Positions 1 through 64,000 of a stretch of DNA of 64,000 nucleotides are shown here, piece after piece. The notes below the pieces were generated by a model. The model was not told where the DNA came from, did not search any database, and saw nothing but the letters and a program-made list of their open reading frames with translations. The translations under genes and the position numbers were made by a program. How positions within the stretch are numbered: position 1 is the first letter of the stretch; every line of letters begins with the position of its first letter. Source of the DNA: Planococcus sp. 107-1 (GTDB taxonomy: Bacteria > Bacillota > Bacilli > Bacillales_A > Planococcaceae); NCBI RefSeq assembly GCF_021513255.1, contig NZ_CP090977.1, forward strand, positions 620,001-684,000. Direction: 5' to 3'.

Positions 1-396
1 ATCCTTGCGATTACGTGGAGATGGACAGGCTATAACATGATTTTCTATTTGGCGGCTTTGCAGAATGTCGACAAATCGATTTACGAAGCAGCAAGAATTG
101 ATGGAGCAAATGCGTTCCAGCAATTTTTCCAAATCACCATTCCGATGCTGAAGCCGATCATTTTGTTCACATCGATCACTTCGACGATCGGGACATTGCA
201 GATTTTCGATGAAATCGTCAACATCACAAACGGCGGACCCGGAAATGCGACGATTTCCATTTCGCAGTACATCTACAACCTTTCCTTCGAATTTACGCCG
301 GACTTCGGATACGCTTCAACCGTATCGTATGTCATCGTAATTCTCGTCGTGATTCTTTCCATTATTCAATTCAGAGTGGCAGGTGAGAAGAAATGA
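1..396 (+). CDS. Sugar ABC transporter permease, LacF/MalF-like (5' end cut by window)
   Basis: This is the C-terminal part of an inner-membrane permease of the carbohydrate ABC importer family (CUT1); the frame is open from base 1, so the start lies upstream. The EAA loop that contacts the ATPase is visible at about bases 88-150 (EAARIDGANAFQQFFQITIP), followed by two hydrophobic segments. The stop overlaps the next permease by four bases (ATGA), so the two are translationally coupled and should form the heterodimeric channel. The substrate is inferred to be a galactoside because three galactosidase genes follow. The binding protein gene is not in the window and probably lies upstream. Confidence 0.9.
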   Translation: MLAITWRWTGYNMIFYLAALQNVDKSIYEAARIDGANAFQQFFQITIPMLKPIILFTSITSTIGTLQIFDEIVNITNGGPGNATISISQYIYNLSFEFTPDFGYASTVSYVIVILVVILSIIQFRVAGEKK

Positions 397-1220
397 AAAA
401 TTTGAAAAGAATCTTTATCTACACATTCCTAAGCCTGGCAGCGCTCGTTTCAATTTTTCCGTTTCTTTGGATGCTCGTCAGCATCACCAATAAATCAGTC
501 GATGTGACGCAAGGGCGTTTGATCCCTGGCACTCATTTGATCGAAAACATGAAGACTTTATTCGCCACGGTGGATATTGTACCGGCTTTGGCAAACTCCG
601 CAATTATCGCCGTCATCACGACGGTATTGACGCTATTGCTGGCATCGCTTGCCGGCTACGGATTTGAAATCCACCGCAGCAAAGGAAAAGACATCGTCTT
701 CAATATTTTGCTCTTGTCGATGATGATTCCGTTTGCAGCAATCATGGTTCCGCTTTACCGTATGTTCGGCAGCATCAGCGACACAGCGCCTCTGATCGGC
801 ATCGATTCGCTTGGGGCGGTCATTTTACCGACGGCGACCACCGCGTTCTTCATCTTTTTCTTCCGCCAGAACACCAAAATGTTCCCGAAAGATTTGGTGG
901 AAGCAGGAAGAATCGACGGCTTGAGTGAAATCGGCGTGTTTTTCCGGATTTACATGCCGACAATGAAAACAACGTATGCGGCAGCGGCCATCATTACATT
1001 CATGAACAGCTGGAACAATTATTTATGGCCATTGGTCATTTTGCAGTCACCGGAAAAACGCACCATTCCATTGCTGATTTCCAACTTAGGATCGAGCTAT
1101 TCACCGGACTACGGCGTCATCATGTCCGCCATCGTCATCGCGACTTTGCCGACAGCGCTCGTATTCTTCCTCATGCAGAAGCATTTTGTTGCCGGCATGA
1201 TGGGATCGGTAAAAGGTTAA
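393..1220 (+). CDS. Sugar ABC transporter permease, LacG/MalG-like
   Basis: A 275-residue CUT1-family permease of normal length with about six membrane segments, the first at residues 9-29. The EAA loop is at about residues 166-185 (DLVEAGRIDGLSEIGVFFRI). It overlaps the preceding permease by ATGA and would pair with it. No ATPase gene lies in this operon; the MsmX-type ATPase encoded at 8113-9210 on the other strand is the obvious partner, as in Bacillus subtilis where one MsmX serves several CUT1 importers. Galactosides, alpha or beta, are the likely cargo from context; the exact sugar cannot be read from the sequence. Confidence 0.92.
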   Translation: MKNLKRIFIYTFLSLAALVSIFPFLWMLVSITNKSVDVTQGRLIPGTHLIENMKTLFATVDIVPALANSAIIAVITTVLTLLLASLAGYGFEIHRSKGKDIVFNILLLSMMIPFAAIMVPLYRMFGSISDTAPLIGIDSLGAVILPTATTAFFIFFFRQNTKMFPKDLVEAGRIDGLSEIGVFFRIYMPTMKTTYAAAAIITFMNSWNNYLWPLVILQSPEKRTIPLLISNLGSSYSPDYGVIMSAIVIATLPTALVFFLMQKHFVAGMMGSVKG

Positions 1221-1272
1221 GCTGCATTGTAACTACCGATATTTTTTAAGTTTTACAGCAAGGAAAATACAC

Positions 1273-1319
1273 TCGCTTTTATTGACTGGTTTACTTAGCG
1301 CCGGAGCGGTCAATAAGCG
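1273..1319 (+). other. Inverted repeat between permease and GH36 genes
   Basis: The arms CGCTTTTATTGAC (1274-1286) and GTCAATAAGCG (1309-1319) can pair with an 11-bp stem and a two-base bulge. There is no T-tract after it, so it is not a standard terminator. It sits in the 129-base gap inside the operon and could be an mRNA processing or stability hairpin, or an operator. Function unknown. Confidence 0.4.
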
Positions 1320-1349
1320 AATGAATGATCAACGAGCAGGAGGTATATT

Positions 1350-3559
1350 GTGCCGATTTTATACAACGATGCCACGCGGGAGTTTCATCTGCAAACCGAA
1401 AAGACCAGTTATATCCTATCGATCCTGCAAAACGGCCAGCTTGGCCAACTTTACTACGGCAAAAAGCTGCGCCACCGGGAGTCGTTTGAGCGTTTGTTCC
1501 ATATCGAAGAAATGCCGAATACTGCCTGCACCACTGAAGGGGATCCGGTATTTTCGCTGGATCTGCTCAAACAGGAATACCCGGCTTTCGGTACGACCGA
1601 TTTCCGGGAACCCGCTTATCAAGTGCTGCAGGAAAACGGCAGCCGCATCACGGATTTTGTCTACAAGGAGCACGCGATTTTCAAAGGCAAAAAGAAACTC
1701 GATGGTTTGCCTGCAACGTATGCAGAAGACGATGCGGAAGCGACGACTTTGGAAATCACTTTATACGACGAGGGAATCGATGTAGAACTTTGCCTATCGT
1801 ATACGGTTTTCGAACAACTGAACGCGATTGCAAGATCCGTAAAATTTACGAACCACGGGATGCTGAAAGTGAATCTGGCAAGAGCGTTGAGTGCCAGCCT
1901 GGATTTGCCGGATGCTAATTTTGAATTGGTGCAGCTATCGGGCGCTTGGGTGAGAGAGCGTCATGTGAAAATGCGCAAACTTGTGCCTGGCCTCCAAAGC
2001 ATCGCGAGCACAAGAGGAACGAGCAGTGCCCAGCAAAATCCCTTCCTTGCATTGAAACGGCCGGAAACGACCGAACATCACGGCGAAGTTTACGGCGTGA
2101 GCCTCGTCTATAAGCGGGAATTTCCTGGCACAAGTGGAAGTGGACCATTACGGCGTGAGCCGCCTGATGATCGGCATCAACCCATTCGATTTCAACTGGC
2201 TGCTGGAAAGCGGCGAAACCTTCCAGACTCCGGAAGCGGTTCTGGTTTATTCGGCGGATGGTTTGAACGGCATGAGCCAGACCTACCACCGGCTTTACCG
2301 GACCCGGTTGGCGCGGGGAAATGGCGCGACCGGGAACGACCGGTGCTGATCAATAACTGGGAAGCGACTTATTGGGATTTTGAAGAGAAGAAAATTTTCG
2401 AACTTGCCCAGTCATCCAAGGAGTTGGGTGTGGAATTATTCGTTCTGGATGACGGCTGGTTTGGCAAACGCGATGACGATACGACGTCGCTCGGCGATTG
2501 GATGGAAGACAAGCGTAAATTGCCGAACGGCATCACCAAACTGGCGAAAGACATTACAAGTTTAGGCATGGAATTCGGCTTGTGGTTCGAGCCTGAAATG
2601 GTCTCAAAAGCGAGTGAGCTGTACCGGACACATCCGGACTGGGTGCTGCATGTACCCAATCGCCGGATGTCGCACGGACGCAATCAACTGGTCCTCGATT
2701 TTTCACGCCAGGAAGTGGTGGACCATATCTATGGCCTGATGGCAAAGGTGCTGCAGGAAGCGCCGATTTCGTATGTGAAATGGGACATGAACCGCTATAT
2801 GACGGAAGTCGGTTCGTTGGAATTGCCGTCAGACCGCCAGCGGGAAGTCGCCCATCGCTACATCCTCGGAGTCTATTCTTTATATGAGCGCTTGACGTCG
2901 GAATTTCCGCATGTGCTGTTCGAATCTTGTGCAGGCGGCGGGAGCCGGTTCGACCCGGGCATGCTCCATTACGCGCCGCAGGGCTGGACGAGCGATGATA
3001 CGGATGCGGTGGAACGCTTGAAGATCCAGTATGGAACATCCATGGTCTACCCGGTTTCTTCAATGGGGGCCCACGTTTCTGCCGTGCCTAACCATCAAGT
3101 GGGACGGGTGACAAGCCTGGAAACGCGGCGAATACCGCTTACTTTGGTGCATTCGGCTATGAACTCGACGTCACGAAAATGACAGGCGATGAAAAAGAAC
3201 AAGTAAAGCAGCAAATCGTTTTCTATAAGGAAAACCGGAAGCTGATCCAGCAAGGGCAGTTTTACCGGATTGAAAGCCCTTTTGCAGAAGATGGCAATGA
3301 AACGAGCTGGATGGTCGTGTCAGACGACCAGCAGGAAGCGCTTCTCGGCTATTACCAAGTATTGGCCCGTCCGAATCCAGGCTATAGCCGCATTTTCTTC
3401 AAGGGCTTGAATCCGGAATTTGAGTACGCGATTGACGGGATTGAAGATACATTTTACGGCGATGAATTGATGGAAGCCGGTCTGCAGTTGAACCGCTACC
3501 GAAAACAAGCCCATCCAGCTGATTTTTCTTCCGCTCTCTTCAAGCTAAAGCGAATTTAA
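1350..3559 (+). pseudogene. Alpha-galactosidase, GH36, interrupted by three single-base indels
   Basis: The family (about 730 residues, cytoplasmic) releases galactose from melibiose and raffinose-type sugars. GTG start at 1350 with AGGAGGT eight bases upstream. The catalytic nucleophile lies in KWDMNRYMTE (about 2778-2807) and the acid/base in GWTSDDTDAVE (about 2982-3014). Three frame breaks are visible by comparison with the family pattern. An extra base near 2112 and a missing base near 2317 together put about 68 codons out of frame; in the other frame that stretch reads the expected VEVDHYGVSRLMIG. A missing base near 3131 moves the C-terminal part (to 3559) into another frame. Read across these, the protein is complete, so the breaks may be sequence errors. 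Either way the sequence as given does not encode an intact enzyme. Confidence 0.85.
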
Positions 3560-3585
3560 CGAAAACGTACATAGGAGGCGTCGAA

Positions 3586-5310
3586 TTGCTGACTGTTAAA
3601 AACGATTCTTTTTATCTGAATGAACAGCCGTTCCAGATCTTGTCCGGCGGCATCCATTATTTCCGGACAGTGCCGGAGCAATGGGAAGACCGGCTCCAGA
3701 AATTGAAAGCGCTCGGATTGAATACGGTCGAGACTTATATTCCATGGAATTTCCATGAACCGAAAAAAGGTGAATTCAATTTTGAGGGAATGGCGGATAT
3801 CGAACGCTTTATCGAACTGGCCCACAAACTTGGCTTGTATGTCATCTTGAGGCCGGCGCCTTATATTTGCGCCGAATGGGAAATGGGCGGATTGCCTTCC
3901 TGGCTAATGAAAGAAAAGGGCCTCGTCATGAGAAGCAGCCATTTCGCATTTCTGAAGCATGTGGACGAGTACTTCGACGAGCTGCTGCCGAAATTCAAAA
4001 AGCATCTACTCCAAAACGGCGGACCGGTCATTGCGATGCAGATCGAAAACGAATACGGCGCTTACGGCAACGATCTGGAGTATTTGGCGTTTTACCGTGA
4101 TCAATATGAAAAACACGGACTCGATACGTTTTTATTCACATCTGACGGACCGGATTTCATCACGCAAGGTTCGATCCCGGATGTTACGACGACGCTGAAC
4201 TTCGGTTCGCGCGTGGATGAATCGTTCGAAGCGCTGGAAGCTTTCAAACCGGGATCGCCGAAAATGGTGGCCGAGTTTTGGATTGGCTGGTTCGATTATT
4301 GGACCGGCGAACATACCGTGCGGAGCGGCGACGATGTGGCGGCGGTATTCAAGGAAATCATGGAAAAGAACATTTCCGTCAATTTCTATATGTTCCACGG
4401 CGGCACCAACTTCGGCTTTATGAATGGCGCCAATCATTACGATATCTACTACCCGACGATTACAAGCTACGACTACGACAGCTTGCTGACAGAAGGCGGA
4501 GCAATTACTGAGAAATACAAGGTAGTGAAAAAGGTCTTGAGTGAGTTTACTGAAGTGCCGGAGGATATCGAAGAGGTAGTTTCTGCCAAAGAATACGGAA
4601 CGGTGGTGTTAAGCGAAAGCGTCAGTTTGTTTGATGTCCTCGATTCCATCAGCGAAAAAGTGGAGCATATCGTACCGCTTCCGATGGAGGACATCGGCCA
4701 AGCATACGGCTATACGCTCTACCGCACAACGGTCAACCGCCAAGGGGAGTTGAAATTCAACTCGGGCAATATCCGCGACCGCAGTTCCATTTATGTCAAC
4801 GGGCGCTTCGTCACGACAACCTATATCAACGATGAAGATAAAACAGTGGTTTTGGATTTCCCGGCAAAGGTGAATACACTCGAAATCTTCGTTGAGAATA
4901 TGGGGCGCGCCAACTACGGCGAACACTTGACCGATCCGAAAGGCTTGATTAAAAACTTATGGCTCGGCGAACAGTATTTCTTCCACTGGGAAATGTTCAA
5001 AGTGGAAATGGACCGCTTGCCGGCAGATTACCAGCTGAGTGGCAGCGACCGCTACCCGAAATTCTTCCGCGGGTCGTTCGATGCGGCAGAAGGGTTGGAT
5101 ACATATGTCGATACGGCCGGCTTTACTAAAGGCAATGTCTTCATCAACGGCTTTAATCTCGGACGCTACTGGAACGAAGCAGGACCGCAGCAACGCCTGT
5201 ATTTGCCAGGACCGCTGCTGAAAAAAGAAAACAATGAAATCGTCGTCTTGGAACTGGAAAACACGGCGACCGACATAATCCAATTGCTCGCTCAGCCGAA
5301 GCTTAGCTGA
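3586..5310 (+). CDS. Beta-galactosidase, glycoside hydrolase family 35
   Basis: A 574-residue GH35 enzyme without a signal peptide, so probably cytoplasmic, hydrolysing terminal beta-galactosides taken up by the transporter. It starts with TTG at 3586, chosen because AGGAGG lies seven bases upstream and the family N-terminus (GGIHYFR... WEDRLQKLKALGLNTVETY) follows at once. The (beta/alpha)8 domain carries the acid/base Glu156 in AMQIENEYG and the nucleophile Glu230 in MVAEFWIGWFDYW. A C-terminal jelly-roll part follows with GNVFINGFNLGRYW. It is uninterrupted, unlike its two glycosidase neighbours. The gene lies 26 bases after the GH36 gene and 30 before the GH42 gene, consistent with one operon. 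Confidence 0.93.
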   Translation: MLTVKNDSFYLNEQPFQILSGGIHYFRTVPEQWEDRLQKLKALGLNTVETYIPWNFHEPKKGEFNFEGMADIERFIELAHKLGLYVILRPAPYICAEWEMGGLPSWLMKEKGLVMRSSHFAFLKHVDEYFDELLPKFKKHLLQNGGPVIAMQIENEYGAYGNDLEYLAFYRDQYEKHGLDTFLFTSDGPDFITQGSIPDVTTTLNFGSRVDESFEALEAFKPGSPKMVAEFWIGWFDYWTGEHTVRSGDDVAAVFKEIMEKNISVNFYMFHGGTNFGFMNGANHYDIYYPTITSYDYDSLLTEGGAITEKYKVVKKVLSEFTEVPEDIEEVVSAKEYGTVVLSESVSLFDVLDSISEKVEHIVPLPMEDIGQAYGYTLYRTTVNRQGELKFNSGNIRDRSSIYVNGRFVTTTYINDEDKTVVLDFPAKVNTLEIFVENMGRANYGEHLTDPKGLIKNLWLGEQYFFHWEMFKVEMDRLPADYQLSGSDRYPKFFRGSFDAAEGLDTYVDTAGFTKGNVFINGFNLGRYWNEAGPQQRLYLPGPLLKKENNEIVVLELENTATDIIQLLAQPKLS

Positions 5311-5340
5311 CAGGATTGATCATAGAAGGGATGGAATTGA

Positions 5341-7370
5341 ATGATTAACAGGAAATTACCGAAAATCTGGCACGGCGGGGATTACAACCCCGAACAATGG
5401 GACGGGAAAGAAATCTGGGATGAAGATGTACGCATGTTCAAACTGGCGGGAATCGACGTCGCAACCTTGAACGTCTTTTCATGGGCGCTCAATCAACCCG
5501 ACGAAGAGACGTACAATTTCGACTGGCTCGATGACAAGATCAACCGTTTGTACGAAAATGGCATCTATACGTGTTTAGCGACGAGCACAGCGGCGCATCC
5601 TGCCTGGATGGCGAAGAAATATCCGGACGTGCTGCGTGTGGATTTCTACGGACGCAAACGGAAATTCGGAAGCCGCCACAATTCATGCCCGAACAGCCCG
5701 ACTTATCGCGAATACTCAGAGAAAATTGCTGAGAAATTGGCCGAACGCTATAAAGACCACCCGGCTGTCCTCATTTGGCACGTATCGAACGAATACGGCG
5801 GCTATTGCTATTGCGATAATTGCCAAGACGCATTCCGCGGCTGGCTGAGCGATAAATACGGAACACTGGAGAAGTTGAACAAAGCCTGGAACACAGGTTT
5901 CTGGGGACATACGTTCTATGAGTGGGACGAAATTGTCGCACCGAATATCTTGAGCGAAGAACGCGAAAACAATGAATCCGATTTCCAAGGCATCTCGCTC
6001 GATTACCGCCGCTTCCAGTCGGACAGCTTATTGGATTGCTACAAACTGGAATACAACGCGATCCGCAAACACATTGCAGAGACGCCGATTACGACCAACT
6101 TGATGGGCACATATCCGATGCTCGATTATTTCAAATGGGCAAAAGAAATGGACGTGGTGTCGTGGGATAACTATCCGGCGATCGATACGCCGTTCAGCTA
6201 TACAGCGATGACACATGATTTGATGCGCGGACTGAAAAGCGGGCAGCCCTTCATGCTGATGGAGCAGACGCCAAGCCAGCAAAACTGGCAGCCGTACAAT
6301 TCGCTGAAGCGTCCAGGCGTCATGCGCTTATGGAGCTACCAGGCAATCGGCCGCGGTGCGGACACCATTCTTTACTTCCAATTGCGCCGTTCTGTCGGTG
6401 CTTGCGAGAAATACCACGGAGCGGTCATCGAGCACGTCGGCCACGAAAATACCCGTGTGTTCAATGAAGTCGCGCAATTAGGCCAGGAACTGAACCAATT
6501 AGGCGATACGCTGCTCGATGCACGCGTCAACGCCAAAGTGGCGATCGTCTTTGACTGGGAAAACCGCTGGGCGACGGAACTGTCAAGCGGACCTTCCGTT
6601 TCGCTCGACTACGTCAACGAAGTCCATAAATACTACGATGCGCTTTATAAACTCAATGTCCAAGTCGACATGATCGGCGTCGAAGAAGAATTAAGCCAGT
6701 ACGATGTCGTCATTGCGCCGGTGCTTTACATGGTGAAAGAAGGCTATGCAGCGAAAGTGGAGCAATTCGTCCAAAACGGCGGCACGTTCCTGACGACGTT
6801 CTTCAGCGGCATCGTCAACGAAACGGATATTGTGACGCTTGGCGGATATCCGGGGGAACTTCGCAACGTGCTCGGCATTTGGGCAGAAGAAATCGATGCG
6901 CTGCATCCGGACGTCACCAACCAGATCGTCTTGAAAGATGCCCGCGGAAAATGAGCGGCAGCTATTCGTGCAACTTGCTGTTTGATTTGATCCATACGGA
7001 AGCCGCTGAAGCAGTCGCGGAATACGGCTCCGATTTCTATAAAGGCATGCCGGTCCTGACTGTCAACCAATTCGGAAAAGGAAAGGCATGGTACGTCGCA
7101 TCCAGCCCGGATGCAGAATTCCTGGTCGACTTCCTGCAGACCGTCTGCGAAGAAGCAGGCGTCGAGCCGCTTCTTGCTGTACCGGAAGGCGTCGAAACGA
7201 CTGAACGCGTGAAAGACGGCCAGACCTACTTGTTCGTGTTGAACCATAATAACGAAGAAGCAACGATCGAATTGAAAGACAGCCAGTACAAAGAAGTGCT
7301 GACAGATGAACAAGTGAGCGGCAACCTCGTACTGAAAGAAAAAGGCGTGCTCATTTTAGCGAAAGTGTGA
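5341..7370 (+). pseudogene. Beta-galactosidase, GH42, one frameshift near 6950
   Basis: GH42 enzymes cleave lactose and other beta-galactosides; cold-active members are known from Planococcus. The acid/base is Glu151 in WHVSNEYGGYC and the nucleophile Glu308 in FMLMEQTPSQQNW. The cysteine cluster YCYCDNC (about residues 155-161) matches the zinc site of the family. The frame ends at 6954 after KDARGK, but the homologous sequence continues in the next frame (MSGSYSCNLLFDLIHTE...) to 7370. One A appears to be missing from the run at 6948-6952. Corrected, the product would be about 677 residues with the usual trimerisation and C-terminal beta domains. A sequencing error in a homopolymer is the simplest explanation; if real, the last ~140 residues are lost. 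Confidence 0.88.
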
Positions 7371-7406
7371 AAAGATTCGTCCCAAAAATAATTTGGGACG
7401 ACACAG

Positions 7407-7451
7407 ACTGCAGACAAATTCGATTGAATCGAGTTTGTCTGCAGTTTTTTT
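7407..7451 (+). terminator. Terminator of the galactosidase operon
   Basis: The stem ACTGCAGACAAA / TTTGTCTGCAG (7407-7418 with 7434-7444) is followed by a run of seven T. The interior also pairs (TCGATT with AATCGA). A shorter hairpin with arms CGTCCCAAA / TTTGGGACG lies just before it at 7378-7400. The 3' arm and T-run are also the beginning of the repeat array that follows. Confidence 0.8.
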
Positions 7452-8015
7452 AATGGCTTGAAGCCGTTAAACCGCTCCGGTCGCTTAGGGGACGGCTCCC
7501 GCAAGAAGCCAGAAAGAGAGCCTGTCTTCTTGCTTCGCCCACCCCATGGATGCGCCTTCGCTCAGTTTCTTGTTAAACGGAGAAAGCAAGGAACGTATTC
7601 GATTCTTTTGTCTGCTGTCTACGATCGAATTTGTCTGCAGCTTTTTTAATGGCTTGAAGCCGTTAAACCGCTCCGGTCGCTTAGGGGACGGCTCCCGCAA
7701 GAAGCCAGGAAGAGCGCCTGTCTTCTTGCTTCGCCCACCCCATGGACGCGACTTCGCTTAGTTTCTTGTTACACGAAGAAAGTAAGGAACGTATTCGATT
7801 CTTTTGTCTGCGGTCTACGATCGAGTTTGTCTGCAGTTCTTTAATAGCTTGAAGCCATTAAACCGCTCCGGTCGCTTAGGGGGACGGCTCCCGCAAGAAG
7901 CCAGGAAGAGCGCCTGTCTTCTTGCTTCGCCCACCCCATGGACGCGCCTTCGCTCAGTTTCTTGTTAAACAGAGAAAGCAAGGAACGTATTCGATTCATT
8001 TATCTACTGTCTCCT
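7433..8015. repeat. Three tandem copies of a ~196-bp structured repeat
   Basis: Units begin near 7433, 7629 and 7825 with TTTGTCTGCAG and run through the same order of blocks: GGCTTGAAGCCGTTAAACCG, CTCCGGTCGCTTAGGGGACG, CTCCCGCAAGAAGCCAG, a cttcgcccaccccatgga block, and a tail ending in gaacgtattcgatt. The spacing is constant at about 196 bases and identity between units is high. Each unit can fold a strong hairpin, CAAGAAGCCAGG / CCTGTCTTCTTG with a seven-base loop. Short reading frames run across it but differ in frame and have no ribosome sites, so I call it noncoding. It fills the gap between two convergent operons. Nature unknown. Confidence 0.75.
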
Positions 8016-8033
8016 ATCAAAATCTCTCCATAC

Positions 8034-8067
8034 AAAAAACCGGACGAGGGGGGTTGTCCGGTTTTTA
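8034..8067. terminator. Bidirectional terminator after msmX
   Basis: The stem AAAAACCGGAC / GTCCGGTTTTT has a ten-base loop and gives a T-tract on both strands. It can end the galactosidase side as well as the msmX transcript, whose stop codon lies 46 bases away. Confidence 0.8.
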
Positions 8068-8112
8068 TGTGCTGTGTCTATGAAATTGAATCGCTGCTTA
8101 TTCTTGTTGCGA

Positions 8113-9210
8113 TTATTTGATGCGCAGCTCGGATTCGATGTCGAAGAAATGCGCTTTGTTCATATCGAAGGCCATGTCGATTGTTTGCCCCGCTTGTACG
8201 TTAAAGCGGGCATCTACACGTGCCACAAAATCCTGTTCGTTCACTTTCGAGTAAAGGACGATTTCCGATCCCATCAATTCCGCCACTTCCACGTAAGCTT
8301 TGATTTTCGTATGCGGGGAATGCTCAAGGAACAACGGCTCATCGTGAATATCTTCCGGACGGATGCCGAGCACGATTTCTTTGCCGACGTAGCCTTGGTC
8401 ACGCAGCATGGACAGTTTGCCTTCCGGCACCAGCACTTTGATGCCTTCCATTTCAAATGAATCCCCAACGATTTTTCCGCGCAGGAAGTTCATGGATGGC
8501 GAACCGATAAAGCCGCCGACGAACATATTGTCCGGCAAATCGTATACTTCTTTCGGTGTGCCGACTTGCTGGATAAAGCCGTCTTTCATAACGACAAGGC
8601 GCGTCGCCATCGTCATCGCTTCGGTTTGGTCATGCGTTACGTAGATCGTTGTCGTCTGCAAGCGGCGGTGAAGTTTTTGGATTTCCGTACGCATTTGCAC
8701 ACGCAGTTTCGCATCCAAGTTCGATAACGGCTCATCCATCAAGAACACTTCAGCGTCGCGCACAATGGCACGCCCAAGAGCAACACGCTGGCGCTGACCG
8801 CCGGACAAAGCTTTCGGTTTCCGGTTCAAGTAATCATCAAGACCGAGAATTTTCGAAGCGTTCGCTACGCGTGATTTGATTTCGTCTTTTTTCATCTTGC
8901 GGAGTTTCAAGCTGAACGCCATATTGTCGTAGACGCTCATATGCGGGTAAAGTGCGTAGTTCTGGAAAACCATCGCGATGTCGCGGTCTTTCGGCGATAC
9001 GTCGTTGACGCGTCGGTCGCCGATGTACAAGTCGCCGTCTGTGATGTCTTCAAGGCCGGCGATCATGCGAAGCGTTGTGGATTTTCCGCAGCCGGAAGGG
9101 CCGACGAGCACGAGGAACTCTTTATCGCGGATCTCCAGATTAAAATCCTTTACAGAGACCACACCTTTTTCATATTCTTTTCGGATATTCACTAAATTCA
9201 AACCTGCCAT
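8113..9210 (-). CDS. msmX: Multi-sugar ABC importer ATPase, MsmX/UgpC type
   Basis: A 365-residue cytoplasmic ATPase that energises CUT1 sugar importers. It shows Walker [10 protein letters not shown], signature [14 protein letters not shown], Walker [13 protein letters not shown], and a C-terminal regulatory OB-fold (TOBE) domain. I chose the ATG at 9210 ([16 protein letters not shown]) because GGAGGG lies just upstream; the ATG at 9243 lacks a site and falls on a cre-like element. It is the only CUT1 ATPase seen here and probably serves the permeases at 1-1220, perhaps other importers too. It is transcribed towards the repeat array, with galT 146 bases upstream on the same strand. Confidence 0.92.
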
Positions 9211-9228
9211 TTGAGTCCCTCCAATTTT

Positions 9229-9242
9229 TGTAAGTGCTTTCA
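9229..9242. promoter_or_regulatory. cre-like site (CcpA) upstream of msmX
   Basis: TGTAAGTGCTTTCA matches the catabolite-responsive element consensus TGWAARCGYTWNCW at all but one position. It lies 19 bases before the msmX start, where CcpA binding could block transcription when glucose is present. CcpA control of sugar uptake is general in Bacilli; its use here is inferred. Confidence 0.5.
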
Positions 9243-9355
9243 TTTATTAAATAAAGCATACCGCAGGGGAGGGGAATGGTGAATGGCAAGGATGCACAAA
9301 ATTCTGTGAAACCTTCGTGCACATTTGCCAGCGACCCGAAACCTGCGGCACCGAT

Positions 9356-10834
9356 TTAGTTGTCCAAGGCATCAATAAAGCGCTTGAAAGCTCTTTCGTC
9401 TTTTAAGACACCAGCGTCTTCAAGAACCCGGACGAATTTCTTGCCGAGTTCTTCCCGCAGAACCGCATCCGCCTCTTCCGGACGTTGGAGTGTGCCGTAC
9501 TGCGCTTTGAGCTGTTCCGCCCATTCGAGATGGGAAGGAGCGACCGCGTGCGTATTGCCAAGCAGAAACTGTTGGATTTCTGCGAGTTCTTCTTTCAAGC
9601 GAGGCGGCAGAACCGCAAGCCCCATCACTTCAATCAAGCCGATATTCTCTTTCTTGATGTGGTGGACATCCTCATGCGGGTGGAAGATGCCGGATGGATG
9701 GGCTTCCGACGTCCGGTTGTTACGCAGCACCAAATCGATTTCAAACAGCTCGCCGCGTTTTCTCGCAATCGGCGTGATTGTATTATGCGGAACGTCTCCT
9801 GAGAAAGCGAGGACGTCTGCTTGTTCATCCGAATAGGTCCGCCATGTCTGCAAGATCTGATCCGCTGCGTTCACAAGCGGATCAATCGCTGCCGCTTTCA
9901 ACCGGATCACAGACAAGGGCCATTTCACCACCGAAGCGGTGATTTCAGGATAGGCAGCCAAGTTAAACTCAAAAGCATCTTCCGCCCGGGTCATGGCGAA
10001 TTCATAGCGGCCTGCCTGATAATGGTCGTGGCTTAAAATCGAGCCGCCGACAATCGGCAGATCGGCGTTCGACCCGACAAAATAATGCGGAAAGCGTTCA
10101 GTAAAAGCAAGCAGCCGTTCAAAGCCGGAGCGGTCGATTTTCATATCGCGGTGTTCCTCGGAAAGCAGGATGCTGTGCTCGTTATAGTAGACATAAGGCG
10201 AATATTGCAAATACCAATTCTCACCCCGAAGCGGAATTTTCACAATCCGGTGGTTGGCGCGGGCCGGGTATCCGATTCGCCCGACATAGCCTTCGTTTTC
10301 CTTGCACAATAGGCATTTCGGATAGCTGAGCGTCTGCTTCATCTCGCGTTCCCGTTTGATTTGCATCGGATCTTTTTCAGGCTTGGACAAATTGATCGTA
10401 ATATCCATTTGGCCGTAAGGCGTAGCCGTTTGATACGAAATGTTTTTCCGGATCCGGTTCATCTGGATGTAGTTGCTGTTCTGGCTCAATTCATAAAAAT
10501 AATCAGTCGCAGCAATAGGGGATTCCGTGTATTTTTCATTGAACGCCGCATTGATGGCAGAAGGCCGCGCCACAAAGCAATTCATGATATTGGCCGACAG
10601 CATTTCCTTGTCGTCCAGCATATCCAGAATCACGCCTTGCTCGACTGCGTAAGCGACCAACCCTTCAAGAAGGTTCGGGATGGTGTCTTCTGCTGCTTCG
10701 AGCATCTCTTCCGGAAACGATTCGAGGCCGAGCAGATGCATCACCTGATTGCGGGCGTAATCCTGATCCGCCGGTTCGATTAACCCGGCTTCCGTCGTTT
10801 TCCGGATAAGCCCTGCGAGTGTTTCATAAACCAT
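9356..10834 (-). CDS. galT: Galactose-1-phosphate uridylyltransferase
   Basis: A 492-residue enzyme of the Firmicutes-type GalT family (GalT2), which exchanges UMP between UDP-glucose and galactose-1-phosphate. The active-site motif is visible as GGSILSHDHYQAG, with NHRIVKIPLRGENWYLQYSP upstream. The start is the ATG at 10834 (MVYETLAGLI), preceded by AAAGGACG; it follows the galE stop by two bases. It is the third gene of galK-galE-galT, the usual Bacillus order for the Leloir enzymes. It supplies glucose-1-phosphate from the galactose released by the three galactosidases. Confidence 0.93.
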   Translation of the reverse strand: MVYETLAGLIRKTTEAGLIEPADQDYARNQVMHLLGLESFPEEMLEAAEDTIPNLLEGLVAYAVEQGVILDMLDDKEMLSANIMNCFVARPSAINAAFNEKYTESPIAATDYFYELSQNSNYIQMNRIRKNISYQTATPYGQMDITINLSKPEKDPMQIKREREMKQTLSYPKCLLCKENEGYVGRIGYPARANHRIVKIPLRGENWYLQYSPYVYYNEHSILLSEEHRDMKIDRSGFERLLAFTERFPHYFVGSNADLPIVGGSILSHDHYQAGRYEFAMTRAEDAFEFNLAAYPEITASVVKWPLSVIRLKAAAIDPLVNAADQILQTWRTYSDEQADVLAFSGDVPHNTITPIARKRGELFEIDLVLRNNRTSEAHPSGIFHPHEDVHHIKKENIGLIEVMGLAVLPPRLKEELAEIQQFLLGNTHAVAPSHLEWAEQLKAQYGTLQRPEEADAVLREELGKKFVRVLEDAGVLKDERAFKRFIDALDN

Positions 10835-10836
10835 GT

Positions 10837-11834
10837 TTACACGTCCTTTTCGTAGCCGGCGGGATGCGTCGAATGCCAGTTCCACGCATCTCCAATGATT
10901 TTTTCGACGGAAGTATGGACCGGATTCCAGCCGAGCAAGCTGCGTGCTTTATCGGGACTCGCAATCAGCGTTCCCGGATCTCCAGCTCTGCGTGCGCCGA
11001 TTTTCACCGGGATGTCTTTCCCGGTCACGGTCCGTGCAGCATCGATCATTTCCTTTACCGAAAAGCCTTTTCTGCTGCCAAGATTGAACACGTCGCTTTC
11101 GCCGCCGTTTCGCAAATACGAAAGTGCCAATAAATGCGCTTGGATCAAATCCTCAACGTGCACATAATCACGGATGCACGTTCCGTCCGCTGTATCGTAA
11201 TCGTCGCCGAATACCGTGATGTCGCTTCTCTGGCCAAGCGCCGTCTGCAGAATAAGCGGCACGAGATGCGATTCGGGCCGGTGGTCTTCACCAATCTCCG
11301 CCGATTCGCGTGCGCCTGCTACATTGAAATAGCGCAAAGAAACAAATTTCAAGCCGTGGCCAAGTGCCGTCCATTTCATCATCTTCTCCATCGTCAGCTT
11401 TGTTTCACCGTACGTATTGCCAGGGTTCGTCGGCATCGATTCAGTAATCGGCACCGCTTCCGGTTCGCCGTACGTGGCAGCAGTGGAAGAAAAGACGATT
11501 TTCTTCACACCGTGGTCGACCATCGCCTTTAATAAAACCTGCGTGCCGTACACATTGTTATCAAAATACTTGAGCGGTTCTCCATAGATTCCCCGACAAG
11601 CGAGTTCGCCGCAAAATGCAGCACTTCATCAATCGCTTCTTTTTCAAATACCGAATTCAAAAACGCAGCGTTCCGGATATCGCCTTTATAAAAGACGGCT
11701 TTCGGATGGACCGCTTCCCAGTGGCCCGTCTCCAAATTATCCACCACAACAACTTCCATTCCTTCATCAATCAATTGATAGACGGCATGAGAACCGATAT
11801 AGCCGGCTCCGCCCAATACTAGTATCCGCATCAT
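10837..11834 (-). pseudogene. galE: UDP-glucose 4-epimerase, one frameshift near 11584
   Basis: An NAD-dependent short-chain epimerase interconverting UDP-galactose and UDP-glucose. The N-terminal Rossmann motif is [10 protein letters not shown] and the catalytic YxxxK is in NTYGETKLTMEKM. The frame starting at 11834 runs as far as GESMEN and then leaves the family pattern. The rest ([20 protein letters not shown]...) continues in another frame from about 11584. One base appears to be missing where GAGGAACCG would be expected. Corrected, the protein is about 332 residues, normal for the family. The ATG overlaps the galK stop (TGATG), so translation is coupled. I think an error in the sequence is likelier than loss, because both neighbours are intact. 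Confidence 0.88.
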
Positions 11835-13012
11835 CAAAACTCCTCTGTCAGTTCTTTTGCACCGTCGGAAATTTTCGCTTCATAAAATGAAGGGGCATAA
11901 CCGAATGCTTCGGTATATTTTTGTGTGAGCTGTTCTTTGAAATTCTCCACTTGCGCTTGATGGACGATCGCGATGGCACATCCACCAAAACCGGCACCGG
12001 TCATGCGTGCCCCGATCACGCCAGGGAAATGCCAAGCCGTTTCGGCGATGGCGTCGAGTTCTGCACCCGTCACTTCGTAGTCGTCCCGAAGCGAGATGTG
12101 GGATTCGTTCATCAGCTTGCCGAACTTTTGCAGATTGCCGCGCTCGAGCTCTTCTAAGGCAAGCAAGGTCCGTTCATTTTCATAGACGGCATGCTTCGCG
12201 CGTTTCACATTCGTCTCGTCTTGGATCAAATGCTTCACTTTTTCAAATTGCTCTGACGTCAATTCGCCGAGGCTCGTGACCGAAACTTCGGTGCGGATAT
12301 CTGCCAGTGCCTGCTCACATTCCGCCCGCCGTTCGTTGTATTTCGAGCCGGCCAATGTCCGCTGCTTGTTGGAATTGATGATGACAATTTCGTGTTCGCC
12401 CAAATCCACCGGGGCATAGCGGAAATCGAGCGTTTGGCAATCCAATAGCATGGCAAAGTCTTTTTTCCCTTTGCCGATCGCAAACTGGTCCATGATGCCG
12501 CTATTGACGCCAATATAGTCGTTCTCGACCTTTTGCCCCAGCTGAATCATCTTCAAGCGGTCGATTGTGATGTTGAATAAACCCTCGAGCACCACGCCCG
12601 TCGCCATTTCAATGGAAGCGGAAGAAGAGAGGCCGGCGCCATTTGGAATGTTTCCGGAAAACAGGATATCCATACCGCAGGGGAGAAGAAAGCCGTTTTC
12701 GCTGAAAAGATGAATCATGCCTTTCGGGAAGTTCGCCCAGCTGTGCTCCGGATTGTGGGACAAATCGGAAAGCTCGCATTCAATGACGCCTTCTTCCGGA
12801 AAGTTCAGCGAGTAGAACCGCAATTTTTGGTCGCTGCGTTTTTTTGCCGCGGCATAGGTACCAAAGGAGATAGCTGCGGGAAACACATTGCCGCCATTGT
12901 AATCCGTATGTTCGCCGATTAAATTGATGCGCCCGGGGGCAAAAAAGAAACGCGGCGGATCCGCCGTTTCGAAGACTTCGTTAAACGCCTGGGACAATTG
13001 CTGCTGATTCAT
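11834..13012 (-). CDS. galK: Galactokinase
   Basis: A 392-residue GHMP-family kinase that phosphorylates alpha-D-galactose with ATP, the first Leloir step. The family signatures are present: [16 protein letters not shown] near residue 28, the phosphate loop [10 protein letters not shown], and [13 protein letters not shown] near the C-terminus. The start at 13012 ([10 protein letters not shown]) is preceded by a GGAAGAAG site; an upstream TTG at 13084 has none and lies in the promoter. It is the first gene of the galK-galE-galT operon and is divergent from the ROK regulator, with a promoter and palindrome between them (13039-13084). Confidence 0.95.
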
Positions 13013-13038
13013 CTTCTTCCACTCCAATACTTTATAAA

Positions 13039-13084
13039 TTAATTTAATTAACATGAGTATAAAGGAATTTGGTAAACTATTCAA
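13039..13084 (-). promoter_or_regulatory. galK promoter with overlapping palindromic operator
   Basis: On the minus strand, TTGAAT (13084-13079) and TATACT (13061-13056) are separated by exactly 17 bases, a good sigma-A promoter. Directly downstream, around the expected transcription start, lies a perfect palindrome with arms TTAATT / AATTAA around one base (13039-13051). Its place suits a repressor, and the divergent ROK gene at 13139 is the obvious candidate. The binding itself is inference. Confidence 0.6.
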
Positions 13085-13138
13085 TAAGAAGATTGAAAAT
13101 TAAAAAACACAGGAAACGAACGATACGGAGGGACCTCT

Positions 13139-14292
13139 ATGCGCCATGGCAGCTTTCAATGGATGAAGTCGATGAACAAATCGATCATCCTCAATAAAAT
13201 CAGAAAAGACGGACCGATATCCCGAGCGCAAATTGCGCGGGAGACGAATTTGACGCCGCCGACCGTCAGCAGCAATGTCAAAGAATTGCTCGAACAGAAA
13301 ATCGTTGAAGAGCGGGACATCGGCGAATCGCAAGGCGGCCGAAAACCGACAATGCTCGTCATCAACGACCAGGCTTTCTGCATCATCGGCGTGGATGCGG
13401 GACCGGAGAACATCAAGTGCATCGTCTCGGATCTGGCAGGCAAGATTTTAAAAAGAAGCGAAATCAAACTGGAATTGCCGGTCGACAACAGCCAATTCAT
13501 CGACGCGTTGAAAAGAGGGATCTCCATGTGCCTGGACGGAATTCCGAAATCGGAAAACGAAGTGATCGGCATCGGAATCGCCATGCACGGCGTTGTCGAT
13601 GTGGAAAAAGGCATGTCATTGTATGCCCCGAACCTTGGCTTGTCGGATATCCCGATCAAAGAAGAACTGGAAAAGGCATTCGGTTTGGAAGTGAAAGTGG
13701 AAAACGATGCACGGGCGATGGCGCTCGGCGAATTTTGGTTCGGCAATCCCGGCGACGTAAAAAGCATGCTTGCGGTGAATATCGGAAGAGGCGTCGGCGC
13801 GGCCTCATCATCGACGGCAAGCTGTATCACGGCTCTTCCGACATTGCCGGAGAAATCGGCCATATGACGATTGATTTGCACGGAGAAATCTGCGAATGCG
13901 GAAACCGGGGATGCCTGCAGACCTTTGTCACCGGACCCGCTATTGCGCGGAAAGTAAAAGCGCAGGCAAATCCGCTGACTGCGGAAACGATCTACGAACT
14001 GGCGGTCGGAGGAAATGAAGACTACGCGAACATCTTGGCTGAATCCGGTCGAGCAATGGGCATCGGACTGACAAATCTCATTCATATCATCAATCCGGAG
14101 AAAATCGTCTTAGGCGGCGGCGTTTCAAAAGCTGAGAAGTTTCTGCTGCCTGCCATCCGCGAAACGATTGAGAAATCTGCGCTCACTGCGTCAGCGAGCC
14201 GGACCCGGGTGGAAGTGACGAAACTCGGCGACGATGCGACGCTGATCGGAGCCATTACTTTATTGCTTGTGGATGTTTTTGAACTGGCGTGA
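13139..14292 (+). pseudogene. ROK-family transcriptional repressor, one frameshift near 13800
   Basis: XylR/NagC-type ROK proteins pair an N-terminal winged helix with a sugar-kinase-like domain and release DNA when they bind sugar. The helix-turn-helix lies at about residues 24-50 (GPISRAQIARETNLTPPTVS). The kinase fold begins near residue 83 (IIGVDAGPENIKC). The zinc motif CECGNRGCLQTF, typical of ROK repressors, occurs after the break. The first frame ends at 13867. At about 13800 one G is missing, and the rest (GLIIDGKLYHGSSDIAGEIG...) continues to 14292. Corrected length is about 385 residues. It is divergent from galK-galE-galT and is the likely regulator of galactose use. Confidence 0.85.
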
Positions 14293-14336
14293 AACCAGGC
14301 AGAAACGAAAATTCCGTCGAAGAAAGAGGTGTTTCC

Positions 14337-15227
14337 ATGACTGATCAATTGAAGAAAATCTACTCTTCCTTGATTCGCTACGAAGAAAGAGGGCGTGAAG
14401 TGGACGGCGCCTATCACTGGTTCATGACAGCGGACAATGACATCATCGGCATTCACGAAAGCGAAGTGGACGATAAAAACCTGGCCGTGCTCACCGCTTT
14501 CTTGAAGCCTTACCATAACGAATTTCCGGAAATGACGGCAGAAGAAGTGAAGTGGAGACAGGCAATCGACGCTGGCTTCGCTGCAGAAGATTCGGAAACG
14601 GTCCATCCGTACCGCTTTGTTTACTTTTCCATTAAGGAAAACCAGATCAGTCCGGAAATCTTCAAAGAAGCGGTCCATGATTTATTTCCCGGAAGCGTTC
14701 CGATTTTATGGGAGAACGGCCACGAAGGCATTTTGATCGAGCATACGGAAATCGGCAGCGACAACATCATCTACGAAGAAATCATCGATGTGTTGATGAG
14801 CGATTTGTACATCAAGATCAATTTTCTGGTCGGCCCGTTTAAAGAAGGGATGGAGAAAGCCGCAAGCTACCACGCCTTTATGAAAACGGCGGCTGCCTCG
14901 ATTTTTGCCCATTCCGATAAAGCGGTGGCGAATCTTAGCGACGCCGTGCCGTATATGCTGATCGAAGGGGCGGATAACAGCCAGCATCACATCATCCGCG
15001 AAATGATTTTGCAGGACTACGCAGAAGACGAAGAGACCTTGAAAATGATCGACGTGTTTACGCGTTACAATTTGAATGTCTCGGAAACCGCGAAAGCCTT
15101 GCATCTCCACCGCAACAGCCTGCAATACCGCTTGGACCGTTTTGCGGAAAATACAGGCATCGATATCCGGAAATTCCACCACGCCATGGCCGTCTATCTG
15201 GCGATGCTCGCAACCCCTTCCGAATAG
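14337..15227 (+). CDS. PucR/CdaR-like transcriptional regulator
   Basis: A 296-residue protein whose C-terminus is the PucR-type helix-turn-helix (SETAKALHLHRNSLQYRLDR, about residues 246-265), ending in the family pattern of HHAMAVYLAML. The N-terminal two thirds show no domain I can name with confidence; in sugar-diacid regulators this part senses the ligand. The start at 14337 (MTDQLKKIYS) is set by AAAGAGGTG upstream. It lies 44 bases after the ROK gene on the same strand, so the two may be cotranscribed, giving the sugar cluster two regulators. Its target is unknown. Confidence 0.8.
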   Translation: MTDQLKKIYSSLIRYEERGREVDGAYHWFMTADNDIIGIHESEVDDKNLAVLTAFLKPYHNEFPEMTAEEVKWRQAIDAGFAAEDSETVHPYRFVYFSIKENQISPEIFKEAVHDLFPGSVPILWENGHEGILIEHTEIGSDNIIYEEIIDVLMSDLYIKINFLVGPFKEGMEKAASYHAFMKTAAASIFAHSDKAVANLSDAVPYMLIEGADNSQHHIIREMILQDYAEDEETLKMIDVFTRYNLNVSETAKALHLHRNSLQYRLDRFAENTGIDIRKFHHAMAVYLAMLATPSE

Positions 15228-15303
15228 CAGGAAATTCCGTTTAACTTGTAGAAATAAAAGCTAACTGAACAGCTTGCGTTAAGTTAAAAGGAGGGCAGGA
15301 GAA

Positions 15304-15855
15304 GTGAAGAAAGTTTTCTATTTGAGTGCTGTTTTACTGTTGCTGTCGGGATGCAGGGAGGAAGAAGACGGACCGTTCATGAACGCGAACAACCAAGCGA
15401 CCGAAATCCCAGCTGCTGAAACGGAAGAGGAGGAAACCGATATGGATTCTGAACCGGCTCAAGAACCTTCAGCTTTGTCCGAGTATTCCACGGAACAAAT
15501 TGAATACGCACGCGTCTGGCTGCAGCTCGGTGCGAACCAGGAAATCGACGGCTTGTATGTGAATAAAATTCCGGAAGGCACGCCGTTAAATCCAGACGAT
15601 GAAACGAGCGCCGCTTATCCGGAAGACGTCATCCAACTGGAAGGGTCCCGCCTCGTGGATGGTTCCGTCACATATAGCGGCAACGGCGATGGCACGGTCA
15701 ATCTATACAATGTGCCGCTCCGCTGGGACGGCGAGTACCCGGCAGGCGAAGCGTTTTATACGGAGATCATCGAAAATACGGAGCTTGTCGCAATCGACCG
15801 GGGAGAGGACGAAGAAGTCATCCGGTTGATCGAATTATTGCAGGATCAGCCGTGA
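15304..15855 (+). CDS. Putative lipoprotein, unknown function
   Basis: A 183-residue protein starting with GTG at 15304 after AAGGAGGGCAGGA. The signal peptide ends in a lipobox (VLLLLSGC, Cys17), so it should be anchored outside the membrane. An acidic linker (residues about 20-58) precedes a folded part that I do not recognise. The stop overlaps the start of the RCC1-repeat gene, which suggests cotranscription with it. Confidence 0.8.
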   Translation: MKKVFYLSAVLLLLSGCREEEDGPFMNANNQATEIPAAETEEEETDMDSEPAQEPSALSEYSTEQIEYARVWLQLGANQEIDGLYVNKIPEGTPLNPDDETSAAYPEDVIQLEGSRLVDGSVTYSGNGDGTVNLYNVPLRWDGEYPAGEAFYTEIIENTELVAIDRGEDEEVIRLIELLQDQP

Positions 15856-16712
15856 GTATGGAAACGGAATCACGGTTTAAACGGCGCAGCGCCATTGCAG
15901 CTGGCTATCGCCATAGCGCTGCGTTGAAAGCAGATGGCACAGTGCTTGCGACAGGAGACAATAAACACGGCCAATGCGAAGTCGATGCTTGGTGCAATAT
16001 CATTTCCGTTGCGGCAGGAAGCGCCCATACCGGAAGCTCGCATACCGTCGGTTTAACATCCGATGGCTCGGTTTTAGCAGTTGGATGGAATAAATACGGT
16101 CAGTGCGAAGCAGATGAATGGCGAGAAATGGCGTCCATAGCGGCAGGGTGGCGCCGGACAATTGGGATAAGAAAAGACGGCACGGTGCTTGCGATTGGAA
16201 GGAATAACGAAGGGCAGTGCGAAGTCGGCGATTGGCGAGAAACTGTTGCCGTTTCAGCAGGCGACTGGCATACCATCGGCCTTAGGAGAGACGGAACAGC
16301 CATCGCTGCCGGAAATAACCGCTACGGGCAAAGCAAGGTGTCCGACTGGCACGACTTGGTCGCGGTCTCTGCCGGCTACCTTCATACTGCCGGATTAAAG
16401 TCAGACGGAACGGTGCTTGCAACCGGATTGAACGGAGACGGCCAATGCGATGTGAGTGATTGGCGCGATATCGTCGCGATTTCTTCAGGGAGCTACCATA
16501 CGCTTGGCTTGAAATCGGATGGCACAGTTGTAGCCACTGGCCGAAATAGAGATGGCCAATGCGACATTCTCGATTGGCAAGGCATTCGGGAAATTGCTGT
16601 CGGCAATGCCCATACGCTCGGATTGAAAGCGGACGGGACTGTAATCGCTGCGGGCCGGAATGATGAAGGGCAATGCAACGTGCATGGTTGGGTCATTCTG
16701 GCAGATGAGTAG
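15852..16712 (+). CDS. RCC1-repeat (beta-propeller) protein
   Basis: A 286-residue protein made almost wholly of seven repeats of about 37-38 residues. Each has the pattern A-x-x-H-T-x-G-L-K-x-D-G-T-V-x-A-x-G-x-N-x-x-G-Q-C, as in SYHTLGLKSDGTVVATGRN. This is the RCC1/ATS1 repeat, which folds as a seven-bladed propeller, so the protein is probably complete. There is no signal peptide, so it is cytoplasmic. The GTG start at 15852 overlaps the lipoprotein stop by four bases; an ATG two codons on is possible. RCC1-like proteins are scattered in bacteria and mostly uncharacterised; a binding-platform role is only a guess. Confidence 0.9.
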   Translation: MSMETESRFKRRSAIAAGYRHSAALKADGTVLATGDNKHGQCEVDAWCNIISVAAGSAHTGSSHTVGLTSDGSVLAVGWNKYGQCEADEWREMASIAAGWRRTIGIRKDGTVLAIGRNNEGQCEVGDWRETVAVSAGDWHTIGLRRDGTAIAAGNNRYGQSKVSDWHDLVAVSAGYLHTAGLKSDGTVLATGLNGDGQCDVSDWRDIVAISSGSYHTLGLKSDGTVVATGRNRDGQCDILDWQGIREIAVGNAHTLGLKADGTVIAAGRNDEGQCNVHGWVILADE

Positions 16713-16751
16713 GTAACTGAAAATGGGCTCCATAAAAAAGGAGGGCACTCA

Positions 16752-17229
16752 ATGAAGATGTTTTTCCGCTACAACTGGATGGTCAGAGAAGATTGGTACC
16801 GCTGGTGCGAAGGGCTGACGGACGAAGAGCTCCTTCAAAGACGGACGGGCGGCCAAGGCAGCATCTTGAAAACACTGTTTCACATAGCGGACGTCGAATG
16901 GAGCTGGATTCGTCTGCTCGAAGGAAAAGACGATTTCCAGGAAGACTTTGAAGGCTACAACAGTTTACGGAAAGTCCGTGAACTCGATGCGAAATTCCGG
17001 CCGGAAGTCGAGAGTTTTGTCGCGAACTGGGATGACAGCATGGAACACCGGATCCTCAAATCGGAAGCGGGACGGCACAATCGATATCGATCAATGGGGA
17101 GAAGTGATACGGCATATCATCGCACACGAAATCCACCACATTGGGCAATTATCCATCTGGGCACGGGAGATGGGGAAAGAGCCGGTGAGTGCGAATCTGG
17201 TAGGGCGTGGGCTTGCGGAAACTAAATAA
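16752..17229 (+). pseudogene. DinB-family protein, one frameshift near 17070
   Basis: DinB/YfiT-like four-helix proteins bind a metal through three histidines and include bacillithiol transferases. The first His is in KTLFHIADVEWSW. The remaining two are in HEIHHIGQLSIWAREMG, which lies in another frame. An extra G in the GGG at 17069-17071 explains the break. Read through, the protein is about 158 residues, the usual size. The start at 16752 follows AAAAGGAGG. It is followed by a bidirectional terminator shared with gltS. Confidence 0.85.
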
Positions 17230-17233
17230 GAAG

Positions 17234-17277
17234 AAAGAAAGCCCGTCCGGATGAGTTGATCCGGACGGGCTTTCCTT
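17234..17277. terminator. Bidirectional terminator between DinB gene and gltS
   Basis: A perfect ten-base stem GCCCGTCCGG / CCGGACGGGC (17241-17250 with 17261-17270) is flanked by A-rich and T-rich tracts. It can serve both converging genes. Confidence 0.85.
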
Positions 17278-17278
17278 A

Positions 17279-18484
17279 TTAACTGAATAGATTGATCGAA
17301 GTAAGAATGATCGGCATTGCAAAGACGTCAATCAGGAACGCACCAACGATCGGCACGACGAGGTAGGCTTTTTGCGAATGGCCGTATTTCGAGACGATGG
17401 CGTCCATATTGGCCATGGCGTTCGGTGTCGCACCGAGTCCGTGTCCCGTGAATCCACCGACCATAACTGCTGCGTCGTAGTTTTTGCCGAGCAGACGGAA
17501 CAGCACGAAAATGCCGAACAAGGCAATGAACACCACTTGCGCCAAAATGATGATGAAGAGCGGCAATGCCAAGTTTGCAACTTCCCATAGCTTGATGCTC
17601 ATCAACGCCATCGATAGGAAAATACTCAACGTAATATCGCCGATGATGCCGATGGTCCGCATCTCGATCAAGTCGCCGTTCACCCGGTCCAGGATATTCC
17701 GGACAATGACTGCCACGAACATCGCACTGACGTAGTTTGGCAAGGCGAAATCGGTAAGGTTTGTGAATGCCGTTCCAACGTAAGATCCGGCAGCCATACA
17801 GAAACCGATGATGAACAACTGGATCATGAATGTTCTTGAAGTGATCGGAGCTAACACAGAAGAGACTGCCGATTTCTTCGGAGCTGCTTCCTCCAGTTCC
17901 GCATCTTCCGTCGACTTCAAATTGTATTTATTGATCAAGTATTTGACGACTGGGCCGCCGATCAAACCGCCGGCAACGAGGCCGACTGTCGCAGCGGCAA
18001 GGCCGATTGACAAGGCACCGTCAACACCGAGCTCTTCAATCGTCGTACCAAAGGCAGTCGCAGCCCCGTGGCCGCCTTCCATCGAAACCGCACCGACCAT
18101 GACGCCGATCAACGGATCCAAGTTTAAGAGGGAAGCGAGCGAGATGCCGATAACGCTTTGCACCAACGCAAGGAATCCACATGCGAGCCAGTAGATGACG
18201 AGCAGCTTGCCGCCGAGTTTAATGAGGGCGAAGCTTGCGCCTAAGCCGACTGTCGTGAAGAACGTCAGCATGAACAAGCCTTGAAGCGATGTATCGAGCA
18301 CGATTTCGACAAGTCCCGTACCGCGCAGCACTGTCAAAATGATAGCGAGAAGCAAACCGCCGACAACAGGCGCCGGAATACAGTATTTATCGAGAATCTT
18401 GATTTTTGAATTTAAATACGAGCCGACCATGAAGACGGCTAGGGCAAGAAAGATCGTGGTGACTTGGTCAAGTTCGAGAATCAT
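17279..18484 (-). CDS. gltS: Sodium/glutamate symporter
   Basis: A 401-residue ESS-family membrane carrier taking up glutamate with sodium. It has two inverted halves of hydrophobic helices, with the glycine-rich loops GVMVGAVSMEGGHGAATAFG and AVMVGGFTGHGLGATPNAMA that are typical of GltS. The start at 18484 (MILELDQVTT) overlaps the end of hutG by 17 bases, so the two form one operon. The pairing makes sense: histidine degradation ends in glutamate. Confidence 0.93.
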   Translation of the reverse strand: MILELDQVTTIFLALAVFMVGSYLNSKIKILDKYCIPAPVVGGLLLAIILTVLRGTGLVEIVLDTSLQGLFMLTFFTTVGLGASFALIKLGGKLLVIYWLACGFLALVQSVIGISLASLLNLDPLIGVMVGAVSMEGGHGAATAFGTTIEELGVDGALSIGLAAATVGLVAGGLIGGPVVKYLINKYNLKSTEDAELEEAAPKKSAVSSVLAPITSRTFMIQLFIIGFCMAAGSYVGTAFTNLTDFALPNYVSAMFVAVIVRNILDRVNGDLIEMRTIGIIGDITLSIFLSMALMSIKLWEVANLALPLFIIILAQVVFIALFGIFVLFRLLGKNYDAAVMVGGFTGHGLGATPNAMANMDAIVSKYGHSQKAYLVVPIVGAFLIDVFAMPIILTSINLFS

Positions 18485-19454
18485 CGTTCCACTCCTTTAT
18501 GTCCGATTCGTGATGGAAGCTGTCCATGACTTCTGCCACGAAATAAGCCGCCAGTTTCACCGTCTTTTCCTGGATATCGAGATCCGGATTCACTTCCGAA
18601 ATATCAAAGCTCAAGAGCTTTTGTTTGGAGGCCACATGCCGCAGTAATTGGCGTACGACGAGCGGGTCCAAGCCGAACGGCGAAGGGGCACTGACGCCAG
18701 GGGCAGCAGATGCCGCAAGCGAATCGGTGCACAAAGTCAGAAGTAAATAATCGTACTGGCTGCTGAAAGCATCGATGATTGCAGTCATTTCCGGTAGATT
18801 GTGAAGCGTTAGAATCTCGGCAAGTATGTAGGCGCAATTCAGTTCATCCGCTTTCTTGAACAAGGCCTTCGTATTGCCGAACGGCTGGATGCCGAGTACG
18901 AGATAGCCGGCATTGGCGTCGCTTTCAAGAATTTGCCGGAACATCGTGCCGGACGACGGCTGTTCCGATTCCCGCATATCAAAATGCGCATCGATATTGA
19001 TCAGGCCGAGTTTTGCATCCGGTCCGATAAATTCCCGCACGCCGAGGTAATGGCCGTAAAGCGTTTCGTGGCCACCCCCTAAAATGATCGGGGTCAAGGA
19101 TTTAGTCAATAAAACATTCACGTGGCTGCCGAGTTCCGCTTGTGCTTGTTCCAAGTTTTCCCCTTCACAGATAACGTTTCCGACATCAACAGTTGGAACC
19201 GAACATTGGATGTTGTACGGAATCGGCGCCAAGGCTTTGCGAATCGCATCCGGCGCTTTTTTTGCACCGAGACGGCCTTTGTTTCTACGGACGCCTTCTT
19301 CCGATTCAAAGCCGATCAGCGAAAAGCCGCTTTCTTTATCAGCCAATTCATCGACGCTTGAATGCTTGACGACTTGGTGGAAACGAAAGGTCGCAGGATC
19401 TGTTTCGCTGTCGACGCGGCCCGTCCATAAAGCTTTATTTGGTAGTGTATACAT
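18468..19454 (-). CDS. hutG: Formimidoylglutamase
   Basis: A 328-residue ureohydrolase that hydrolyses N-formimidoyl-glutamate to glutamate and formamide, the last step of histidine breakdown. The dimanganese ligands are in GGGHETLYGH, IDAHFDMR and TLCTDSLAA. The segment AAPGVSAPSPFGLDP is characteristic of HutG rather than of arginase or agmatinase. No other hut genes lie in the window. It is the first gene of hutG-gltS and is divergent from a LysR regulator, which probably controls it. Confidence 0.88.
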   Translation of the reverse strand: MYTLPNKALWTGRVDSETDPATFRFHQVVKHSSVDELADKESGFSLIGFESEEGVRRNKGRLGAKKAPDAIRKALAPIPYNIQCSVPTVDVGNVICEGENLEQAQAELGSHVNVLLTKSLTPIILGGGHETLYGHYLGVREFIGPDAKLGLINIDAHFDMRESEQPSSGTMFRQILESDANAGYLVLGIQPFGNTKALFKKADELNCAYILAEILTLHNLPEMTAIIDAFSSQYDYLLLTLCTDSLAASAAPGVSAPSPFGLDPLVVRQLLRHVASKQKLLSFDISEVNPDLDIQEKTVKLAAYFVAEVMDSFHHESDIKEWNDDSRT

Positions 19455-19555
19455 GCGAGCACCTCAAATTCCTTTATTAGTTTTTTCAGAACTATATGTA
19501 TTTTTATTGTAAAAGAGTTATTCTATTATTACTAATACCAAAAATTGATGATTCC

Positions 19556-19570
19556 ATAGTTTGAAACTAT
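19556..19570. promoter_or_regulatory. 15-bp perfect palindrome, candidate LysR operator
   Basis: ATAGTTTGAAACTAT (seven-base arms around one G) lies between the divergent hutG and LysR genes, just before the ribosome site of the latter. It matches the T-N11-A form of LysR boxes. A further partial copy (AACTATATG) occurs near 19490. Autoregulation and control of hutG-gltS are inferred. Confidence 0.5.
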
Positions 19571-19586
19571 AAAGGAGAGCGCTTAC

Positions 19587-20489
19587 ATGAATATGACTCA
19601 TTTGAAATACTATATTACGCTTGTTGAACAAGCATCATTCACAAAAGCGGCGAATGAACTGCTTATCGCGCAGCCGTCCCTCAGCATGGCGATTAAAAAG
19701 CTCGAAACTGAACTCGAATTAAAGCTGCTCGACCGCAGCAAACGCGATCTCTCATTAACGAAAGAAGGGGAGATCCTCTACGAAGAAGCGAAGAAATTGA
19801 TGAACCACGTGAACTACGTCGAAGGTGAAATGAAGCGGCTGAAAGACCAAGGGCCGATGGAACTCGCCATCGGCATCATCGAATCCGCCAAGTTCTGGAT
19901 CCCTAAAATCCTGAAAGCCATCAAAGACGAATACCCGGGCGTCCGCATCGAAATCGTCGAAGTGCTCGGGCTCGACGATGTCCATAAAGCCTTGAACAAT
20001 TACGACATCCATTTCGCCATCACAAACCAGCTCGTGTCGAAGCAAGAAGTCAATGTCCTTCCTATATATAAGGAAAACTTTGTCGCACTGCTTCCGGCCG
20101 GCCATCCGCTCACCAAGAAAGCGCAGCTCGACGTCACCGACCTGATCAGCGAATCGTTCATCATCTTCAAAGAAGGCTTCCAAACCCGCCAAGACATCCT
20201 GAACGCATTCCGCCAAGCCGGCAGCAAGCCGAACATCCAGTTCGAAGTCGAACGCTTCGAGACCGCCATCAGTTTTGTCGAAGAAGGGCTAGGTGTCACA
20301 CTCGTGCCGGAGAATTACATGAAATCGTTTCAGAACAACCAGTGTGAAGTACGGGAACTGAACGATCACAACGTCACGCGCACCGTTTTCCTCGCGCACG
20401 ATACGAGAAGGTATTTGCCGCCACTGGTGAATCGGTCGATTGAGTTGATTCGGGGTTTTTTTGAGGAGAGGGAAGATAATAAAGAATGA
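19587..20489 (+). CDS. LysR-family transcriptional regulator
   Basis: A 300-residue LysR protein. The N-terminal winged helix is clear (EQASFTKAANELLIAQPSLS, residues about 14-33), followed by a linker helix and a periplasmic-binding-like effector domain from about residue 92. Start at 19587 after AAAGGAGAG. It is divergent from hutG-gltS and followed by a terminator, so it is monocistronic. From context its effector may be a histidine or glutamate pathway compound; this is inference. Confidence 0.9.
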   Translation: MNMTHLKYYITLVEQASFTKAANELLIAQPSLSMAIKKLETELELKLLDRSKRDLSLTKEGEILYEEAKKLMNHVNYVEGEMKRLKDQGPMELAIGIIESAKFWIPKILKAIKDEYPGVRIEIVEVLGLDDVHKALNNYDIHFAITNQLVSKQEVNVLPIYKENFVALLPAGHPLTKKAQLDVTDLISESFIIFKEGFQTRQDILNAFRQAGSKPNIQFEVERFETAISFVEEGLGVTLVPENYMKSFQNNQCEVRELNDHNVTRTVFLAHDTRRYLPPLVNRSIELIRGFFEEREDNKE

Positions 20490-20490
20490 A

Positions 20491-20538
20491 AAAGCAGCGT
20501 AATTCTTCTAAGGAAATGAAGAAACACGCTGCTTTATT
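20491..20538. terminator. Bidirectional terminator
   Basis: The stem AAAGCAGCGT / ACGCTGCTTT (20491-20500 with 20526-20535) has a 25-base loop and serves the converging LysR and PH-domain genes. The first arm begins just after the LysR stop. Confidence 0.7.
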
Positions 20539-20542
20539 GTAT

Positions 20543-20908
20543 TTAAAGAATCGCTTCCGCAATCATTTTATCCAGCTTCCGGATATCCACTTTCTTCGCC
20601 AAATTCAATTTGAACTTGCCAAGCGTCGTCCAAAGCTCGAGCTCCGTATTGAAATCGAAGGTTCCGGCATTCTCCGACGAATACATGATGATCGACTTGA
20701 ATGGAATTGTATAGACTTCCACTTTTTTGCCCGTCAATCCTTGCTTGTCCGAAATGATGAATCGCTTATTTGTCACGACCGCTGTATCACGGACCGTTTT
20801 ATAGGCGAGCTGCGCTACTTCTCCAGGAACCAGCAAATCCTTCACCGAATCCGGTACATCAATTTCTTGCGTGAACGTCCACGCTAACATTGCATTTAGA
20901 GCTGACAT
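20543..20908 (-). CDS. PH-domain-like protein (bPH type)
   Basis: A 121-residue cytoplasmic protein with a bacterial pleckstrin-homology fold pattern: KTVRDTAVVTNKRFIISDKQ, then the strand-rich KKVEVYTIPFKSIIMYSSEN and a C-terminal helix (DIRKLDKMIAEAIL). Homologues of this size are common in Bacilli with unknown role. It starts at 20908 after AAAGGAGGAAC. It stands alone. Confidence 0.75.
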   Translation of the reverse strand: MSALNAMLAWTFTQEIDVPDSVKDLLVPGEVAQLAYKTVRDTAVVTNKRFIISDKQGLTGKKVEVYTIPFKSIIMYSSENAGTFDFNTELELWTTLGKFKLNLAKKVDIRKLDKMIAEAIL

Positions 20909-21191
20909 AAATATGTTCCTCCTTTATCTTTCTATTTTTATTATGACGCAAATTGGATTGGTAAAGAAGTCCATGATTAGTTCTACATATAGTTAATTCA
21001 AGTTGAGGGATTGAAGATTCGTAAGAACACAGGAAAAAGTAAAAATGTTGAAATGAAATGTAATAATAGTAATAATATGTTGCGCGTAGTATAATTGTCA
21101 TAAATAAGATAGGATTTTGATATTGTTAATTGGAATGGAAATTGATTTCTATACTACTTAATAAACAACATAAGTTAGGAGGAGAGATAAC

Positions 21192-21851
21192 ATGAATAAA
21201 AAATGGTTTGCTCCAGTTATTATTGGCTCTATGCTTCTTGCAGGATGTGGTTCTGAAACAACGGATGTTAGCGAAGAATCTGAAAGTACGCCGAGCACTG
21301 AAAATCAAGAAGAAACGTCAGAAGAAACAGAGGTTGTTGAAGAAGTTGAGGAACCTGCTGAAGGTGAAGAAGACATTCAAGAAGATGACAGCCTGAAAGC
21401 AACTAACACATATACCAACAAAGAATTAGGCATCACTGGAGAAGTTGGTCCGATGAAGTATGAAATCCCAGGAATTCAACTAAAAATTATGGAGCCGAAA
21501 GATCAAGCGACTGCAGATTTATTTGAAGTAGAAATTGGAGAAGAAGTCCATGTTTTTACAATTCAATTTGCTGGCGAGAATACTTCAGATGAAGATATGA
21601 GTTTTTATCTGGGACAAGCTATGGCAATTACTAATACAAAAGAACAACTAGAGCCGGATATGCTCCTATCTGAACATATCGAAGGTGAGTACATGGGTCA
21701 AGTACGGCATGAAGGGTACAATGTTTATATCTTGAAAAATTCTACTGTAGATCAATTGGAAAGCATTGAACTAAGAATTACTGCTCCAACTGATAGTAAT
21801 TTTGAAACTGTTGGAGAAGATGTATCTCACACAATTGAAGTTAATAACTAA
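21192..21851 (+). CDS. Putative lipoprotein with acidic linker and C-terminal beta domain
   Basis: A 219-residue protein with a lipobox signal (GSMLLAGC, Cys19), then a very acidic low-complexity stretch (residues about 24-68, rich in Glu), then a domain of about 150 residues. That domain resembles the DUF4352/immunoprotective-type extracellular modules of Bacilli, but I am not sure. The start follows GGAGGAGAG. The AT-rich 283-base region before it should hold the promoter. It is the last core-like gene before the AT-rich island. Confidence 0.75.
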   Translation: MNKKWFAPVIIGSMLLAGCGSETTDVSEESESTPSTENQEETSEETEVVEEVEEPAEGEEDIQEDDSLKATNTYTNKELGITGEVGPMKYEIPGIQLKIMEPKDQATADLFEVEIGEEVHVFTIQFAGENTSDEDMSFYLGQAMAITNTKEQLEPDMLLSEHIEGEYMGQVRHEGYNVYILKNSTVDQLESIELRITAPTDSNFETVGEDVSHTIEVNN

Positions 21852-22082
21852 AAAATAATGGCTTAAAAGTTTTAGAGGTTAATGAAAGCAAGAGTTTAAA
21901 TAGGGTGCGCTACCTTGACAGGGTAGAGGTGTTTCAATAGCCAATTTAAAGAGAAAAAAGAATCTGCAAAGGTTCTTTTTTTTGCGTTAAATTAATTATG
22001 TCTTCAATTAAAGTAAGAGTATATCCTATATATGTGGTAAAATTATCTAAATGCATTGCGGAAATTTGAAAGGGGCATTTCC

Positions 22083-22755
22083 ATGGTTTATCAATCCCGG
22101 ACACAGTCCGAAGCACAGCTGGAGAACGAGATGATTGAGCAGCTTGTTCAATTGGGGTATGCAAAAGTCTCGATTCCTTCCATCAAAAACTTACAAGAAA
22201 ATTTCCGGATCCAAATGGATCGATTAAACAAAGAAACCTGAACGGCACACCTTTGTCCGATAAAGAATTTGCGCGCCTCCTTTTGAAAATCGAAGGGAAA
22301 AGCGTTTATGAATCGGCGAAGCTGCTTCGTGAAAGTGGCAAACTCATTGGCAATATCAGCAATAATGACCAAAAAAGCATAAAAAATAGGTTCGATAAAG
22401 ATGCAGTTCTATTTGGTAAACTACGTCCATATTTAAAAAAGTAATGGTATGCAAGTTTTGAGGGCCTATGTTCGACGGAGATATGGGTTTTAAACTCAAA
22501 GGACATGGATGTATATATTTCTTTATACAAGGAGCAGAGCTCTTAGAAGTAGCAAACAAATCTATTGGGTCAAAAATGCCTCGAGCTGATTGGAATTCAG
22601 TTTCAGAATTCCCATTTAAAATTCCGACAATAAAAGAACAGGAAAAAATAGTAGGCTATCTGAAAACCTTAGAAAATAAAATCGTTAAAGAAAAAGAGAA
22701 ATTGATGTTTTTCGAGGAGCAGAAGAGAGGGTTTATGCAGAAGATGTTTGTATAA
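22083..22755 (+). pseudogene. Relic of a type I restriction locus: hsdR head joined to hsdS tail
   Basis: The first part, from ATG 22083, is the N-terminus of an HsdR restriction subunit (QLENEMIEQLVQLGYAKVSI). It breaks off and resumes one frame over in NLNGTPLSDKEFARLLLKIE, again HsdR-like. Within that same frame the sequence changes to HsdS-type specificity-subunit sequence (AVLFGKLRPYLKK, then a stop, then WYASFEGLCSTEIWVLNS). A further shift leads to the HsdS C-terminus (GSKMPRADWN, IPTIKEQEKIVGYLKTLENK) ending at 22755. The middle of hsdR, all of hsdM and most of hsdS are gone. Several shifts and stops in 670 bases show true decay, not a sequencing slip. It marks the left part of a defence island. 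Confidence 0.8.
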
Positions 22756-22917
22756 ACTTTATTAATATAATTAATTAAAATTTATAATGTATTATGGTAT
22801 ATGATTAAAAACTAAAATTTTTATTCGGTTTTGTATGTAATGTAAAAGGGACCGCTCCTTAGAGCTGTTGTTAGTTATTAAGAAAAAAGAAATATTTAAG
22901 AGAGGAGGAGGCTTTTA

Positions 22918-24153
22918 GTGTCCTTTCAAGAAAAGACAAGCGCAGATAATAAATCTATAGGTTTTGACTACCAATATTATTATTTTCTTTATTTACTGTT
23001 AAATCTTAAACAAGGGGAAAGTATCGGTATAGAAGTGAAAGATGATGTACATCTAGATTTAAGGGATGGTAAACAAGTACTTCTTCAGCTAAAGCATTCG
23101 ATACAAAAAAACTCAGCAGGAGAAATAAAAAATTTAACAGAATTAGATGGGGATGTTTGGAAAACCATTAGTAATTGGGTGAATATTGTAAATGATGCTG
23201 AAGAAGGTAGGACAACTTTAAAAAAACAACTAGACTATATTAAAATTACAAATTTTATTTTAGTATCGAACAAATCAAGTAGCGAAACCAATAATTTTTT
23301 AATAAGCATAAAGAAATTGAAAAATGGTGAAATTACTATAGAGAGCTTGCTAGATGATTTAGAGATCTTGTTTAATAAGTCAAAGGATATTGAGATAAAA
23401 GGCTGGATAGGTGAATTGAAAAAACAAAATAAAAAATGGATAAATCTATTTATACAACATTTAGATTTTGATTTGAATCAAGATGATTTAATAAGTAAAA
23501 TACATGGCGTCATTAGGGAGAAACTAGTAAAAGAAAACAGGATTAAAAATGTGTTCGAGAGTTTAGATAGCAATATAAGAATGAATAACTATATTACTGT
23601 CAAGAAGAAAGAAAAGATTATTATTACATTTGAAGAATTTAGAAAAAGTGCAGAAATTTATTTTGAGAAAGCACGCGCTAGTAAGTTACCTATAAGAAAA
23701 AAAACTACTAAATTTTCTAAAGACTATTTCAATCAAACTTTCATTAAACAGTTGATAGATATTGAAGTTCTTGAAAAAGAGGATATAGAAGAATTATTAA
23801 GGTTAACCGGTTATAAAATGCAAGCGTATACAAATTTAGAAGCGTGGGAACAGGAAGGAGAGATTACGACTTTACAGAGAAAGCAGTTTGAAGATCAATG
23901 TATTCTTCAATGGAAAAATGCTTTTAACTCCACTCATACTCGCATAAGAAAAAAATGGGCAACGGATAAAGAGTCTATAAGCGAAGATGACATAATAGAG
24001 TATGCTCAAAAATGCTATTTCAAAGTTATAGATAGAATTCTAGAATTAGAGGAAACAAGGTTTGACATGGAATTTAGTAATGGGCAATTTTATTTATTAT
24101 CTGATACACCTATGATAGGTTGGAAAATTGATTGGAAGGAGAAATACAGTTGA
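22918..24153 (+). CDS. ABC-three-component (ABC-3C) system nuclease/C-terminal-domain protein
   Basis: A 411-residue protein starting with GTG at 22918 after AGGAGGAGG. The N-terminus has the pattern of Cap4/DUF4297-type nucleases of the restriction-endonuclease fold: GFDYQ (residues 15-19), IEVKDDV (Glu39, Asp42/43) and the QLK core motif (residues 57-59). The C-terminal ~140 residues end in NGQFYLLSDTPMIGWKIDW, like the C-terminal domain of ABC-3C effectors, which tethers them to the partner proteins. It is the first of three tightly packed genes, followed after one base by the middle component. AT-rich composition unlike flanking genes points to transfer. I infer a DNA-cutting effector in phage or plasmid defence. 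Confidence 0.75.
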   Translation: MSFQEKTSADNKSIGFDYQYYYFLYLLLNLKQGESIGIEVKDDVHLDLRDGKQVLLQLKHSIQKNSAGEIKNLTELDGDVWKTISNWVNIVNDAEEGRTTLKKQLDYIKITNFILVSNKSSSETNNFLISIKKLKNGEITIESLLDDLEILFNKSKDIEIKGWIGELKKQNKKWINLFIQHLDFDLNQDDLISKIHGVIREKLVKENRIKNVFESLDSNIRMNNYITVKKKEKIIITFEEFRKSAEIYFEKARASKLPIRKKTTKFSKDYFNQTFIKQLIDIEVLEKEDIEELLRLTGYKMQAYTNLEAWEQEGEITTLQRKQFEDQCILQWKNAFNSTHTRIRKKWATDKESISEDDIIEYAQKCYFKVIDRILELEETRFDMEFSNGQFYLLSDTPMIGWKIDWKEKYS

Positions 24154-24154
24154 T

Positions 24155-24613
24155 ATGGATATTTCTAGGCAACTATATAACAATGAATTAATTGCGTCTA
24201 TAGCCATCAGTTCTGTATTAAAACATCTTGAAAAAGCTACTATAGCACAATGCGTACTAATTCTACCAATAATTTCTCATAGAAATACTCTTAGCTTTTT
24301 AAAAAGAAAGTCAACTATTATAAGAAGTATGGAAGAATTTGTGTTAAAAAAACCAGGATGTTTCATTAATTTTCATGAAAGATATTTATCTTTGCTGCCA
24401 GTTTCTATTAATGCAATAACAATTCTAAAAGAACTTAAGGTGATATCTATAGAAAAAGGCGAAATACGGTACTTAAAAAATAATAATTTCGATATAGATA
24501 ATAAACTTTTGGGAAAAAGAGCAGAAGACATTGTAAAAGGATCAGAGAAGCTGGCATTACTGTTGAATGACAATATAGCAAATTTATATTTGCAATTAAG
24601 GGTGAAATTATGA
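24155..24613 (+). CDS. ABC-3C system middle component
   Basis: A 152-residue protein, start chosen at ATG 24155 (MDISRQLYNNELIASIAISS), preceded by GGAAGGAG inside the upstream gene. It is alpha-helical with a winged-helix look (ALEK-type helices, then VSINAITILKELKVISIEKG, about residues 83-102). Size and position match the middle-component family that links effector and ATPase in ABC-three-component systems. The stop overlaps the ATPase start by ATGA. Recognition rests on context plus general similarity. Confidence 0.7.
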   Translation: MDISRQLYNNELIASIAISSVLKHLEKATIAQCVLILPIISHRNTLSFLKRKSTIIRSMEEFVLKKPGCFINFHERYLSLLPVSINAITILKELKVISIEKGEIRYLKNNNFDIDNKLLGKRAEDIVKGSEKLALLLNDNIANLYLQLRVKL

Positions 24614-26475
24614 AGTTTGTGATTAATAAAATTCTTCTATGGTTAGAGAATGGTACTTGCCGTACTGTGAAATTTGAAAAAAACAAGGTAAATGTTATAA
24701 CCGGAGACAGCGGAACGGGAAAGTCAGCTATTTTAGATATTATTGATTACTGTTTTTTCTCCAGTACTACTGAAATTCCGGACGAAGTGATTAACGAAAA
24801 TGTTATGTGGTATGGAATTAACTTTGATATTAATGATAAAAATTTCACTATTGCTAGAAGTCGATTTCATACAATAAAGAAACTTTCTAAAGAATACTTT
24901 TTTTCTGGACTCGGAGTTATACCTGAATTACCCTATCCTAATATTAGCGAAAAAGAATGTAAATTAACTATCGAAAAGGAATTTTCAATCGATAAAAATG
25001 TTGTTATACCATATAGTGGTAATAATTTAAGAGCTGGAAGTAAGATATCTTTGAGATACTTTTTTATGTTTAATACCCAGTCAGAAGACATAATCACTAA
25101 TAAACAAGTTTTTTTTGACAAGCAAAATGATGAAAAGTATAGAGAGGCTTTGGAAAGGATTTTCGATATTGCTACAGGGATTGAAACTGTGGAAAATATC
25201 TTGATTCTAGAAAAAATTAAAGACACAGAAAAAGAAATTAATAGAATTGAAAAAAAGAAAACACTTTTAGAAAATCAATCTTCTCTTTATGAGGAAAATC
25301 AAGCTGATTTGATAAAGAAAGCAAGAGAGTATGGCTTGATTTCTGGAGATATAATCGATTTTAAAACAGAGTTAAAAAAACTAAAGGAAGTAGTTTTAAA
25401 TTACAAAGAAGAAAGTATGGTTACAGAACCGGATAATATATTAGCATTAAGGAATGAAAAGAATGATATTTTAAGAAAAATGAGAGCATATAAAAAATTT
25501 AAAAAGCAATATGAAGAATACAGAAAAGTTGAAGGTAATAACTATGAAAGCTTAAAACCGGTCATGTATATAAAGGAGAACTTTTACGAAGTTATAGAAG
25601 TACCAGAAATTAAAGGATTACTATTAGATTTTGAACAGGAACTACTTGATATTAAAAACACCCTAGACAAAAAACATCCTATAAATTTAGATATAGACAG
25701 TGAAATATCCAAACTAGAAGAAAAACTAGTACCTATAAATACAATGCTTAATCTAGTTCCTGAAGAGGAAAACACATTTTCGAATAAAATAGACAAGTAT
25801 ATATTTATCGGAGAGCTCAGACACCAACTATCATTTTTTGATAGGGAAATAGTTTTCGATGGAAATTATGAAGAGCAAATTCTAGATAAACAAGAAGAAC
25901 TTGAAGAGTTATTATCGTTGTTAGATGACAATTCAAATAAAGAAACCATAATAAAATTATTGGAAGAGTTAATAGATGGATACTTAGATCAGTCAAAGGA
26001 TGCACTTGGCACCTATGCAGGTTACAAAGCATTATTTGATTATAAGAAAAAACAATTAAAGTTAAGAAAGCCAGGAACAGCTAACCCTTCTACAGTAGGA
26101 AGTAGTTCAAATCATATGTTTTTGCATCTCTGTCTTTTCTTAGCTTTACATGAATTAATAATAAAACAAAAAAGTCCTTACGTGCCGCCATTCTTGATAT
26201 TAGATCAACCAAGCAGACCATATTATGGAGAAGATTCTGGAGGCATGAGTCAAAAACAATGGGAAGAAGTAAATACGGGAGATAAAAAGAAAATTAACAT
26301 TGCCATGAAAGTCATGAATGATTTTGTTGAATATGTAAATACTGAACTTAAAAGGGATTTTCAAATTATCATTCTCGAGCATATCCCGAAATCGATATGG
26401 GAAGATGCAAAATTAAATTCCTTCCATCTTGTTGAAGAATTTAAAGAAGGTGAGAATGCTTTGATAAACATCTGA
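24610..26475 (+). CDS. ABC-3C system ATPase, DUF3732 family
   Basis: A 621-residue SMC/RecN-like ABC ATPase. Walker A is GDSGTGKSA (residues 32-40), closely followed by ILDIIDYCF. A long charged coiled-coil region covers about residues 190-445. The C-terminal lobe holds an SSNHMFLHLCLF signature-like helix and a Walker B FLILDQPSRPYYGE (about 528-541). The DQPS with Gln where many ABC ATPases have Glu is a feature of the DUF3732 group, so it is not a loss. It overlaps the middle-component gene by four bases and ends the operon. In such systems the ATPase is thought to sense an invader and license the nuclease. Confidence 0.8.
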   Translation: MKFVINKILLWLENGTCRTVKFEKNKVNVITGDSGTGKSAILDIIDYCFFSSTTEIPDEVINENVMWYGINFDINDKNFTIARSRFHTIKKLSKEYFFSGLGVIPELPYPNISEKECKLTIEKEFSIDKNVVIPYSGNNLRAGSKISLRYFFMFNTQSEDIITNKQVFFDKQNDEKYREALERIFDIATGIETVENILILEKIKDTEKEINRIEKKKTLLENQSSLYEENQADLIKKAREYGLISGDIIDFKTELKKLKEVVLNYKEESMVTEPDNILALRNEKNDILRKMRAYKKFKKQYEEYRKVEGNNYESLKPVMYIKENFYEVIEVPEIKGLLLDFEQELLDIKNTLDKKHPINLDIDSEISKLEEKLVPINTMLNLVPEEENTFSNKIDKYIFIGELRHQLSFFDREIVFDGNYEEQILDKQEELEELLSLLDDNSNKETIIKLLEELIDGYLDQSKDALGTYAGYKALFDYKKKQLKLRKPGTANPSTVGSSSNHMFLHLCLFLALHELIIKQKSPYVPPFLILDQPSRPYYGEDSGGMSQKQWEEVNTGDKKKINIAMKVMNDFVEYVNTELKRDFQIIILEHIPKSIWEDAKLNSFHLVEEFKEGENALINI

Positions 26476-26865
26476 AGCTCAATTCCGTCTCCCTGTGTAA
26501 AAAATAATTCTAAACGATTTTTAAAAATTTATAAATCGCTTCCTAGGGAAAGAAACAATTCTGAACGATTCTGACAATACATGACAATTTATATTATAAA
26601 CATTGGGTAATCTATTAAATAACATTTCTAGCTGTTGCTCTAGCATTTTATTCTGGCTTATAAATTGTTTCTGAATTGTGCCGTTCTAAGGGAAACGAAT
26701 TTAATGATGAAACACATATAGTCAGAAAACGGGAAGATAGAGACTTACAGGATTTGAAAAAATTAATTGATTTAACAGTTTACTATATAGCTATGGGAAT
26801 ATTAGTAAATCAATATGAAGCTGAGATAAGCTAGAATTTACCATTTAATCAAGGAGGTAATGGGC
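26476..26865. other. Noncoding gap with decayed gene fragments
   Basis: This AT-rich gap separates the ABC-3C operon from the PIN gene. At about 26535-26580 it holds a degenerate copy of codons 10-23 of the small gene at 29321 (NRFLGKETILNDSD against the intact YRLPGKETILND). A second open stretch from about 26691 to 26834 (52 codons from a TTG at 26676) encodes DRDLQDLKKLIDLTVYYIAM and looks like the end of a lost gene. I see no ribosome site for it. The last bases hold the AAGGAGGT of the next gene. Confidence 0.5.
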
Positions 26866-28254
26866 ATGAAGGAGCAATTTAGAGGATTAATTGGATATGA
26901 TGAGGAAGAAATTAAAGATTTATGGGAAAACGCTACTTTTGTAGTGGATACTAATATTTTAATCAATTTCTATAAGTACACTTCTAAATCATCAACACAG
27001 TCGTTGTTGAGTATTTTAAAAAAACTAAAAGACAAAGATAGATTGTGGATACCGCACCAAGTTGCTTTAGAGTATTTTTTTAATTATGAAGGGAATATGT
27101 CTAAGCAACATGAAGGTTTGAAATTTCTTAATACAGAGTTGTTAAAATTAAAGGAAAGTGCTGAAAAAGTTTTAAAGCGAGTAAATAGTGACCACCCATA
27201 CATAGATACAAATAATTTTGAGTTTTATGTTAAAGAGATTGAAAAATCAAATGAAACTTTAGAAAATGCAGTGGAAAGGGAGATAAGCTTATTACCTGAC
27301 ACAAAAAAGATTAGTTCAGATTTATTGGATTTAATTTCGGGAATAATAGGTGAACCTTATGAACAACAAAGAATTAATGAGATTGAAAAAGAAGGAAAGT
27401 TAAGATATTCAAAGTTGATTCCTCCTGGCTTTGATGATTTGGGTAAAAAGGGTAAGGATGAATATAGAACGTATGGTCAGATGACTTATCAACAACATTA
27501 TGGAGATTTAATTGTTTGGAAACAGATGCTAGACATAGCGAGTAGTGCTGAATCATCTAAACCATTAATTTTTCTTACAGAGGATAGAAAAAAGGATTGG
27601 TGGGAGTTGGATAGGAATGACAATATTAAAAGACCTCATCCTCAGCTAATTCAGGAATTTACTGATAAGGTAGGGAAAAGTTTTTATATCTACAAAACTG
27701 ATAGATTTGTTGAATTAGCTAGGAAATATCTGGATGGCACTATAACTGTAGAACAAGTTCAAAATGTATCCGTTCAAGTTGAAAATATTAGAAAAGTTGA
27801 GGACCAGATTGAGAGAAGTGAGCCGATAGTAGGATTAGATTATCGCGAGTTAAAGAGGCTGTTAGGGTACTTACCAGTTTATTTAAGAAAAGAATTTGAG
27901 TATGAATTAGATATGTTAATTAAAGAGGGTTTAACTTCTAAAATTAACCTTGGTTTGCATAATAATTTGGTAAGTAAAGCAGCACAGTATGCCTTACCTC
28001 ATATTGAAAGAGATCTTACTGAAAGAACAGATAAAATTGCTCATTACAATGCTGATGTTGCTAATCATGTTACTAAAGAATACAAAAGGGCAATGTATGA
28101 TCTGAACCCTATAATTAAAGTTAGAACTTTATTTAATATGATTGATCATCTCAATGATGAATTAAACTTTTATAAAGATATGGAGGAGCAAATGAATAGA
28201 GAATGGGCAGAAGAACAAAATGCTCAAGAAAGAGATCATGATTGGTACAAGTAA
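26866..28254 (+). CDS. PIN-like domain protein, probable nuclease
   Basis: A 462-residue protein; I chose ATG 26866 (MKEQFRGLIG) because AAGGAGGT lies eight bases upstream, while the ATG at 26860 is too close. The N-terminal PIN-like domain (about residues 22-270) shows FVVDTNILINFY (Asp28), WIPHQVALEYF (Glu69) and a distal acidic cluster LTEDRKKDWW, the expected metal-binding set. The long C-terminal part (residues about 290-462) is helical and charged and resembles nothing I can name. PIN-like proteins of this size occur in defence islands; RNA cleavage is likely but unproven. It could act with the ABC-3C operon or alone. Low GC as its neighbours. Confidence 0.75.
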   Translation: MKEQFRGLIGYDEEEIKDLWENATFVVDTNILINFYKYTSKSSTQSLLSILKKLKDKDRLWIPHQVALEYFFNYEGNMSKQHEGLKFLNTELLKLKESAEKVLKRVNSDHPYIDTNNFEFYVKEIEKSNETLENAVEREISLLPDTKKISSDLLDLISGIIGEPYEQQRINEIEKEGKLRYSKLIPPGFDDLGKKGKDEYRTYGQMTYQQHYGDLIVWKQMLDIASSAESSKPLIFLTEDRKKDWWELDRNDNIKRPHPQLIQEFTDKVGKSFYIYKTDRFVELARKYLDGTITVEQVQNVSVQVENIRKVEDQIERSEPIVGLDYRELKRLLGYLPVYLRKEFEYELDMLIKEGLTSKINLGLHNNLVSKAAQYALPHIERDLTERTDKIAHYNADVANHVTKEYKRAMYDLNPIIKVRTLFNMIDHLNDELNFYKDMEEQMNREWAEEQNAQERDHDWYK

Positions 28255-28343
28255 AACCGCGTACATAGCATATTTAATGAATTCGTTCCCCTAATAAATA
28301 AATAGACAAACGGTAACACAACTAACCATGAATACTGATTACG

Positions 28344-28402
28344 GCCATGAATTTTTACCATGTCTGCCATCTTATTTACCACCGATTGCCATTTACTTTA
28401 CC
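28344..28402. repeat. Three direct repeats of ~21-22 bp, IS21-like terminal relic
   Basis: GGCCATGAATTTTTACC, TGCCATCTTATTTACC and TGCCATTTACTTTACC follow each other at 21-22-base spacing. On the other strand each reads GGTAAA...ATGGCA. Multiple short terminal repeats of this kind are typical of IS21-family ends. No transposase gene of that family is left, so this is taken as the end of a lost element. Confidence 0.5.
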
Positions 28403-28447
28403 GCGATTTGTCACACTTTGGAACCGTCAAGTAGAAATGGTTCTTAC

Positions 28448-28687
28448 GCTCTTTTGGGGAAAAGATTTGAAATCTTTCATGAAAAAACTCCTGCTATTTT
28501 AAGATAATCACCATTGATAAAGAATCCGGTTTCTTAATACTAGAAAACCGGCTCGTTTATACATCACGCGTTTGATGGTTTTTAATCGGTTCACTTGTCC
28601 TTCTACTGGTCCGTTGCTCCACGGCTCTTCGATGCTTAATTTTGCTGCACTTGGAAAATCGCGCCCCTGTCCTGAAGACAATTTAAT
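28448..28687 (-). mobile_element. Relic of an ISL3-family insertion sequence (transposase C-terminus)
   Basis: Read on the minus strand, 28687-28508 encodes the last ~59 residues of an ISL3 transposase: EEPWSNGPVEGQVNRLKTIK followed by RVMYKRAGFLVLRNRILYQW and a stop. The pattern WSNGxxEGxxNxxKxxKRxxYGRxxF is diagnostic. Beyond the stop, GCTCTTTTGGGGAAAAG at 28448-28464 resembles the ISL3 terminal inverted repeat. The upstream frame hits a stop at 28688 and no left end is seen, so most of the element is deleted. The bases 28688-28830 show nothing I can name. Confidence 0.75.
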
Positions 28688-28871
28688 TTATTCACGACAA
28701 CTGCATGCCAAAAAAGCCGAGTCCAGGAACCATAAGGGTTTTGGACTTTGGTTTCAGTATTATTATCGGAATATTAAATTATTCATAAAAGAGCCGTTCA
28801 CAGGGAGCATCTAGGACCTGCTGGAAAAATGTATAATGAAGTAAATTAGTTTGATATATGAGGTGTAATCC

Positions 28872-29324
28872 ATGGATATTATCGCAGAGTTGGCACATGA
28901 ATTTTTTTCTCAAGTTGAAGGTATGCGTGGCGTACTCAATCCTAAAACAGGTGAAGTTCTTGTCGACGCGCCAGAATCGTTTACAGGCGAACCTGGAATT
29001 GATTGGGAGGACGGATTGGCGGAAGTTTTGATGCTGGTCCCTGAGATGACTTCATCAGAAGCCCACCAGCTTAGAGAAGATTTTGCGAAACGATTAAGGG
29101 AATCGAAAGAGCGGACTAGCCTATTGCAGTCGTTAAAAAGAAATAAGCCGTTCAATCATTTCAGACTACAATTAGAATCCTTAGAAATGGAAGAGGACTG
29201 GTACAATCTTGAAGAAAAGTATGCGAAACAGCGAATCGTCGAATGGTTGAAAGAAGAAGGATTGTACTCGGAAATCGTGAGGTTTAATCAATCGCGGTTT
29301 AAAGAAAGAAATGATTCTCAATGA
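28872..29324 (+). CDS. UPF0158 family protein
   Basis: A 150-residue cytoplasmic protein, start at 28872 after GAGGTG. It has the UPF0158 layout: a strand-rich N-terminus, then helices ending in the family pattern RNKPFNHFRLQLESLEMEED...WLKEEGL. The function of the family is unknown. Its stop overlaps the next start (ATGA), so the two are coupled. GC is higher than in the ABC-3C operon. Confidence 0.75.
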   Translation: MDIIAELAHEFFSQVEGMRGVLNPKTGEVLVDAPESFTGEPGIDWEDGLAEVLMLVPEMTSSEAHQLREDFAKRLRESKERTSLLQSLKRNKPFNHFRLQLESLEMEEDWYNLEEKYAKQRIVEWLKEEGLYSEIVRFNQSRFKERNDSQ

Positions 29325-29572
29325 TTTTAACCAGCACTACAATTTTTGGGTATCGCCTCCCAGGGAAAGAAACAATTCTAAACGATATTGACTATGAACT
29401 ACAATTGCATATAAAAGATACTCTATCCTTTGAAGATATGATTCCGAGGGATAGAGTTTTATTATTTGTGCAGAAATTGGAGTTGTCAGGAGATGAGCCG
29501 CTCCTAGAGAGGCGTTTACAAGAATTTAGTAAACTCATGAAAAAAGAAAGATTATTATTTATTTTCAAATAA
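29321..29572 (+). CDS. Small hypothetical protein
   Basis: An 83-residue protein that overlaps the UPF0158 gene by four bases. It has no signal peptide or membrane segment; the C-terminal half is helical and charged (PLLERRLQEFSKLMKKERLL). I do not recognise a family. A decayed fragment of a similar gene lies at about 26535-26580, so this type of gene existed at least twice in the island. Confidence 0.65.
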   Translation: MILTSTTIFGYRLPGKETILNDIDYELQLHIKDTLSFEDMIPRDRVLLFVQKLELSGDEPLLERRLQEFSKLMKKERLLFIFK

Positions 29573-29713
29573 TTATGATAACATTGTGATTAAATGGGTT
29601 TCATACTTTTAATGATGATATAGGATGTCTTAACCAATTTTTGATACTGAGTTTTAAGGGCTGCACTTTAATAGATATTCAGTTATACATATTAGAGAAA
29701 GGGAGGAAAAACA

Positions 29714-31000
29714 ATGACGAAGGTTTCGTGGTCAAGGTTTTTATTCTTTTCAATGCTGATCTTTATATTGTCTTTGGCAGCATGTGGCAATGATGAAACT
29801 TCAACCGAAGAATCAACGGATGACTCGAATGCTGCAACAGAACAAAGCGCAGATGGAGAATCTGCAGAAACTGAACCGAAAGTTACTGAGTTTGAACCGG
29901 CATTTCCAGAACAAACAAGAGCACCTGCAGTAGTGACTGAAACAGAATATGATGTGGAAGTTATTGCTGAGGGTCTTGGCGTGTCTTGGGGGATGGAAGA
30001 GTTTGAACCAAACCGCTTGCTTGTTACGCAAAGAGATTCAGCAGAGCTTCTTATTGTAAACCTTAATGAGTTCGCTGTTTCAGAACCAATTGAAGGAACG
30101 CCAGAAGTAAATAGCGAAGGTCAGGGCGGTTTGCTTGATGTGGCTATTGCACCTGATTTTGACGAATCAAGATTGGTATTTCTGACGTTTTCTCAAGATG
30201 TCGAAGGGGGTACTTTAACGGCTCTCGGTAAAGGTGTTTTATCAGAAGATGAAGCCTCCCTTGAAGATTTCGAAGTCATCTTCCAAGCAGAACCAGCATA
30301 TGATGGTGATTTGCACTATGGTGGACGTATTATCTTTGATGAAGAAGGCAACCTGTTCTTAACAACTGGTGAACGTTCAGATGATCCGATTCGCGAACGT
30401 GCACAAGACTTGGATGCTTACTTAGGTAAAGTCATTCACATTACACAAGACGGTGAAGCAGTGGATACGAATCCATTTATCGAAGATGAAGACGCACTGG
30501 ATGGCATTTACAGCTATGGTCACCGTAATATTCAAGGTGTGGACTTCCACCCTGAAACAGGAGACTTATGGATTGTCGAATTCGGTCCACAAGCCGGGGA
30601 TGAATTGAATATTGTTGAACCAGGCAATAATTATGGATGGCCGATTGTTTCTTATGGGATCGAGTATACCGGTGAATTGATCAATGATGGGATTTCAGAA
30701 CACGAGGCGCAAGGCTTTATTGAACCAAGATATTATTGGGATCCAACAAGTGCGCCAAGTGGTAGTTCATTTTATGATAACGACGCAATTCCTGAATGGG
30801 AGAACAACTTGTTCATCGGTGGTTTAGTGTCGAGCTATATTGCACGTGTCGTTATTGAAGATGACACCATCGTTGGAGAAGAACGTCTATTAACCGACGA
30901 AGGCGAACGTTTCCGCGATATTCTTGTAACGGAGGATGGCGCGCTCATTGCAGCTACTGACGGCGGTAAGATTTATAAGATTTCTGCAGCAGGTGAATAA
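29714..31000 (+). CDS. PQQ-dependent aldose sugar dehydrogenase-like lipoprotein
   Basis: A 428-residue exported protein with a lipobox (ILSLAAC, Cys24) and an acidic linker to about residue 75. The rest is a six-bladed propeller of the soluble glucose dehydrogenase/YliI family: GQGGLLDVAIAPDF, YGGRIIFDEEGNLFLTTGER, YSYGHRNIQGVDFHPETGDL and EFGPQAGDELNIVEPGNNYG are family landmarks, the last containing calcium/PQQ-site residues. It would oxidise sugars outside the membrane if PQQ is available; no PQQ synthesis genes are in the window. The start follows AAGGGAGG. It is monocistronic, ended by a terminator at 31057. Confidence 0.85.
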   Translation: MTKVSWSRFLFFSMLIFILSLAACGNDETSTEESTDDSNAATEQSADGESAETEPKVTEFEPAFPEQTRAPAVVTETEYDVEVIAEGLGVSWGMEEFEPNRLLVTQRDSAELLIVNLNEFAVSEPIEGTPEVNSEGQGGLLDVAIAPDFDESRLVFLTFSQDVEGGTLTALGKGVLSEDEASLEDFEVIFQAEPAYDGDLHYGGRIIFDEEGNLFLTTGERSDDPIRERAQDLDAYLGKVIHITQDGEAVDTNPFIEDEDALDGIYSYGHRNIQGVDFHPETGDLWIVEFGPQAGDELNIVEPGNNYGWPIVSYGIEYTGELINDGISEHEAQGFIEPRYYWDPTSAPSGSSFYDNDAIPEWENNLFIGGLVSSYIARVVIEDDTIVGEERLLTDEGERFRDILVTEDGALIAATDGGKIYKISAAGE

Positions 31001-31314
31001 AAAACGCACCCCTGTATCAAAAAGGATTCAGTGTACTAACTAGAAATATATGAAGAAATAGCCGTATCTGCTAACCGCAATGGTTAATGGATACGGCTTT
31101 CGATTTTTATCAGCATCATTAGTTGTTCATGAATGTTTCGACACAGTGACGATCTGAAAATAGCTGGAAATGTAATCTTCCGGTTGTGCTTTGGAGATCA
31201 CCTTCGTAAACACTTCCATAGTAAACATTCTGCAGCCCGGCTTTTGCAGTCGGGTTTTTTAGTAGCTATTTTTATTGATTATCGGCATGATGAAAGAAAA
31301 AGGGAGGCTGGAGC
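31001..31314. other. Noncoding region with two terminator hairpins
   Basis: The first hairpin, AGCCGTATC / GATACGGCT (about 31058-31098) followed by TTTCGATTTTT, ends the sugar dehydrogenase gene. The second, CCCGGC...GTCGGG followed by six T, lies near 31239-31261. Between them the minus strand has a short open stretch (about 30 codons, EVFTKVISKAQPEDYISSYF) without a ribosome site, possibly a gene remnant. The end holds AAAGGGAGG of the next gene. Confidence 0.55.
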
Positions 31315-32794
31315 ATGGGCAAACGGGTTTTGATCGTTGGAGCGGGAATCGGTGGATTGACGGCGGGTTCGCTGCTCGCGAAGCATGGCATGGAGGTGAC
31401 GCTGCTCGAAGCATCAGCGGAACTGGGCGGATGCGCGAGCAAGTTCAAGCGTAAAAAGCTGCTGTTTCCGGTCGGCGCCACGCTTGGCATGGGGCTGGAG
31501 GCGGGCGGCATCCATGAGCCGGGTATTCCGTTTCCTGGACAAGCCAATGCCGCTCGAGCCGCTCGACCAAGTGATGGAAATGGTGCATCCCTATGCAACA
31601 TTTGTATTTTTGAAAGACCGCAAACAGCACGTCGATCGCATTGTACAGGAATTCCCAAAATACGAACACAATATTCGCGCATTCTATAAAGAAATCTACC
31701 GGACCGCTTCAACTGTTCGGACGCTGATGGGACCGCTTCCTGCTCTGCCGCCTGCAACTCCCAAGGAATGGGCGTTTCTGTCCGCCTCCATCCGCCCTCG
31801 CCATGCGCGGCTTCTGCCACTTGCCAATCAAACCTTGGAGCAGCGCCTGCATAAGCATGGACTGGATCATCTGGCCGCTTTTCGTCACATGCTGGACGGC
31901 TTGCTGATCGACAGCATGCAAACCGGCAGCGAAGACGTCTCGTATCTGCTTGCAGCAGTGGCTCTCGATATCTACCATGAAGGCGCCTATTACGTGCCGG
32001 GCGGACTTTACCGTCTGGCGGAAGAGATGGCCGAAAGCATCAAGGAGCACGGCGGCACCATAAAAAAGCCGCGCACCGTCCAGAAACTCGAACGGCACGG
32101 CGGCGTGTGGCAAGCGTGGGATCATCGCGGCAATGTATATGAAGCGGAAGATGTGGTGCTCAACGTCCCGGTCCATCAGTTGCCGAAAATCCTGGCGCCG
32201 GATAAATTAAACCAAATGAAAAAGCCGTTGCGCGAAGCGACCGTAAAACCGATGTGGACGACGCTGACGCTGTATATTGCGGTGGATTCCACGAAGCTCA
32301 GCGAGCCGCTGCCGCCGTTCCGCCAAATTTCCACTGGCGAAAGTATGTCGGAAGGCGGCCACTTTTTCATGTCTGCATCACTTCCGGATGACCGACTGCG
32401 CGCCCCGGAAGGCATACAGACGATAACGATTTCCACTCATTCCGAAGCGCGGCATTGGAATACGAAAGAAAAATACGACGCCACCCGCAGCAGGCTGACG
32501 GAACGGATGCTGGAAGCTATTGAAGCAGTGGTTCCCGGTTTCCGAGATGCGATCGTCCACATGGAAACCGGCGCGCCGAAAGGCTGGGAACGTTTCACCG
32601 GACGGCCGAACGGCTTTGTCGGCGGATTTCCACAAACATTGGATGCCTCCCTCTTCAATGCCGTGTCCCACCACTCCGGGCTGCCAAATCTCTACATCTG
32701 CGGAGATCATGTGTTTCCGGGCGGCGGCACAATTGGCGCTGCAACCAGCGGCATCCATGCCGCGCGGTCGATTGCCGGACGCCGACTGATTTAA
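31315..32794 (+). pseudogene. FAD-dependent desaturase/oxidoreductase, CrtI-like, one frameshift near 31520
   Basis: Phytoene-desaturase-like flavoproteins act on isoprenoid chains or amines. The FAD dinucleotide motif is VLIVGAGIGGLTAGSLLAKHGMEV, cut here to GAGIGGLTAG at residues 8-17, with the second Gly-rich ELGGCASKF. The C-terminal FAD motif is LYICGDHVFPGGGTIGAATS. Both ends are thus present. The frame from 31315 runs until about 31515 and then diverges; the rest (SRVFRFLDKPMPLEPLDQVM...) continues in the next frame to 32794. One extra base in the G-rich stretch 31500-31522 explains it. Corrected length is about 493 residues. No crt genes flank it, so a role in carotenoid synthesis is only possible. 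Confidence 0.82.
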
Positions 32795-32907
32795 TTTTGT
32801 TACTGCATACGTGCCAAAATGAATTGTATAACGGAGAAATCAGTATAATTTGAGTTCAAACCTCTTTAAGAGTAATCTTGAACTAAACCTGAGAGGAGTG
32901 AATATGG

Positions 32908-33749
32908 ATGGAAAAAGCGATACCAGAAGTGACATTAAACGATGGAACAAAATTGCCGGTGACCGGACTCGGTACATATGGACTTTGGGGCAATGCCGGA
33001 GCGAATGCGGTGAGCAGCGGAATCAATGCCGGTTACCGGCTGATTGATACGGCTTATAATTATGAGAATGAGGGAGCTGTCGGGGAAGGCATCAAGCGCA
33101 GCGGCGTTTCGCGCGAAGAGCTATGGATTACTTCGAAGCTGCCAGGGCGTTATCATAATTACGAAAAAGCGTTGGTGGCGATTCAGGAATCGCTGTACCG
33201 TTCGAATCTCGATTACTTCGATCTATACGTGATTCATTGGCCGCTTCCGAAACAAGATCTCTACGTAGAAGCGTGGCAAGCCTTGATAGATGCGCAGAAA
33301 TGGGGGCTGGTCCGCTCAATCGGCGTCAGCAATTTCTTGCCGGAACATTTAGAGCGCATTATTCAAGAAACAGGGGTTACGCCGAGCATCAATCAGGTGG
33401 AACTGCATCCGTTCTTTAATCAGGAAGAGCAGCGGCGCGTGCATGAACAGCTCGGGATTCAAACACAGTCCTGGAGCCCGATTGCGAGAGCGGCTGATAT
33501 TATGTCAGATGAAACGGTTCGAAAGATTGCCGAAACCCACCATAAAACGATTGCGCAAGTCGTACTGCGCTGGCAATACCAGATCGGTTCGGTTTCGATT
33601 CCGCGTTCCACTTCGCCGCAGCGGCAGCGGAAAACATCAATATTTTTGATTTTGAGTTAAGCGAAGCGGAAATGACGGCGATTGCTGGAATGACCCGGCC
33701 GGACGGCAGATTGTTTGGTATGGATCCGGCGACGCATGAAGAGTTTTAA
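32908..33749 (+). pseudogene. Aldo/keto reductase, one frameshift near 33628
   Basis: A NADPH-dependent reductase of the YvgN/YtbE group (glyoxal and small aldehydes). The catalytic set is visible: DTAYNYENE (Asp, Tyr), ITSKLPG (Lys) and YVIHWPLP (His). The NADP-binding end IPRSTSPQR is followed by a frame change: one G is missing near 33628. In the other frame the sequence continues as AENINIFDFELSEAEMTAIA and stops at 33749. Corrected, it is about 281 residues, the family norm. In the sequence as given, the last ~40 residues are replaced. Start at 32908 after GAGAGGAG. Confidence 0.87.
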
Positions 33750-34094
33750 GGATTTTCAACTTATTTGGTATACAGAATATGCAGAACCAAAATCATAATT
33801 TGCAAGGAAGCGCTCGGTTATACTAGGCGCTTCTTTTTTTATGAACAGAACTAATAACAAAGTAAATCATAATTTCGAATTAGAGAATGAGATGATTAAT
33901 TTAAGACTAATCGAATTAACCTTTGAGTAGAAACTTTGATATGAGATTAATTAATTTAGGAACAAATATGCTCCGCTCAATTTTTTCTGTCATTCCTTAC
34001 TTTTTTATCCTTTTATTAAAAAATAAGGAGTTATTTTCTTGAACACCTGTTAAACTAAAATTCAATAAACTTAGTTTTATTTAGGAGGAATAGT
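33750..34094. other. Noncoding gap with terminator and promoter region
   Basis: A terminator lies at 33806-33840: arms GAAGCGC / GCGCTTC followed by eight T. The remaining ~250 bases are AT-rich with no open frame or repeat that I can support; the last 14 bases hold TTAGGAGGAAT of the EcsC gene. Confidence 0.7.
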
Positions 34095-34718
34095 GTGGCT
34101 GCAAATGAAGTTTCCATAGGTAAGATAGAAAAAATGTTGGATTGGGCATATGAGAAATCATTAGATGGGATTCCAGGGACGGACTCAGCTTATGAAATGG
34201 CCGAGAATTTTTTATCGAAACATGATACTGCTGATCAAGCTATCGACAGCTTAATTCGGTGGCAAAATACAAAAGCAGCCACTAGTGGCTTTCTTACGGG
34301 GTTAGGCGGGATAATTGTTCTGCCTGTTACATTACCCGCAAATATTGCTTCTGTAATGTATGTACAAGTTCGAATGATTGCAGCTATTGCACATATGAAA
34401 GGCTATGACTTAAAAGACGATCAAGTTAAAACTTTCGTTTTTGTATGTCTAACAGGAAAATCAGCTTCGGATATATTAAAAAAGACGGGCATCCAAGCAG
34501 GAAATGCCTTCGCTAAACAAGCCGTCCTGAGAATACCTGGTGAAGTCATTAAAGCAATAAATAAAAAAGTCGGTTTCAGACTGGTAACTAGGTTCGGGCA
34601 AAAAGGTGTAGTGAATTTAGGTAAAGCAATACCTATAGCTGGGGGAATTATCGGGGGGACAGTCGACGGAATAGGAACGGGGATAATTGGAAAGACAGCC
34701 AAGAAAGTGTTTGTCTGA
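34095..34718 (+). CDS. EcsC-family protein
   Basis: A 207-residue protein starting with GTG at 34095 (AGGAGG upstream). The pattern AATSGFLTGLGGIIVLPVTL followed by PANIASVMYVQVRMIAAIAH is typical of EcsC-like proteins, which carry a hydrophobic hairpin and a helical domain and sit at the membrane. A glycine-rich hydrophobic C-terminus follows (IPIAGGIIGGTVDGIGTG). Function of the family is unclear. It stands alone, low in GC. Confidence 0.8.
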   Translation: MAANEVSIGKIEKMLDWAYEKSLDGIPGTDSAYEMAENFLSKHDTADQAIDSLIRWQNTKAATSGFLTGLGGIIVLPVTLPANIASVMYVQVRMIAAIAHMKGYDLKDDQVKTFVFVCLTGKSASDILKKTGIQAGNAFAKQAVLRIPGEVIKAINKKVGFRLVTRFGQKGVVNLGKAIPIAGGIIGGTVDGIGTGIIGKTAKKVFV

Positions 34719-34907
34719 ACACCCTCATTTAAAGCGGTTTTTCCGGGAGAATACTTCCTAGTCTAACTATATAACGACTGCCACTTTCAAACGGCAAGAA
34801 ATTTTACGAGTTAAATTAATCTAAGTATATTCATTCGTATTAAAAGCAGAGGAATCTTTTAACTCGCTATACTAATAAGTGCAATAATATGTGAGGAGCA
34901 CATACAA

Positions 34908-35501
34908 ATGAAAAAAAGATTAGTCGGAGTTATTCTTTCGATGTTGTTTATTGTAATTGTTGGTTTAGTTGTCATTATTCAATTCACTCCATTTGGAAAT
35001 ACTGCTAGCCAAAGTTCTCATACATCCATACTCCAAGAGAGAATCGTAGAGATATCAGAATTGGCAACATTGAAGTATGAATATAGCAAAGCAATGGTAA
35101 AGCGGGATGACAAGAAAATTTTGCTTACAGATATTAGCTTTGCAGAGACAATAAAGCTTGTAGAGTATACAGGATATATGAAAGCGGGTTCGGATCTTTC
35201 GAAAGTGGAAGTGGACTATGACGAAGCAGGTAAACAAGTAACAGTCAGAGTTCCTAAAGCGAAAATTCTCGATAATGTTGTGCAGACCGAGAATATGAAG
35301 ATAGAAGATGTAAAAGGAAATATCTTCTCAGACCCTCCTACTCAGGAAATTATTGATGATATTAACGAAGAGAAAATGAAATTTGAAGAAGAGAAAATCG
35401 ACCAAGGATTTTTGACGGAGGCAGATAAAAGAACAGCAGAAGTTTTGAAATCTTTCTTAAGAGTCGAAGAAGATGAGGAAATTGTCATTGAGTTTTATTG
35501 A
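34908..35501 (+). CDS. DUF4230 membrane-anchored protein
   Basis: A 197-residue protein with one N-terminal membrane anchor (residues 5-27) and an exported domain of the DUF4230 family: LATLKYEYSKAMVKRDDKK and EVDYDEAGKQVTVRVPKAKI are the usual blocks. The C-terminus is helical and acidic. Role unknown. Start at 34908 after GTGAGGAG. A terminator follows at 35561. Confidence 0.75.
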   Translation: MKKRLVGVILSMLFIVIVGLVVIIQFTPFGNTASQSSHTSILQERIVEISELATLKYEYSKAMVKRDDKKILLTDISFAETIKLVEYTGYMKAGSDLSKVEVDYDEAGKQVTVRVPKAKILDNVVQTENMKIEDVKGNIFSDPPTQEIIDDINEEKMKFEEEKIDQGFLTEADKRTAEVLKSFLRVEEDEEIVIEFY

Positions 35502-35560
35502 AAATAGTGTTCTAGAAAAAGCTGAATTCTAAAAGAGTTTTATCATTAAGTTAAAAAATG

Positions 35561-35603
35561 AATAAGACCTGTCATCTGTTTTCCAGAGGTAGGTCTTATT
35601 TTC
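35561..35603. terminator. Bidirectional terminator
   Basis: Stem AATAAGACCT / AGGTCTTATT followed by TTTTC. Its sequence and its distance from the relic at 35624 copy the terminator at 39899-39937, so it moved together with that gene tail. Confidence 0.75.
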
Positions 35604-35623
35604 ATCTTTGAGATGATTAATAA

Positions 35624-35677
35624 TCATTGATGAACTTCCGTGACCTCTCTTATCAATTTAATCCAATCTTCCCGCTT
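35624..35677 (-). pseudogene. Tail relic of a paralogue of the gene at 39962
   Basis: On the minus strand these 18 codons read KREDWIKLIREVTEVHQ and a stop, nearly the same as the C-terminus of the intact protein encoded at 39962-40417 (KREDWIELMREITEVHQ). The rest of the gene is absent; the sequence beyond 35677 turns into a second hairpin (ccgctc / gagcgg with a T-run, about 35678-35709). Confidence 0.75.
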
Positions 35678-35797
35678 AACCGCTCATTCAACTATGGAGC
35701 GGATTTTTTTATACCCGCTTGTGTAAGCCCACCCAAAATAGGGAACTCTTTTAATTAGCAGGGAAACCCCTGGTCGAATTTAAAGGAGGCTTTCAAA

Positions 35798-38068
35798 ATG
35801 CCAGATAAAAGAGATGAAATCATTTTGCGGGGGCTCCGTGAAAATAATTTGAAGAATATTGATTTGAATATCCCGAAAGAAAAGATAAATGTATTTACCG
35901 GCCTGTCAGGTTCGGGAAAGAGCTCGGTTGTCTTTGATACGCTCGCGACGGAGAGCAGACGGCAGATGACGTTGAATTATCCGCTTTACGTCCGGCACCA
36001 GATGCCGCGGTATGAGCGGCCGGAAGCGGATTTGATGCAGAATTTAAGTCCGGTGGTCGTGGTGGAACAGAAACCGGTCCGGGGCAATTCGCGCTCGACG
36101 GTGGGCACGTATACAGACATTGATCCGCTCGTCCGGCTTCTGTTCTCACGGATCGGCAGCCCATCGATCGGTTCAGCTACTGAGTTTTCGAGTGACAGTT
36201 CGTTCGGGAAATGCCCGGAATGCAGCGGTTTCGGTGAAATCGTGGCGCCGGATGTCCACAAGCTCATCGACCACTCGAAGTCGTTGCGGGAGCGCGCGGT
36301 GAGATTCAAGCCGCTCGCACCTCCAGGCTGGCAAGGCCGGTGGATGGTGGACGGCGGGTTATTCGACCCCGATCTTCCCATCAAAGATTATCCGGAAGAT
36401 AAATACAATCTGCTCGTCTATGGGCCGAAGGAAGGCGAGCAGGCATTTAGCAGGTATTATTACAAAGTGGGCAGCCGGAACATCGAATGGGACGGCATTC
36501 TTCCGCGGTTCATTCGTTTGTACATTAACCGGGACCTTACGAAGCTGAAAAACGTTTCTCAGGAAGATGTGCTCGCGGTGACATCGCATACCCCGTGTCC
36601 GACTTGCGAAGGTTCGGGATTGAATCCGAAAGTATTGGAATCCAAAATCAACGGCCTCAACATCGCCGATTATGCCCGGCTGGAATTGACGGAACTGCTC
36701 GGTGAACTGGAAAATATAAAAGATCCGATCGGCACGTCGATTGCTGAGCAAGCTTACCCAAGTGTCAAACAGCTGGTGGATCTCGGATTGGGCTATTTGA
36801 GTCTTTCGCGGAAAATGGGGACCTTGTCGGGCGGGGAAGCACAGCGCGTGAAAATTGCCCGTCACCTCGGCAGTAGCTTGAATAACATTACGTATATTTT
36901 CGACGAACCAAGTGCAGGGCTTCATTCGGAGGAGATTGATATGCTGACGCGTATGCTGGAAGATTTACGGGACAATTACAATACGGTCGTCGTGATCGAA
37001 CACAATTTAGCGGTCATTAAAACGGCGGATGAAATCATCGAACTGGGTCCAAAAGCGGGCGTGGGCGGCGGCGAAGTGGTTTATCAAGGCACACAGGATG
37101 GCTTGAAGAAAGCTTCCGCCATCACCGATTTAGATCATAAAGTCATCATTAACGAAAATTCGCGAAAGGCGGAAGAGAGTTTCTCCATCAAAAATGCCTC
37201 GGCCAATAACTTGAAAAATGTCAGTGTGGAAATCCCGAAAAATGTATTGGTTTCGGTATGCGGCGTTTCCGGTTCCGGCAAGAGTTCTTTATTGTTCGGC
37301 GCATTTGCGGACAACTACCCCGAAACCATTGCGGTGAATCAAGGCAGCATCGGCACGTCGAGCCGTTCGACACTTGCAACCTATATGGGGATCATGGATG
37401 ATATCCGGTCGATTCTGGCAAAAGAAACCGGACAACCGGTAGGATTGTTCAGTTTTAATTCGACTGGAGCCTGTCCGGTCTGCGAAGGAAAAGGCGTCAC
37501 CACGCCGGATGTGGCGTTTGCGGATCCCGTGACGGTCACCTGTGAAGCCTGCAAAGGAACGCGGTATTCCGATGAAGCCTTGTCGCATCGTTACTTAGGA
37601 AAAAATATCGTGGAAATCTTAGAGTTGTCGATTGAAGAAACCAATCAGTATTTGAAAATGCCGAAAATCATCAAAAAAGTGGATACGCTAAAAGACGTTG
37701 GCTTAGGCTACCTGACACTCGGACAGACGACCAGTTCGCTCAGCGGGGGCGAAGTGCAGCGCCTCAAACTCGCCAGCCACTTGAAAAAAGAAGGACAGAT
37801 CTATTTGCTGGATGAGCCGTCACTCGGTCTGCACACAAAGGATAATGCGCTTCTACTAGACGTTTTCCAAGGGCTCGTCGACAAAGGGAATTCGGTCATC
37901 CTCATTGAACACAACCTGAACTTTATCGCCGCGAGCGATTGGGTCATCGAAATGGGCCCAGGTGGCGGGAAAAGAGGCGGCGAAGTTCTATTTGAAGGCA
38001 CGCCGGAAGCGATGTTGGAGGCGGGGACGTTGACGGCGAAGTGGTTGAAGAAGGGTTTAGAGGGGTAA
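35798..38068 (+). CDS. UvrA-like excinuclease paralogue (short UvrA2 type)
   Basis: A 756-residue tandem ABC ATPase of the UvrA family, shorter than the ~950-residue housekeeping UvrA because the UvrB-binding region is missing. Each half has a Walker A (GLSGSGKSS near residue 36 and GVSGSGKSSLLFG near 490), an ABC signature (LSGGEAQRVKIAR and LSGGEVQRLKLAS) and a Walker B (YIFDEPSAGLH and YLLDEPSLGLH). Zinc CxxC pairs occur as CPECSGFGE, CPTCEGSG, CPVCEGKG and CEACKGT. Members of this class are linked to drug tolerance rather than general repair. Start after AAAGGAGG. GC is back to the core level. Confidence 0.88.
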   Translation: MPDKRDEIILRGLRENNLKNIDLNIPKEKINVFTGLSGSGKSSVVFDTLATESRRQMTLNYPLYVRHQMPRYERPEADLMQNLSPVVVVEQKPVRGNSRSTVGTYTDIDPLVRLLFSRIGSPSIGSATEFSSDSSFGKCPECSGFGEIVAPDVHKLIDHSKSLRERAVRFKPLAPPGWQGRWMVDGGLFDPDLPIKDYPEDKYNLLVYGPKEGEQAFSRYYYKVGSRNIEWDGILPRFIRLYINRDLTKLKNVSQEDVLAVTSHTPCPTCEGSGLNPKVLESKINGLNIADYARLELTELLGELENIKDPIGTSIAEQAYPSVKQLVDLGLGYLSLSRKMGTLSGGEAQRVKIARHLGSSLNNITYIFDEPSAGLHSEEIDMLTRMLEDLRDNYNTVVVIEHNLAVIKTADEIIELGPKAGVGGGEVVYQGTQDGLKKASAITDLDHKVIINENSRKAEESFSIKNASANNLKNVSVEIPKNVLVSVCGVSGSGKSSLLFGAFADNYPETIAVNQGSIGTSSRSTLATYMGIMDDIRSILAKETGQPVGLFSFNSTGACPVCEGKGVTTPDVAFADPVTVTCEACKGTRYSDEALSHRYLGKNIVEILELSIEETNQYLKMPKIIKKVDTLKDVGLGYLTLGQTTSSLSGGEVQRLKLASHLKKEGQIYLLDEPSLGLHTKDNALLLDVFQGLVDKGNSVILIEHNLNFIAASDWVIEMGPGGGKRGGEVLFEGTPEAMLEAGTLTAKWLKKGLEG

Positions 38069-38178
38069 AAGAGTTCTTCTGAGTGGGGAGGCATTAATAA
38101 ACTTTCCGTTAAGTTTTATACAAATGAATTCTTGTTTAACTTTCTCTGGATAGAATCGTTTTTGGGCCATATAAAAAA

Positions 38179-38228
38179 ACATCTCCAATATCGTTTTTAC
38201 TTCAGGCGACATTGGAGATGGTTTTTTG
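38179..38228. terminator. Terminator after the UvrA-like gene
   Basis: Stem CATCTCCAAT / ATTGGAGATG (38180-38189 with 38211-38220) followed by GGTTTTTTG. The rest of the gap (38069-38356) is AT-rich, without an open frame, and contains ATTGTGTCGTTCCTAGGGAA at 38250, which recurs in the island (see findings). Confidence 0.8.
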
Positions 38229-38356
38229 TTTTGTTTAATTTAATTGGGGATTGTGTCGTTCCTAGGGAAATAAGGTTTCAAGTCATAAAGTACAAAAGTA
38301 TGTAGGCCATTCTAAATTATCCCTTTAAGTATTTCGTTATCCAGGAAAGAAATTAT

Positions 38357-38947
38357 CTACAGAAAGTCCTTTTTAATAACCTCAATATCCCTTCTGGTCT
38401 GCGCATGAATAAAGGCATACAGTTCTTTAGACGAATTACTCTCAATAATAATCTTGAATTTTTCTAAAAGCCGATCAAAGCCTTCAAAGTAATTACTCTG
38501 ATATGCTGGATTGTTATATATTTTTAAATACTCCTGATAATCCAGTACAGCCAATTGATCTTCCGTTTGAACTAATAAGGAATTCCAGTTCTTAATTTTT
38601 TTAGAATAGAGGGGTTTTTTAACGATTAATTCTTGTTCTTCCTCTTTATGAATTTGGGAAATGAAATTTTCTACTTCATGCTTAAGTTTAATTAATTGGC
38701 TTCTATTTTGAGTATTTAAGTCTATGGTTTTGTAGCCTTTAAACTGCTTTTTTCGAATATGATCGGCAGTATTTTCTGCTTTCTTTTCTACTTTATTGTC
38801 CTTAAAATCCTTTATTTTTTTAGTTCCGGCTGCAATTAGAGGAGCTGCGGCCGTCGCAATATCTTTATTCTCTTTTACAAACTTGAGAACTTTTGGACCG
38901 TGCACCTTTGCAGTGTCCATAACCAGTTTGACCGGTATTTTAGCCAT
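38357..38947 (-). CDS. Hypothetical helical protein, partner of the GIY-YIG gene
   Basis: A 196-residue protein, start chosen at 38947 (MAKIPVKLVMDTAKVHG) because CTAGGAGG lies just upstream; a longer start would reach into the neighbour. A small hydrophobic patch (DIATAAAPLIAAGTKK) is followed by a lysine-rich stretch and a predicted long helical region (RSQLIKLKHEVENFISQIHK). I recognise no family. It lies 63 bases after the GIY-YIG gene on the same strand. Confidence 0.65.
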   Translation of the reverse strand: MAKIPVKLVMDTAKVHGPKVLKFVKENKDIATAAAPLIAAGTKKIKDFKDNKVEKKAENTADHIRKKQFKGYKTIDLNTQNRSQLIKLKHEVENFISQIHKEEEQELIVKKPLYSKKIKNWNSLLVQTEDQLAVLDYQEYLKIYNNPAYQSNYFEGFDRLLEKFKIIIESNSSKELYAFIHAQTRRDIEVIKKDFL

Positions 38948-39010
38948 GTAAATCCTCCTAGTGGAAAATATAATAGAAATTCGTACGAAACCTGATGTTT
39001 GCACATTATT

Positions 39011-39700
39011 TTACTTTTCTTTTAGAACGCCTGCCGCAACCAAATTCTTTAAAGCACCTTTATTTTTGAACCGGAAGTATCCGCTTAACCTGTTTAAGTC
39101 TTTTTGTGTCACTGCAGATAAATCTGTAGCCAGCTCGTATTCGTTTTCAAGCTTTGTAAGCAATGTCTTCGCGAATTCTACTTGTTTTGGCGTTAATAGT
39201 TTATCTTCTTTATTTTCAACGTCTTCTCTCCTTACTGGATTTTTCTTTTCTTCAGCAGGGAAGATGGTTTGGTTAATTTCATCTGTATACTTTCCAGCTC
39301 TTATCCATGTCAGGTCTTCCTTGTTTAATGCAAACCATTCTCCTTCAAGTCTCTTGTCAGAAAAGTGTTTATGGAAAGCAACTTCTGTCTGATGATGGTT
39401 GCCAGTTTTAATGAGGAAAATAAGTTTGTTTTCGAAAGGCAATTTCACACCGAAGATATTCATTCTTTTTTCTAGATTTTTTGTCTTGCCAATTTTGAAA
39501 GAGCCGTTCATGTATTCTTGTACAAAGTAAATATAGCCGGGTGCTTTGCCTTGGAGGTCAGGCGAATCAATGATTTGTTCAAGTTCATAGCGATTTGATT
39601 CAAAAAGATAAATCTTTTGTGGCTGGATTCCAGGGGGAGTAACGAGTTGTTCAGGGGCAGTTTTAGAAGAGAAAAGTTTATTGAAAATGTTTTTTACCAT
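39011..39700 (-). CDS. GIY-YIG nuclease-like protein, T5orf172 type
   Basis: A 229-residue protein. Residues about 52-135 match the T5orf172/Mug113 variant of the GIY-YIG fold: GYIYFVQEYMNGSFKIGKTK (the two YxG-type strands and the Lys/Arg helix), KRMNIFGVKLPFENKLIFLI, and HKHFSDKRLEGEWFAL with the catalytic-type Glu. The C-terminal ~80 residues are charged and may bind DNA or the neighbour protein. Such domains cut or nick DNA in phages and mobile elements. No phage genes flank it here. It probably forms an operon with the 38357 gene. Confidence 0.75.
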   Translation of the reverse strand: MVKNIFNKLFSSKTAPEQLVTPPGIQPQKIYLFESNRYELEQIIDSPDLQGKAPGYIYFVQEYMNGSFKIGKTKNLEKRMNIFGVKLPFENKLIFLIKTGNHHQTEVAFHKHFSDKRLEGEWFALNKEDLTWIRAGKYTDEINQTIFPAEEKKNPVRREDVENKEDKLLTPKQVEFAKTLLTKLENEYELATDLSAVTQKDLNRLSGYFRFKNKGALKNLVAAGVLKEK

Positions 39701-39898
39701 GTGTGAACGTCCTCCGTCTCAGTTTTAATGTCTGATGCAATTATAACTTAAAAAAGGGAATTATTTCTTATGAATATCAAATTATGTAAATTGTAATCAG
39801 ATTTTAAGATGATTTTATTTTCATTTTCTCAAATGTTTTCCTGAAGACTTAAGAGAAAATAACAACTTGTTTAGGTTAGGGAAAGTAGAGTTAAAAAA

Positions 39899-39937
39899 AT
39901 AAGACCTGGCATCCGATTTCAGATGGCAGGTCTTTTT
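39899..39937. terminator. Terminator of the 39962 gene
   Basis: Stem AAGACCTG..CATC / GATG..CAGGTCTT with flanking A and T tracts. A near copy lies at 35561-35603 beside the tail relic. Confidence 0.75.
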
Positions 39938-39961
39938 GGTGATTTGAAAGGTGATCATTAA

Positions 39962-40417
39962 TTATTGATGAACTTCCGTAATCTCTCTCATCAACTCGAT
40001 CCAATCTTCCCGCTTAAAGTCATACAGGTCCAGTTCGATTTTGCGCAGAACCAAATGGATGCTGTCGAACTGTTCATTTGACCGGAATCGCCACCAGCTT
40101 TTCACGGTCGGCGCTTTAACGCCTGGCGCGTAATACATCAATGTACGTTCAGGGTTGACGATATCTTCTACCCGGTCCGCGTCCAAGTAATCGTGCGGGA
40201 AATCGATATAGAGGCCAAGGGCTGCTTTATGGGGCGTGATGTACCCGATTTTATGCAGAGAATCCCGGTCCTTCTTTTCAAGAGAATCACTCCAAGGCAC
40301 CGGTTTGCTGCTGGCAATCAAAAATCGGCCGTCCTCTTGCTGTTCAATCGTGCAATTTGGTAGGCTGTTAAATACTTCGAGCACTTCGCCCATTTGTTTC
40401 GTTACGGATTTATTCAC
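39962..40417 (-). CDS. Hypothetical protein
   Basis: A 151-residue cytoplasmic protein without signal or membrane segments and without a family I recognise. It is rich in Trp and Asp (WSDSLEKKDRDSLHKIGY, KSWWRFRSNEQFDSIHLVL). Start at 40417 after AAGGAGTGGC. The tail of a second copy is left at 35624-35677, so the gene was duplicated or moved within the last 4 kb. Confidence 0.65.
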   Translation of the reverse strand: MNKSVTKQMGEVLEVFNSLPNCTIEQQEDGRFLIASSKPVPWSDSLEKKDRDSLHKIGYITPHKAALGLYIDFPHDYLDADRVEDIVNPERTLMYYAPGVKAPTVKSWWRFRSNEQFDSIHLVLRKIELDLYDFKREDWIELMREITEVHQ

Positions 40418-40574
40418 GTTGCCACTCCTTCAATTAAACTATTCGTCCTATCATAATTCAAAACCCCATTGCTGTAAATAACCATAGGCTCTCTATCAAA
40501 AGAATCCGCTTGATCGAAATGAAAAATCGCCCCGCTTTCAAAAGAGGAAAGAGTAGACGATTTAAAAGGATTTA

Positions 40575-41600
40575 TTAGCAGCCAGCTTTTGAAATGGTTC
40601 GTCCGCTTTTGCCGAGCGCATAGTAGATGCCGTGCTGCAGGCTTTTCAGGCATTCGAATTTGTTCAAGTCGTTGCCGGATTGGGCAATCACCATCGCCAG
40701 TTCCGGCGACACGCCGACCAATATCGTTTCGATGCCGAGCAGGCGGGCAGAAGCGCCGAGTTTATCGATCAGCCGCGCTGTGTGTTCAGAAATGTGTTTG
40801 TGCAGACCGGTCAGATCAAGCAAGAGGTAATGCGCCCGGTGTCTCGGCAATTCACTCAAAGTGTTGAGGATCAAATCTTCCGAACGGTCTTCATCGTAGT
40901 TGCCGATCATCGGCACGACCACGATGTTTTCCAATACCGGGATGATCGGCGACGAAATTTCTTTCACCAAATTCTGCAGCATCTTCGTTTTCTCATCAAC
41001 CATTCGCTCGAGTTCTTGAATCTTTAGAGCTTCCTGTCTTCTGGACATCTCGTGGATGTTCGATTGCACGGTGATGTCGGAAGGATAGTATTCAACGATG
41101 CTGTAGGCATTTTCTTCATTCTGATATTGGACGGTTTTGTACCAGAAGTTCGTGCCGAAAAGGCCGGTGAATACGCCGGCGTAATGAGAAGGAACAAATA
41201 TGCCATCGAGGCCTTTCTGTTTTTGCTGGTTCATTTTAAATTCCCAGTCATCTTGTATATGAAGTGTGAATTGTTTCGTCTCTTCGTTTATCTTCACAAT
41301 TTTGGCTTTTCCCCAGCCGGCGGAAGCATATGTATTGGCTAACCATTCGACTACATTTGACGTGTTGATGTTTTTCATGTGCAAAAACCCTTCGCCAACG
41401 ACGACGCCTTGGCGGAAACCGGTCGTTTCCAACACCAGTTTTGTTGCTTCCGTTCCTGCAATTTCCCGGATAGAGTCAAAGAAGGTTTCCATGGCTGAAA
41501 TCCAAAAGAACACGACGTCTCCGCCATCGAATAATACTTCCGCTGTCTCTAAATCCCATTTCAAATCCACATCGCCGACTGTAATTTGTTTTTTCGTCAT
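40575..41600 (-). CDS. STAS-domain protein, RsbR-like
   Basis: A 341-residue cytoplasmic protein. The N-terminal part (residues about 50-185) resembles a V4R-like ligand domain (FRQGVVVGEGFLHMKNINTS, PSHYAGVFTGLFGTNFWY). A coiled linker (about 198-225) leads to a C-terminal STAS domain (residues about 228-335) with VVPMIGNYDEDRSEDLI and LLLDLTGLHKHISEHTARLI. In stressosome proteins this domain takes part in partner switching and is phosphorylated. The signal sensed is unknown. No rsb genes are adjacent. Start after AGGAGGAAT. Confidence 0.75.
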   Translation of the reverse strand: MTKKQITVGDVDLKWDLETAEVLFDGGDVVFFWISAMETFFDSIREIAGTEATKLVLETTGFRQGVVVGEGFLHMKNINTSNVVEWLANTYASAGWGKAKIVKINEETKQFTLHIQDDWEFKMNQQKQKGLDGIFVPSHYAGVFTGLFGTNFWYKTVQYQNEENAYSIVEYYPSDITVQSNIHEMSRRQEALKIQELERMVDEKTKMLQNLVKEISSPIIPVLENIVVVPMIGNYDEDRSEDLILNTLSELPRHRAHYLLLDLTGLHKHISEHTARLIDKLGASARLLGIETILVGVSPELAMVIAQSGNDLNKFECLKSLQHGIYYALGKSGRTISKAGC

Positions 41601-41837
41601 CTTAAGTATTCCTCCGATTCACTGGCTATTCTCATTAGTTAACTAACGTTGAACATAAGTTCCGTATGTTATTCCCCAAGCTGCAGAAAACTATGCACTC
41701 CAAAATAAAAATTTTTTGTCTATAGAGCGGAACCTACGCGGGTTATAATCAAACCAGGAGAATTCTCAGAAACTTAAACAATCGATAGATCTCTTGGAAG
41801 GTATGGCGTTTTCAAGGGGAAATCAACGGGGGTCAAT

Positions 41838-42509
41838 ATGAAAACACATTACTATTTAGGATGGTTCACTCAATTCTTCCCGGAACAACTTGGGAAGTGG
41901 ATACAGAAGGATATTAAGGATAGGAAATCGCTTGTGATAATCAGCGGAAATCCGTGGGGTAATGAAGAGGACGGGACTTCGGAACTTTCGTGGCTTGCTC
42001 ATGAAGGGATCCGGTTTGAAGAATATCACCGGATCCATTCACGAGTGCCGATAGATGAGGCTCATACTTTGCTTCAGAATGCTTCTGCTATTTTCCTGTT
42101 GGGCGGAAATACGCTTGAACAAAACCGCTTTTTGGCAGACTATGGTCTGGCGAAGGAGATCCGGAAAAGCGAGGCTGTTGTGCTCGGAGCAAGTGCGGGT
42201 GCCATTAACATGTCAGCCAAATGGTTCTGCTCAAGAAACTTTGGATATGAAGTAGAGGAGAGTTCCGTTTACGATGGCGTGGGTCTTGACGATTTTTCAG
42301 TGCTGTCCCATTTTGATCTGGAAAACAATATGGACATGGTTCAAAAAGAGCTGTCCCATTTATCGAAGGAAATGAACATCTATGCGTCGAACAAGGATTG
42401 CGGCATTCGCGTTAATGGAGAAAAAATCGATATCTTCGGCGATGTATATTTGATTTCCCATGCAGAGATTCGGAAACTGGATGAAACGTCTGTTTCGGAG
42501 CTAGTTTAA
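41838..42509 (+). CDS. Peptidase S51-like protein
   Basis: A 223-residue protein of the dipeptidase E/cyanophycinase clan with a class I glutamine-amidotransferase-like fold. The nucleophile elbow GASAGAINMS holds Ser119; LLGGNTLEQNRFL is the family glycine-rich segment before it and a His in LSHFDLE may complete the site. Members split Asp-X dipeptides or are of unknown use. It is monocistronic. Confidence 0.8.
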   Translation: MKTHYYLGWFTQFFPEQLGKWIQKDIKDRKSLVIISGNPWGNEEDGTSELSWLAHEGIRFEEYHRIHSRVPIDEAHTLLQNASAIFLLGGNTLEQNRFLADYGLAKEIRKSEAVVLGASAGAINMSAKWFCSRNFGYEVEESSVYDGVGLDDFSVLSHFDLENNMDMVQKELSHLSKEMNIYASNKDCGIRVNGEKIDIFGDVYLISHAEIRKLDETSVSELV

Positions 42510-42539
42510 TCCTTAATATATGCATATGACTTTCTTCTA

Positions 42540-42674
42540 AAGTGGTTGGTGGGAATGGAAGCGGCGACTCCTGCGGGAACAACACGAGCGGAAGACCTCT
42601 GACTGAGCACAGCGAAGGAAGGTCTGAAACCGTGCCCGCGGAAAGCGTCCGCTGGAATGGACACCAGCCACTTT
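42540..42674. repeat. Bacillales extragenic palindromic element
   Basis: The ends AAGTGGTTGGTG and CACCAGCCACTT are inverted repeats with one mismatch. Between them lie GGCGACTCCTGCGGGAACA and CCCGCGGAAAGCGTCCGCTG, the blocks of a repeat seen between genes in many Bacillales genomes. The whole can fold as a long branched hairpin. It lies between two converging genes and may end transcription. Confidence 0.7.
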
Positions 42675-42690
42675 TGGGACAACTCCGTTT

Positions 42691-43557
42691 TTAATCCATT
42701 AAACGCTTCCTGCTTTTATTCAAATTCCGAACGAGCCAAAGGATAAAAAGAAGCAGCAACGCCGAGCTGATAATTAGCGTAATAAGGTTTGGCACAGCTT
42801 TTGTATTCAAGTCGTTCATGCTCGTCACCACCAGCCATTCTGGAAAAGAAGGGTCGACGGCGTATTGGAAAACAGAGAGGACGTTGTTAAACAGGTGGAG
42901 CAGAATCGGTACCAGCAGCGTGCCAGTTTTTAAATACAGGAGGGAAGCCACTACTGCAAATAGGAAAGCACCGAAGATATTAATGTGAAACGCGCTGAAA
43001 ATGAGGCTGGATAAGCCGACGCCTTTCCATAAACCAAGTGATGCAACGAGCCGGTGCATGAGCACGCCGCGGAAGACGAATTCTTCTGCAATCGGCGCGA
43101 TGACCGCGATGATGAAACCGTTCGCGGCGAGATACCACAATTCACCCGGAAGCGGCTGCGGGGTGAGCGCGATTTCGACGGCAATTGGGGAGACGGATAC
43201 GAGCCCCCGCAGCATCAGCCAGTAGATGCTGAGGGAAAATGCCATGACGAGCAAGGTGAGCCCGGCGATGGGCAGAAGCCAGCGTGCGGTGCCTTTGAAA
43301 AAGAAAATTTGGCGCACTTTGATGCCGTATTTCCGGAAATAGAAGCTGCAGATCCAAATGGGCAGGACGGTGTAAAAAGCCAGGAGAAAGACGGTCAATT
43401 GAAGATAGGTGCTGCCAGCAGCTTGCAGCAAGAGAGAAATCGATACAATGGCGGCGACTGTCATAATGCCGATTACATACCGGGAACGCATCTCTTCAAA
43501 CATCCGCATCGCTTCCTTTTGGAGGTTTTTATTCAAGTTCATAGTTGTTTTCATCAT
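42691..43557 (-). CDS. CPBP-family intramembrane metalloprotease
   Basis: A 288-residue membrane protein with about eight hydrophobic segments. The CPBP (Abi) motifs are visible: APIAEEFVFRGVL (the EExxxR pair), then FSAFHINIFGAFLF and the later HLFNN. These form a glutamate/histidine site within the membrane. Members process CAAX-type or other membrane proteins; the substrate is unknown. The start is uncertain: ATG at 43557 has no good ribosome site, while ATG at 43509 or 43503 follows AAAAGGAAG. Confidence 0.85.
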   Translation of the reverse strand: MMKTTMNLNKNLQKEAMRMFEEMRSRYVIGIMTVAAIVSISLLLQAAGSTYLQLTVFLLAFYTVLPIWICSFYFRKYGIKVRQIFFFKGTARWLLPIAGLTLLVMAFSLSIYWLMLRGLVSVSPIAVEIALTPQPLPGELWYLAANGFIIAVIAPIAEEFVFRGVLMHRLVASLGLWKGVGLSSLIFSAFHINIFGAFLFAVVASLLYLKTGTLLVPILLHLFNNVLSVFQYAVDPSFPEWLVVTSMNDLNTKAVPNLITLIISSALLLLFILWLVRNLNKSRKRLMD

Positions 43558-43793
43558 ATCATGTCAAGTTATTATAAACTAAAAATTCAGATAAATTATA
43601 GATTTTAATAGTGGGATGGCGTATAATGAGTACGAAAATAATTGCACCGGAGGATTTTATGTAAGGCTAAAGACACTCAAAAGGGAGGGCTGCGCATCAG
43701 AAATCAGAAAATCATCAAGTGACCTTATTAGCAACTGACACAGTATGCGGAAACCATTTTACTGACGACTTAACTGGAGAAGAGGAAAAAACG

Positions 43794-44366
43794 ATGCTTT
43801 ACAATATTGTGTTGTTTCTCCATATTGCGGGTGCAGTGATCATGTTTATGGCGATTGCGATTTTGGCTTTGTCGATGCTTTCCATGCTGCAATCGAAAGA
43901 CACGGAAAATGTGAAACGGTGGTCGGGCCTTGCGGTGAAAACGGATGTCTTGTTTCCGATGAGCACTTTGTTGATCATTGTGCCGGCTTTGTACCTTGTC
44001 TTTTCCACTTGGGGCTGGGGCACGGCTTGGATCAACGTCTCTTTGGCAGCACTTCTTGGCGCCAGCTTTTTAGGTCCGGTCATCAATCTTCGCCGGCTAA
44101 AAGGGATATTGGCTGCGGCTGAAGCGGAAACGGATGTGGTGCCTTCGATCAGCTTGATGAATAAAGTACGGGACCGGGTTCTGTGGAATTCCGTTTCGAT
44201 TATGGCCATGCTGGCTGTAGGGATTCTGTTCTTGATGGCGGTGAAACTCGCCTTGTTCGGTTCACTCCTTACAATGGCGCTTGCTGTCGCCATCGGCTTT
44301 GGTTTGGCGCAGTTTGTCCTGAACAAAACGAGACCGGATACTACTGCGGATCCAGTATCATTTTAA
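43794..44366 (+). CDS. DUF2269-like integral membrane protein
   Basis: A 190-residue membrane protein with five hydrophobic segments. Start chosen at ATG 43794 (MLYNIVLFLHIAGAVIMF) because AGAAGAGG lies upstream. The first helix with LHIAGA and the block SGLAVKTDVLFPMSTLLIIV fit the DUF2269 family. Function unknown. A terminator follows at once. Confidence 0.7.
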   Translation: MLYNIVLFLHIAGAVIMFMAIAILALSMLSMLQSKDTENVKRWSGLAVKTDVLFPMSTLLIIVPALYLVFSTWGWGTAWINVSLAALLGASFLGPVINLRRLKGILAAAEAETDVVPSISLMNKVRDRVLWNSVSIMAMLAVGILFLMAVKLALFGSLLTMALAVAIGFGLAQFVLNKTRPDTTADPVSF

Positions 44367-44401
44367 TAAAAAGCCGTATCCATTGAGGGATACGGCTTTT
44401 G
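44367..44401 (+). terminator. Terminator
   Basis: Stem AAAAGCCGTATC / GATACGGCTTTT with an eight-base loop, directly after the stop of the membrane protein gene. Confidence 0.85.
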
Positions 44402-44410
44402 TCTGTTCTA

Positions 44411-44460
44411 TTAAAGTAAATGCTTCGCCAGCAACCGATGAATTTCCAACTGCTTTTTCT
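44411..44460 (-). pseudogene. Tail relic of a second LLM-oxidoreductase gene
   Basis: On the minus strand 44458-44411 reads KKQLEIHRLLAKHLL and a stop, matching the C-terminus of the intact LLM protein encoded at 44670-45662 (EKRLDAYRLLAKHLL). The frame closes immediately upstream (TAG), so only about 16 codons survive. The 21-bp repeat array lies between the relic and the intact gene. Confidence 0.7.
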
Positions 44461-44504
44461 AGGAAGCGAAAGCAAGAATGATTTCGAATAAAAAACGGCT
44501 AAGT

Positions 44505-44619
44505 GCTCATAGAATCCCGATTCCTGCTCATAGAATGCTGAAAAGTGCTCATAGAACTCCCAAAAGTGATCATAGAACGTCGATAACTGCTCATAGAATT
44601 CCCGATCCCGCTCATAGAA
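44505..44619. repeat. Six copies of GCTCATAGAA at exact 21-bp spacing
   Basis: Copies start at 44505, 44526, 44547, 44568 (with one base change, GATCATAGAA), 44589 and 44610. The 11-base spacers vary but often hold CCCGAT or AAAAGT. The plus strand is open and would give a His-Arg pair every seven residues, but it has no convincing ribosome site. The constant 21-base step equals two helix turns. Confidence 0.85.
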
Positions 44620-44669
44620 TTTCAGAAGCGCTCCAGCCCCGAATAAAATCGATGAATCAGCTTACTCTT

Positions 44670-45662
44670 CTATAATAAATGCTTCGCCAATAACCGGTAA
44701 GCATCCAAGCGCTTTTCCTGCGAATGCGGGATGCTGCAGATCATCGCTTCTTCAAAGCCGTATTGCTGCTGTTCTTGCTGCAATTGGTCCGCAACGTCTT
44801 TTGCAGAGCCGACTAAATGGATGTTGCGGCTCGCCTGGATTTGCATGCGGTCCATTTCCGTGAGTGCCGAATTCTGCGCTTCTTCTGGTGTCATGAGCGG
44901 CATGATGCGGCCTTTCATTAACATCAAACGCGAAATGTCCTGCGGCAAGGCTTCGTATTCCGCTTCTTCTGCGGTTTCAGCGGTTGTCACTAAATACGAC
45001 ACCGAGATTTCCGGTTTTTCCATGAAAGCGGAAGGGACGAAATTCGCCCGGTACGAGTCCAAGATGTCTTTCGTCATGCCACCGGTGAAGAACTGGGCAA
45101 ACGAATAGCCGACGCCCATTCTTCCTGCTTCGTATGCGCTATTGCCGCTTGAACCCAGCAGCCATGCTTCCGGCAACTGGATATGCGTCGGCGAAGCGAT
45201 CGCTTTATTGTAGATGCTGCTTTCCGGCACTTCGTCGTTGATCAGTTTCAGCGCCGTGTCGAATTTCCCGTACATATCATCGGTCATGGCCCGGCGTCCT
45301 TGGGACAAGGCATAAATCGAACTATGGTCGCCGCCCGGTGCGCGTCCGACGCCAAAATCGATGCGGCCTGGAGCGAGGGCGCTCAATGTTTTAAAGACTT
45401 CCGCCAGTTTTAAAGGCGAATAATGCATCATCATGACGCCGCCTGTGCCGATGCGGATCCGTTCCGTTTTCGCGCTTAAATAAGCGGCCGTGACTTCAGG
45501 GGCTGAGCTTGAAAACGCACCCGAGCCGTGGTGTTCCGCCATCCACATGCGTGTGTAACCTAATTCGTCAGCGAGAACCGCAAGTTCCACCGCTTTTTTC
45601 ATCGCTGCTTCTGCTGTATTTCCAGCTGTGACAGGTGCTTGGTCCAATACACTTAATTTCAT
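44670..45662 (-). CDS. LLM-class (luciferase-like) flavin-dependent oxidoreductase
   Basis: A 330-residue (beta/alpha)8 flavin monooxygenase of the bacterial luciferase superfamily, MsnO8/YhbW-like group. Landmarks are the N-terminal SVLDQAPVTAGNT, MWMAEHHGSGAFSSSAPEVT, GTGGVMMMHYSPLKLAEVF and DFGVGRAPGGDHSS. The substrate is unknown. Start at 45662, after GGAAGGAAG. A fragment of a second such gene lies beyond its 3' end. Confidence 0.9.
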   Translation of the reverse strand: MKLSVLDQAPVTAGNTAEAAMKKAVELAVLADELGYTRMWMAEHHGSGAFSSSAPEVTAAYLSAKTERIRIGTGGVMMMHYSPLKLAEVFKTLSALAPGRIDFGVGRAPGGDHSSIYALSQGRRAMTDDMYGKFDTALKLINDEVPESSIYNKAIASPTHIQLPEAWLLGSSGNSAYEAGRMGVGYSFAQFFTGGMTKDILDSYRANFVPSAFMEKPEISVSYLVTTAETAEEAEYEALPQDISRLMLMKGRIMPLMTPEEAQNSALTEMDRMQIQASRNIHLVGSAKDVADQLQQEQQQYGFEEAMICSIPHSQEKRLDAYRLLAKHLL

Positions 45663-45750
45663 CTATCTAACTTCCTTCCTTATATGGCAAGTTTGCATAA
45701 TAAGGAGTATAGCAGTCTGTCATGGTGAAATCACTTTATCTGTTTGAAGG

Positions 45751-45800
45751 AAAAAAGCCATCCCGCAAGCCGTCTTGATGACCCGTCGGAATGGCTTTTC
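45751..45800. terminator. Terminator of the YkuI-like gene
   Basis: Arms AAAAAAGCCAT and ATGGCTTTT with an internal smaller pairing and T-tracts on both sides; it directly follows the stop of the EAL gene at 45806. Confidence 0.7.
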
Positions 45801-45805
45801 GTTTT

Positions 45806-47016
45806 TTATTGAAACAGTAAATAGTCTTTATCGTTGATATAAGAAGGGCTGATATCGACGAATAGGAAATACTGGTCCGGCAGCGGATAGCTGAAGGTGC
45901 GGATCATTTCACCGGTTTCGATATCCGAATACGTATCGGATAGGATACCGTGGTGCAGCGTTCGCATGCGCATCGTATTCTCTAAGAAATACGGACGGAA
46001 AGCCCAATGGGAGCCTTTTTGGTGAGGTTCGACTTCCCAACGCTCTTCGCGTTTTCGGAAGTTGGAAGACACTTGCTGGCCTTCGCTGTCGCAAATGTAC
46101 ATCCGGAAACTTTCTTCATGGAAAGGCGCAGTGATGTTCTCGATAAAGCGGTCGGCTTCAGGTTCTCCATGCCACTCCGGAATCGCCTTTTTCACTTTGG
46201 CTTCGCAGAGGGAAGAAAACGTCAGCCGGGCTTCGATGAGCGATTTCTCACGTTTGACGAATTCCTGTATATGCGCCGCGTGTCGATGGCTAAGGAATCT
46301 GCCAACTCAAAATCCGGTTTCGCTAAATAAAACCCTTGGTAGAAGCGGCCGCCGTTTTTCCAGGCGAATTGCAGCTGGTGGCTGTCTTCGATAGTTTCAT
46401 ACAGGAACACCGACCCGATCCGGCGCGCCAAAACCGTCAGCGAATAAATGATGTCTTGAAAAACGGCGGGATTGTTGTTGCGGATCAGCCCCGTATCGAT
46501 TTTGAAGATATGCGGCTTCAATTGGCGGATGCGGTCGATGTTGGAGCTTTTGGCCCCGACGTGATCGACGGCGATTTTGATACCGTAAGTTTTATAGTAG
46601 AGAAGCAAATGGTTCAGGACATCGAAATCCTCTTCAAAATCGTGCTCCGTGATTTCCAGCACAATCCGTTCCATCGAAAATCCCCTTTGTTCGAGCTGCC
46701 GCAACGTATGCAAGAAATCTTCTCCGCCGTTGACCAGCAGCTGCTTGGCGTTCCGGTTGATGAAGAGGAGACCGGAGTTGTCCGTCCTAAGCATCTCCGT
46801 TACCGCTTTTTGCAGAAGATCTTGATCGACTTCAATTTTAAATTCATCCGGAACATCCGGATCATGAAAGAAATCGCCCAGGCTTATCCAAGTGCCATCG
46901 TCTTCAAACCGGCCGAGCACCTCGTAGCCGATGACCTTGTGTTTCTCGGCACTCACAATCGGCTGGAAGGCAGGCTTCGCTTTATGCAGATTTTCAAGTA
47001 TAAATAACGGATCCAT
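45806..47016 (-). pseudogene. ykuI: YkuI-like EAL-domain protein, one frameshift near 46262
   Basis: YkuI of B. subtilis binds c-di-GMP with an EAL domain and has a PAS-like C-terminal domain. Here the EAL domain covers about residues 1-245: GYEVLGRFED replaces the usual EALLR start, then FINRNAKQLL, LEITEHDF and KIAVDHVGAKSS. The C-terminal domain begins with EARLTFSSLCEAKVKKAIPE and ends at 45806. The two parts are in different frames: one base is missing near 46262 (TACAGGAATTC), which ends the first frame at 46222. Corrected length is about 403 residues, as for YkuI. The Glu of EAL appears as Glu in GYEVLG, so metal binding may be kept. Confidence 0.85.
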
Positions 47017-47113
47017 TGCGGGACCTCCTTTGTGTCGTCGCGAATAAGGTAGATTTAAATAGTTTAGCGGAATTGAGGGGATTGTTCAAATACACTTCTC
47101 GGTTTCCAAAAAC

Positions 47114-47162
47114 AAAACGGCAATGCCAGAAAAATTATATTTCTGGCATTGCCGTTTTTTTA
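47114..47162. terminator. Terminator of the FUSC-type exporter gene
   Basis: A perfect 19-base stem AAAACGGCAATGCCAGAAA / TTTCTGGCATTGCCGTTTT with an eight-base loop; T-tracts on both strands. Confidence 0.88.
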
Positions 47163-47180
47163 AAAAATATTCCATTGATT

Positions 47181-48224
47181 TTATTCCGCTTCCGCCGCAG
47201 CTTTCACGGTGCCCGGATTGAAGAACTTATCCACCAAATCGTAAATCATGATGAGCTCATACAGGATCTTGAACTGGGGCGGGAATAGGACAGGCTGCAA
47301 GGCATCGCTGGTCGATGCGCTTTTGCTGTCGTCCCAGAAGAAATCGGTAATGATTTTTAATTGGTGCTGATGCTTTTCGTGATTGTAGCTGGTGGAATTT
47401 TGCAAGTCGTCCGCCAGTTCTGCTACGGCGTGCATAATGATATTCCGCTCCGCCGGGGTCCACTTCAAATTATCCAGTGGAATCCGAAGCAAAGCATCCA
47501 AATGGAATTCGAGATTATGCAAAAACAGCAATTGCCTTTCCGCCATCTGAAGCTTCGTTTCCCGGTTGCGGACTTTTGCGTACAAACTGAAATCATCCCG
47601 CTGGAACTGAATCAGCTTCTCCGCCTTTTGGATTTCCGTCGTCAGCCGCTTCACAAGCTCTTTGTCTTCCTGCAAGTTTGCATCGCCTTCAAAGAGGATG
47701 GTGTGGAAAGTGTGTTCGAGCATTCTTCCGGCCTGTGCACTGATTCGCTGAATACTTTTTAGAATGTCCCGCTGGTAATTCGGCGGGAAAATGAGCATAT
47801 TCACCGCAGTAGATACTAGGAGACCGATCGTCGTGGTGCCCAGCCGAATGAAGAATGCGATTAGGACATGATCATGGATGACTTCGATCATCGCAACGGC
47901 TGTCAATGTGGCAACAAGCAGACCGTCATGCAACTTAAGTCTGGAGCAGACTAAAATCGTCGCAACTGCAGCGAGGGCATACGTAATCGGGGAATTCCCG
48001 AACAGGGTTATGAAAAGAACCGCAAAGGCAGAACCGATCGCAGAGGCAGGGAACCTGACCAGCCCCTTTTTAATCGAATCACTGACTGTCGGTTCGATCG
48101 TTACAATTGCCGTGATAACCGCAAAGACAGGCGGCCAGCCAAACCATTCGCAAATGATGGCTGTTAAAAAAATGGCGATTCCGGTTTTTAAAATCCGGCT
48201 GCCATTGAAATGAAAGGGGCGCAT
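47181..48224 (-). CDS. Aromatic acid exporter family membrane protein (FUSC-like)
   Basis: A 347-residue protein with six hydrophobic segments in residues 10-150 (GWPPVFAVITAIVTIEPTVS is the family landmark), then a cytoplasmic helical domain with DFFWDDS near the C-terminus. It belongs with B. subtilis YgaE/YqjA-type proteins, distantly related to AaeB. Substrate unknown. Start at 48224 after AGGAGAGG. Confidence 0.82.
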   Translation of the reverse strand: MRPFHFNGSRILKTGIAIFLTAIICEWFGWPPVFAVITAIVTIEPTVSDSIKKGLVRFPASAIGSAFAVLFITLFGNSPITYALAAVATILVCSRLKLHDGLLVATLTAVAMIEVIHDHVLIAFFIRLGTTTIGLLVSTAVNMLIFPPNYQRDILKSIQRISAQAGRMLEHTFHTILFEGDANLQEDKELVKRLTTEIQKAEKLIQFQRDDFSLYAKVRNRETKLQMAERQLLFLHNLEFHLDALLRIPLDNLKWTPAERNIIMHAVAELADDLQNSTSYNHEKHQHQLKIITDFFWDDSKSASTSDALQPVLFPPQFKILYELIMIYDLVDKFFNPGTVKAAAEAE

Positions 48225-48405
48225 AAGATTTTGACCACCTCTCCTTTTCTAAGAAATTTTACCGAAGTATAGTATATCATCTATTACAAGTCGGACTCTA
48301 CGAGAATTTTATCTGCGGGCTATTTTCTTCGAATTTAAAACTAACTCCCAATTTCAACCAGTTAAATGTTAGAATAAACACACAATTAATTTATGGGGTG
48401 TTTAA

Positions 48406-49206
48406 ATGGAGGCAGGAAGCGAAAATGTATTATCGATCAAGAATTTAACGATGAGCTATGGCAGCAAGAACGTATTGAACGGCATCAATCTTGAAGTGAA
48501 GAAAGGCGAGATCATCGGATACATCGGACCAAATGGGGCTGGAAAAAGTTCCACCGTTAAAATCATGTTGGGGCTGATTGATGATTATGGGGGAGATGTG
48601 GTGATTTTCGGACACAATATTTCGACCGGCGATCCGTCGTATAAAAGGAAGATCGGCTACGTGCCGGAAAATGCGGAAGCATACGACAACCTGACAGCGA
48701 TGGAGTATTTGATCTTTACCGGAGAGCTGTACGGCATGGAACGGGACGTCGCAGAGATGAAAGCGGAGCGGCTGCTCGAGCAATTCGAATTGCAGGATGC
48801 CCGCCATTCGAGGCTTTCTTCGTTTTCAAAAGGCATGAAGCAAAAAGTGCTGATTACGGCGAGCCTTCTGCACGATCCGGATTTACTGTTTTGGGATGAA
48901 CCGCTCAGCGGACTGGATGCCAACAGCATGATGGTCATTCAGGAAATCTTGGCGCAGCTCGCAGCACAAGGGAAAACGATCTTTTATTCCTCGCATATTA
49001 TGGACTTGGTGGAGAAGATCAGCAACCGCATTGTTCTCTTAGTCAAAGGGGAAGTGGTGGCGGATGCGACGTTTGAAGAGCTGAAGGAAATGAGCGAGGA
49101 AGGTTCGCTTTCCGGGATTTTCAATCAATTGACGGGCTTTACGGAGCACCGCAGCAAAGCCCGCGACTTTGTATCGATTGTGCAGGGAGGCCAAACGGAT
49201 GCGTGA
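48406..49206 (+). CDS. ABC exporter ATP-binding protein
   Basis: A 266-residue ATPase: Walker A GPNGAGKSSTV near residue 46, signature SSFSKGMKQKVLI, Walker B LLFWDEPLSGLDA. The signature has SSFSKG in place of LSGGQ, usual for Bacillus drug or peptide exporters. Its stop overlaps the permease start. The cargo is unknown. Confidence 0.9.
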   Translation: MEAGSENVLSIKNLTMSYGSKNVLNGINLEVKKGEIIGYIGPNGAGKSSTVKIMLGLIDDYGGDVVIFGHNISTGDPSYKRKIGYVPENAEAYDNLTAMEYLIFTGELYGMERDVAEMKAERLLEQFELQDARHSRLSSFSKGMKQKVLITASLLHDPDLLFWDEPLSGLDANSMMVIQEILAQLAAQGKTIFYSSHIMDLVEKISNRIVLLVKGEVVADATFEELKEMSEEGSLSGIFNQLTGFTEHRSKARDFVSIVQGGQTDA

Positions 49207-50866
49207 ATTCCAGTCCTTGAAGGTCCTTGCGGTATTTAAAGGCATTTTCACAAGGCTCGGTGTGGATTACGCGATGATGGAGAAAATCCTGCAAATCAAA
49301 TTGACGATGGACGAACGGCGCGTACCGACGATTTTCAACGATACCGGCAAGAAAAAAGAAGGCAATCAATTCCTGAAGTCGCTTTGGGTGTATGGCTTAT
49401 ACGGATTGATCCTCATTCCATTTTTGTTGATCGGAGAAAATTACATCTTTCAGATGAGCCTTGCTTTTGGCATGATTCTCTTCATTTTGATGACATCGAT
49501 GATTTCCGATTTTTCGGCTGTGCTGTTAGATGTCCGGGATAAAAACATCATCCAGACAAAGCCGGTTACGAGAAGGACGATTGCTGCGGCGAAGATTGTC
49601 CATATCATGATTTACATAGCGTTTGTGACCGTAGCTTTTACAGCCATTCCGTTTGTTGTCGGATTGGTTAATCACGGCTTTTTCTTCGCGGTGATCTTCC
49701 TGGTTGAATTGATATTGACCGTATTGTTGGTCGTCGTCCTTACTTCGTTATTGTATTTGGTGATTTTGCGGTTCTTCGATGGAGACAAGCTCAAAGACAT
49801 CATCAATTATGTGCAGATCTTGTTGTCGGTTGGGGTAGTGGTCGGCTATCAAGTATTGATCCGGGCGTTTGACTTTGTGGATTTGGATTTGGCGTATTCG
49901 TTTAGCTGGTGGCATTTGCTCATTCCGCCCATTTGGTACGGAGCACCTTTTGAAGTGTTTTTAAACGGCGGTTCTGCAAATTATTTGATCGTCTTTACGG
50001 TGCTTGCTGTACTGGTGCCGATCATTGCGATTTTAAGTTATGCGAAGCTGATGCCTTCGTTTGAACGCAATTTGGAGAAATTATTGAGCGATACGAAGAA
50101 GCGGAAAAAGAAAAGGAATTGGGTGGATGAAATGGGAGCCAAGCTCTTATGCCGCTCGAAAGAAGAACGGATTTTCTTCCGTTTTGCAGCGTCGATGATG
50201 AAAAAAGAACGGGAATTCAAATTGAAGGTGTTCCCGGCGCTTGGCATGTCGCTGTTCTTCCCGTTTCTTTTCGTTTTCACTTATCCGAGAGAAGGCGGAT
50301 TGGAAGAAATTGCGGGCGGCAACATGTTTTTATTCATCTACTTCTGCAATTTCATGATTCCGAGCCTTGTTTACATGCTGCGGTTTTCGGAAGGCTATAA
50401 AGGGGGCTGGCTGTTCAGGGCGGCGCCGATTGAAAAAACGTCTCGTGCCTATAGTGGAGCATTGAAAGCTTTTTTCATGAAGTTGTATTCGCCAGTTTTT
50501 CTCGTAGTTGCGATTTTCTTTCTCTGGATTTTCACAGCGAGAATCCTGCCTGATCTTGCAGCGGTCTTCCTTGGCGGTCTTTTGCAAACCTTGATCACGC
50601 ATAAAGTGGTGACTGAAGACGAGTTTCCGTTCTCTGCGTCGTTTGAGTTCGCCCAGGATGCTGGGACCGGGAAAATGCTCGCTCTTACCTTAATGACTTT
50701 CGGTTTTGTGGCTGCCCATTTCATCGCAACCGCAACAACTTGGGGAATATACGTGTACCTCGTTGTTTTACTCGTGGCATTGTGGATTGGCTGGAAACGG
50801 GTGTTTCCGGAAAATCGAAGGAGAGAGAAGGAAGACTCCGGTTTTGCCTTAAATCAAACGGATTAA
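49199..50866 (+). CDS. ABC exporter membrane subunit
   Basis: A 555-residue membrane protein with about ten to twelve hydrophobic segments. Start at ATG 49199 (MREFQSLKVLAVFKG), overlapping the ATPase stop by eight bases, with GGGAGG upstream. It resembles the large putative-ABC-exporter permeases of Bacilli; a charged loop (KKRKKKRNWVDEMGAKLLCR) lies mid-protein. It forms a pair with the ATPase. A terminator follows. Confidence 0.85.
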   Translation: MREFQSLKVLAVFKGIFTRLGVDYAMMEKILQIKLTMDERRVPTIFNDTGKKKEGNQFLKSLWVYGLYGLILIPFLLIGENYIFQMSLAFGMILFILMTSMISDFSAVLLDVRDKNIIQTKPVTRRTIAAAKIVHIMIYIAFVTVAFTAIPFVVGLVNHGFFFAVIFLVELILTVLLVVVLTSLLYLVILRFFDGDKLKDIINYVQILLSVGVVVGYQVLIRAFDFVDLDLAYSFSWWHLLIPPIWYGAPFEVFLNGGSANYLIVFTVLAVLVPIIAILSYAKLMPSFERNLEKLLSDTKKRKKKRNWVDEMGAKLLCRSKEERIFFRFAASMMKKEREFKLKVFPALGMSLFFPFLFVFTYPREGGLEEIAGGNMFLFIYFCNFMIPSLVYMLRFSEGYKGGWLFRAAPIEKTSRAYSGALKAFFMKLYSPVFLVVAIFFLWIFTARILPDLAAVFLGGLLQTLITHKVVTEDEFPFSASFEFAQDAGTGKMLALTLMTFGFVAAHFIATATTWGIYVYLVVLLVALWIGWKRVFPENRRREKEDSGFALNQTD

Positions 50867-50878
50867 AAAAATACAGAA

Positions 50879-50914
50879 GGAACACATCTATCAAATTGGA
50901 TGTGTTCTTTTTTA
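50879..50914 (+). terminator. Terminator of the ABC exporter operon
   Basis: Stem GAACACATC / GATGTGTTC (50880-50888 with 50899-50907) followed by a T-run. Confidence 0.85.
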
Positions 50915-50962
50915 TTTTATTGATAAAAAATCTTTTAATTCTGTTAATTCGAGAGTATGATG

Positions 50963-50990
50963 TATCTAATAGATATATATCTTTTAGATA
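50963..50990. promoter_or_regulatory. 28-bp near-perfect palindrome, candidate PadR operator
   Basis: TATCTAATAGATAT and ATATCTTTTAGATA are inverted repeats with a single mismatched pair. The site ends 11 bases before the PadR start codon, where PadR proteins usually bind to repress their own operon. Binding is inferred. Confidence 0.65.
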
Positions 50991-51001
50991 GGATGTGCCA
51001 A

Positions 51002-51552
51002 TTGAAAACTTACAATCAAACGACTTATGCCATTCTTGGATTATTAACAACTGACTGCAGATCAGGCTATGCCATCAAACAGATGATTGACCGAAGCTTG
51101 AACCATTTCTGGAAAATCAGCTACGGCCAAATTTATCCGACTTTAAAGCTGATAGTCGACGAAGGCTTGGCGACTATCAATGCATCATCCGAGGATTCGA
51201 AACCGGGCAAGAATGAATATGAGCTGACGCCAAAAGGAAAAGAAGTGTTAAAAAGTTGGCTCGAGGAACCGATTGAGCAGATTCCGGTAGAGCGGAATGA
51301 GATTTTGCTGAAGCTTTTTTTCGGCAGCCATCAGTCAAAAGAAAAAACCATCGAGCAATTGGAAGAATATAAATTAAAATTGGAAACCGCTACGCTGCGT
51401 ATTCCGGAATTGAACAGATGCTCACGAATGATTATGGGGAAGGAGAGGACACGAAATATTGGCTCTTCACATTGGACTACGGAAAACGGACTGCCAAAGC
51501 CGCAATCGAATGGTGCACGGTTACGCTTGAAGAGGTTTCGAAGGAGGAATAG
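51002..51552 (+). pseudogene. PadR-family transcriptional regulator, one frameshift near 51396
   Basis: The N-terminal winged helix is clear (TTYAILGLLTTDCRSGYAIK, then FWKISYGQIYPTLKLIVDEG, residues about 7-60). A C-terminal helical dimerisation part follows. I take TTG at 51002 as start (LKTYNQTTYA). Near 51396 a base is missing: the correct frame continues as AYSGIEQMLTNDYGEGEDTK and stops at 51552 with EEVSKEE, just before the next start. Corrected length is about 184 residues. The ribosome site of the next gene lies in its last codons, so the pair forms an operon. Confidence 0.85.
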
Positions 51553-51554
51553 AA

Positions 51555-52034
51555 ATGGCTAAAGAAGTTTTCACCGGACGTTTCACGACTGAGAACCATG
51601 AGAACATCGTCGTTTTCCTTATCGGCATGCGAATCAATAAATGGCGCGCAGTGAATAAGTGGCTTCCCGTTTTTAACGCCATGCCCGGAATGATCAAAGA
51701 GCTCTATACCCATAAAGAAGAACTCGGCTTCATCTCAATGGAGAATTATTTTGGACTGCAAACCACCGTCATGATCCAGTATTGGCGGTCAACTGAAGAC
51801 CTCATGGCTTATGCAAAAAATGAGAAGCACCTGGCTGCATGGAAAAACTTCAACCAAAAAATCGGCAATAACGACGCCGTCGGAATCTATCACGAGACCT
51901 ATGAAGTGCCCGCAGGAAATTACGAATCTGTGTACGGGAATATGCCTCTTTACGGTTTAGGAAAAGCATTGAATCATATTCCGATTACGGCAGAGCGCGG
52001 TCGGCACGGAAGCGGCTCAGTAAAGAGGCGTTGA
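51555..52034 (+). CDS. DUF4188 protein, monooxygenase-like
   Basis: A 159-residue ferredoxin-fold (dimeric alpha-beta barrel) protein of the DUF4188 family, start after AAGGAGG. Landmarks are GMRINKWRAVNKWLPVFNAM, TTVMIQYWRSTEDLMAYAKN and a conserved tail PLYGLGKALNHIP. It is often paired with a PadR regulator in Bacilli, as here, which points to a stress-induced small enzyme. Substrate unknown. Confidence 0.85.
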   Translation: MAKEVFTGRFTTENHENIVVFLIGMRINKWRAVNKWLPVFNAMPGMIKELYTHKEELGFISMENYFGLQTTVMIQYWRSTEDLMAYAKNEKHLAAWKNFNQKIGNNDAVGIYHETYEVPAGNYESVYGNMPLYGLGKALNHIPITAERGRHGSGSVKRR

Positions 52035-52103
52035 GACAGGCAGATGTTCAATAGAAGTTATAATGTTAAAGAATAAATGGAGAACAGCCATGGACAGATA
52101 ATA

Positions 52104-52146
52104 AAGCCGAATTCCTTAAGTAAATTGAGGAATTCGGTTTTTGTTT
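52104..52146 (+). terminator. Terminator of the PadR-DUF4188 operon
   Basis: Stem AGCCGAATTCCTTA / TGAGGAATTCGGTT followed by TTTG. The following ~150 bases are AT-rich and should hold the promoter of the next cluster. Confidence 0.8.
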
Positions 52147-52295
52147 ATTGCAAGGAATTTTATTGTTTAAAAATGGAAATTAAAGCTTTTATAAATTATC
52201 ATTTATGGTACTATTTACATAATGATTTAAAGTAGTTAAAAAGGTTCATTTGAAAAAGTTATACATTCTGTTTTATGTTGAAAGAAGTGATATGG

Positions 52296-53087
52296 ATGAT
52301 CAGTGAAATCAAAGGGAAAATTTCAAGCACGGGGAGCAACTTAAGTGATCGGCTCGAAGATAAACTAACCGGTGACTTTTTTGGCGCACTCCGTTATTTG
52401 CCTTTTGAGCAGGGACTTAAAGGGATATTAGAAGAAGTAGAATTTACGAATGCAGTTGAAAACGAAGAGTGGGTTCAATTTCTTAATAGACAGTCGGGGT
52501 TTGATTTGAATTATCGATTTTGGCCGCGTCATTCAAAAGGAGAAATTGATTTGCTTTTGGAGTTTGAAGATACCTTAGTAGGAATTGAAGTGAAATATCG
52601 GAGTGGGATTTCTTCGGAGGATAGCGGCGAGATTGTCAGCTACGACCAGAGTCTCCATCAACTTTCAAAATACTCGCATATGATGGAAAGCTTGGCGAAT
52701 ACGAAAAGAACGTACTTAATATTCCTAGCGCCATTTCCAATACAAAATCTTGTTCAACAGGGAATTGGAATTGACTTTAATATAGCTTCTTCTGTGCCAA
52801 TGGGATTTATTAATTGGGAAGATATCCATACGAAGTTAGTGAAGATGGAAAGCGCCACTTTAGAAGGCACACCGAAATATATCTTTTCAGATGTAAGAGA
52901 ATTACTAGAAGTAAAAGGGTTAAAAAGATTTAATGGATTTGAAAATCTTTTAGAAGAAGTTACCATTCACTATTCCCCGTATAAATATGAAGGGTTGAAA
53001 ACAATTTCAAAATCATCATGGGCTTGGCCAGATTATCAATTTGAAGAGGAGAATAATGCATATGTCTATCACACAAACAAAGGGTGA
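52296..53087 (+). CDS. PD-(D/E)XK nuclease-like protein
   Basis: A 263-residue protein; start chosen at ATG 52296 (MISEIKGKISSTGSNLSD) with AAGAAGTGA upstream. The core motif of restriction-endonuclease folds is plain: GEIDLLLEF (Glu83, Asp85) and VGIEVKYRSG (Glu98, Lys100), with a preceding helix FLNRQSGFDLNYRFWPRHSK. The C-terminal ~110 residues are of unknown type. It overlaps the next gene by 26 bases, so they are coupled. It may be a defence or repair nuclease. No methylase is present, which argues against classical restriction. Confidence 0.75.
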   Translation: MISEIKGKISSTGSNLSDRLEDKLTGDFFGALRYLPFEQGLKGILEEVEFTNAVENEEWVQFLNRQSGFDLNYRFWPRHSKGEIDLLLEFEDTLVGIEVKYRSGISSEDSGEIVSYDQSLHQLSKYSHMMESLANTKRTYLIFLAPFPIQNLVQQGIGIDFNIASSVPMGFINWEDIHTKLVKMESATLEGTPKYIFSDVRELLEVKGLKRFNGFENLLEEVTIHYSPYKYEGLKTISKSSWAWPDYQFEEENNAYVYHTNKG

Positions 53088-53646
53088 AAGTATCATTCAA
53101 GCAACTAAGTTATTGAAAGAAACCTATAGAAATTTGAATATACTTTTTCAAGAGTTGGATCGAGTCGGAGAGGAAGAAGGCTATGTAGCCATCAATCCTA
53201 AATACATGCGTTATAAATCGGATACGGATACGACTGGATGGATGACGACTAACTTTATTAAATTGTATGTGAAGACTGATAAAATCCTTGAATCTATTGA
53301 AGATATCAGAGACTTGGATTGGTACGGGATCATGGTGGATTTAACAGATGATGATGAAAACGTGATCCCTATAGTCTCTGTTATTCGTTATCAATACGAT
53401 CAATCACATTGGAGCCGGCTTCCTGCCGTATCAGACCACTGGATATTCTGGTCACCATTTTATGAAGGAGACTATACGATTATCCGAGAAGATAACAAAT
53501 GGCATATTGACGCAAAAGGCAAAGCAAAGAAAAAGCACAACGGATTCGAAAAACTGGCAGCTATAGATGTACCGCTATTTGATTTGAAATCACCGGAAGA
53601 TGTTCGCGAAAAGGTGTTTAAGAATTTTGAGGGATTGGAATTCTAA
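53062..53646 (+). CDS. Hypothetical protein coupled to the nuclease gene
   Basis: A 194-residue cytoplasmic protein; ATG 53062 (MSITQTKGESIIQATKLL) is chosen over 53056 because of GGAGA spacing. An N-terminal helix, a mixed alpha/beta middle (IMVDLTDDDENVIPIVSVIR, SDHWIFWSPFYEGDYTIIRE) and FEKLAAIDVPLFDLKSPEDV at the end. I know no family. It overlaps the nuclease gene by 26 bases and should be made in step with it, perhaps as a partner or inhibitor; that is only a guess. Confidence 0.7.
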   Translation: MSITQTKGESIIQATKLLKETYRNLNILFQELDRVGEEEGYVAINPKYMRYKSDTDTTGWMTTNFIKLYVKTDKILESIEDIRDLDWYGIMVDLTDDDENVIPIVSVIRYQYDQSHWSRLPAVSDHWIFWSPFYEGDYTIIREDNKWHIDAKGKAKKKHNGFEKLAAIDVPLFDLKSPEDVREKVFKNFEGLEF

Positions 53647-53671
53647 ACTATTGTGGAAGGAGAAGATTAAG

Positions 53672-54109
53672 ATGAAAGAAGTATTGTCAGTACCTGGAGG
53701 AAGAACAATAAAGATTGTGAAAAAATATTTGATTCATGCACATCCACATCCTCGATCATATAAGGCTGCTCAATATATGACGATTCGTGAACGTGGAGGT
53801 ATCATGGATACACTTTACAGTGTTCAAAGTGAACTTATTCTTAGACCTTTAGAGAACAATTGGGAAAAAGAAATTAAAATATTTAATGAAGAAATTCAAA
53901 AAAGATTAAAAAGTTATATTGCTGACAGAGCAGCAGATTTTGGGTTTGGAGAAAAGGAAGAGTATAAATTTTATCTCTTAAATATTGAAAAAGAACTGAA
54001 GCATAAACCTCGAACTGATGGACCTCTTCAAACTCATTCATATTATACATTAGGTGAATTAACTAGTGGTAGAGAGATAGTTCTTAGCGAATCGAAACTA
54101 AATAAATAA
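53672..54109 (+). CDS. Hypothetical protein
   Basis: A 145-residue protein, ATG 53672 (MKEVLSVPGGRTIKIVKK) after GGAAGGAGAAG. It is basic near the start with the unusual HAHPHPRSYK, then helical (NEEIQKRLKSYIADRAADFG). No known family. It lies 25 bases after the previous gene on the same strand, so it probably belongs to the same operon. Confidence 0.65.
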   Translation: MKEVLSVPGGRTIKIVKKYLIHAHPHPRSYKAAQYMTIRERGGIMDTLYSVQSELILRPLENNWEKEIKIFNEEIQKRLKSYIADRAADFGFGEKEEYKFYLLNIEKELKHKPRTDGPLQTHSYYTLGELTSGREIVLSESKLNK

Positions 54110-54143
54110 TTAAATCGTATTACAGCCATAAGGGGGGATAAAT

Positions 54144-54278
54144 ATGAATGAAGAGTTTCTTGAAGTGCGTTGTGTCGAGTGTGGAGATTTTTATAATAAA
54201 GCTGCAATGAAATGGAATCTTTGTTACTCATGTTCTGGAGAGGAAGAAGATGAATATAATGGAGATTTCGAAGAATAG
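54144..54278 (+). CDS. Very small zinc-ribbon-like protein
   Basis: A 44-residue protein from ATG 54144 after AAGGGGGGA. Two cysteine pairs, RCVECGD and LCYSCSG, spaced 15 residues apart, form a typical zinc ribbon; the C-terminus is acidic (EEEDEYNGDFEE). Tiny ribbons of this sort often act as adaptors. It follows the previous gene by 34 bases. Confidence 0.65.
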   Translation: MNEEFLEVRCVECGDFYNKAAMKWNLCYSCSGEEEDEYNGDFEE

Positions 54279-54352
54279 ATGATTGTCATATAAGTTTTAA
54301 AGAGCTTTTGATTAAGAAATTCAATGATAAAGATTAAAGGGGGAATTATTGA

Positions 54353-54574
54353 ATGGGGAAAAATCAGCATGTGACACCTAAAGCGGACGAGTGGCAAGTT
54401 AAAGGTGCTGGCAACTCAAAAGCAACTAGTATTCATAAAACACAACAAGAAGCTATTGAAGCTGCAAAAGAAATTAGTAAAAATCAAGGAAGCGAACTTT
54501 TTATTCATTCTCGAAAGGGGAAAATTCGAGAGCGAAATACTTATGGTAAAGATCCATTTCCGCCAAAAGGATAA
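54353..54574 (+). CDS. DUF2188 family protein
   Basis: A 73-residue protein of the DUF2188 family: HVTPKADEWQVKGAGNSKAT, AIEAAKEISKNQGSELFIHS and the end KIRERNTYGKDPFPPKG are all standard. The family is widespread with unknown role. Start after AAAGGGGG. It ends at a bidirectional terminator and may be the last gene of the nuclease cluster. Confidence 0.85.
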   Translation: MGKNQHVTPKADEWQVKGAGNSKATSIHKTQQEAIEAAKEISKNQGSELFIHSRKGKIRERNTYGKDPFPPKG

Positions 54575-54577
54575 ATA

Positions 54578-54615
54578 GAAAAGAGCTTCCGCATTTTCTG
54601 CGGAAGCTCTTTTTG
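54578..54615. terminator. Bidirectional terminator
   Basis: Stem AAGAGCTTCCGCA / TGCGGAAGCTCTT with a T-tract on each strand, between converging genes. Confidence 0.88.
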
Positions 54616-54621
54616 TATAAA

Positions 54622-56154
54622 TCAACTAGCTTGCGGAAACTCATTTTCCACTTTGTCAGCCACTTTCTTATTGATTGTTTCATTGTAAATCAGTTCTTCA
54701 TCCAAAAGAATCAGGTAGCCTTCCTGCGGTGAAGGGGAGTCGATCAGTTCATAAGCTTCTAAGTAAGCGTCCAACTCGTACATATACTCACCATCTGCAG
54801 ATTCTTCATCGGCTTGCTGGATCAATGCCAATGATTTCTCAGGATCGATCAGTACGTAAAATTCGGCAAGCGTCATCAAGTCATCAATCCGGTCTTCGGG
54901 GTCCCCGGTTTCCAGACGGTTTTCCATGAATGCAATCGCCTTATCGAATTGGCCCTGCATCAGGAAAAGGTCGGTTTGCATCCATGCCAGTTCGTCTAGA
55001 TCTTCTGCCGCTGCAAGTGCCGTCAGCTCATCAATCAGCGCCTGGGCTTCTTCAAGATTGCCTTTTTCTAATGCTTCATAGGCGGCATCATATCTTTCCA
55101 ACTCAGTTTTGCTTTTTGCAATGAGGTCATCGAGGAACGTTTCCTGGAAGTCAACGAGCGTCATGCCGGTTGTTTCTTCCAACATTTTGTAGAATTCGCT
55201 TGGCATTTTAGCAGCCAACAACAATTGTAATTCATCTTCTCCATAAGCATCGGCAAGCGACTCGACTGCTAAGAAACTTTGGACGTAAGGGTCGAAGTTC
55301 CGGGTATAGGTGTCATGGAAAGTGAAGTTGTGGTCCATGAGATGGAAATCAATGGTTTCGACTTCTTCCATCTCATACCAGTCACTGCTTTGGCCCGCGA
55401 GGTATTCAGCGGTTCCTTCTTCAAACCAAGCCGGCAAACGCGATTCGGACAAGACCTGTTCTTGGGAATACATATAGCTTTGATGGTGGCTGTATTCATG
55501 AAGCAAGGTGCTGTCCCAGGAATAATCGTCCGGCACCAAATGGATTTCCTGCGTATAGTATTCATAGTAGCCCATCGCGTCTTCCATCCCCGCAGCTTCT
55601 GACAATGTATCGAAATCATCATGGAACACAATCGTCAGTTCACCTGTACCTTCATTGCCAAAGAAATCATCAATTCTCACTTTTTCCTTTTCCAGAAACG
55701 CATCAATTTTATCGATTTCGTCTTTTGTGGAATTGGTATACGAATAGGAAATCCCGTTTTTCTCGATCGTGCCTGCTGCGTTTTGAGGGGCTGTGCTGTT
55801 AAAAAACGAGGAAGCCAAGGTTTGCGTTTTTTCTGCCGCTGTAAAATCCTTCGTCAGATCTTTCGCTTCTATCAACGTATTGGCGAGTGTAAAGAGACCA
55901 ATAGCCGAGCTGAGGTAGACGGTCAAAATCAGCAAGCTTGCGATTTCCATCCGATTAACCAAACGCAGTTTTGCGAGCTGCCCGATATGGAGGCCGTAAA
56001 GGCTGAGGGCCACCACCGCCAAACAGAAAATCAGCAGGATAAAAGCAAGGAATAGTCCAAGGATCAACCCTTGGCTAAAGATGAGCCAATAACTGCCGAT
56101 GCTGATCCCGGTAAATAAAATCAATAAAAGTAACGCTTTTCCCAGAAACTTCAT
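54622..56154 (-). CDS. Membrane-anchored metallopeptidase (peptidase MA-like)
   Basis: A 510-residue protein with three hydrophobic segments in residues 5-95, then an extracellular zinc peptidase domain. The HExxH motif is in TLLHEYSHHQSYMYS (about residue 227) and a downstream Glu in WFEEGTAEYLAGQS completes a gluzincin site. The C-terminal part (from about 350) is helical and acidic, with TPR-like pairs (ALEKGNLEEAQALIDELTAL). Substrate unknown. It is transcribed alone, with a terminator. Confidence 0.8.
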   Translation of the reverse strand: MKFLGKALLLLILFTGISIGSYWLIFSQGLILGLFLAFILLIFCLAVVALSLYGLHIGQLAKLRLVNRMEIASLLILTVYLSSAIGLFTLANTLIEAKDLTKDFTAAEKTQTLASSFFNSTAPQNAAGTIEKNGISYSYTNSTKDEIDKIDAFLEKEKVRIDDFFGNEGTGELTIVFHDDFDTLSEAAGMEDAMGYYEYYTQEIHLVPDDYSWDSTLLHEYSHHQSYMYSQEQVLSESRLPAWFEEGTAEYLAGQSSDWYEMEEVETIDFHLMDHNFTFHDTYTRNFDPYVQSFLAVESLADAYGEDELQLLLAAKMPSEFYKMLEETTGMTLVDFQETFLDDLIAKSKTELERYDAAYEALEKGNLEEAQALIDELTALAAAEDLDELAWMQTDLFLMQGQFDKAIAFMENRLETGDPEDRIDDLMTLAEFYVLIDPEKSLALIQQADEESADGEYMYELDAYLEAYELIDSPSPQEGYLILLDEELIYNETINKKVADKVENEFPQAS

Positions 56155-56552
56155 GTTATTCTCTACTTTCTATTTGAAATTCAAACCGAATAGATACCGG
56201 ATAAAAAGGGGAGGCTCTAGGAGCGGCGACCAGCTTTTTTTCGTTCTAGACATTGCCCGTGATTCTGATTAATTATCTTCTATTAAGTTTTCTATAGATT
56301 ACCATTTATATGTGGTGGAACATATAAATTTCTCATAAGCATTTGGACCTTATTTGAAAGGATTGAAGGAACGGAGAGTAGGGAGAAACCAGCCTCTTTG
56401 TATAGAAAGGAAGCAAAAACATTCCAACTATAAGTTTACAAAGTTTCTATCGATTGCTATAGTGAGCTCTAATAAGGTGATTTTTTAGAATAATGGAAAC
56501 ATTCGAACGTGATTAATTCAGAATTCATACGATTATGAAAGGAGTTTTTCAC
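56155..56552. promoter_or_regulatory. Intergenic region with a sigma-A promoter
   Basis: In the divergent gap, TTTACA (56435-56440) and TATAGT (56458-56463) stand 17 bases apart and should drive the gene at 56553. AAAGGAG lies just before that start. The stretch 56200-56240 holds a GC-rich block (gaggctctaggagcggcga) of no clear role; nothing else is supported. Confidence 0.6.
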
Positions 56553-56870
56553 ATGGAAACAGTGACCGACATCATCCTCATCGTATTGCCCATCCTTATC
56601 GTAGGGGCGATTGCACTCTTTGTTATTCAACGCCTCAAATCCAAGCAAAAAAGAGGTACACTCGGCAAGAAAAAAACAGCAGAAGCCCAAACCTGGCTCG
56701 ATAGTATGATTCCGCTCGGCATGGTCTGTGGGAGCGCTGGCGGTATGCTTTTCAGCCTTTTTTTACCGATATCCATGGCTACAGCCATTGCGTTAGGTTC
56801 AGGAATTGGTTTATTGGGCGGCTATTTTGCTTACAGTCATTACAGTAAAACAGAAGAGACCTCATCTTGA
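56553..56870 (+). CDS. Small membrane protein, unknown function
   Basis: A 105-residue protein; ATG 56553 (METVTDIILIVLPILIVG) is chosen for its AAAGGAG site. Membrane segments lie at about residues 6-26, 56-78 and 80-98, with a lysine-rich loop (LKSKQKRGTLGKKKTAEAQ) between. No family recognised. Confidence 0.65.
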   Translation: METVTDIILIVLPILIVGAIALFVIQRLKSKQKRGTLGKKKTAEAQTWLDSMIPLGMVCGSAGGMLFSLFLPISMATAIALGSGIGLLGGYFAYSHYSKTEETSS

Positions 56871-56880
56871 GTTAAACAGA

Positions 56881-56917
56881 AATAAGCCCGTCCGATTTTC
56901 CGGACGGGCTTATTTTA
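56881..56917. terminator. Bidirectional terminator
   Basis: Stem AATAAGCCCGTCCG / CGGACGGGCTTATT with an eight-base loop, between converging genes. The stem core is the same GCCCGTCCGG as at 17241. Confidence 0.88.
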
Positions 56918-56932
56918 TTGGCTCGTTATTTT

Positions 56933-57574
56933 CTAGTACTCTGCATAGAGCGCGGCCCATGTGTTGGTACCGACTACGCCATCGGCCTTCAATCCTTTGT
57001 CTGCCTGATACTTCCGGACGTTTTGTTTAGTCTTCGGTCCGAAAATGCCATCGACCGTTGTTTGCAGCCCATACTCGTTTAAGGTCCATTGGAGAAGTTT
57101 GACTTCGATGCGCTTGCTGCCTTCACGCAGGATAAATTGATGTTCGGGTGCAATGTTCATGAGATTTTTAAGCTTGGCCGGCAATTGCCCGCTTGGTTCT
57201 GCCGGTTTCTTGTGCTCGGCATAGAGCGCAGCCCATGTATTCATGCCGACCACGCCGTCGACTTTCAATCCTTTATCCGCCTGATAATTCCGCACATTTG
57301 CCAAAGTTTTATTGCCGAAAACGCCATCGACCGATGTTTTCAATCCGTATTCATTCAAGGTCCATTGGAGGAGTTTCACTTCAATTCGTGTGCTTCCTTT
57401 GCGCAGCGTAAACTGATGCTCCGGGGCAATATTCATGAGATTCGCAAGGTTCGCTGGCAGCTTGTTTTCCTGGGCGGCAGTCGTATGGCTCGTTGCTTCC
57501 GCTGGTTGAATAGCTAAAGGGGATGCGACCAATAATCCGAATGCCAGCAATGTTGGAACCCATTTTTTCTTCAC
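56933..57574 (-). CDS. Exported protein with two peptidoglycan-binding domains
   Basis: A 213-residue secreted protein with a signal peptide (residues 1-27, cleavage near ATSHT). Two near-identical PG_binding_1 modules follow, about residues 57-112 and 147-211, each with STRIEVKLLQWTLNEYGL-like and VDGVFGNKT...VRNYQADKGL-like parts, and each preceded by a LMNIAPEHQF segment. There is no catalytic domain. It may coat or tether to the wall. Start at 57574 after AGGAGGAAT. Confidence 0.88.
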   Translation of the reverse strand: MKKKWVPTLLAFGLLVASPLAIQPAEATSHTTAAQENKLPANLANLMNIAPEHQFTLRKGSTRIEVKLLQWTLNEYGLKTSVDGVFGNKTLANVRNYQADKGLKVDGVVGMNTWAALYAEHKKPAEPSGQLPAKLKNLMNIAPEHQFILREGSKRIEVKLLQWTLNEYGLQTTVDGIFGPKTKQNVRKYQADKGLKADGVVGTNTWAALYAEY

Positions 57575-57743
57575 GGTTGATTCCTCCTGGATTTTTATTT
57601 TGCCACCTCTATACCCTTTAGTTAAATAACTGAAACGATAAGTGATGGTGTTAATTTACTTATTTTTTATTTCCTTCATAATAAAATCAAACTTCTAAAT
57701 GATTTTGATCAATTTTTAACTAGGCTAGTAAAGGAGGTACACC

Positions 57744-58409
57744 ATGTACAAAAAGAAGCAATACGTCTTTCACGGCGAAAAACCCGTGGCAGCAACGATA
57801 CGCAATTACAACGCATCTGATTTCCCGGAATTGATCGCGATCCAGCAGGAAAGTTTTCCGCCTCCGTTTCCATCGGATCTTTGGTGGAGTGAAGAACAAT
57901 TGGCGAATCACGTGGAATTATATCCCGAAGGGGCGATCTGCCTGGAAATCGAAGGGGAACTTGCCGGTTCCATTACAGCGTTGCTGATGGATTTTGATCC
58001 TGATCATCCTGAACATACATGGGAAGAGGCGACGGATAGTGGCTATATCCGCAATCATAAGCCAGATGGCAAGACGCTCTACGTCGTCGATATTTGCATC
58101 CGCCCGAAATTCCGTTCGTTGAAGCTTGGCCACCTGTTGATGCAGGCTCTATATGAACGCGTCGTGCAGGACGGATTGGAGCGAGTGCTTGGCGGCGGAC
58201 GGATGCCGGGATATCACAACTATTCCGATACATTCACTGCCGAACAATACGCAGAACAAGTGCTGGAAGGGAAATTGAAAGATCCTGTTATTTCGTTTTT
58301 GCTTCGCTGCGGAAGAACGCCGGTAAGTGTCGTGCCGAATTATTTGGAAGACGAGGAATCTAAAGGATATGCCCTGTTGATGGAGTGGAAAAATCCTTTT
58401 GGGACATAA
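57744..58409 (+). CDS. GNAT-family N-acetyltransferase
   Basis: A 221-residue acetyltransferase. The fold runs from about residue 16 (ATIRNYNASDFPELIAIQQE), with the acetyl-CoA loop at VVDICIRPKFRSLKLGHLLM (about 113-132). The insert ERVLGGGRMPGYHNYSDTFT is unusual for small GNATs. Substrate unknown. Start after AAAGGAGG; a strong terminator follows. Confidence 0.88.
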   Translation: MYKKKQYVFHGEKPVAATIRNYNASDFPELIAIQQESFPPPFPSDLWWSEEQLANHVELYPEGAICLEIEGELAGSITALLMDFDPDHPEHTWEEATDSGYIRNHKPDGKTLYVVDICIRPKFRSLKLGHLLMQALYERVVQDGLERVLGGGRMPGYHNYSDTFTAEQYAEQVLEGKLKDPVISFLLRCGRTPVSVVPNYLEDEESKGYALLMEWKNPFGT

Positions 58410-58420
58410 ATACAAAAAGA

Positions 58421-58463
58421 AAACCCGCAAGGTGCAAAACATTTCGCTGCACCTTGCGGGTTT
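58421..58463. terminator. Bidirectional terminator
   Basis: Stem AAACCCGCAAGGTGCA / TGCACCTTGCGGGTTT with an eleven-base loop, between the GNAT and histidine-kinase genes. Confidence 0.88.
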
Positions 58464-58466
58464 CGC

Positions 58467-59838
58467 TTATTGATTTGGCAACTTGACGGTAACGGTCGTA
58501 CCTTGGCTGAGTTCGCTGTCGATATGGAATTCGGCGCCGTGTCGCTGGATGATTTCAGCAACGATGGCGAGTCCCAATCCGCTGCTTTGGCTGGAACGGG
58601 AAGCATCCACCCGGTAAAAACGGTCTTTTACTTTTTCCAGTGCGTCTTCAGGGATCCCAATGCCGCGGTCTCGTATCGTTACGACAACGTTTTCGCCTTC
58701 GCGTGCACACGTCACAACAATTTTGCCTTTCGGTTCACTGTAGCGGATGGCATTTGTCAGGAGGTTGTCCCATACCTGTTCCATCAAATGCTGATCGGCA
58801 TAAATGTCGATCGGCTCTAATTCGTAGATCAGTTCCATTTGCTTGTCGTCGAGTTTCCAACGCTTAGCGAATAGGAGTTCTTTCAATTGCTGATCGAGGG
58901 AGAAAGTTTTCTTTTCAATCGGCAAATTCTTTTGGTCGAGTGAACTTAGGAGCAGCAATTGCTTCGTCAATGCCGACAAGCGCTTCGTTTCCTGTTCGAT
59001 GACTTCCAAATACTGAATCCGTTCTTCTTCGGTGTTATCCGCATCTTTCAATACCGTCGCATAGCCTTGGATATTGAGGAGCGGCGATTGGAAATCGTGC
59101 GACACGTTGTTGATGAAGTCTTTTTTCAATTGATCGATTTCCGCAAGGCGCTGGGCCATTTCCTGAAAGGGTACCGAGTTGGCCGAGTTCATCATTCCGC
59201 TTGATATTGAGGTCGATATCGAAATTTTCTTGGGCAATTTGGTCGGTTGCTAGCTGCAATTGCTTGAGCGGCTTCTCAAGCTGGCGGGCCAAGATAAGCA
59301 TGGCGAAGAAAATGATGATGGTACTGATCACGAGAAAGCCGACAATCAGATAGTGCATTTCGGTAAAGGAAGATTCGTTGTTAAGGCGCATAAACAAGGC
59401 ATAATTCCCGTCGTCCATCTGAAGCGGCACGCCGATTGTATTTTGCACGTCATTGGCATAATGGTTCAAAATCGAGAATTGCTGTTTGTAATCCCGGATG
59501 CCATGATAGATGCCACTAGACACAGCAAGTGCCTCCATTTCGGAAGTCAGCTCACGATTCGTGAACGCGGCTCCGTATGCAGTCAATTGCTGGTTTTCAT
59601 CGATGAGAACGATTTGGTATCCGAGTGCTGCAACAGATTGGAAATAATCCTCCATGCGCTCAGGGGGCAATGATTCTGCAAACGCGGCCACTTCTTGAGC
59701 GATTTCCACATTCATCTCATCGGTTTCCACGCGAACTTGGTTATTATAAAGCTGGCTAAGGAAAAACATGGAGATGCCCAGGCTTGCAACGATGACCACT
59801 AAAGTGACGACGATGTACTGTTTGTATAAAGTCTTCAT
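58467..59838 (-). pseudogene. HssS-like sensor histidine kinase, one frameshift near 59170
   Basis: The N-terminus has two membrane segments (about residues 9-29 and 165-187) around an extracellular domain of ~135 residues, then a HAMP region (LEKPLKQLQLATDQIAQENF). The kinase core follows in another frame: phospho-His in NNVSHDFQSPLLN, N box VWDNLLTNAIRYSEP, G boxes RDRGIGIP and SSGLGLAIV. One extra base in the CCC (59169-59171 on the plus strand) causes the break. Corrected length is about 457 residues. It overlaps the response regulator by four bases. Similarity of the whole locus to HssRS-HrtAB suggests a haem sensor. Confidence 0.82.
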
Positions 59839-60503
59839 GTAAGCGCCTCGATTTTGTAGCCGATTCCCCGGACCGTCTGAATCTTCACTTTGGCATGGAC
59901 TTCTTCTAAGCGTGAACGCAGGCGTTTGATATGCGTCGTCAAGGTGAAATCATCCCCGTCGTAGTCATAGCCCCACACATGTTCCATTAGCTGATCCCGT
60001 GAAAAGACCACTTCCGGCCGGCTGCAAAGCATGCTCAGCAGTTCAAACTCCTTCAAAGGCAAAAGCAGCACTTGTTCGCCGACTTTCACTTCGAAAGTGA
60101 GCCGGTCAATTTGCATATTGCCGAGTGTCGTATGGGTCCGCTCGAGCTTCTGGTAGCGGCGCAAAATGGCCCGGACGCGAAACAGCAGTTCTTTCGGTTC
60201 GAAAGGTTTCACCAAATAATCGTCCGCCCCTGCAAGAAATCCTTTTTCTTTGTCTTCCAATGACATTTTTGCCGTCAGCATCAGCACCGGAATTTCCTGG
60301 TTCACTAAGCGCTTCGTCAGCGAGACGCCGTCCATTCGCGGCATCATCACATCGACGATCGCCAAATCCAAATCGCCTTCTTCGGCGATTTCGAGCGCTT
60401 CCACTCCGTCGCTTGCAAACAAGGCTTCATAACCTTCTTTTCTCAAATGGATTCCGATCAATTTCCGGATATACGGATCGTCATCCACTACTAAAATACG
60501 CAT
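59835..60503 (-). CDS. HssR-like response regulator (OmpR family)
   Basis: A 222-residue regulator. The receiver has VVDDDP, phospho-Asp51 in LAIVDVMMPRMDG, and the conserved Lys in LVKPFEPKEL. The C-terminal winged helix (about 125-220) carries HVWGYDYDGDDFTLTTHIKR and TVRGIGYKIEA. The phrases LFRVRAILRRY and WGYDYDGD are close to HssR of staphylococci. It is first in the operon with the kinase and is divergent from an HrtBA-like transporter whose promoter carries a matching 9-bp direct repeat. The haem signal is inferred, not shown. Confidence 0.85.
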   Translation of the reverse strand: MRILVVDDDPYIRKLIGIHLRKEGYEALFASDGVEALEIAEEGDLDLAIVDVMMPRMDGVSLTKRLVNQEIPVLMLTAKMSLEDKEKGFLAGADDYLVKPFEPKELLFRVRAILRRYQKLERTHTTLGNMQIDRLTFEVKVGEQVLLLPLKEFELLSMLCSRPEVVFSRDQLMEHVWGYDYDGDDFTLTTHIKRLRSRLEEVHAKVKIQTVRGIGYKIEALT

Positions 60504-60891
60504 CCGTTCCCACCGCCTTTCTTTCGATAAAATTTTGATCCTGTATGTGAAAATGAACTTTTATTATCCCGCTATAACGTAAGGTTCCTTCTTGAATCGC
60601 TCGTTCATAAGTCAACACTCTAAGCTTCTGTTTTCCATCTGTCAATATGTCGGAAAATGTTTTGCATAGTTTATATAGAGTTCACATAGCGGTTTTATAC
60701 TAGTAAAGGTAAAGGGAAGAAGAACGGATTTACCCATCATTGAAAAAGCTAGTTTCAAGTATTTACTGATTAAAACGTTGCTATTTGAAGATAGTTTTAA
60801 AGGCGGTTAAACTGTTTTTCATCTGCTGGGCACTTCTGGATGGAAGAAGCGTCCAAAAGTCGATTTAAATTATATGAAGGAGGAACATCGA
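60504..60891 (+). promoter_or_regulatory. Promoter of the HrtBA-like operon with HssR-type direct repeat
   Basis: GTTTATATA (60669-60677) and GTTCACATA (60680-60688) form a direct repeat with a two-base spacer, the same layout as the staphylococcal HssR site (GTTCATATT, two bases, GTTCATATT, from memory). A -10 TATACT follows at 60696-60701, and no good -35 is present, as expected of an activated promoter. The leader of ~185 bases to the first start shows nothing else I can name; AAGGAGG ends it. Confidence 0.65.
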
Positions 60892-62013
60892 ATGTTTTTA
60901 GCAATAAAAGAAATGAAGCATTCAAAAACTCGCTTTGCAATGATTGGCGCAATCATCATGCTGATCGCTTGGCTTGTTTTTATTTTATCGGGACTGGGCA
61001 ACGGGTTATCTACCTTGGCTGCTGCGACGATGAAAAATATAGACGGAGACTTGTTTGTTTATGAAGAAGGCTCTGAAGCTGCGATGATGAAAACGAAAGT
61101 GGCGGGTACGGTTGCCGATGATGTAGAAGGCCAATACGGCGTCGACAATGCTGCGAAATTTGGACAATCGACCATCATTGTTCAAAATGAAGTCGTTTCG
61201 GATTCAAAAGAAAAAAATGATGTGACTTTTGCCGGCATTGAGCCAGGCAAATTTATCGAACCGGAAGTGGTCGAAGGCAAACAGCTTGATGCAAACGATC
61301 CATTCGGTGTCATCATCGATGAGTCTTTGCACGAAAAAGGCTATGAGCTTGGCGATACCATCGTCGTCACTAGTTCAGACTTGAAACTCGAAGTCGTCGG
61401 TTTTACAAAAGGCGAAACGTTTAACCATTTGCCTACAATATTCGGCAATCTTGAAACTTGGCAATCTTATGCCTTTGCAGCACCAGGGTCAGACAACGGC
61501 CTTGAAAATCCGGTAACAATGATTGCTTTGCAAGGGGATTCAATCGACGGAGAACAAATCAACGCGAATTACGATGGCGTGGAAACATTCACGAAATCAG
61601 AAGCTGTAATGGGAATGCCAGGCTACAAAGAGGAAAGCGCGACAATCTACATGATGCTTGCGTTCTTGTTCGTCATCTCAGCAGTTATCATTGCGGTGTT
61701 CTTCTATGTATTCATCTTACAAAAAACACAGCAATTCGGTGTCATGAAAGCGATTGGCGCTTCTGACCGCTTTATCAAGAACTCGATCATTTCCCAAGTG
61801 TTCGTGTTGTCATTGGTGAGCATCATTGCCGGTATTGCATTGACCTATTTGACCGCTCTCGTGTTCCCGGCAGGCATGCCGTTCAGTTTGGACTTTAAAA
61901 TGGTCTTGATCTACGGCGTGGTTCTATTGATTGTTTCTGTTCTGGGCTCTGTGATTTCAGCGCGTCAAGTGACGAAAATCGATCCATTAACAGCAATTGG
62001 GAGAGTGGAATAA
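60892..62013 (+). CDS. HrtB-like ABC transporter permease (FtsX family)
   Basis: A 373-residue permease with the MacB/FtsX layout: one N-terminal membrane helix (residues 17-38), an extracellular domain of ~200 residues, and three C-terminal helices (about 255-285, 302-330, 340-362), ending with KIDPLTAIGRVE. Start at ATG 60892 (MFLAIKEMKHSKTRF) after AAGGAGG. The stop is followed at once by the ATPase start. In staphylococci the HrtAB pair expels haem. The identification rests on gene order, promoter and general likeness. Confidence 0.8.
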   Translation: MFLAIKEMKHSKTRFAMIGAIIMLIAWLVFILSGLGNGLSTLAAATMKNIDGDLFVYEEGSEAAMMKTKVAGTVADDVEGQYGVDNAAKFGQSTIIVQNEVVSDSKEKNDVTFAGIEPGKFIEPEVVEGKQLDANDPFGVIIDESLHEKGYELGDTIVVTSSDLKLEVVGFTKGETFNHLPTIFGNLETWQSYAFAAPGSDNGLENPVTMIALQGDSIDGEQINANYDGVETFTKSEAVMGMPGYKEESATIYMMLAFLFVISAVIIAVFFYVFILQKTQQFGVMKAIGASDRFIKNSIISQVFVLSLVSIIAGIALTYLTALVFPAGMPFSLDFKMVLIYGVVLLIVSVLGSVISARQVTKIDPLTAIGRVE

Positions 62014-62691
62014 ATGACAGGTTTAGCTTTAAAAAATGTAACGAAATCATTTAAAGAAGGCGACTCCACAGTTGATGCGCTGAAAAATGTTTCATTGACT
62101 GTTGAGCCTGGCGATTTTATCGCCATCATCGGGCCATCGGGTTCAGGGAAAAGCACCTTGCTTTCCATTGCAGGTGCTTTGCTGCAGCCTTCATCAGGTG
62201 AAGTACTGGTGAACGGAACGAATATCGGTGAGATGAAAGAAACGGATCTTTCGTCATTCCGCTTAACCGACATCGGGTTCATCTTGCAGACAGCGAATTT
62301 GATCCCGTACTTGAACGCATTGGATCAGCTCTTATTAGTTCGCCGGATGAAAGGGAAAGTCACTTCTAAAGATATGGAGTTTGCGCGAACTTTGTTGAAC
62401 GATTTAGGGCTTGGACAAAAGCTTGGGAAATTCCCGAACGAATTGTCCGGTGGGGAACGCCAGCGCGTCGCTATTGCCCGTGCGTTCGTCAACAACTCTA
62501 ATATCATTCTTGCAGATGAACCTACGGCAAGTTTGGATTCAAACCGGGCATTTGAAGTCGTGAAACAAATCCGCAAAGAAGTGAAAGACCGCAACAAAGC
62601 AGCCGTCATGGTGACCCATGATGAGCGCATGCTTGAGTTCTGCGATAAAGTCTACCGCATGGAAGACGGCGTGTTAACGTTGCAAGCTTAA
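62014..62691 (+). CDS. HrtA-like ABC transporter ATPase
   Basis: A 225-residue ATPase of the MacB/LolD group: Walker A GPSGSGKSTLLS near residue 38, signature LSGGERQRVAIARAF, Walker B IILADEPTASLDS, and the switch MVTHDERM. The block DIGFILQTANLIPYLNALDQ is like HrtA. It is fused by position to the permease gene (no gap). A terminator at 62744 ends the operon. Confidence 0.85.
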   Translation: MTGLALKNVTKSFKEGDSTVDALKNVSLTVEPGDFIAIIGPSGSGKSTLLSIAGALLQPSSGEVLVNGTNIGEMKETDLSSFRLTDIGFILQTANLIPYLNALDQLLLVRRMKGKVTSKDMEFARTLLNDLGLGQKLGKFPNELSGGERQRVAIARAFVNNSNIILADEPTASLDSNRAFEVVKQIRKEVKDRNKAAVMVTHDERMLEFCDKVYRMEDGVLTLQA

Positions 62692-62743
62692 TATAGAAGA
62701 AAGTTGTTCGCGGTGTTTCAAGAACATCGCAGCTAATAGGAAA

Positions 62744-62778
62744 AGATTGGACAGGAATACTGTCCAGTCTTTTTTTGT
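62744..62778 (+). terminator. Terminator of the HrtBA-like operon
   Basis: Stem AGATTGGACAG / CTGTCCAGTCT with a six-base loop and a seven-T tract. Confidence 0.85.
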
Positions 62779-62972
62779 TTTTCTAACCCCAGTCTTGGAG
62801 AAAAAGGAGGGGAAGGAGCTCAGGGAAGTCTATTTGACAGAATAAATTGTCATTGTTACGATTATTATCGGAAAATAATGAAAATAAAAGAAGTCGGTGT
62901 ACGGAATGCGGCAGGCAAAAATAACGCTGCCTGCTGGTATGAAAGGTATCGGTTTCCAAAGGAGACTAGAGG

Positions 62973-64000
62973 ATGGAGAAGGTGAAGAAAAGAAGATTTG
63001 AAATGCCGGATGCGTTTGTCATCATCTTTGCGATTTTGTTGTTGGCGGTTCTATTGACGTATGTTGTGCCGGCAGGGGAATTTCAGCGTGAAGAGGTCGA
63101 TGGACGAAGTCTGGTAATTGAAGGCACATACGAACGCATTGATAACGACCCAACGACGCTGCTGTCGATTTTTACATCGATTCAGCAAGGACTCGTCGAT
63201 TCTGCGCCCATCATTTTCATGGTGTTGATCATCGGCGGTGCGGTGGGAGTTATTGACCATACGGGGGCTATCAATTCAGGAGTCAACGCTTTGATAGGCC
63301 GGGCGAAAAATCAAAAATACATATTGGTTGCTGTCTTTATCATGATTTTTGCCGTGATGGATTTTGTCGGCATTAGCGGAAATGCCATCATTGCATTTAT
63401 TCCGATTGGGATTATTTTAGCAAGGGCGTTAAAGCTGGACCCGATCATCGGTGTGGCCATGGTGTATCTCGGGCAGTACGTCGGAGTGGCAACTGGGACG
63501 TTCGATCCCGTCATCACGGGGCTTGCTCAATCGATTGCTGAATTGCCGCTGTTCTCCGGATGGCATCTGCGGCTCATGGCATTCTTTATCTTGCTCGCGA
63601 TTACGATGACTTACATCTTGCTTTATGTAAAACGCGTCAGTAAAGATCCATCGAAGAGCATCGTCAAGTTCTCAGAGACAGACGGCGTGGATGAGCAAAA
63701 AGCAGAAGAGTTTGGGCCATTCACGGGCCGGCATAAACTGGTGCTTTTGACGTCCTTGCTTTTTATGGCCTCGTTCATCTACGGCGTGTTCCAATTTGAA
63801 TGGAGCACAAATGAACTGGCTGGAATATTCATCATGATGTCAATTGCCGCTGCGATTGTGGGCGGCCTCCGCATGAACGAATACGTGCAAGTATTCATCA
63901 AAGGTGCCCAAGGGATTGTTTATGGTGCACTGGTCATCGGATTGGCAAGATCAGTCGTCATCGTGCTCGAAAACGGCAAAGTGCTCGATACGATCGTCAA
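62973..64000 (+). CDS. YfcC-family transporter (3' end cut by window)
   Basis: The first 342 residues of a membrane carrier of the YfcC/DcuC-like family, thought to move C4-dicarboxylates or basic amino acids. Start at ATG 62973 (MEKVKKRRFEMPDAFVII), after GGAGACTAGAGG. Landmarks are YVVPAGEFQREEVDGR (family-typical periplasmic loop), MVLIIGGAVGVIDHTGAI, and FVGISGNAIIAFIPIGIILA. It continues past base 64000. Substrate cannot be told here. Confidence 0.88.
   Translation, partial: MEKVKKRRFEMPDAFVIIFAILLLAVLLTYVVPAGEFQREEVDGRSLVIEGTYERIDNDPTTLLSIFTSIQQGLVDSAPIIFMVLIIGGAVGVIDHTGAINSGVNALIGRAKNQKYILVAVFIMIFAVMDFVGISGNAIIAFIPIGIILARALKLDPIIGVAMVYLGQYVGVATGTFDPVITGLAQSIAELPLFSGWHLRLMAFFILLAITMTYILLYVKRVSKDPSKSIVKFSETDGVDEQKAEEFGPFTGRHKLVLLTSLLFMASFIYGVFQFEWSTNELAGIFIMMSIAAAIVGGLRMNEYVQVFIKGAQGIVYGALVIGLARSVVIVLENGKVLDTIV

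Follow-up and report, generated by a model that had tools for sequence, protein, structure and literature searches.

What is the three-gene operon of Planococcus sp. 107-1 that lies at 22918-26475 of our window (the 64,000-nucleotide stretch of DNA that we analysed, to which all positions refer)? A preliminary description, made from the sequence, read it as an ABC-three-component (ABC-3C) operon in a defence island and as a good candidate for a poorly studied immune system. We propose that the operon encodes a Lamassu type II immune system, that is, the three-gene kind with a Cap4 effector (DdmABC or LmuACB), and we put the probability of this at roughly 0.88. With its three components and intact sequence motifs, this ABC-type defence operon is likely to be functional, and analogy with its Lamassu relatives gives a strong explanation for what it would do.

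Three coupled genes

The operon contains three complete and tightly coupled genes on the + strand, which encode proteins of 411, 152 or 161, and 621 amino acids (Table 1). These open reading frames are real: they are far above chance length (when the region was resampled 300 times with a first-order Markov model, the median length of the longest chance frame was 74 amino acids, and none exceeded 169). The first gene, lmuA, starts with GTG and has AGGAGG 6 nucleotides upstream. Its stop codon (TGA, 24151-24153) is followed 1 base further on by an ATG in the frame of lmuC (24155). The list of reading frames instead has lmuC begin at a TTG (24128), which accounts for the longer length; we prefer the ATG. 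This 1-base spacing, together with the overlap of lmuC and lmuB, bears out the preliminary description of three coupled genes. The region is also AT-rich, as was claimed, with a GC content of 29% versus 45% for the window. A scan found 27 promoter-like sites versus 24.1 expected from shuffled sequences, which is the shuffle level, and found no terminator-like site. A search for repeats within three short stretches found nothing.

Table 1. Coordinates of the operon, its parts and the island around it.
Feature	Positions	Strand	Basis
lmuA (ddmA-like), effector with putative Cap4-like PD-(D/E)xK nuclease and CTD7-like C-terminus	22918..24153	+	PADLOC, PDB, fold
lmuC (middle component 3)	24155..24613	+	PF20131 (MC3), PADLOC LmuC
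lmuB (ddmC-like), SMC/Rad50-like ATPase with DUF3732 C-terminus	24610..26475	+	PF12532, PADLOC, PDB, fold
ATGA overlap of lmuB start and lmuC stop, translational coupling	24610..24613	+	read from sequence
Variable island that holds the operon	20934..29351		flanks common to congener G008 (blastn)

Relationship to Lamassu and ABC-3C

PADLOC's Lamassu models match all three genes over nearly their full lengths; NCBIfam has no match above its cut-off for any of the three proteins. The order of the coupled genes is A-C-B, as in Lamassu type II. LmuC, which separates type II from the two-gene type I, is matched by both Pfam (PF20131 or MC3, 3e-12, above the cut-off) and PADLOC (the LmuC model, 7.9e-10), so the small middle component of the preliminary description is confirmed. 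The similarity of LmuC to a solved LmuC chain (9hqu_D) is not significant (E = 0.85). CTD7 and MC3 are the Pfam names for ABC-three-component families. For LmuA and LmuB, both sequence similarity and modelled folds show kinship to solved LmuACB complexes: the titles of the matching PDB entries are for LmuACB in a nuclease sequestration state, LmuACB bound to DNA, and the LmuA tetramer bound to DNA.

According to passages of PMC10586767, Lamassu types I and II, ABC-3C and DdmABC form one superfamily with anti-phage and anti-plasmid members, and passages of PMC12409362 classify three-gene clusters that fit ABC-3C, including ddmABC, as Lamassu type II. By these accounts, ABC-3C systems with MC3 and CTD7 are the same type of operon under an older name; ABC-3C is the name of a classification and not a separate mechanism. 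An excerpt of PMC8565338 reports that a Lamassu type II system reduced plaquing in E. coli. Because of such published tests, the earlier statement that there is little experimental work on ABC-3C is out of date: going by these passages of the two reviews (PMC10586767 and PMC12409362), ABC-3C falls within Lamassu, a superfamily with members that have been tested and with solved structures. The description of a three-component ABC-type operon stands, and what it missed was the name, Lamassu type II. Among the papers searched, Lamassu is a commoner term than ABC-3C or DUF3732, which may explain the impression of a poorly studied system.

LmuA

LmuA has the architecture of a Lamassu type II effector, with an N-terminal enzymatic domain and an ABC-3C C-terminal domain. 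PADLOC's LmuA model (PDLC03848) matches residues 5-408 (6.2e-38). As for the families that the preliminary description proposed to search, MC3 and DUF3732 (see below) are above their cut-offs, but CTD7 is not (E = 5.5e-5, 23.8 bits, versus a cut-off of 27.6 bits). CTD7 is seen in all four of the aligned LmuA members at E <= 0.1, and the best of these four homologues has 8e-10.

The Cap4-like nuclease domain of LmuA has no Pfam match of its own, and we predict it from a motif and from the fold. The PD-(D/E)xK nuclease of Cap4 has an E...D...QxK catalytic motif in an alpha-beta-beta-beta-alpha-beta core. LmuA has the corresponding residues E39, D43, Q57 and K59, and its AlphaFold model has, with moderate local confidence, strands at 35-39, 43-47 and 53-59, a helix at 78-91, and a strand at 111-117. 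(The model was built from 4 alignment rows, has a mean pLDDT of 54.8, and is of low confidence outside of about residues 60-190.) Across nine aligned LmuA rows, E39, D43 and K59 are kept in all nine and Q57 in eight; L067 has Glu. This alignment omits L059 and L061, which are cut by contig ends, the cut L006, and also L063 and L064, which are further removed in sequence; L062 is the same contig as L060. The LmuA of a Comamonas endophytica plasmid (L107), which we read separately, has the same nuclease residues.

By sequence, the solved LmuAs are just distant relatives of ours. The best chain is from the Salmonella enterica complex (9hqu_C, 4e-9 over residues 5-405), and similarity to the Vibrio cholerae type of chain is limited to residues 6-95 (7.6e-5). 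When the LmuA model was compared to the PDB with Foldseek, the 10 best matches were all LmuA chains, with the DNA-bound Salmonella LmuA tetramer at the top (9hr5_C, 1.5e-10); Avs3 was 11th and Cap4 (6vm5) was 15th, at 5.1e-4. Lys59 aligns with a lysine of 9hqu_C that is alanine in 9hqx_A and 9hr5, and we take this change to be an engineered inactivation of the nuclease. These results agree with the earlier reading of gene 1 as a Cap4-like nuclease with a CTD, with CTD7 itself staying below threshold.

A CBASS system with a Cap4 effector is expected to have a SAVED or CARF domain and a CD-NTase partner. Among the seven proteins from 22468-29572 that we scanned with Pfam, no SAVED or CD-NTase family was found, and the gene 1 protein has CTD7 in place of them.

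LmuB and its missing zinc hook

LmuB matches DUF3732 (PF12532, 2.3e-38, above the cut-off) and PADLOC's LmuB model (PDLC03859, 2.9e-84). By sequence, its best PDB chains are 9hqu_A (3.2e-32) and 9ny5_D (4.9e-31). Foldseek with an AlphaFold model of LmuB (6 alignment rows, mean pLDDT of 68.7) ranked Lamassu chains first to sixth, with 9uxh_F at the top (7.4e-24), and placed SMC and Rad50 heads lower. The predicted architecture is SMC/Rad50-like, as in Lamassu type II, where a short coiled coil separates the N- and C-terminal halves of the ATPase; the model has long helices at 194-240 and 274-313 between the halves of the head.

The Walker A motif (GDSGTGKS, with K38), the Walker B motif (DQPS, with Q533) and H591 are all present, and GSSSN (497-501) is at the expected position of the ABC signature. 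Walker A and Walker B are conserved, and DQPS is found in 10 of 11 aligned LmuB rows; the eleventh, from L067, is a reading frame that is truncated at 504 amino acids, before DQPS. The preliminary description of an SMC-like DUF3732 ATPase with a DQPS Walker B and intact motifs thus holds, as it does for the nuclease residues kept in the aligned LmuA rows. According to section 9 of PMC10586767, the Walker B glutamate is generally replaced by glutamine in the LmuB proteins of Lamassu, so the DQPS of our LmuB is a Lamassu trait and not a peculiarity. With glutamine at this position, ATP hydrolysis is probably slow or absent.

LmuB lacks a CxxC zinc hook, both in its sequence and in the alignment, and this is the only point at which the operon departs from the Lamassu pattern. 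Passages of PMC10586767 state that many but not all LmuB proteins have a CPxC hook, so a hook is not obligatory for Lamassu. Seven of the 11 rows, ours included, have no CxxC, have a tip that is about 7 residues shorter at the position of the hook, and share a (D/E)SL element (7/7). The other four rows comprise three with CPxC and L006, which is without the second cysteine. A branch with 100/100 support splits the seven hook-less rows from the other four in a midpoint-rooted tree of these 11 rows with two long branches. However, label shuffles do not show that the hook clusters on this tree more than by chance (88 of 500 gave a value as low).

The hook also differs among the solved complexes: the Salmonella LmuB has CPMC, and neither the V. 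cholerae LmuB (9uxl) nor the chain in 9ny5 has cysteine there. (A chain with an identical alignment is present in each of 9ny5, 9nyg and 9uxh.) Since the structure of a hook-less LmuB has thus been solved before, we do not regard this trait as new. We had considered loss of the hook as a novelty, and it is weakened by the V. cholerae structure, by L006 (which lies outside of the hook-less clade), and by the wording of the review, in the passages of PMC10586767 on the hook. Since the hook is replaced by a cysteine-free tip, LmuB could dimerise or sense DNA in a different, metal-free way. We think it rather doubtful that the shorter (D/E)SL tip of this clade acts through such an apex and confers a range of triggers other than that of Lamassu systems with a hook.

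Comparison to known systems

The Salmonella enterica complex (9hqu, 9hqx, 9hr5) resembles our proteins in the nuclease lysine of LmuA, in the DUF3732 head, Walker A and DQPS Walker B of LmuB, and in having a LmuC chain. It differs in its hook and in sequence, with identities in the fold alignments of just 14-17% for LmuA and 20-21% for LmuB. V. cholerae Lamassu type II, or DdmABC (9uxl), also has three genes, a Cap4 effector, a DUF3732 LmuB, and a hook region without CxxC. Its sequence is remote, and it is located in VSP-II, unlike the operon described here, which is on a Bacillota chromosome.

The closest relatives that we found are in Jeotgalibacillus salarius (L002) and a Bacillota metagenome-assembled genome (L003), whose LmuB proteins are 50-52% identical to ours (from three loci among genome contigs). 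The LmuB from the C. endophytica plasmid (L107) is 39% identical. All three loci have the same gene order and no hook. Unlike the window, they have other downstream genes, with no PIN_8 gene in the stretches covered.

Distribution

LmuB has a match in 10 of 13 related loci. In all 10, an effector-side reading frame, a middle frame of 148-185 amino acids, and LmuB are found in that order. The effector-side frame matches our LmuA in eight of the 10. As to the other two, that of L068 is identified as LmuA by PADLOC, and that of L006 is cut off by the end of the locus. The middle frame matches our LmuC in four of the 10. The same gene order is annotated in two plasmid loci. The copy on a Methylomonas plasmid has an IS5 gene inside lmuB.

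Within 200 genomes, LmuB has a match in two, namely the window's own genome and another at 29% identity, and it was found in none of the 20 other congeners listed. In a sample of 398 genomes from the phylum (own genome included), DUF3732 was found in five and the LmuA model PDLC03848 in 21, although several of these 21 matches span the nuclease part only. We rejected PADLOC's LmuB model (PDLC03859) as a tally, because it also catches other SMC/Rad50-like proteins: it reported matches in 397 of the 398 genomes and in all 14 controls.

Relatives of LmuB are also found on plasmids (76 of 72,556 records, all below 60% identity; three span 80% or more of the query). Among 50,697 phage records, none matches LmuA at E <= 1e-5, and on this basis we rejected phage carriage of our operon. 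In IMG/VR, relatives of LmuB are on two contigs and relatives of LmuA are on four, with two contigs shared, so some members of the wider family may be carried on viral contigs.

A site that exchanges genes

The operon lies between blocks that are shared with congener G008. By blastn, the window is 94% identical to G008 over 18658-20477, 91% over 20545-20933, and 89% over 29352-31181. G008 carries 16.7 kb of additional DNA between the first and second blocks, which we read as chiefly genes for transporters and peptidase-like proteins. The second and third blocks enclose 8.4 kb in the window and about 18 kb of other genes in G008. These G008 genes include matches to DISARM-like genes (DrmA, 3e-111; DrmB, 2e-31; DrmC, 4e-13; a methyltransferase, 9e-108; and a dGTPase, 2e-73); three of the eight G008 proteins that we scanned at the site had no match. 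Since the window and G008 carry different genes here, this is a site of gene exchange, which extends to defence genes.

Besides the Lamassu genes, the island in the window holds a decayed relic of a type I restriction-modification system (HsdR- and HsdS-like pieces), a PIN_8 gene (1.4e-47), a UPF0158 gene (2.8e-7), and by our reading a lipoprotein-like gene. (We scanned 17 proteins of the window with Pfam and 15 with PADLOC.) The claim of a defence island therefore stands in part: this is a variable island of 8.4 kb, but the operon is the only intact known system in it, accompanied by a PIN-domain gene and the relic of type I restriction-modification.

Alternative explanations

The PIN_8 gene, which is ribonuclease-like (26860-28254), could be a second effector of a four-gene defence unit. 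Its match is strong, and it is on the same strand, 384 nucleotides downstream, in the same AT-rich island. Yet phmmer found no homologue of it in the 13 related loci, so we rejected it as a fourth component. (In nine of the 10 loci that match LmuB, 1.6 kb or more of sequence follows lmuB; in L006 just 0.47 kb does, so that locus says little on this.) The genes next to lmuB also differ among L002, L003, L004 and L107, and in the window the 384-nucleotide gap that parts lmuB from the PIN_8 gene contains a repeat. We consider a four-gene unit to be very unlikely. That the operon is a silent or inactive copy, with open frames that lack expression or a host factor and are mere cargo of the island, is unlikely. 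The copy adjoins the decayed type I relic (22056-22755) and its promoter and terminator signals do not exceed those of shuffled sequences; against this, and unlike the relic, it has three long frames that are all open, and every motif that we checked is intact.

It is less probable still that this is a distinct, non-Lamassu ABC three-component system for housekeeping DNA repair rather than immunity. LmuB is Rad50-like, and Rad50 and SMC heads do appear in the Foldseek results, but they are below the Lamassu chains, which come first in every comparison to the PDB by sequence or by fold. LmuB is also sporadic (the 2 of 200 genomes above), as expected of immune cargo.

Proposed mechanism

If the Lamassu type II reading is correct, then by analogy LmuB (probably two copies) and LmuC would hold the LmuA nuclease inactive. 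ATP-bound LmuB would bind an abnormal DNA structure, such as an end or a hairpin that arises from phage or plasmid replication; passages of PMC12904381 list the sensing of hairpins and DNA ends. Binding of DNA by LmuB would then free LmuA to form a tetramer, which may cut DNA via E39/D43/Q57/K59 and so harm or cure the infected cell. Sequestration of LmuA and its release to an active tetramer are suggested by the relatives, from the titles of the PDB entries and from portions of PMC12409362, whose addendum states that LmuA is liberated upon activation and forms a homotetramer, which activates the Cap4 nuclease.

Implications

The claim of an unstudied system falls, as tests of the family against phages and plasmids have been published and structures have been solved. 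What the operon offers is an intact example from the Bacillota whose sequence differs by about 80% or more from those of the solved complexes and whose LmuB tip is hook-less. It occupies a site at which a congener has DISARM-like genes instead.

Genes and repeats around the Lamassu operon

The decayed type I restriction-modification relic upstream of the Lamassu operon is interrupted by stops and frame changes between its HsdR- and HsdS-like pieces. The HsdR-like piece matches REase_I (6.8e-9), and the HsdS-like pieces have matches at 8e-12 and 1.2e-18. The PIN_8 gene may be a separate defence gene; its protein also matches phrog_9788, a phage family of unknown function (8.6e-52). Further AT-rich patches of the window hold or adjoin three matches to PADLOC candidate models.

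Features of the window, with profile matches
Feature	Position	Strand	Content or match
Type I restriction-modification relic	22056-22755		HsdR N-terminal-like piece, then HsdS-like pieces
Direct repeat (55 nt)	26535-26589 and 29352-29406		82% identity between copies
PIN_8 gene	26860-28254		PIN_8, 1.4e-47
EcsC-like	34095-34718	+	PDC-S29, 8.7e-90
T5orf172/MUG113 protein	39011-39700	-	PDC-S57, 2.8e-10
NERD-like	52275-53087	+	PDC-M15A, 6.3e-9

Lamassu loci elsewhere

On the Methylomonas plasmid NZ_CP014361.1, an IS5 transposase gene splits lmuB (L106:3501-6713; 42% identity over the pieces). In a Bacillota MAG, a putative peptidase gene lies 0.4 kb 3' of the Lamassu cassette (L003:6373-7830); we read its product, from the sequence, as caspase-like.

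The island boundary

At the chromosomal site that holds the Lamassu operon in the window, congener G008 carries DISARM-like drmA/drmB/drmC and a methyltransferase (L029:5884-15936), along with an 896-aa protein that had no match in a PADLOC search. Similarity to G008 resumes at the first base of the second repeat copy (29352). The repeat has a third, short match elsewhere in the genome, and three congener loci (L030, L034 and L035) contain stretches resembling 26517-26707. It is possible that the repeat is an exchange junction.
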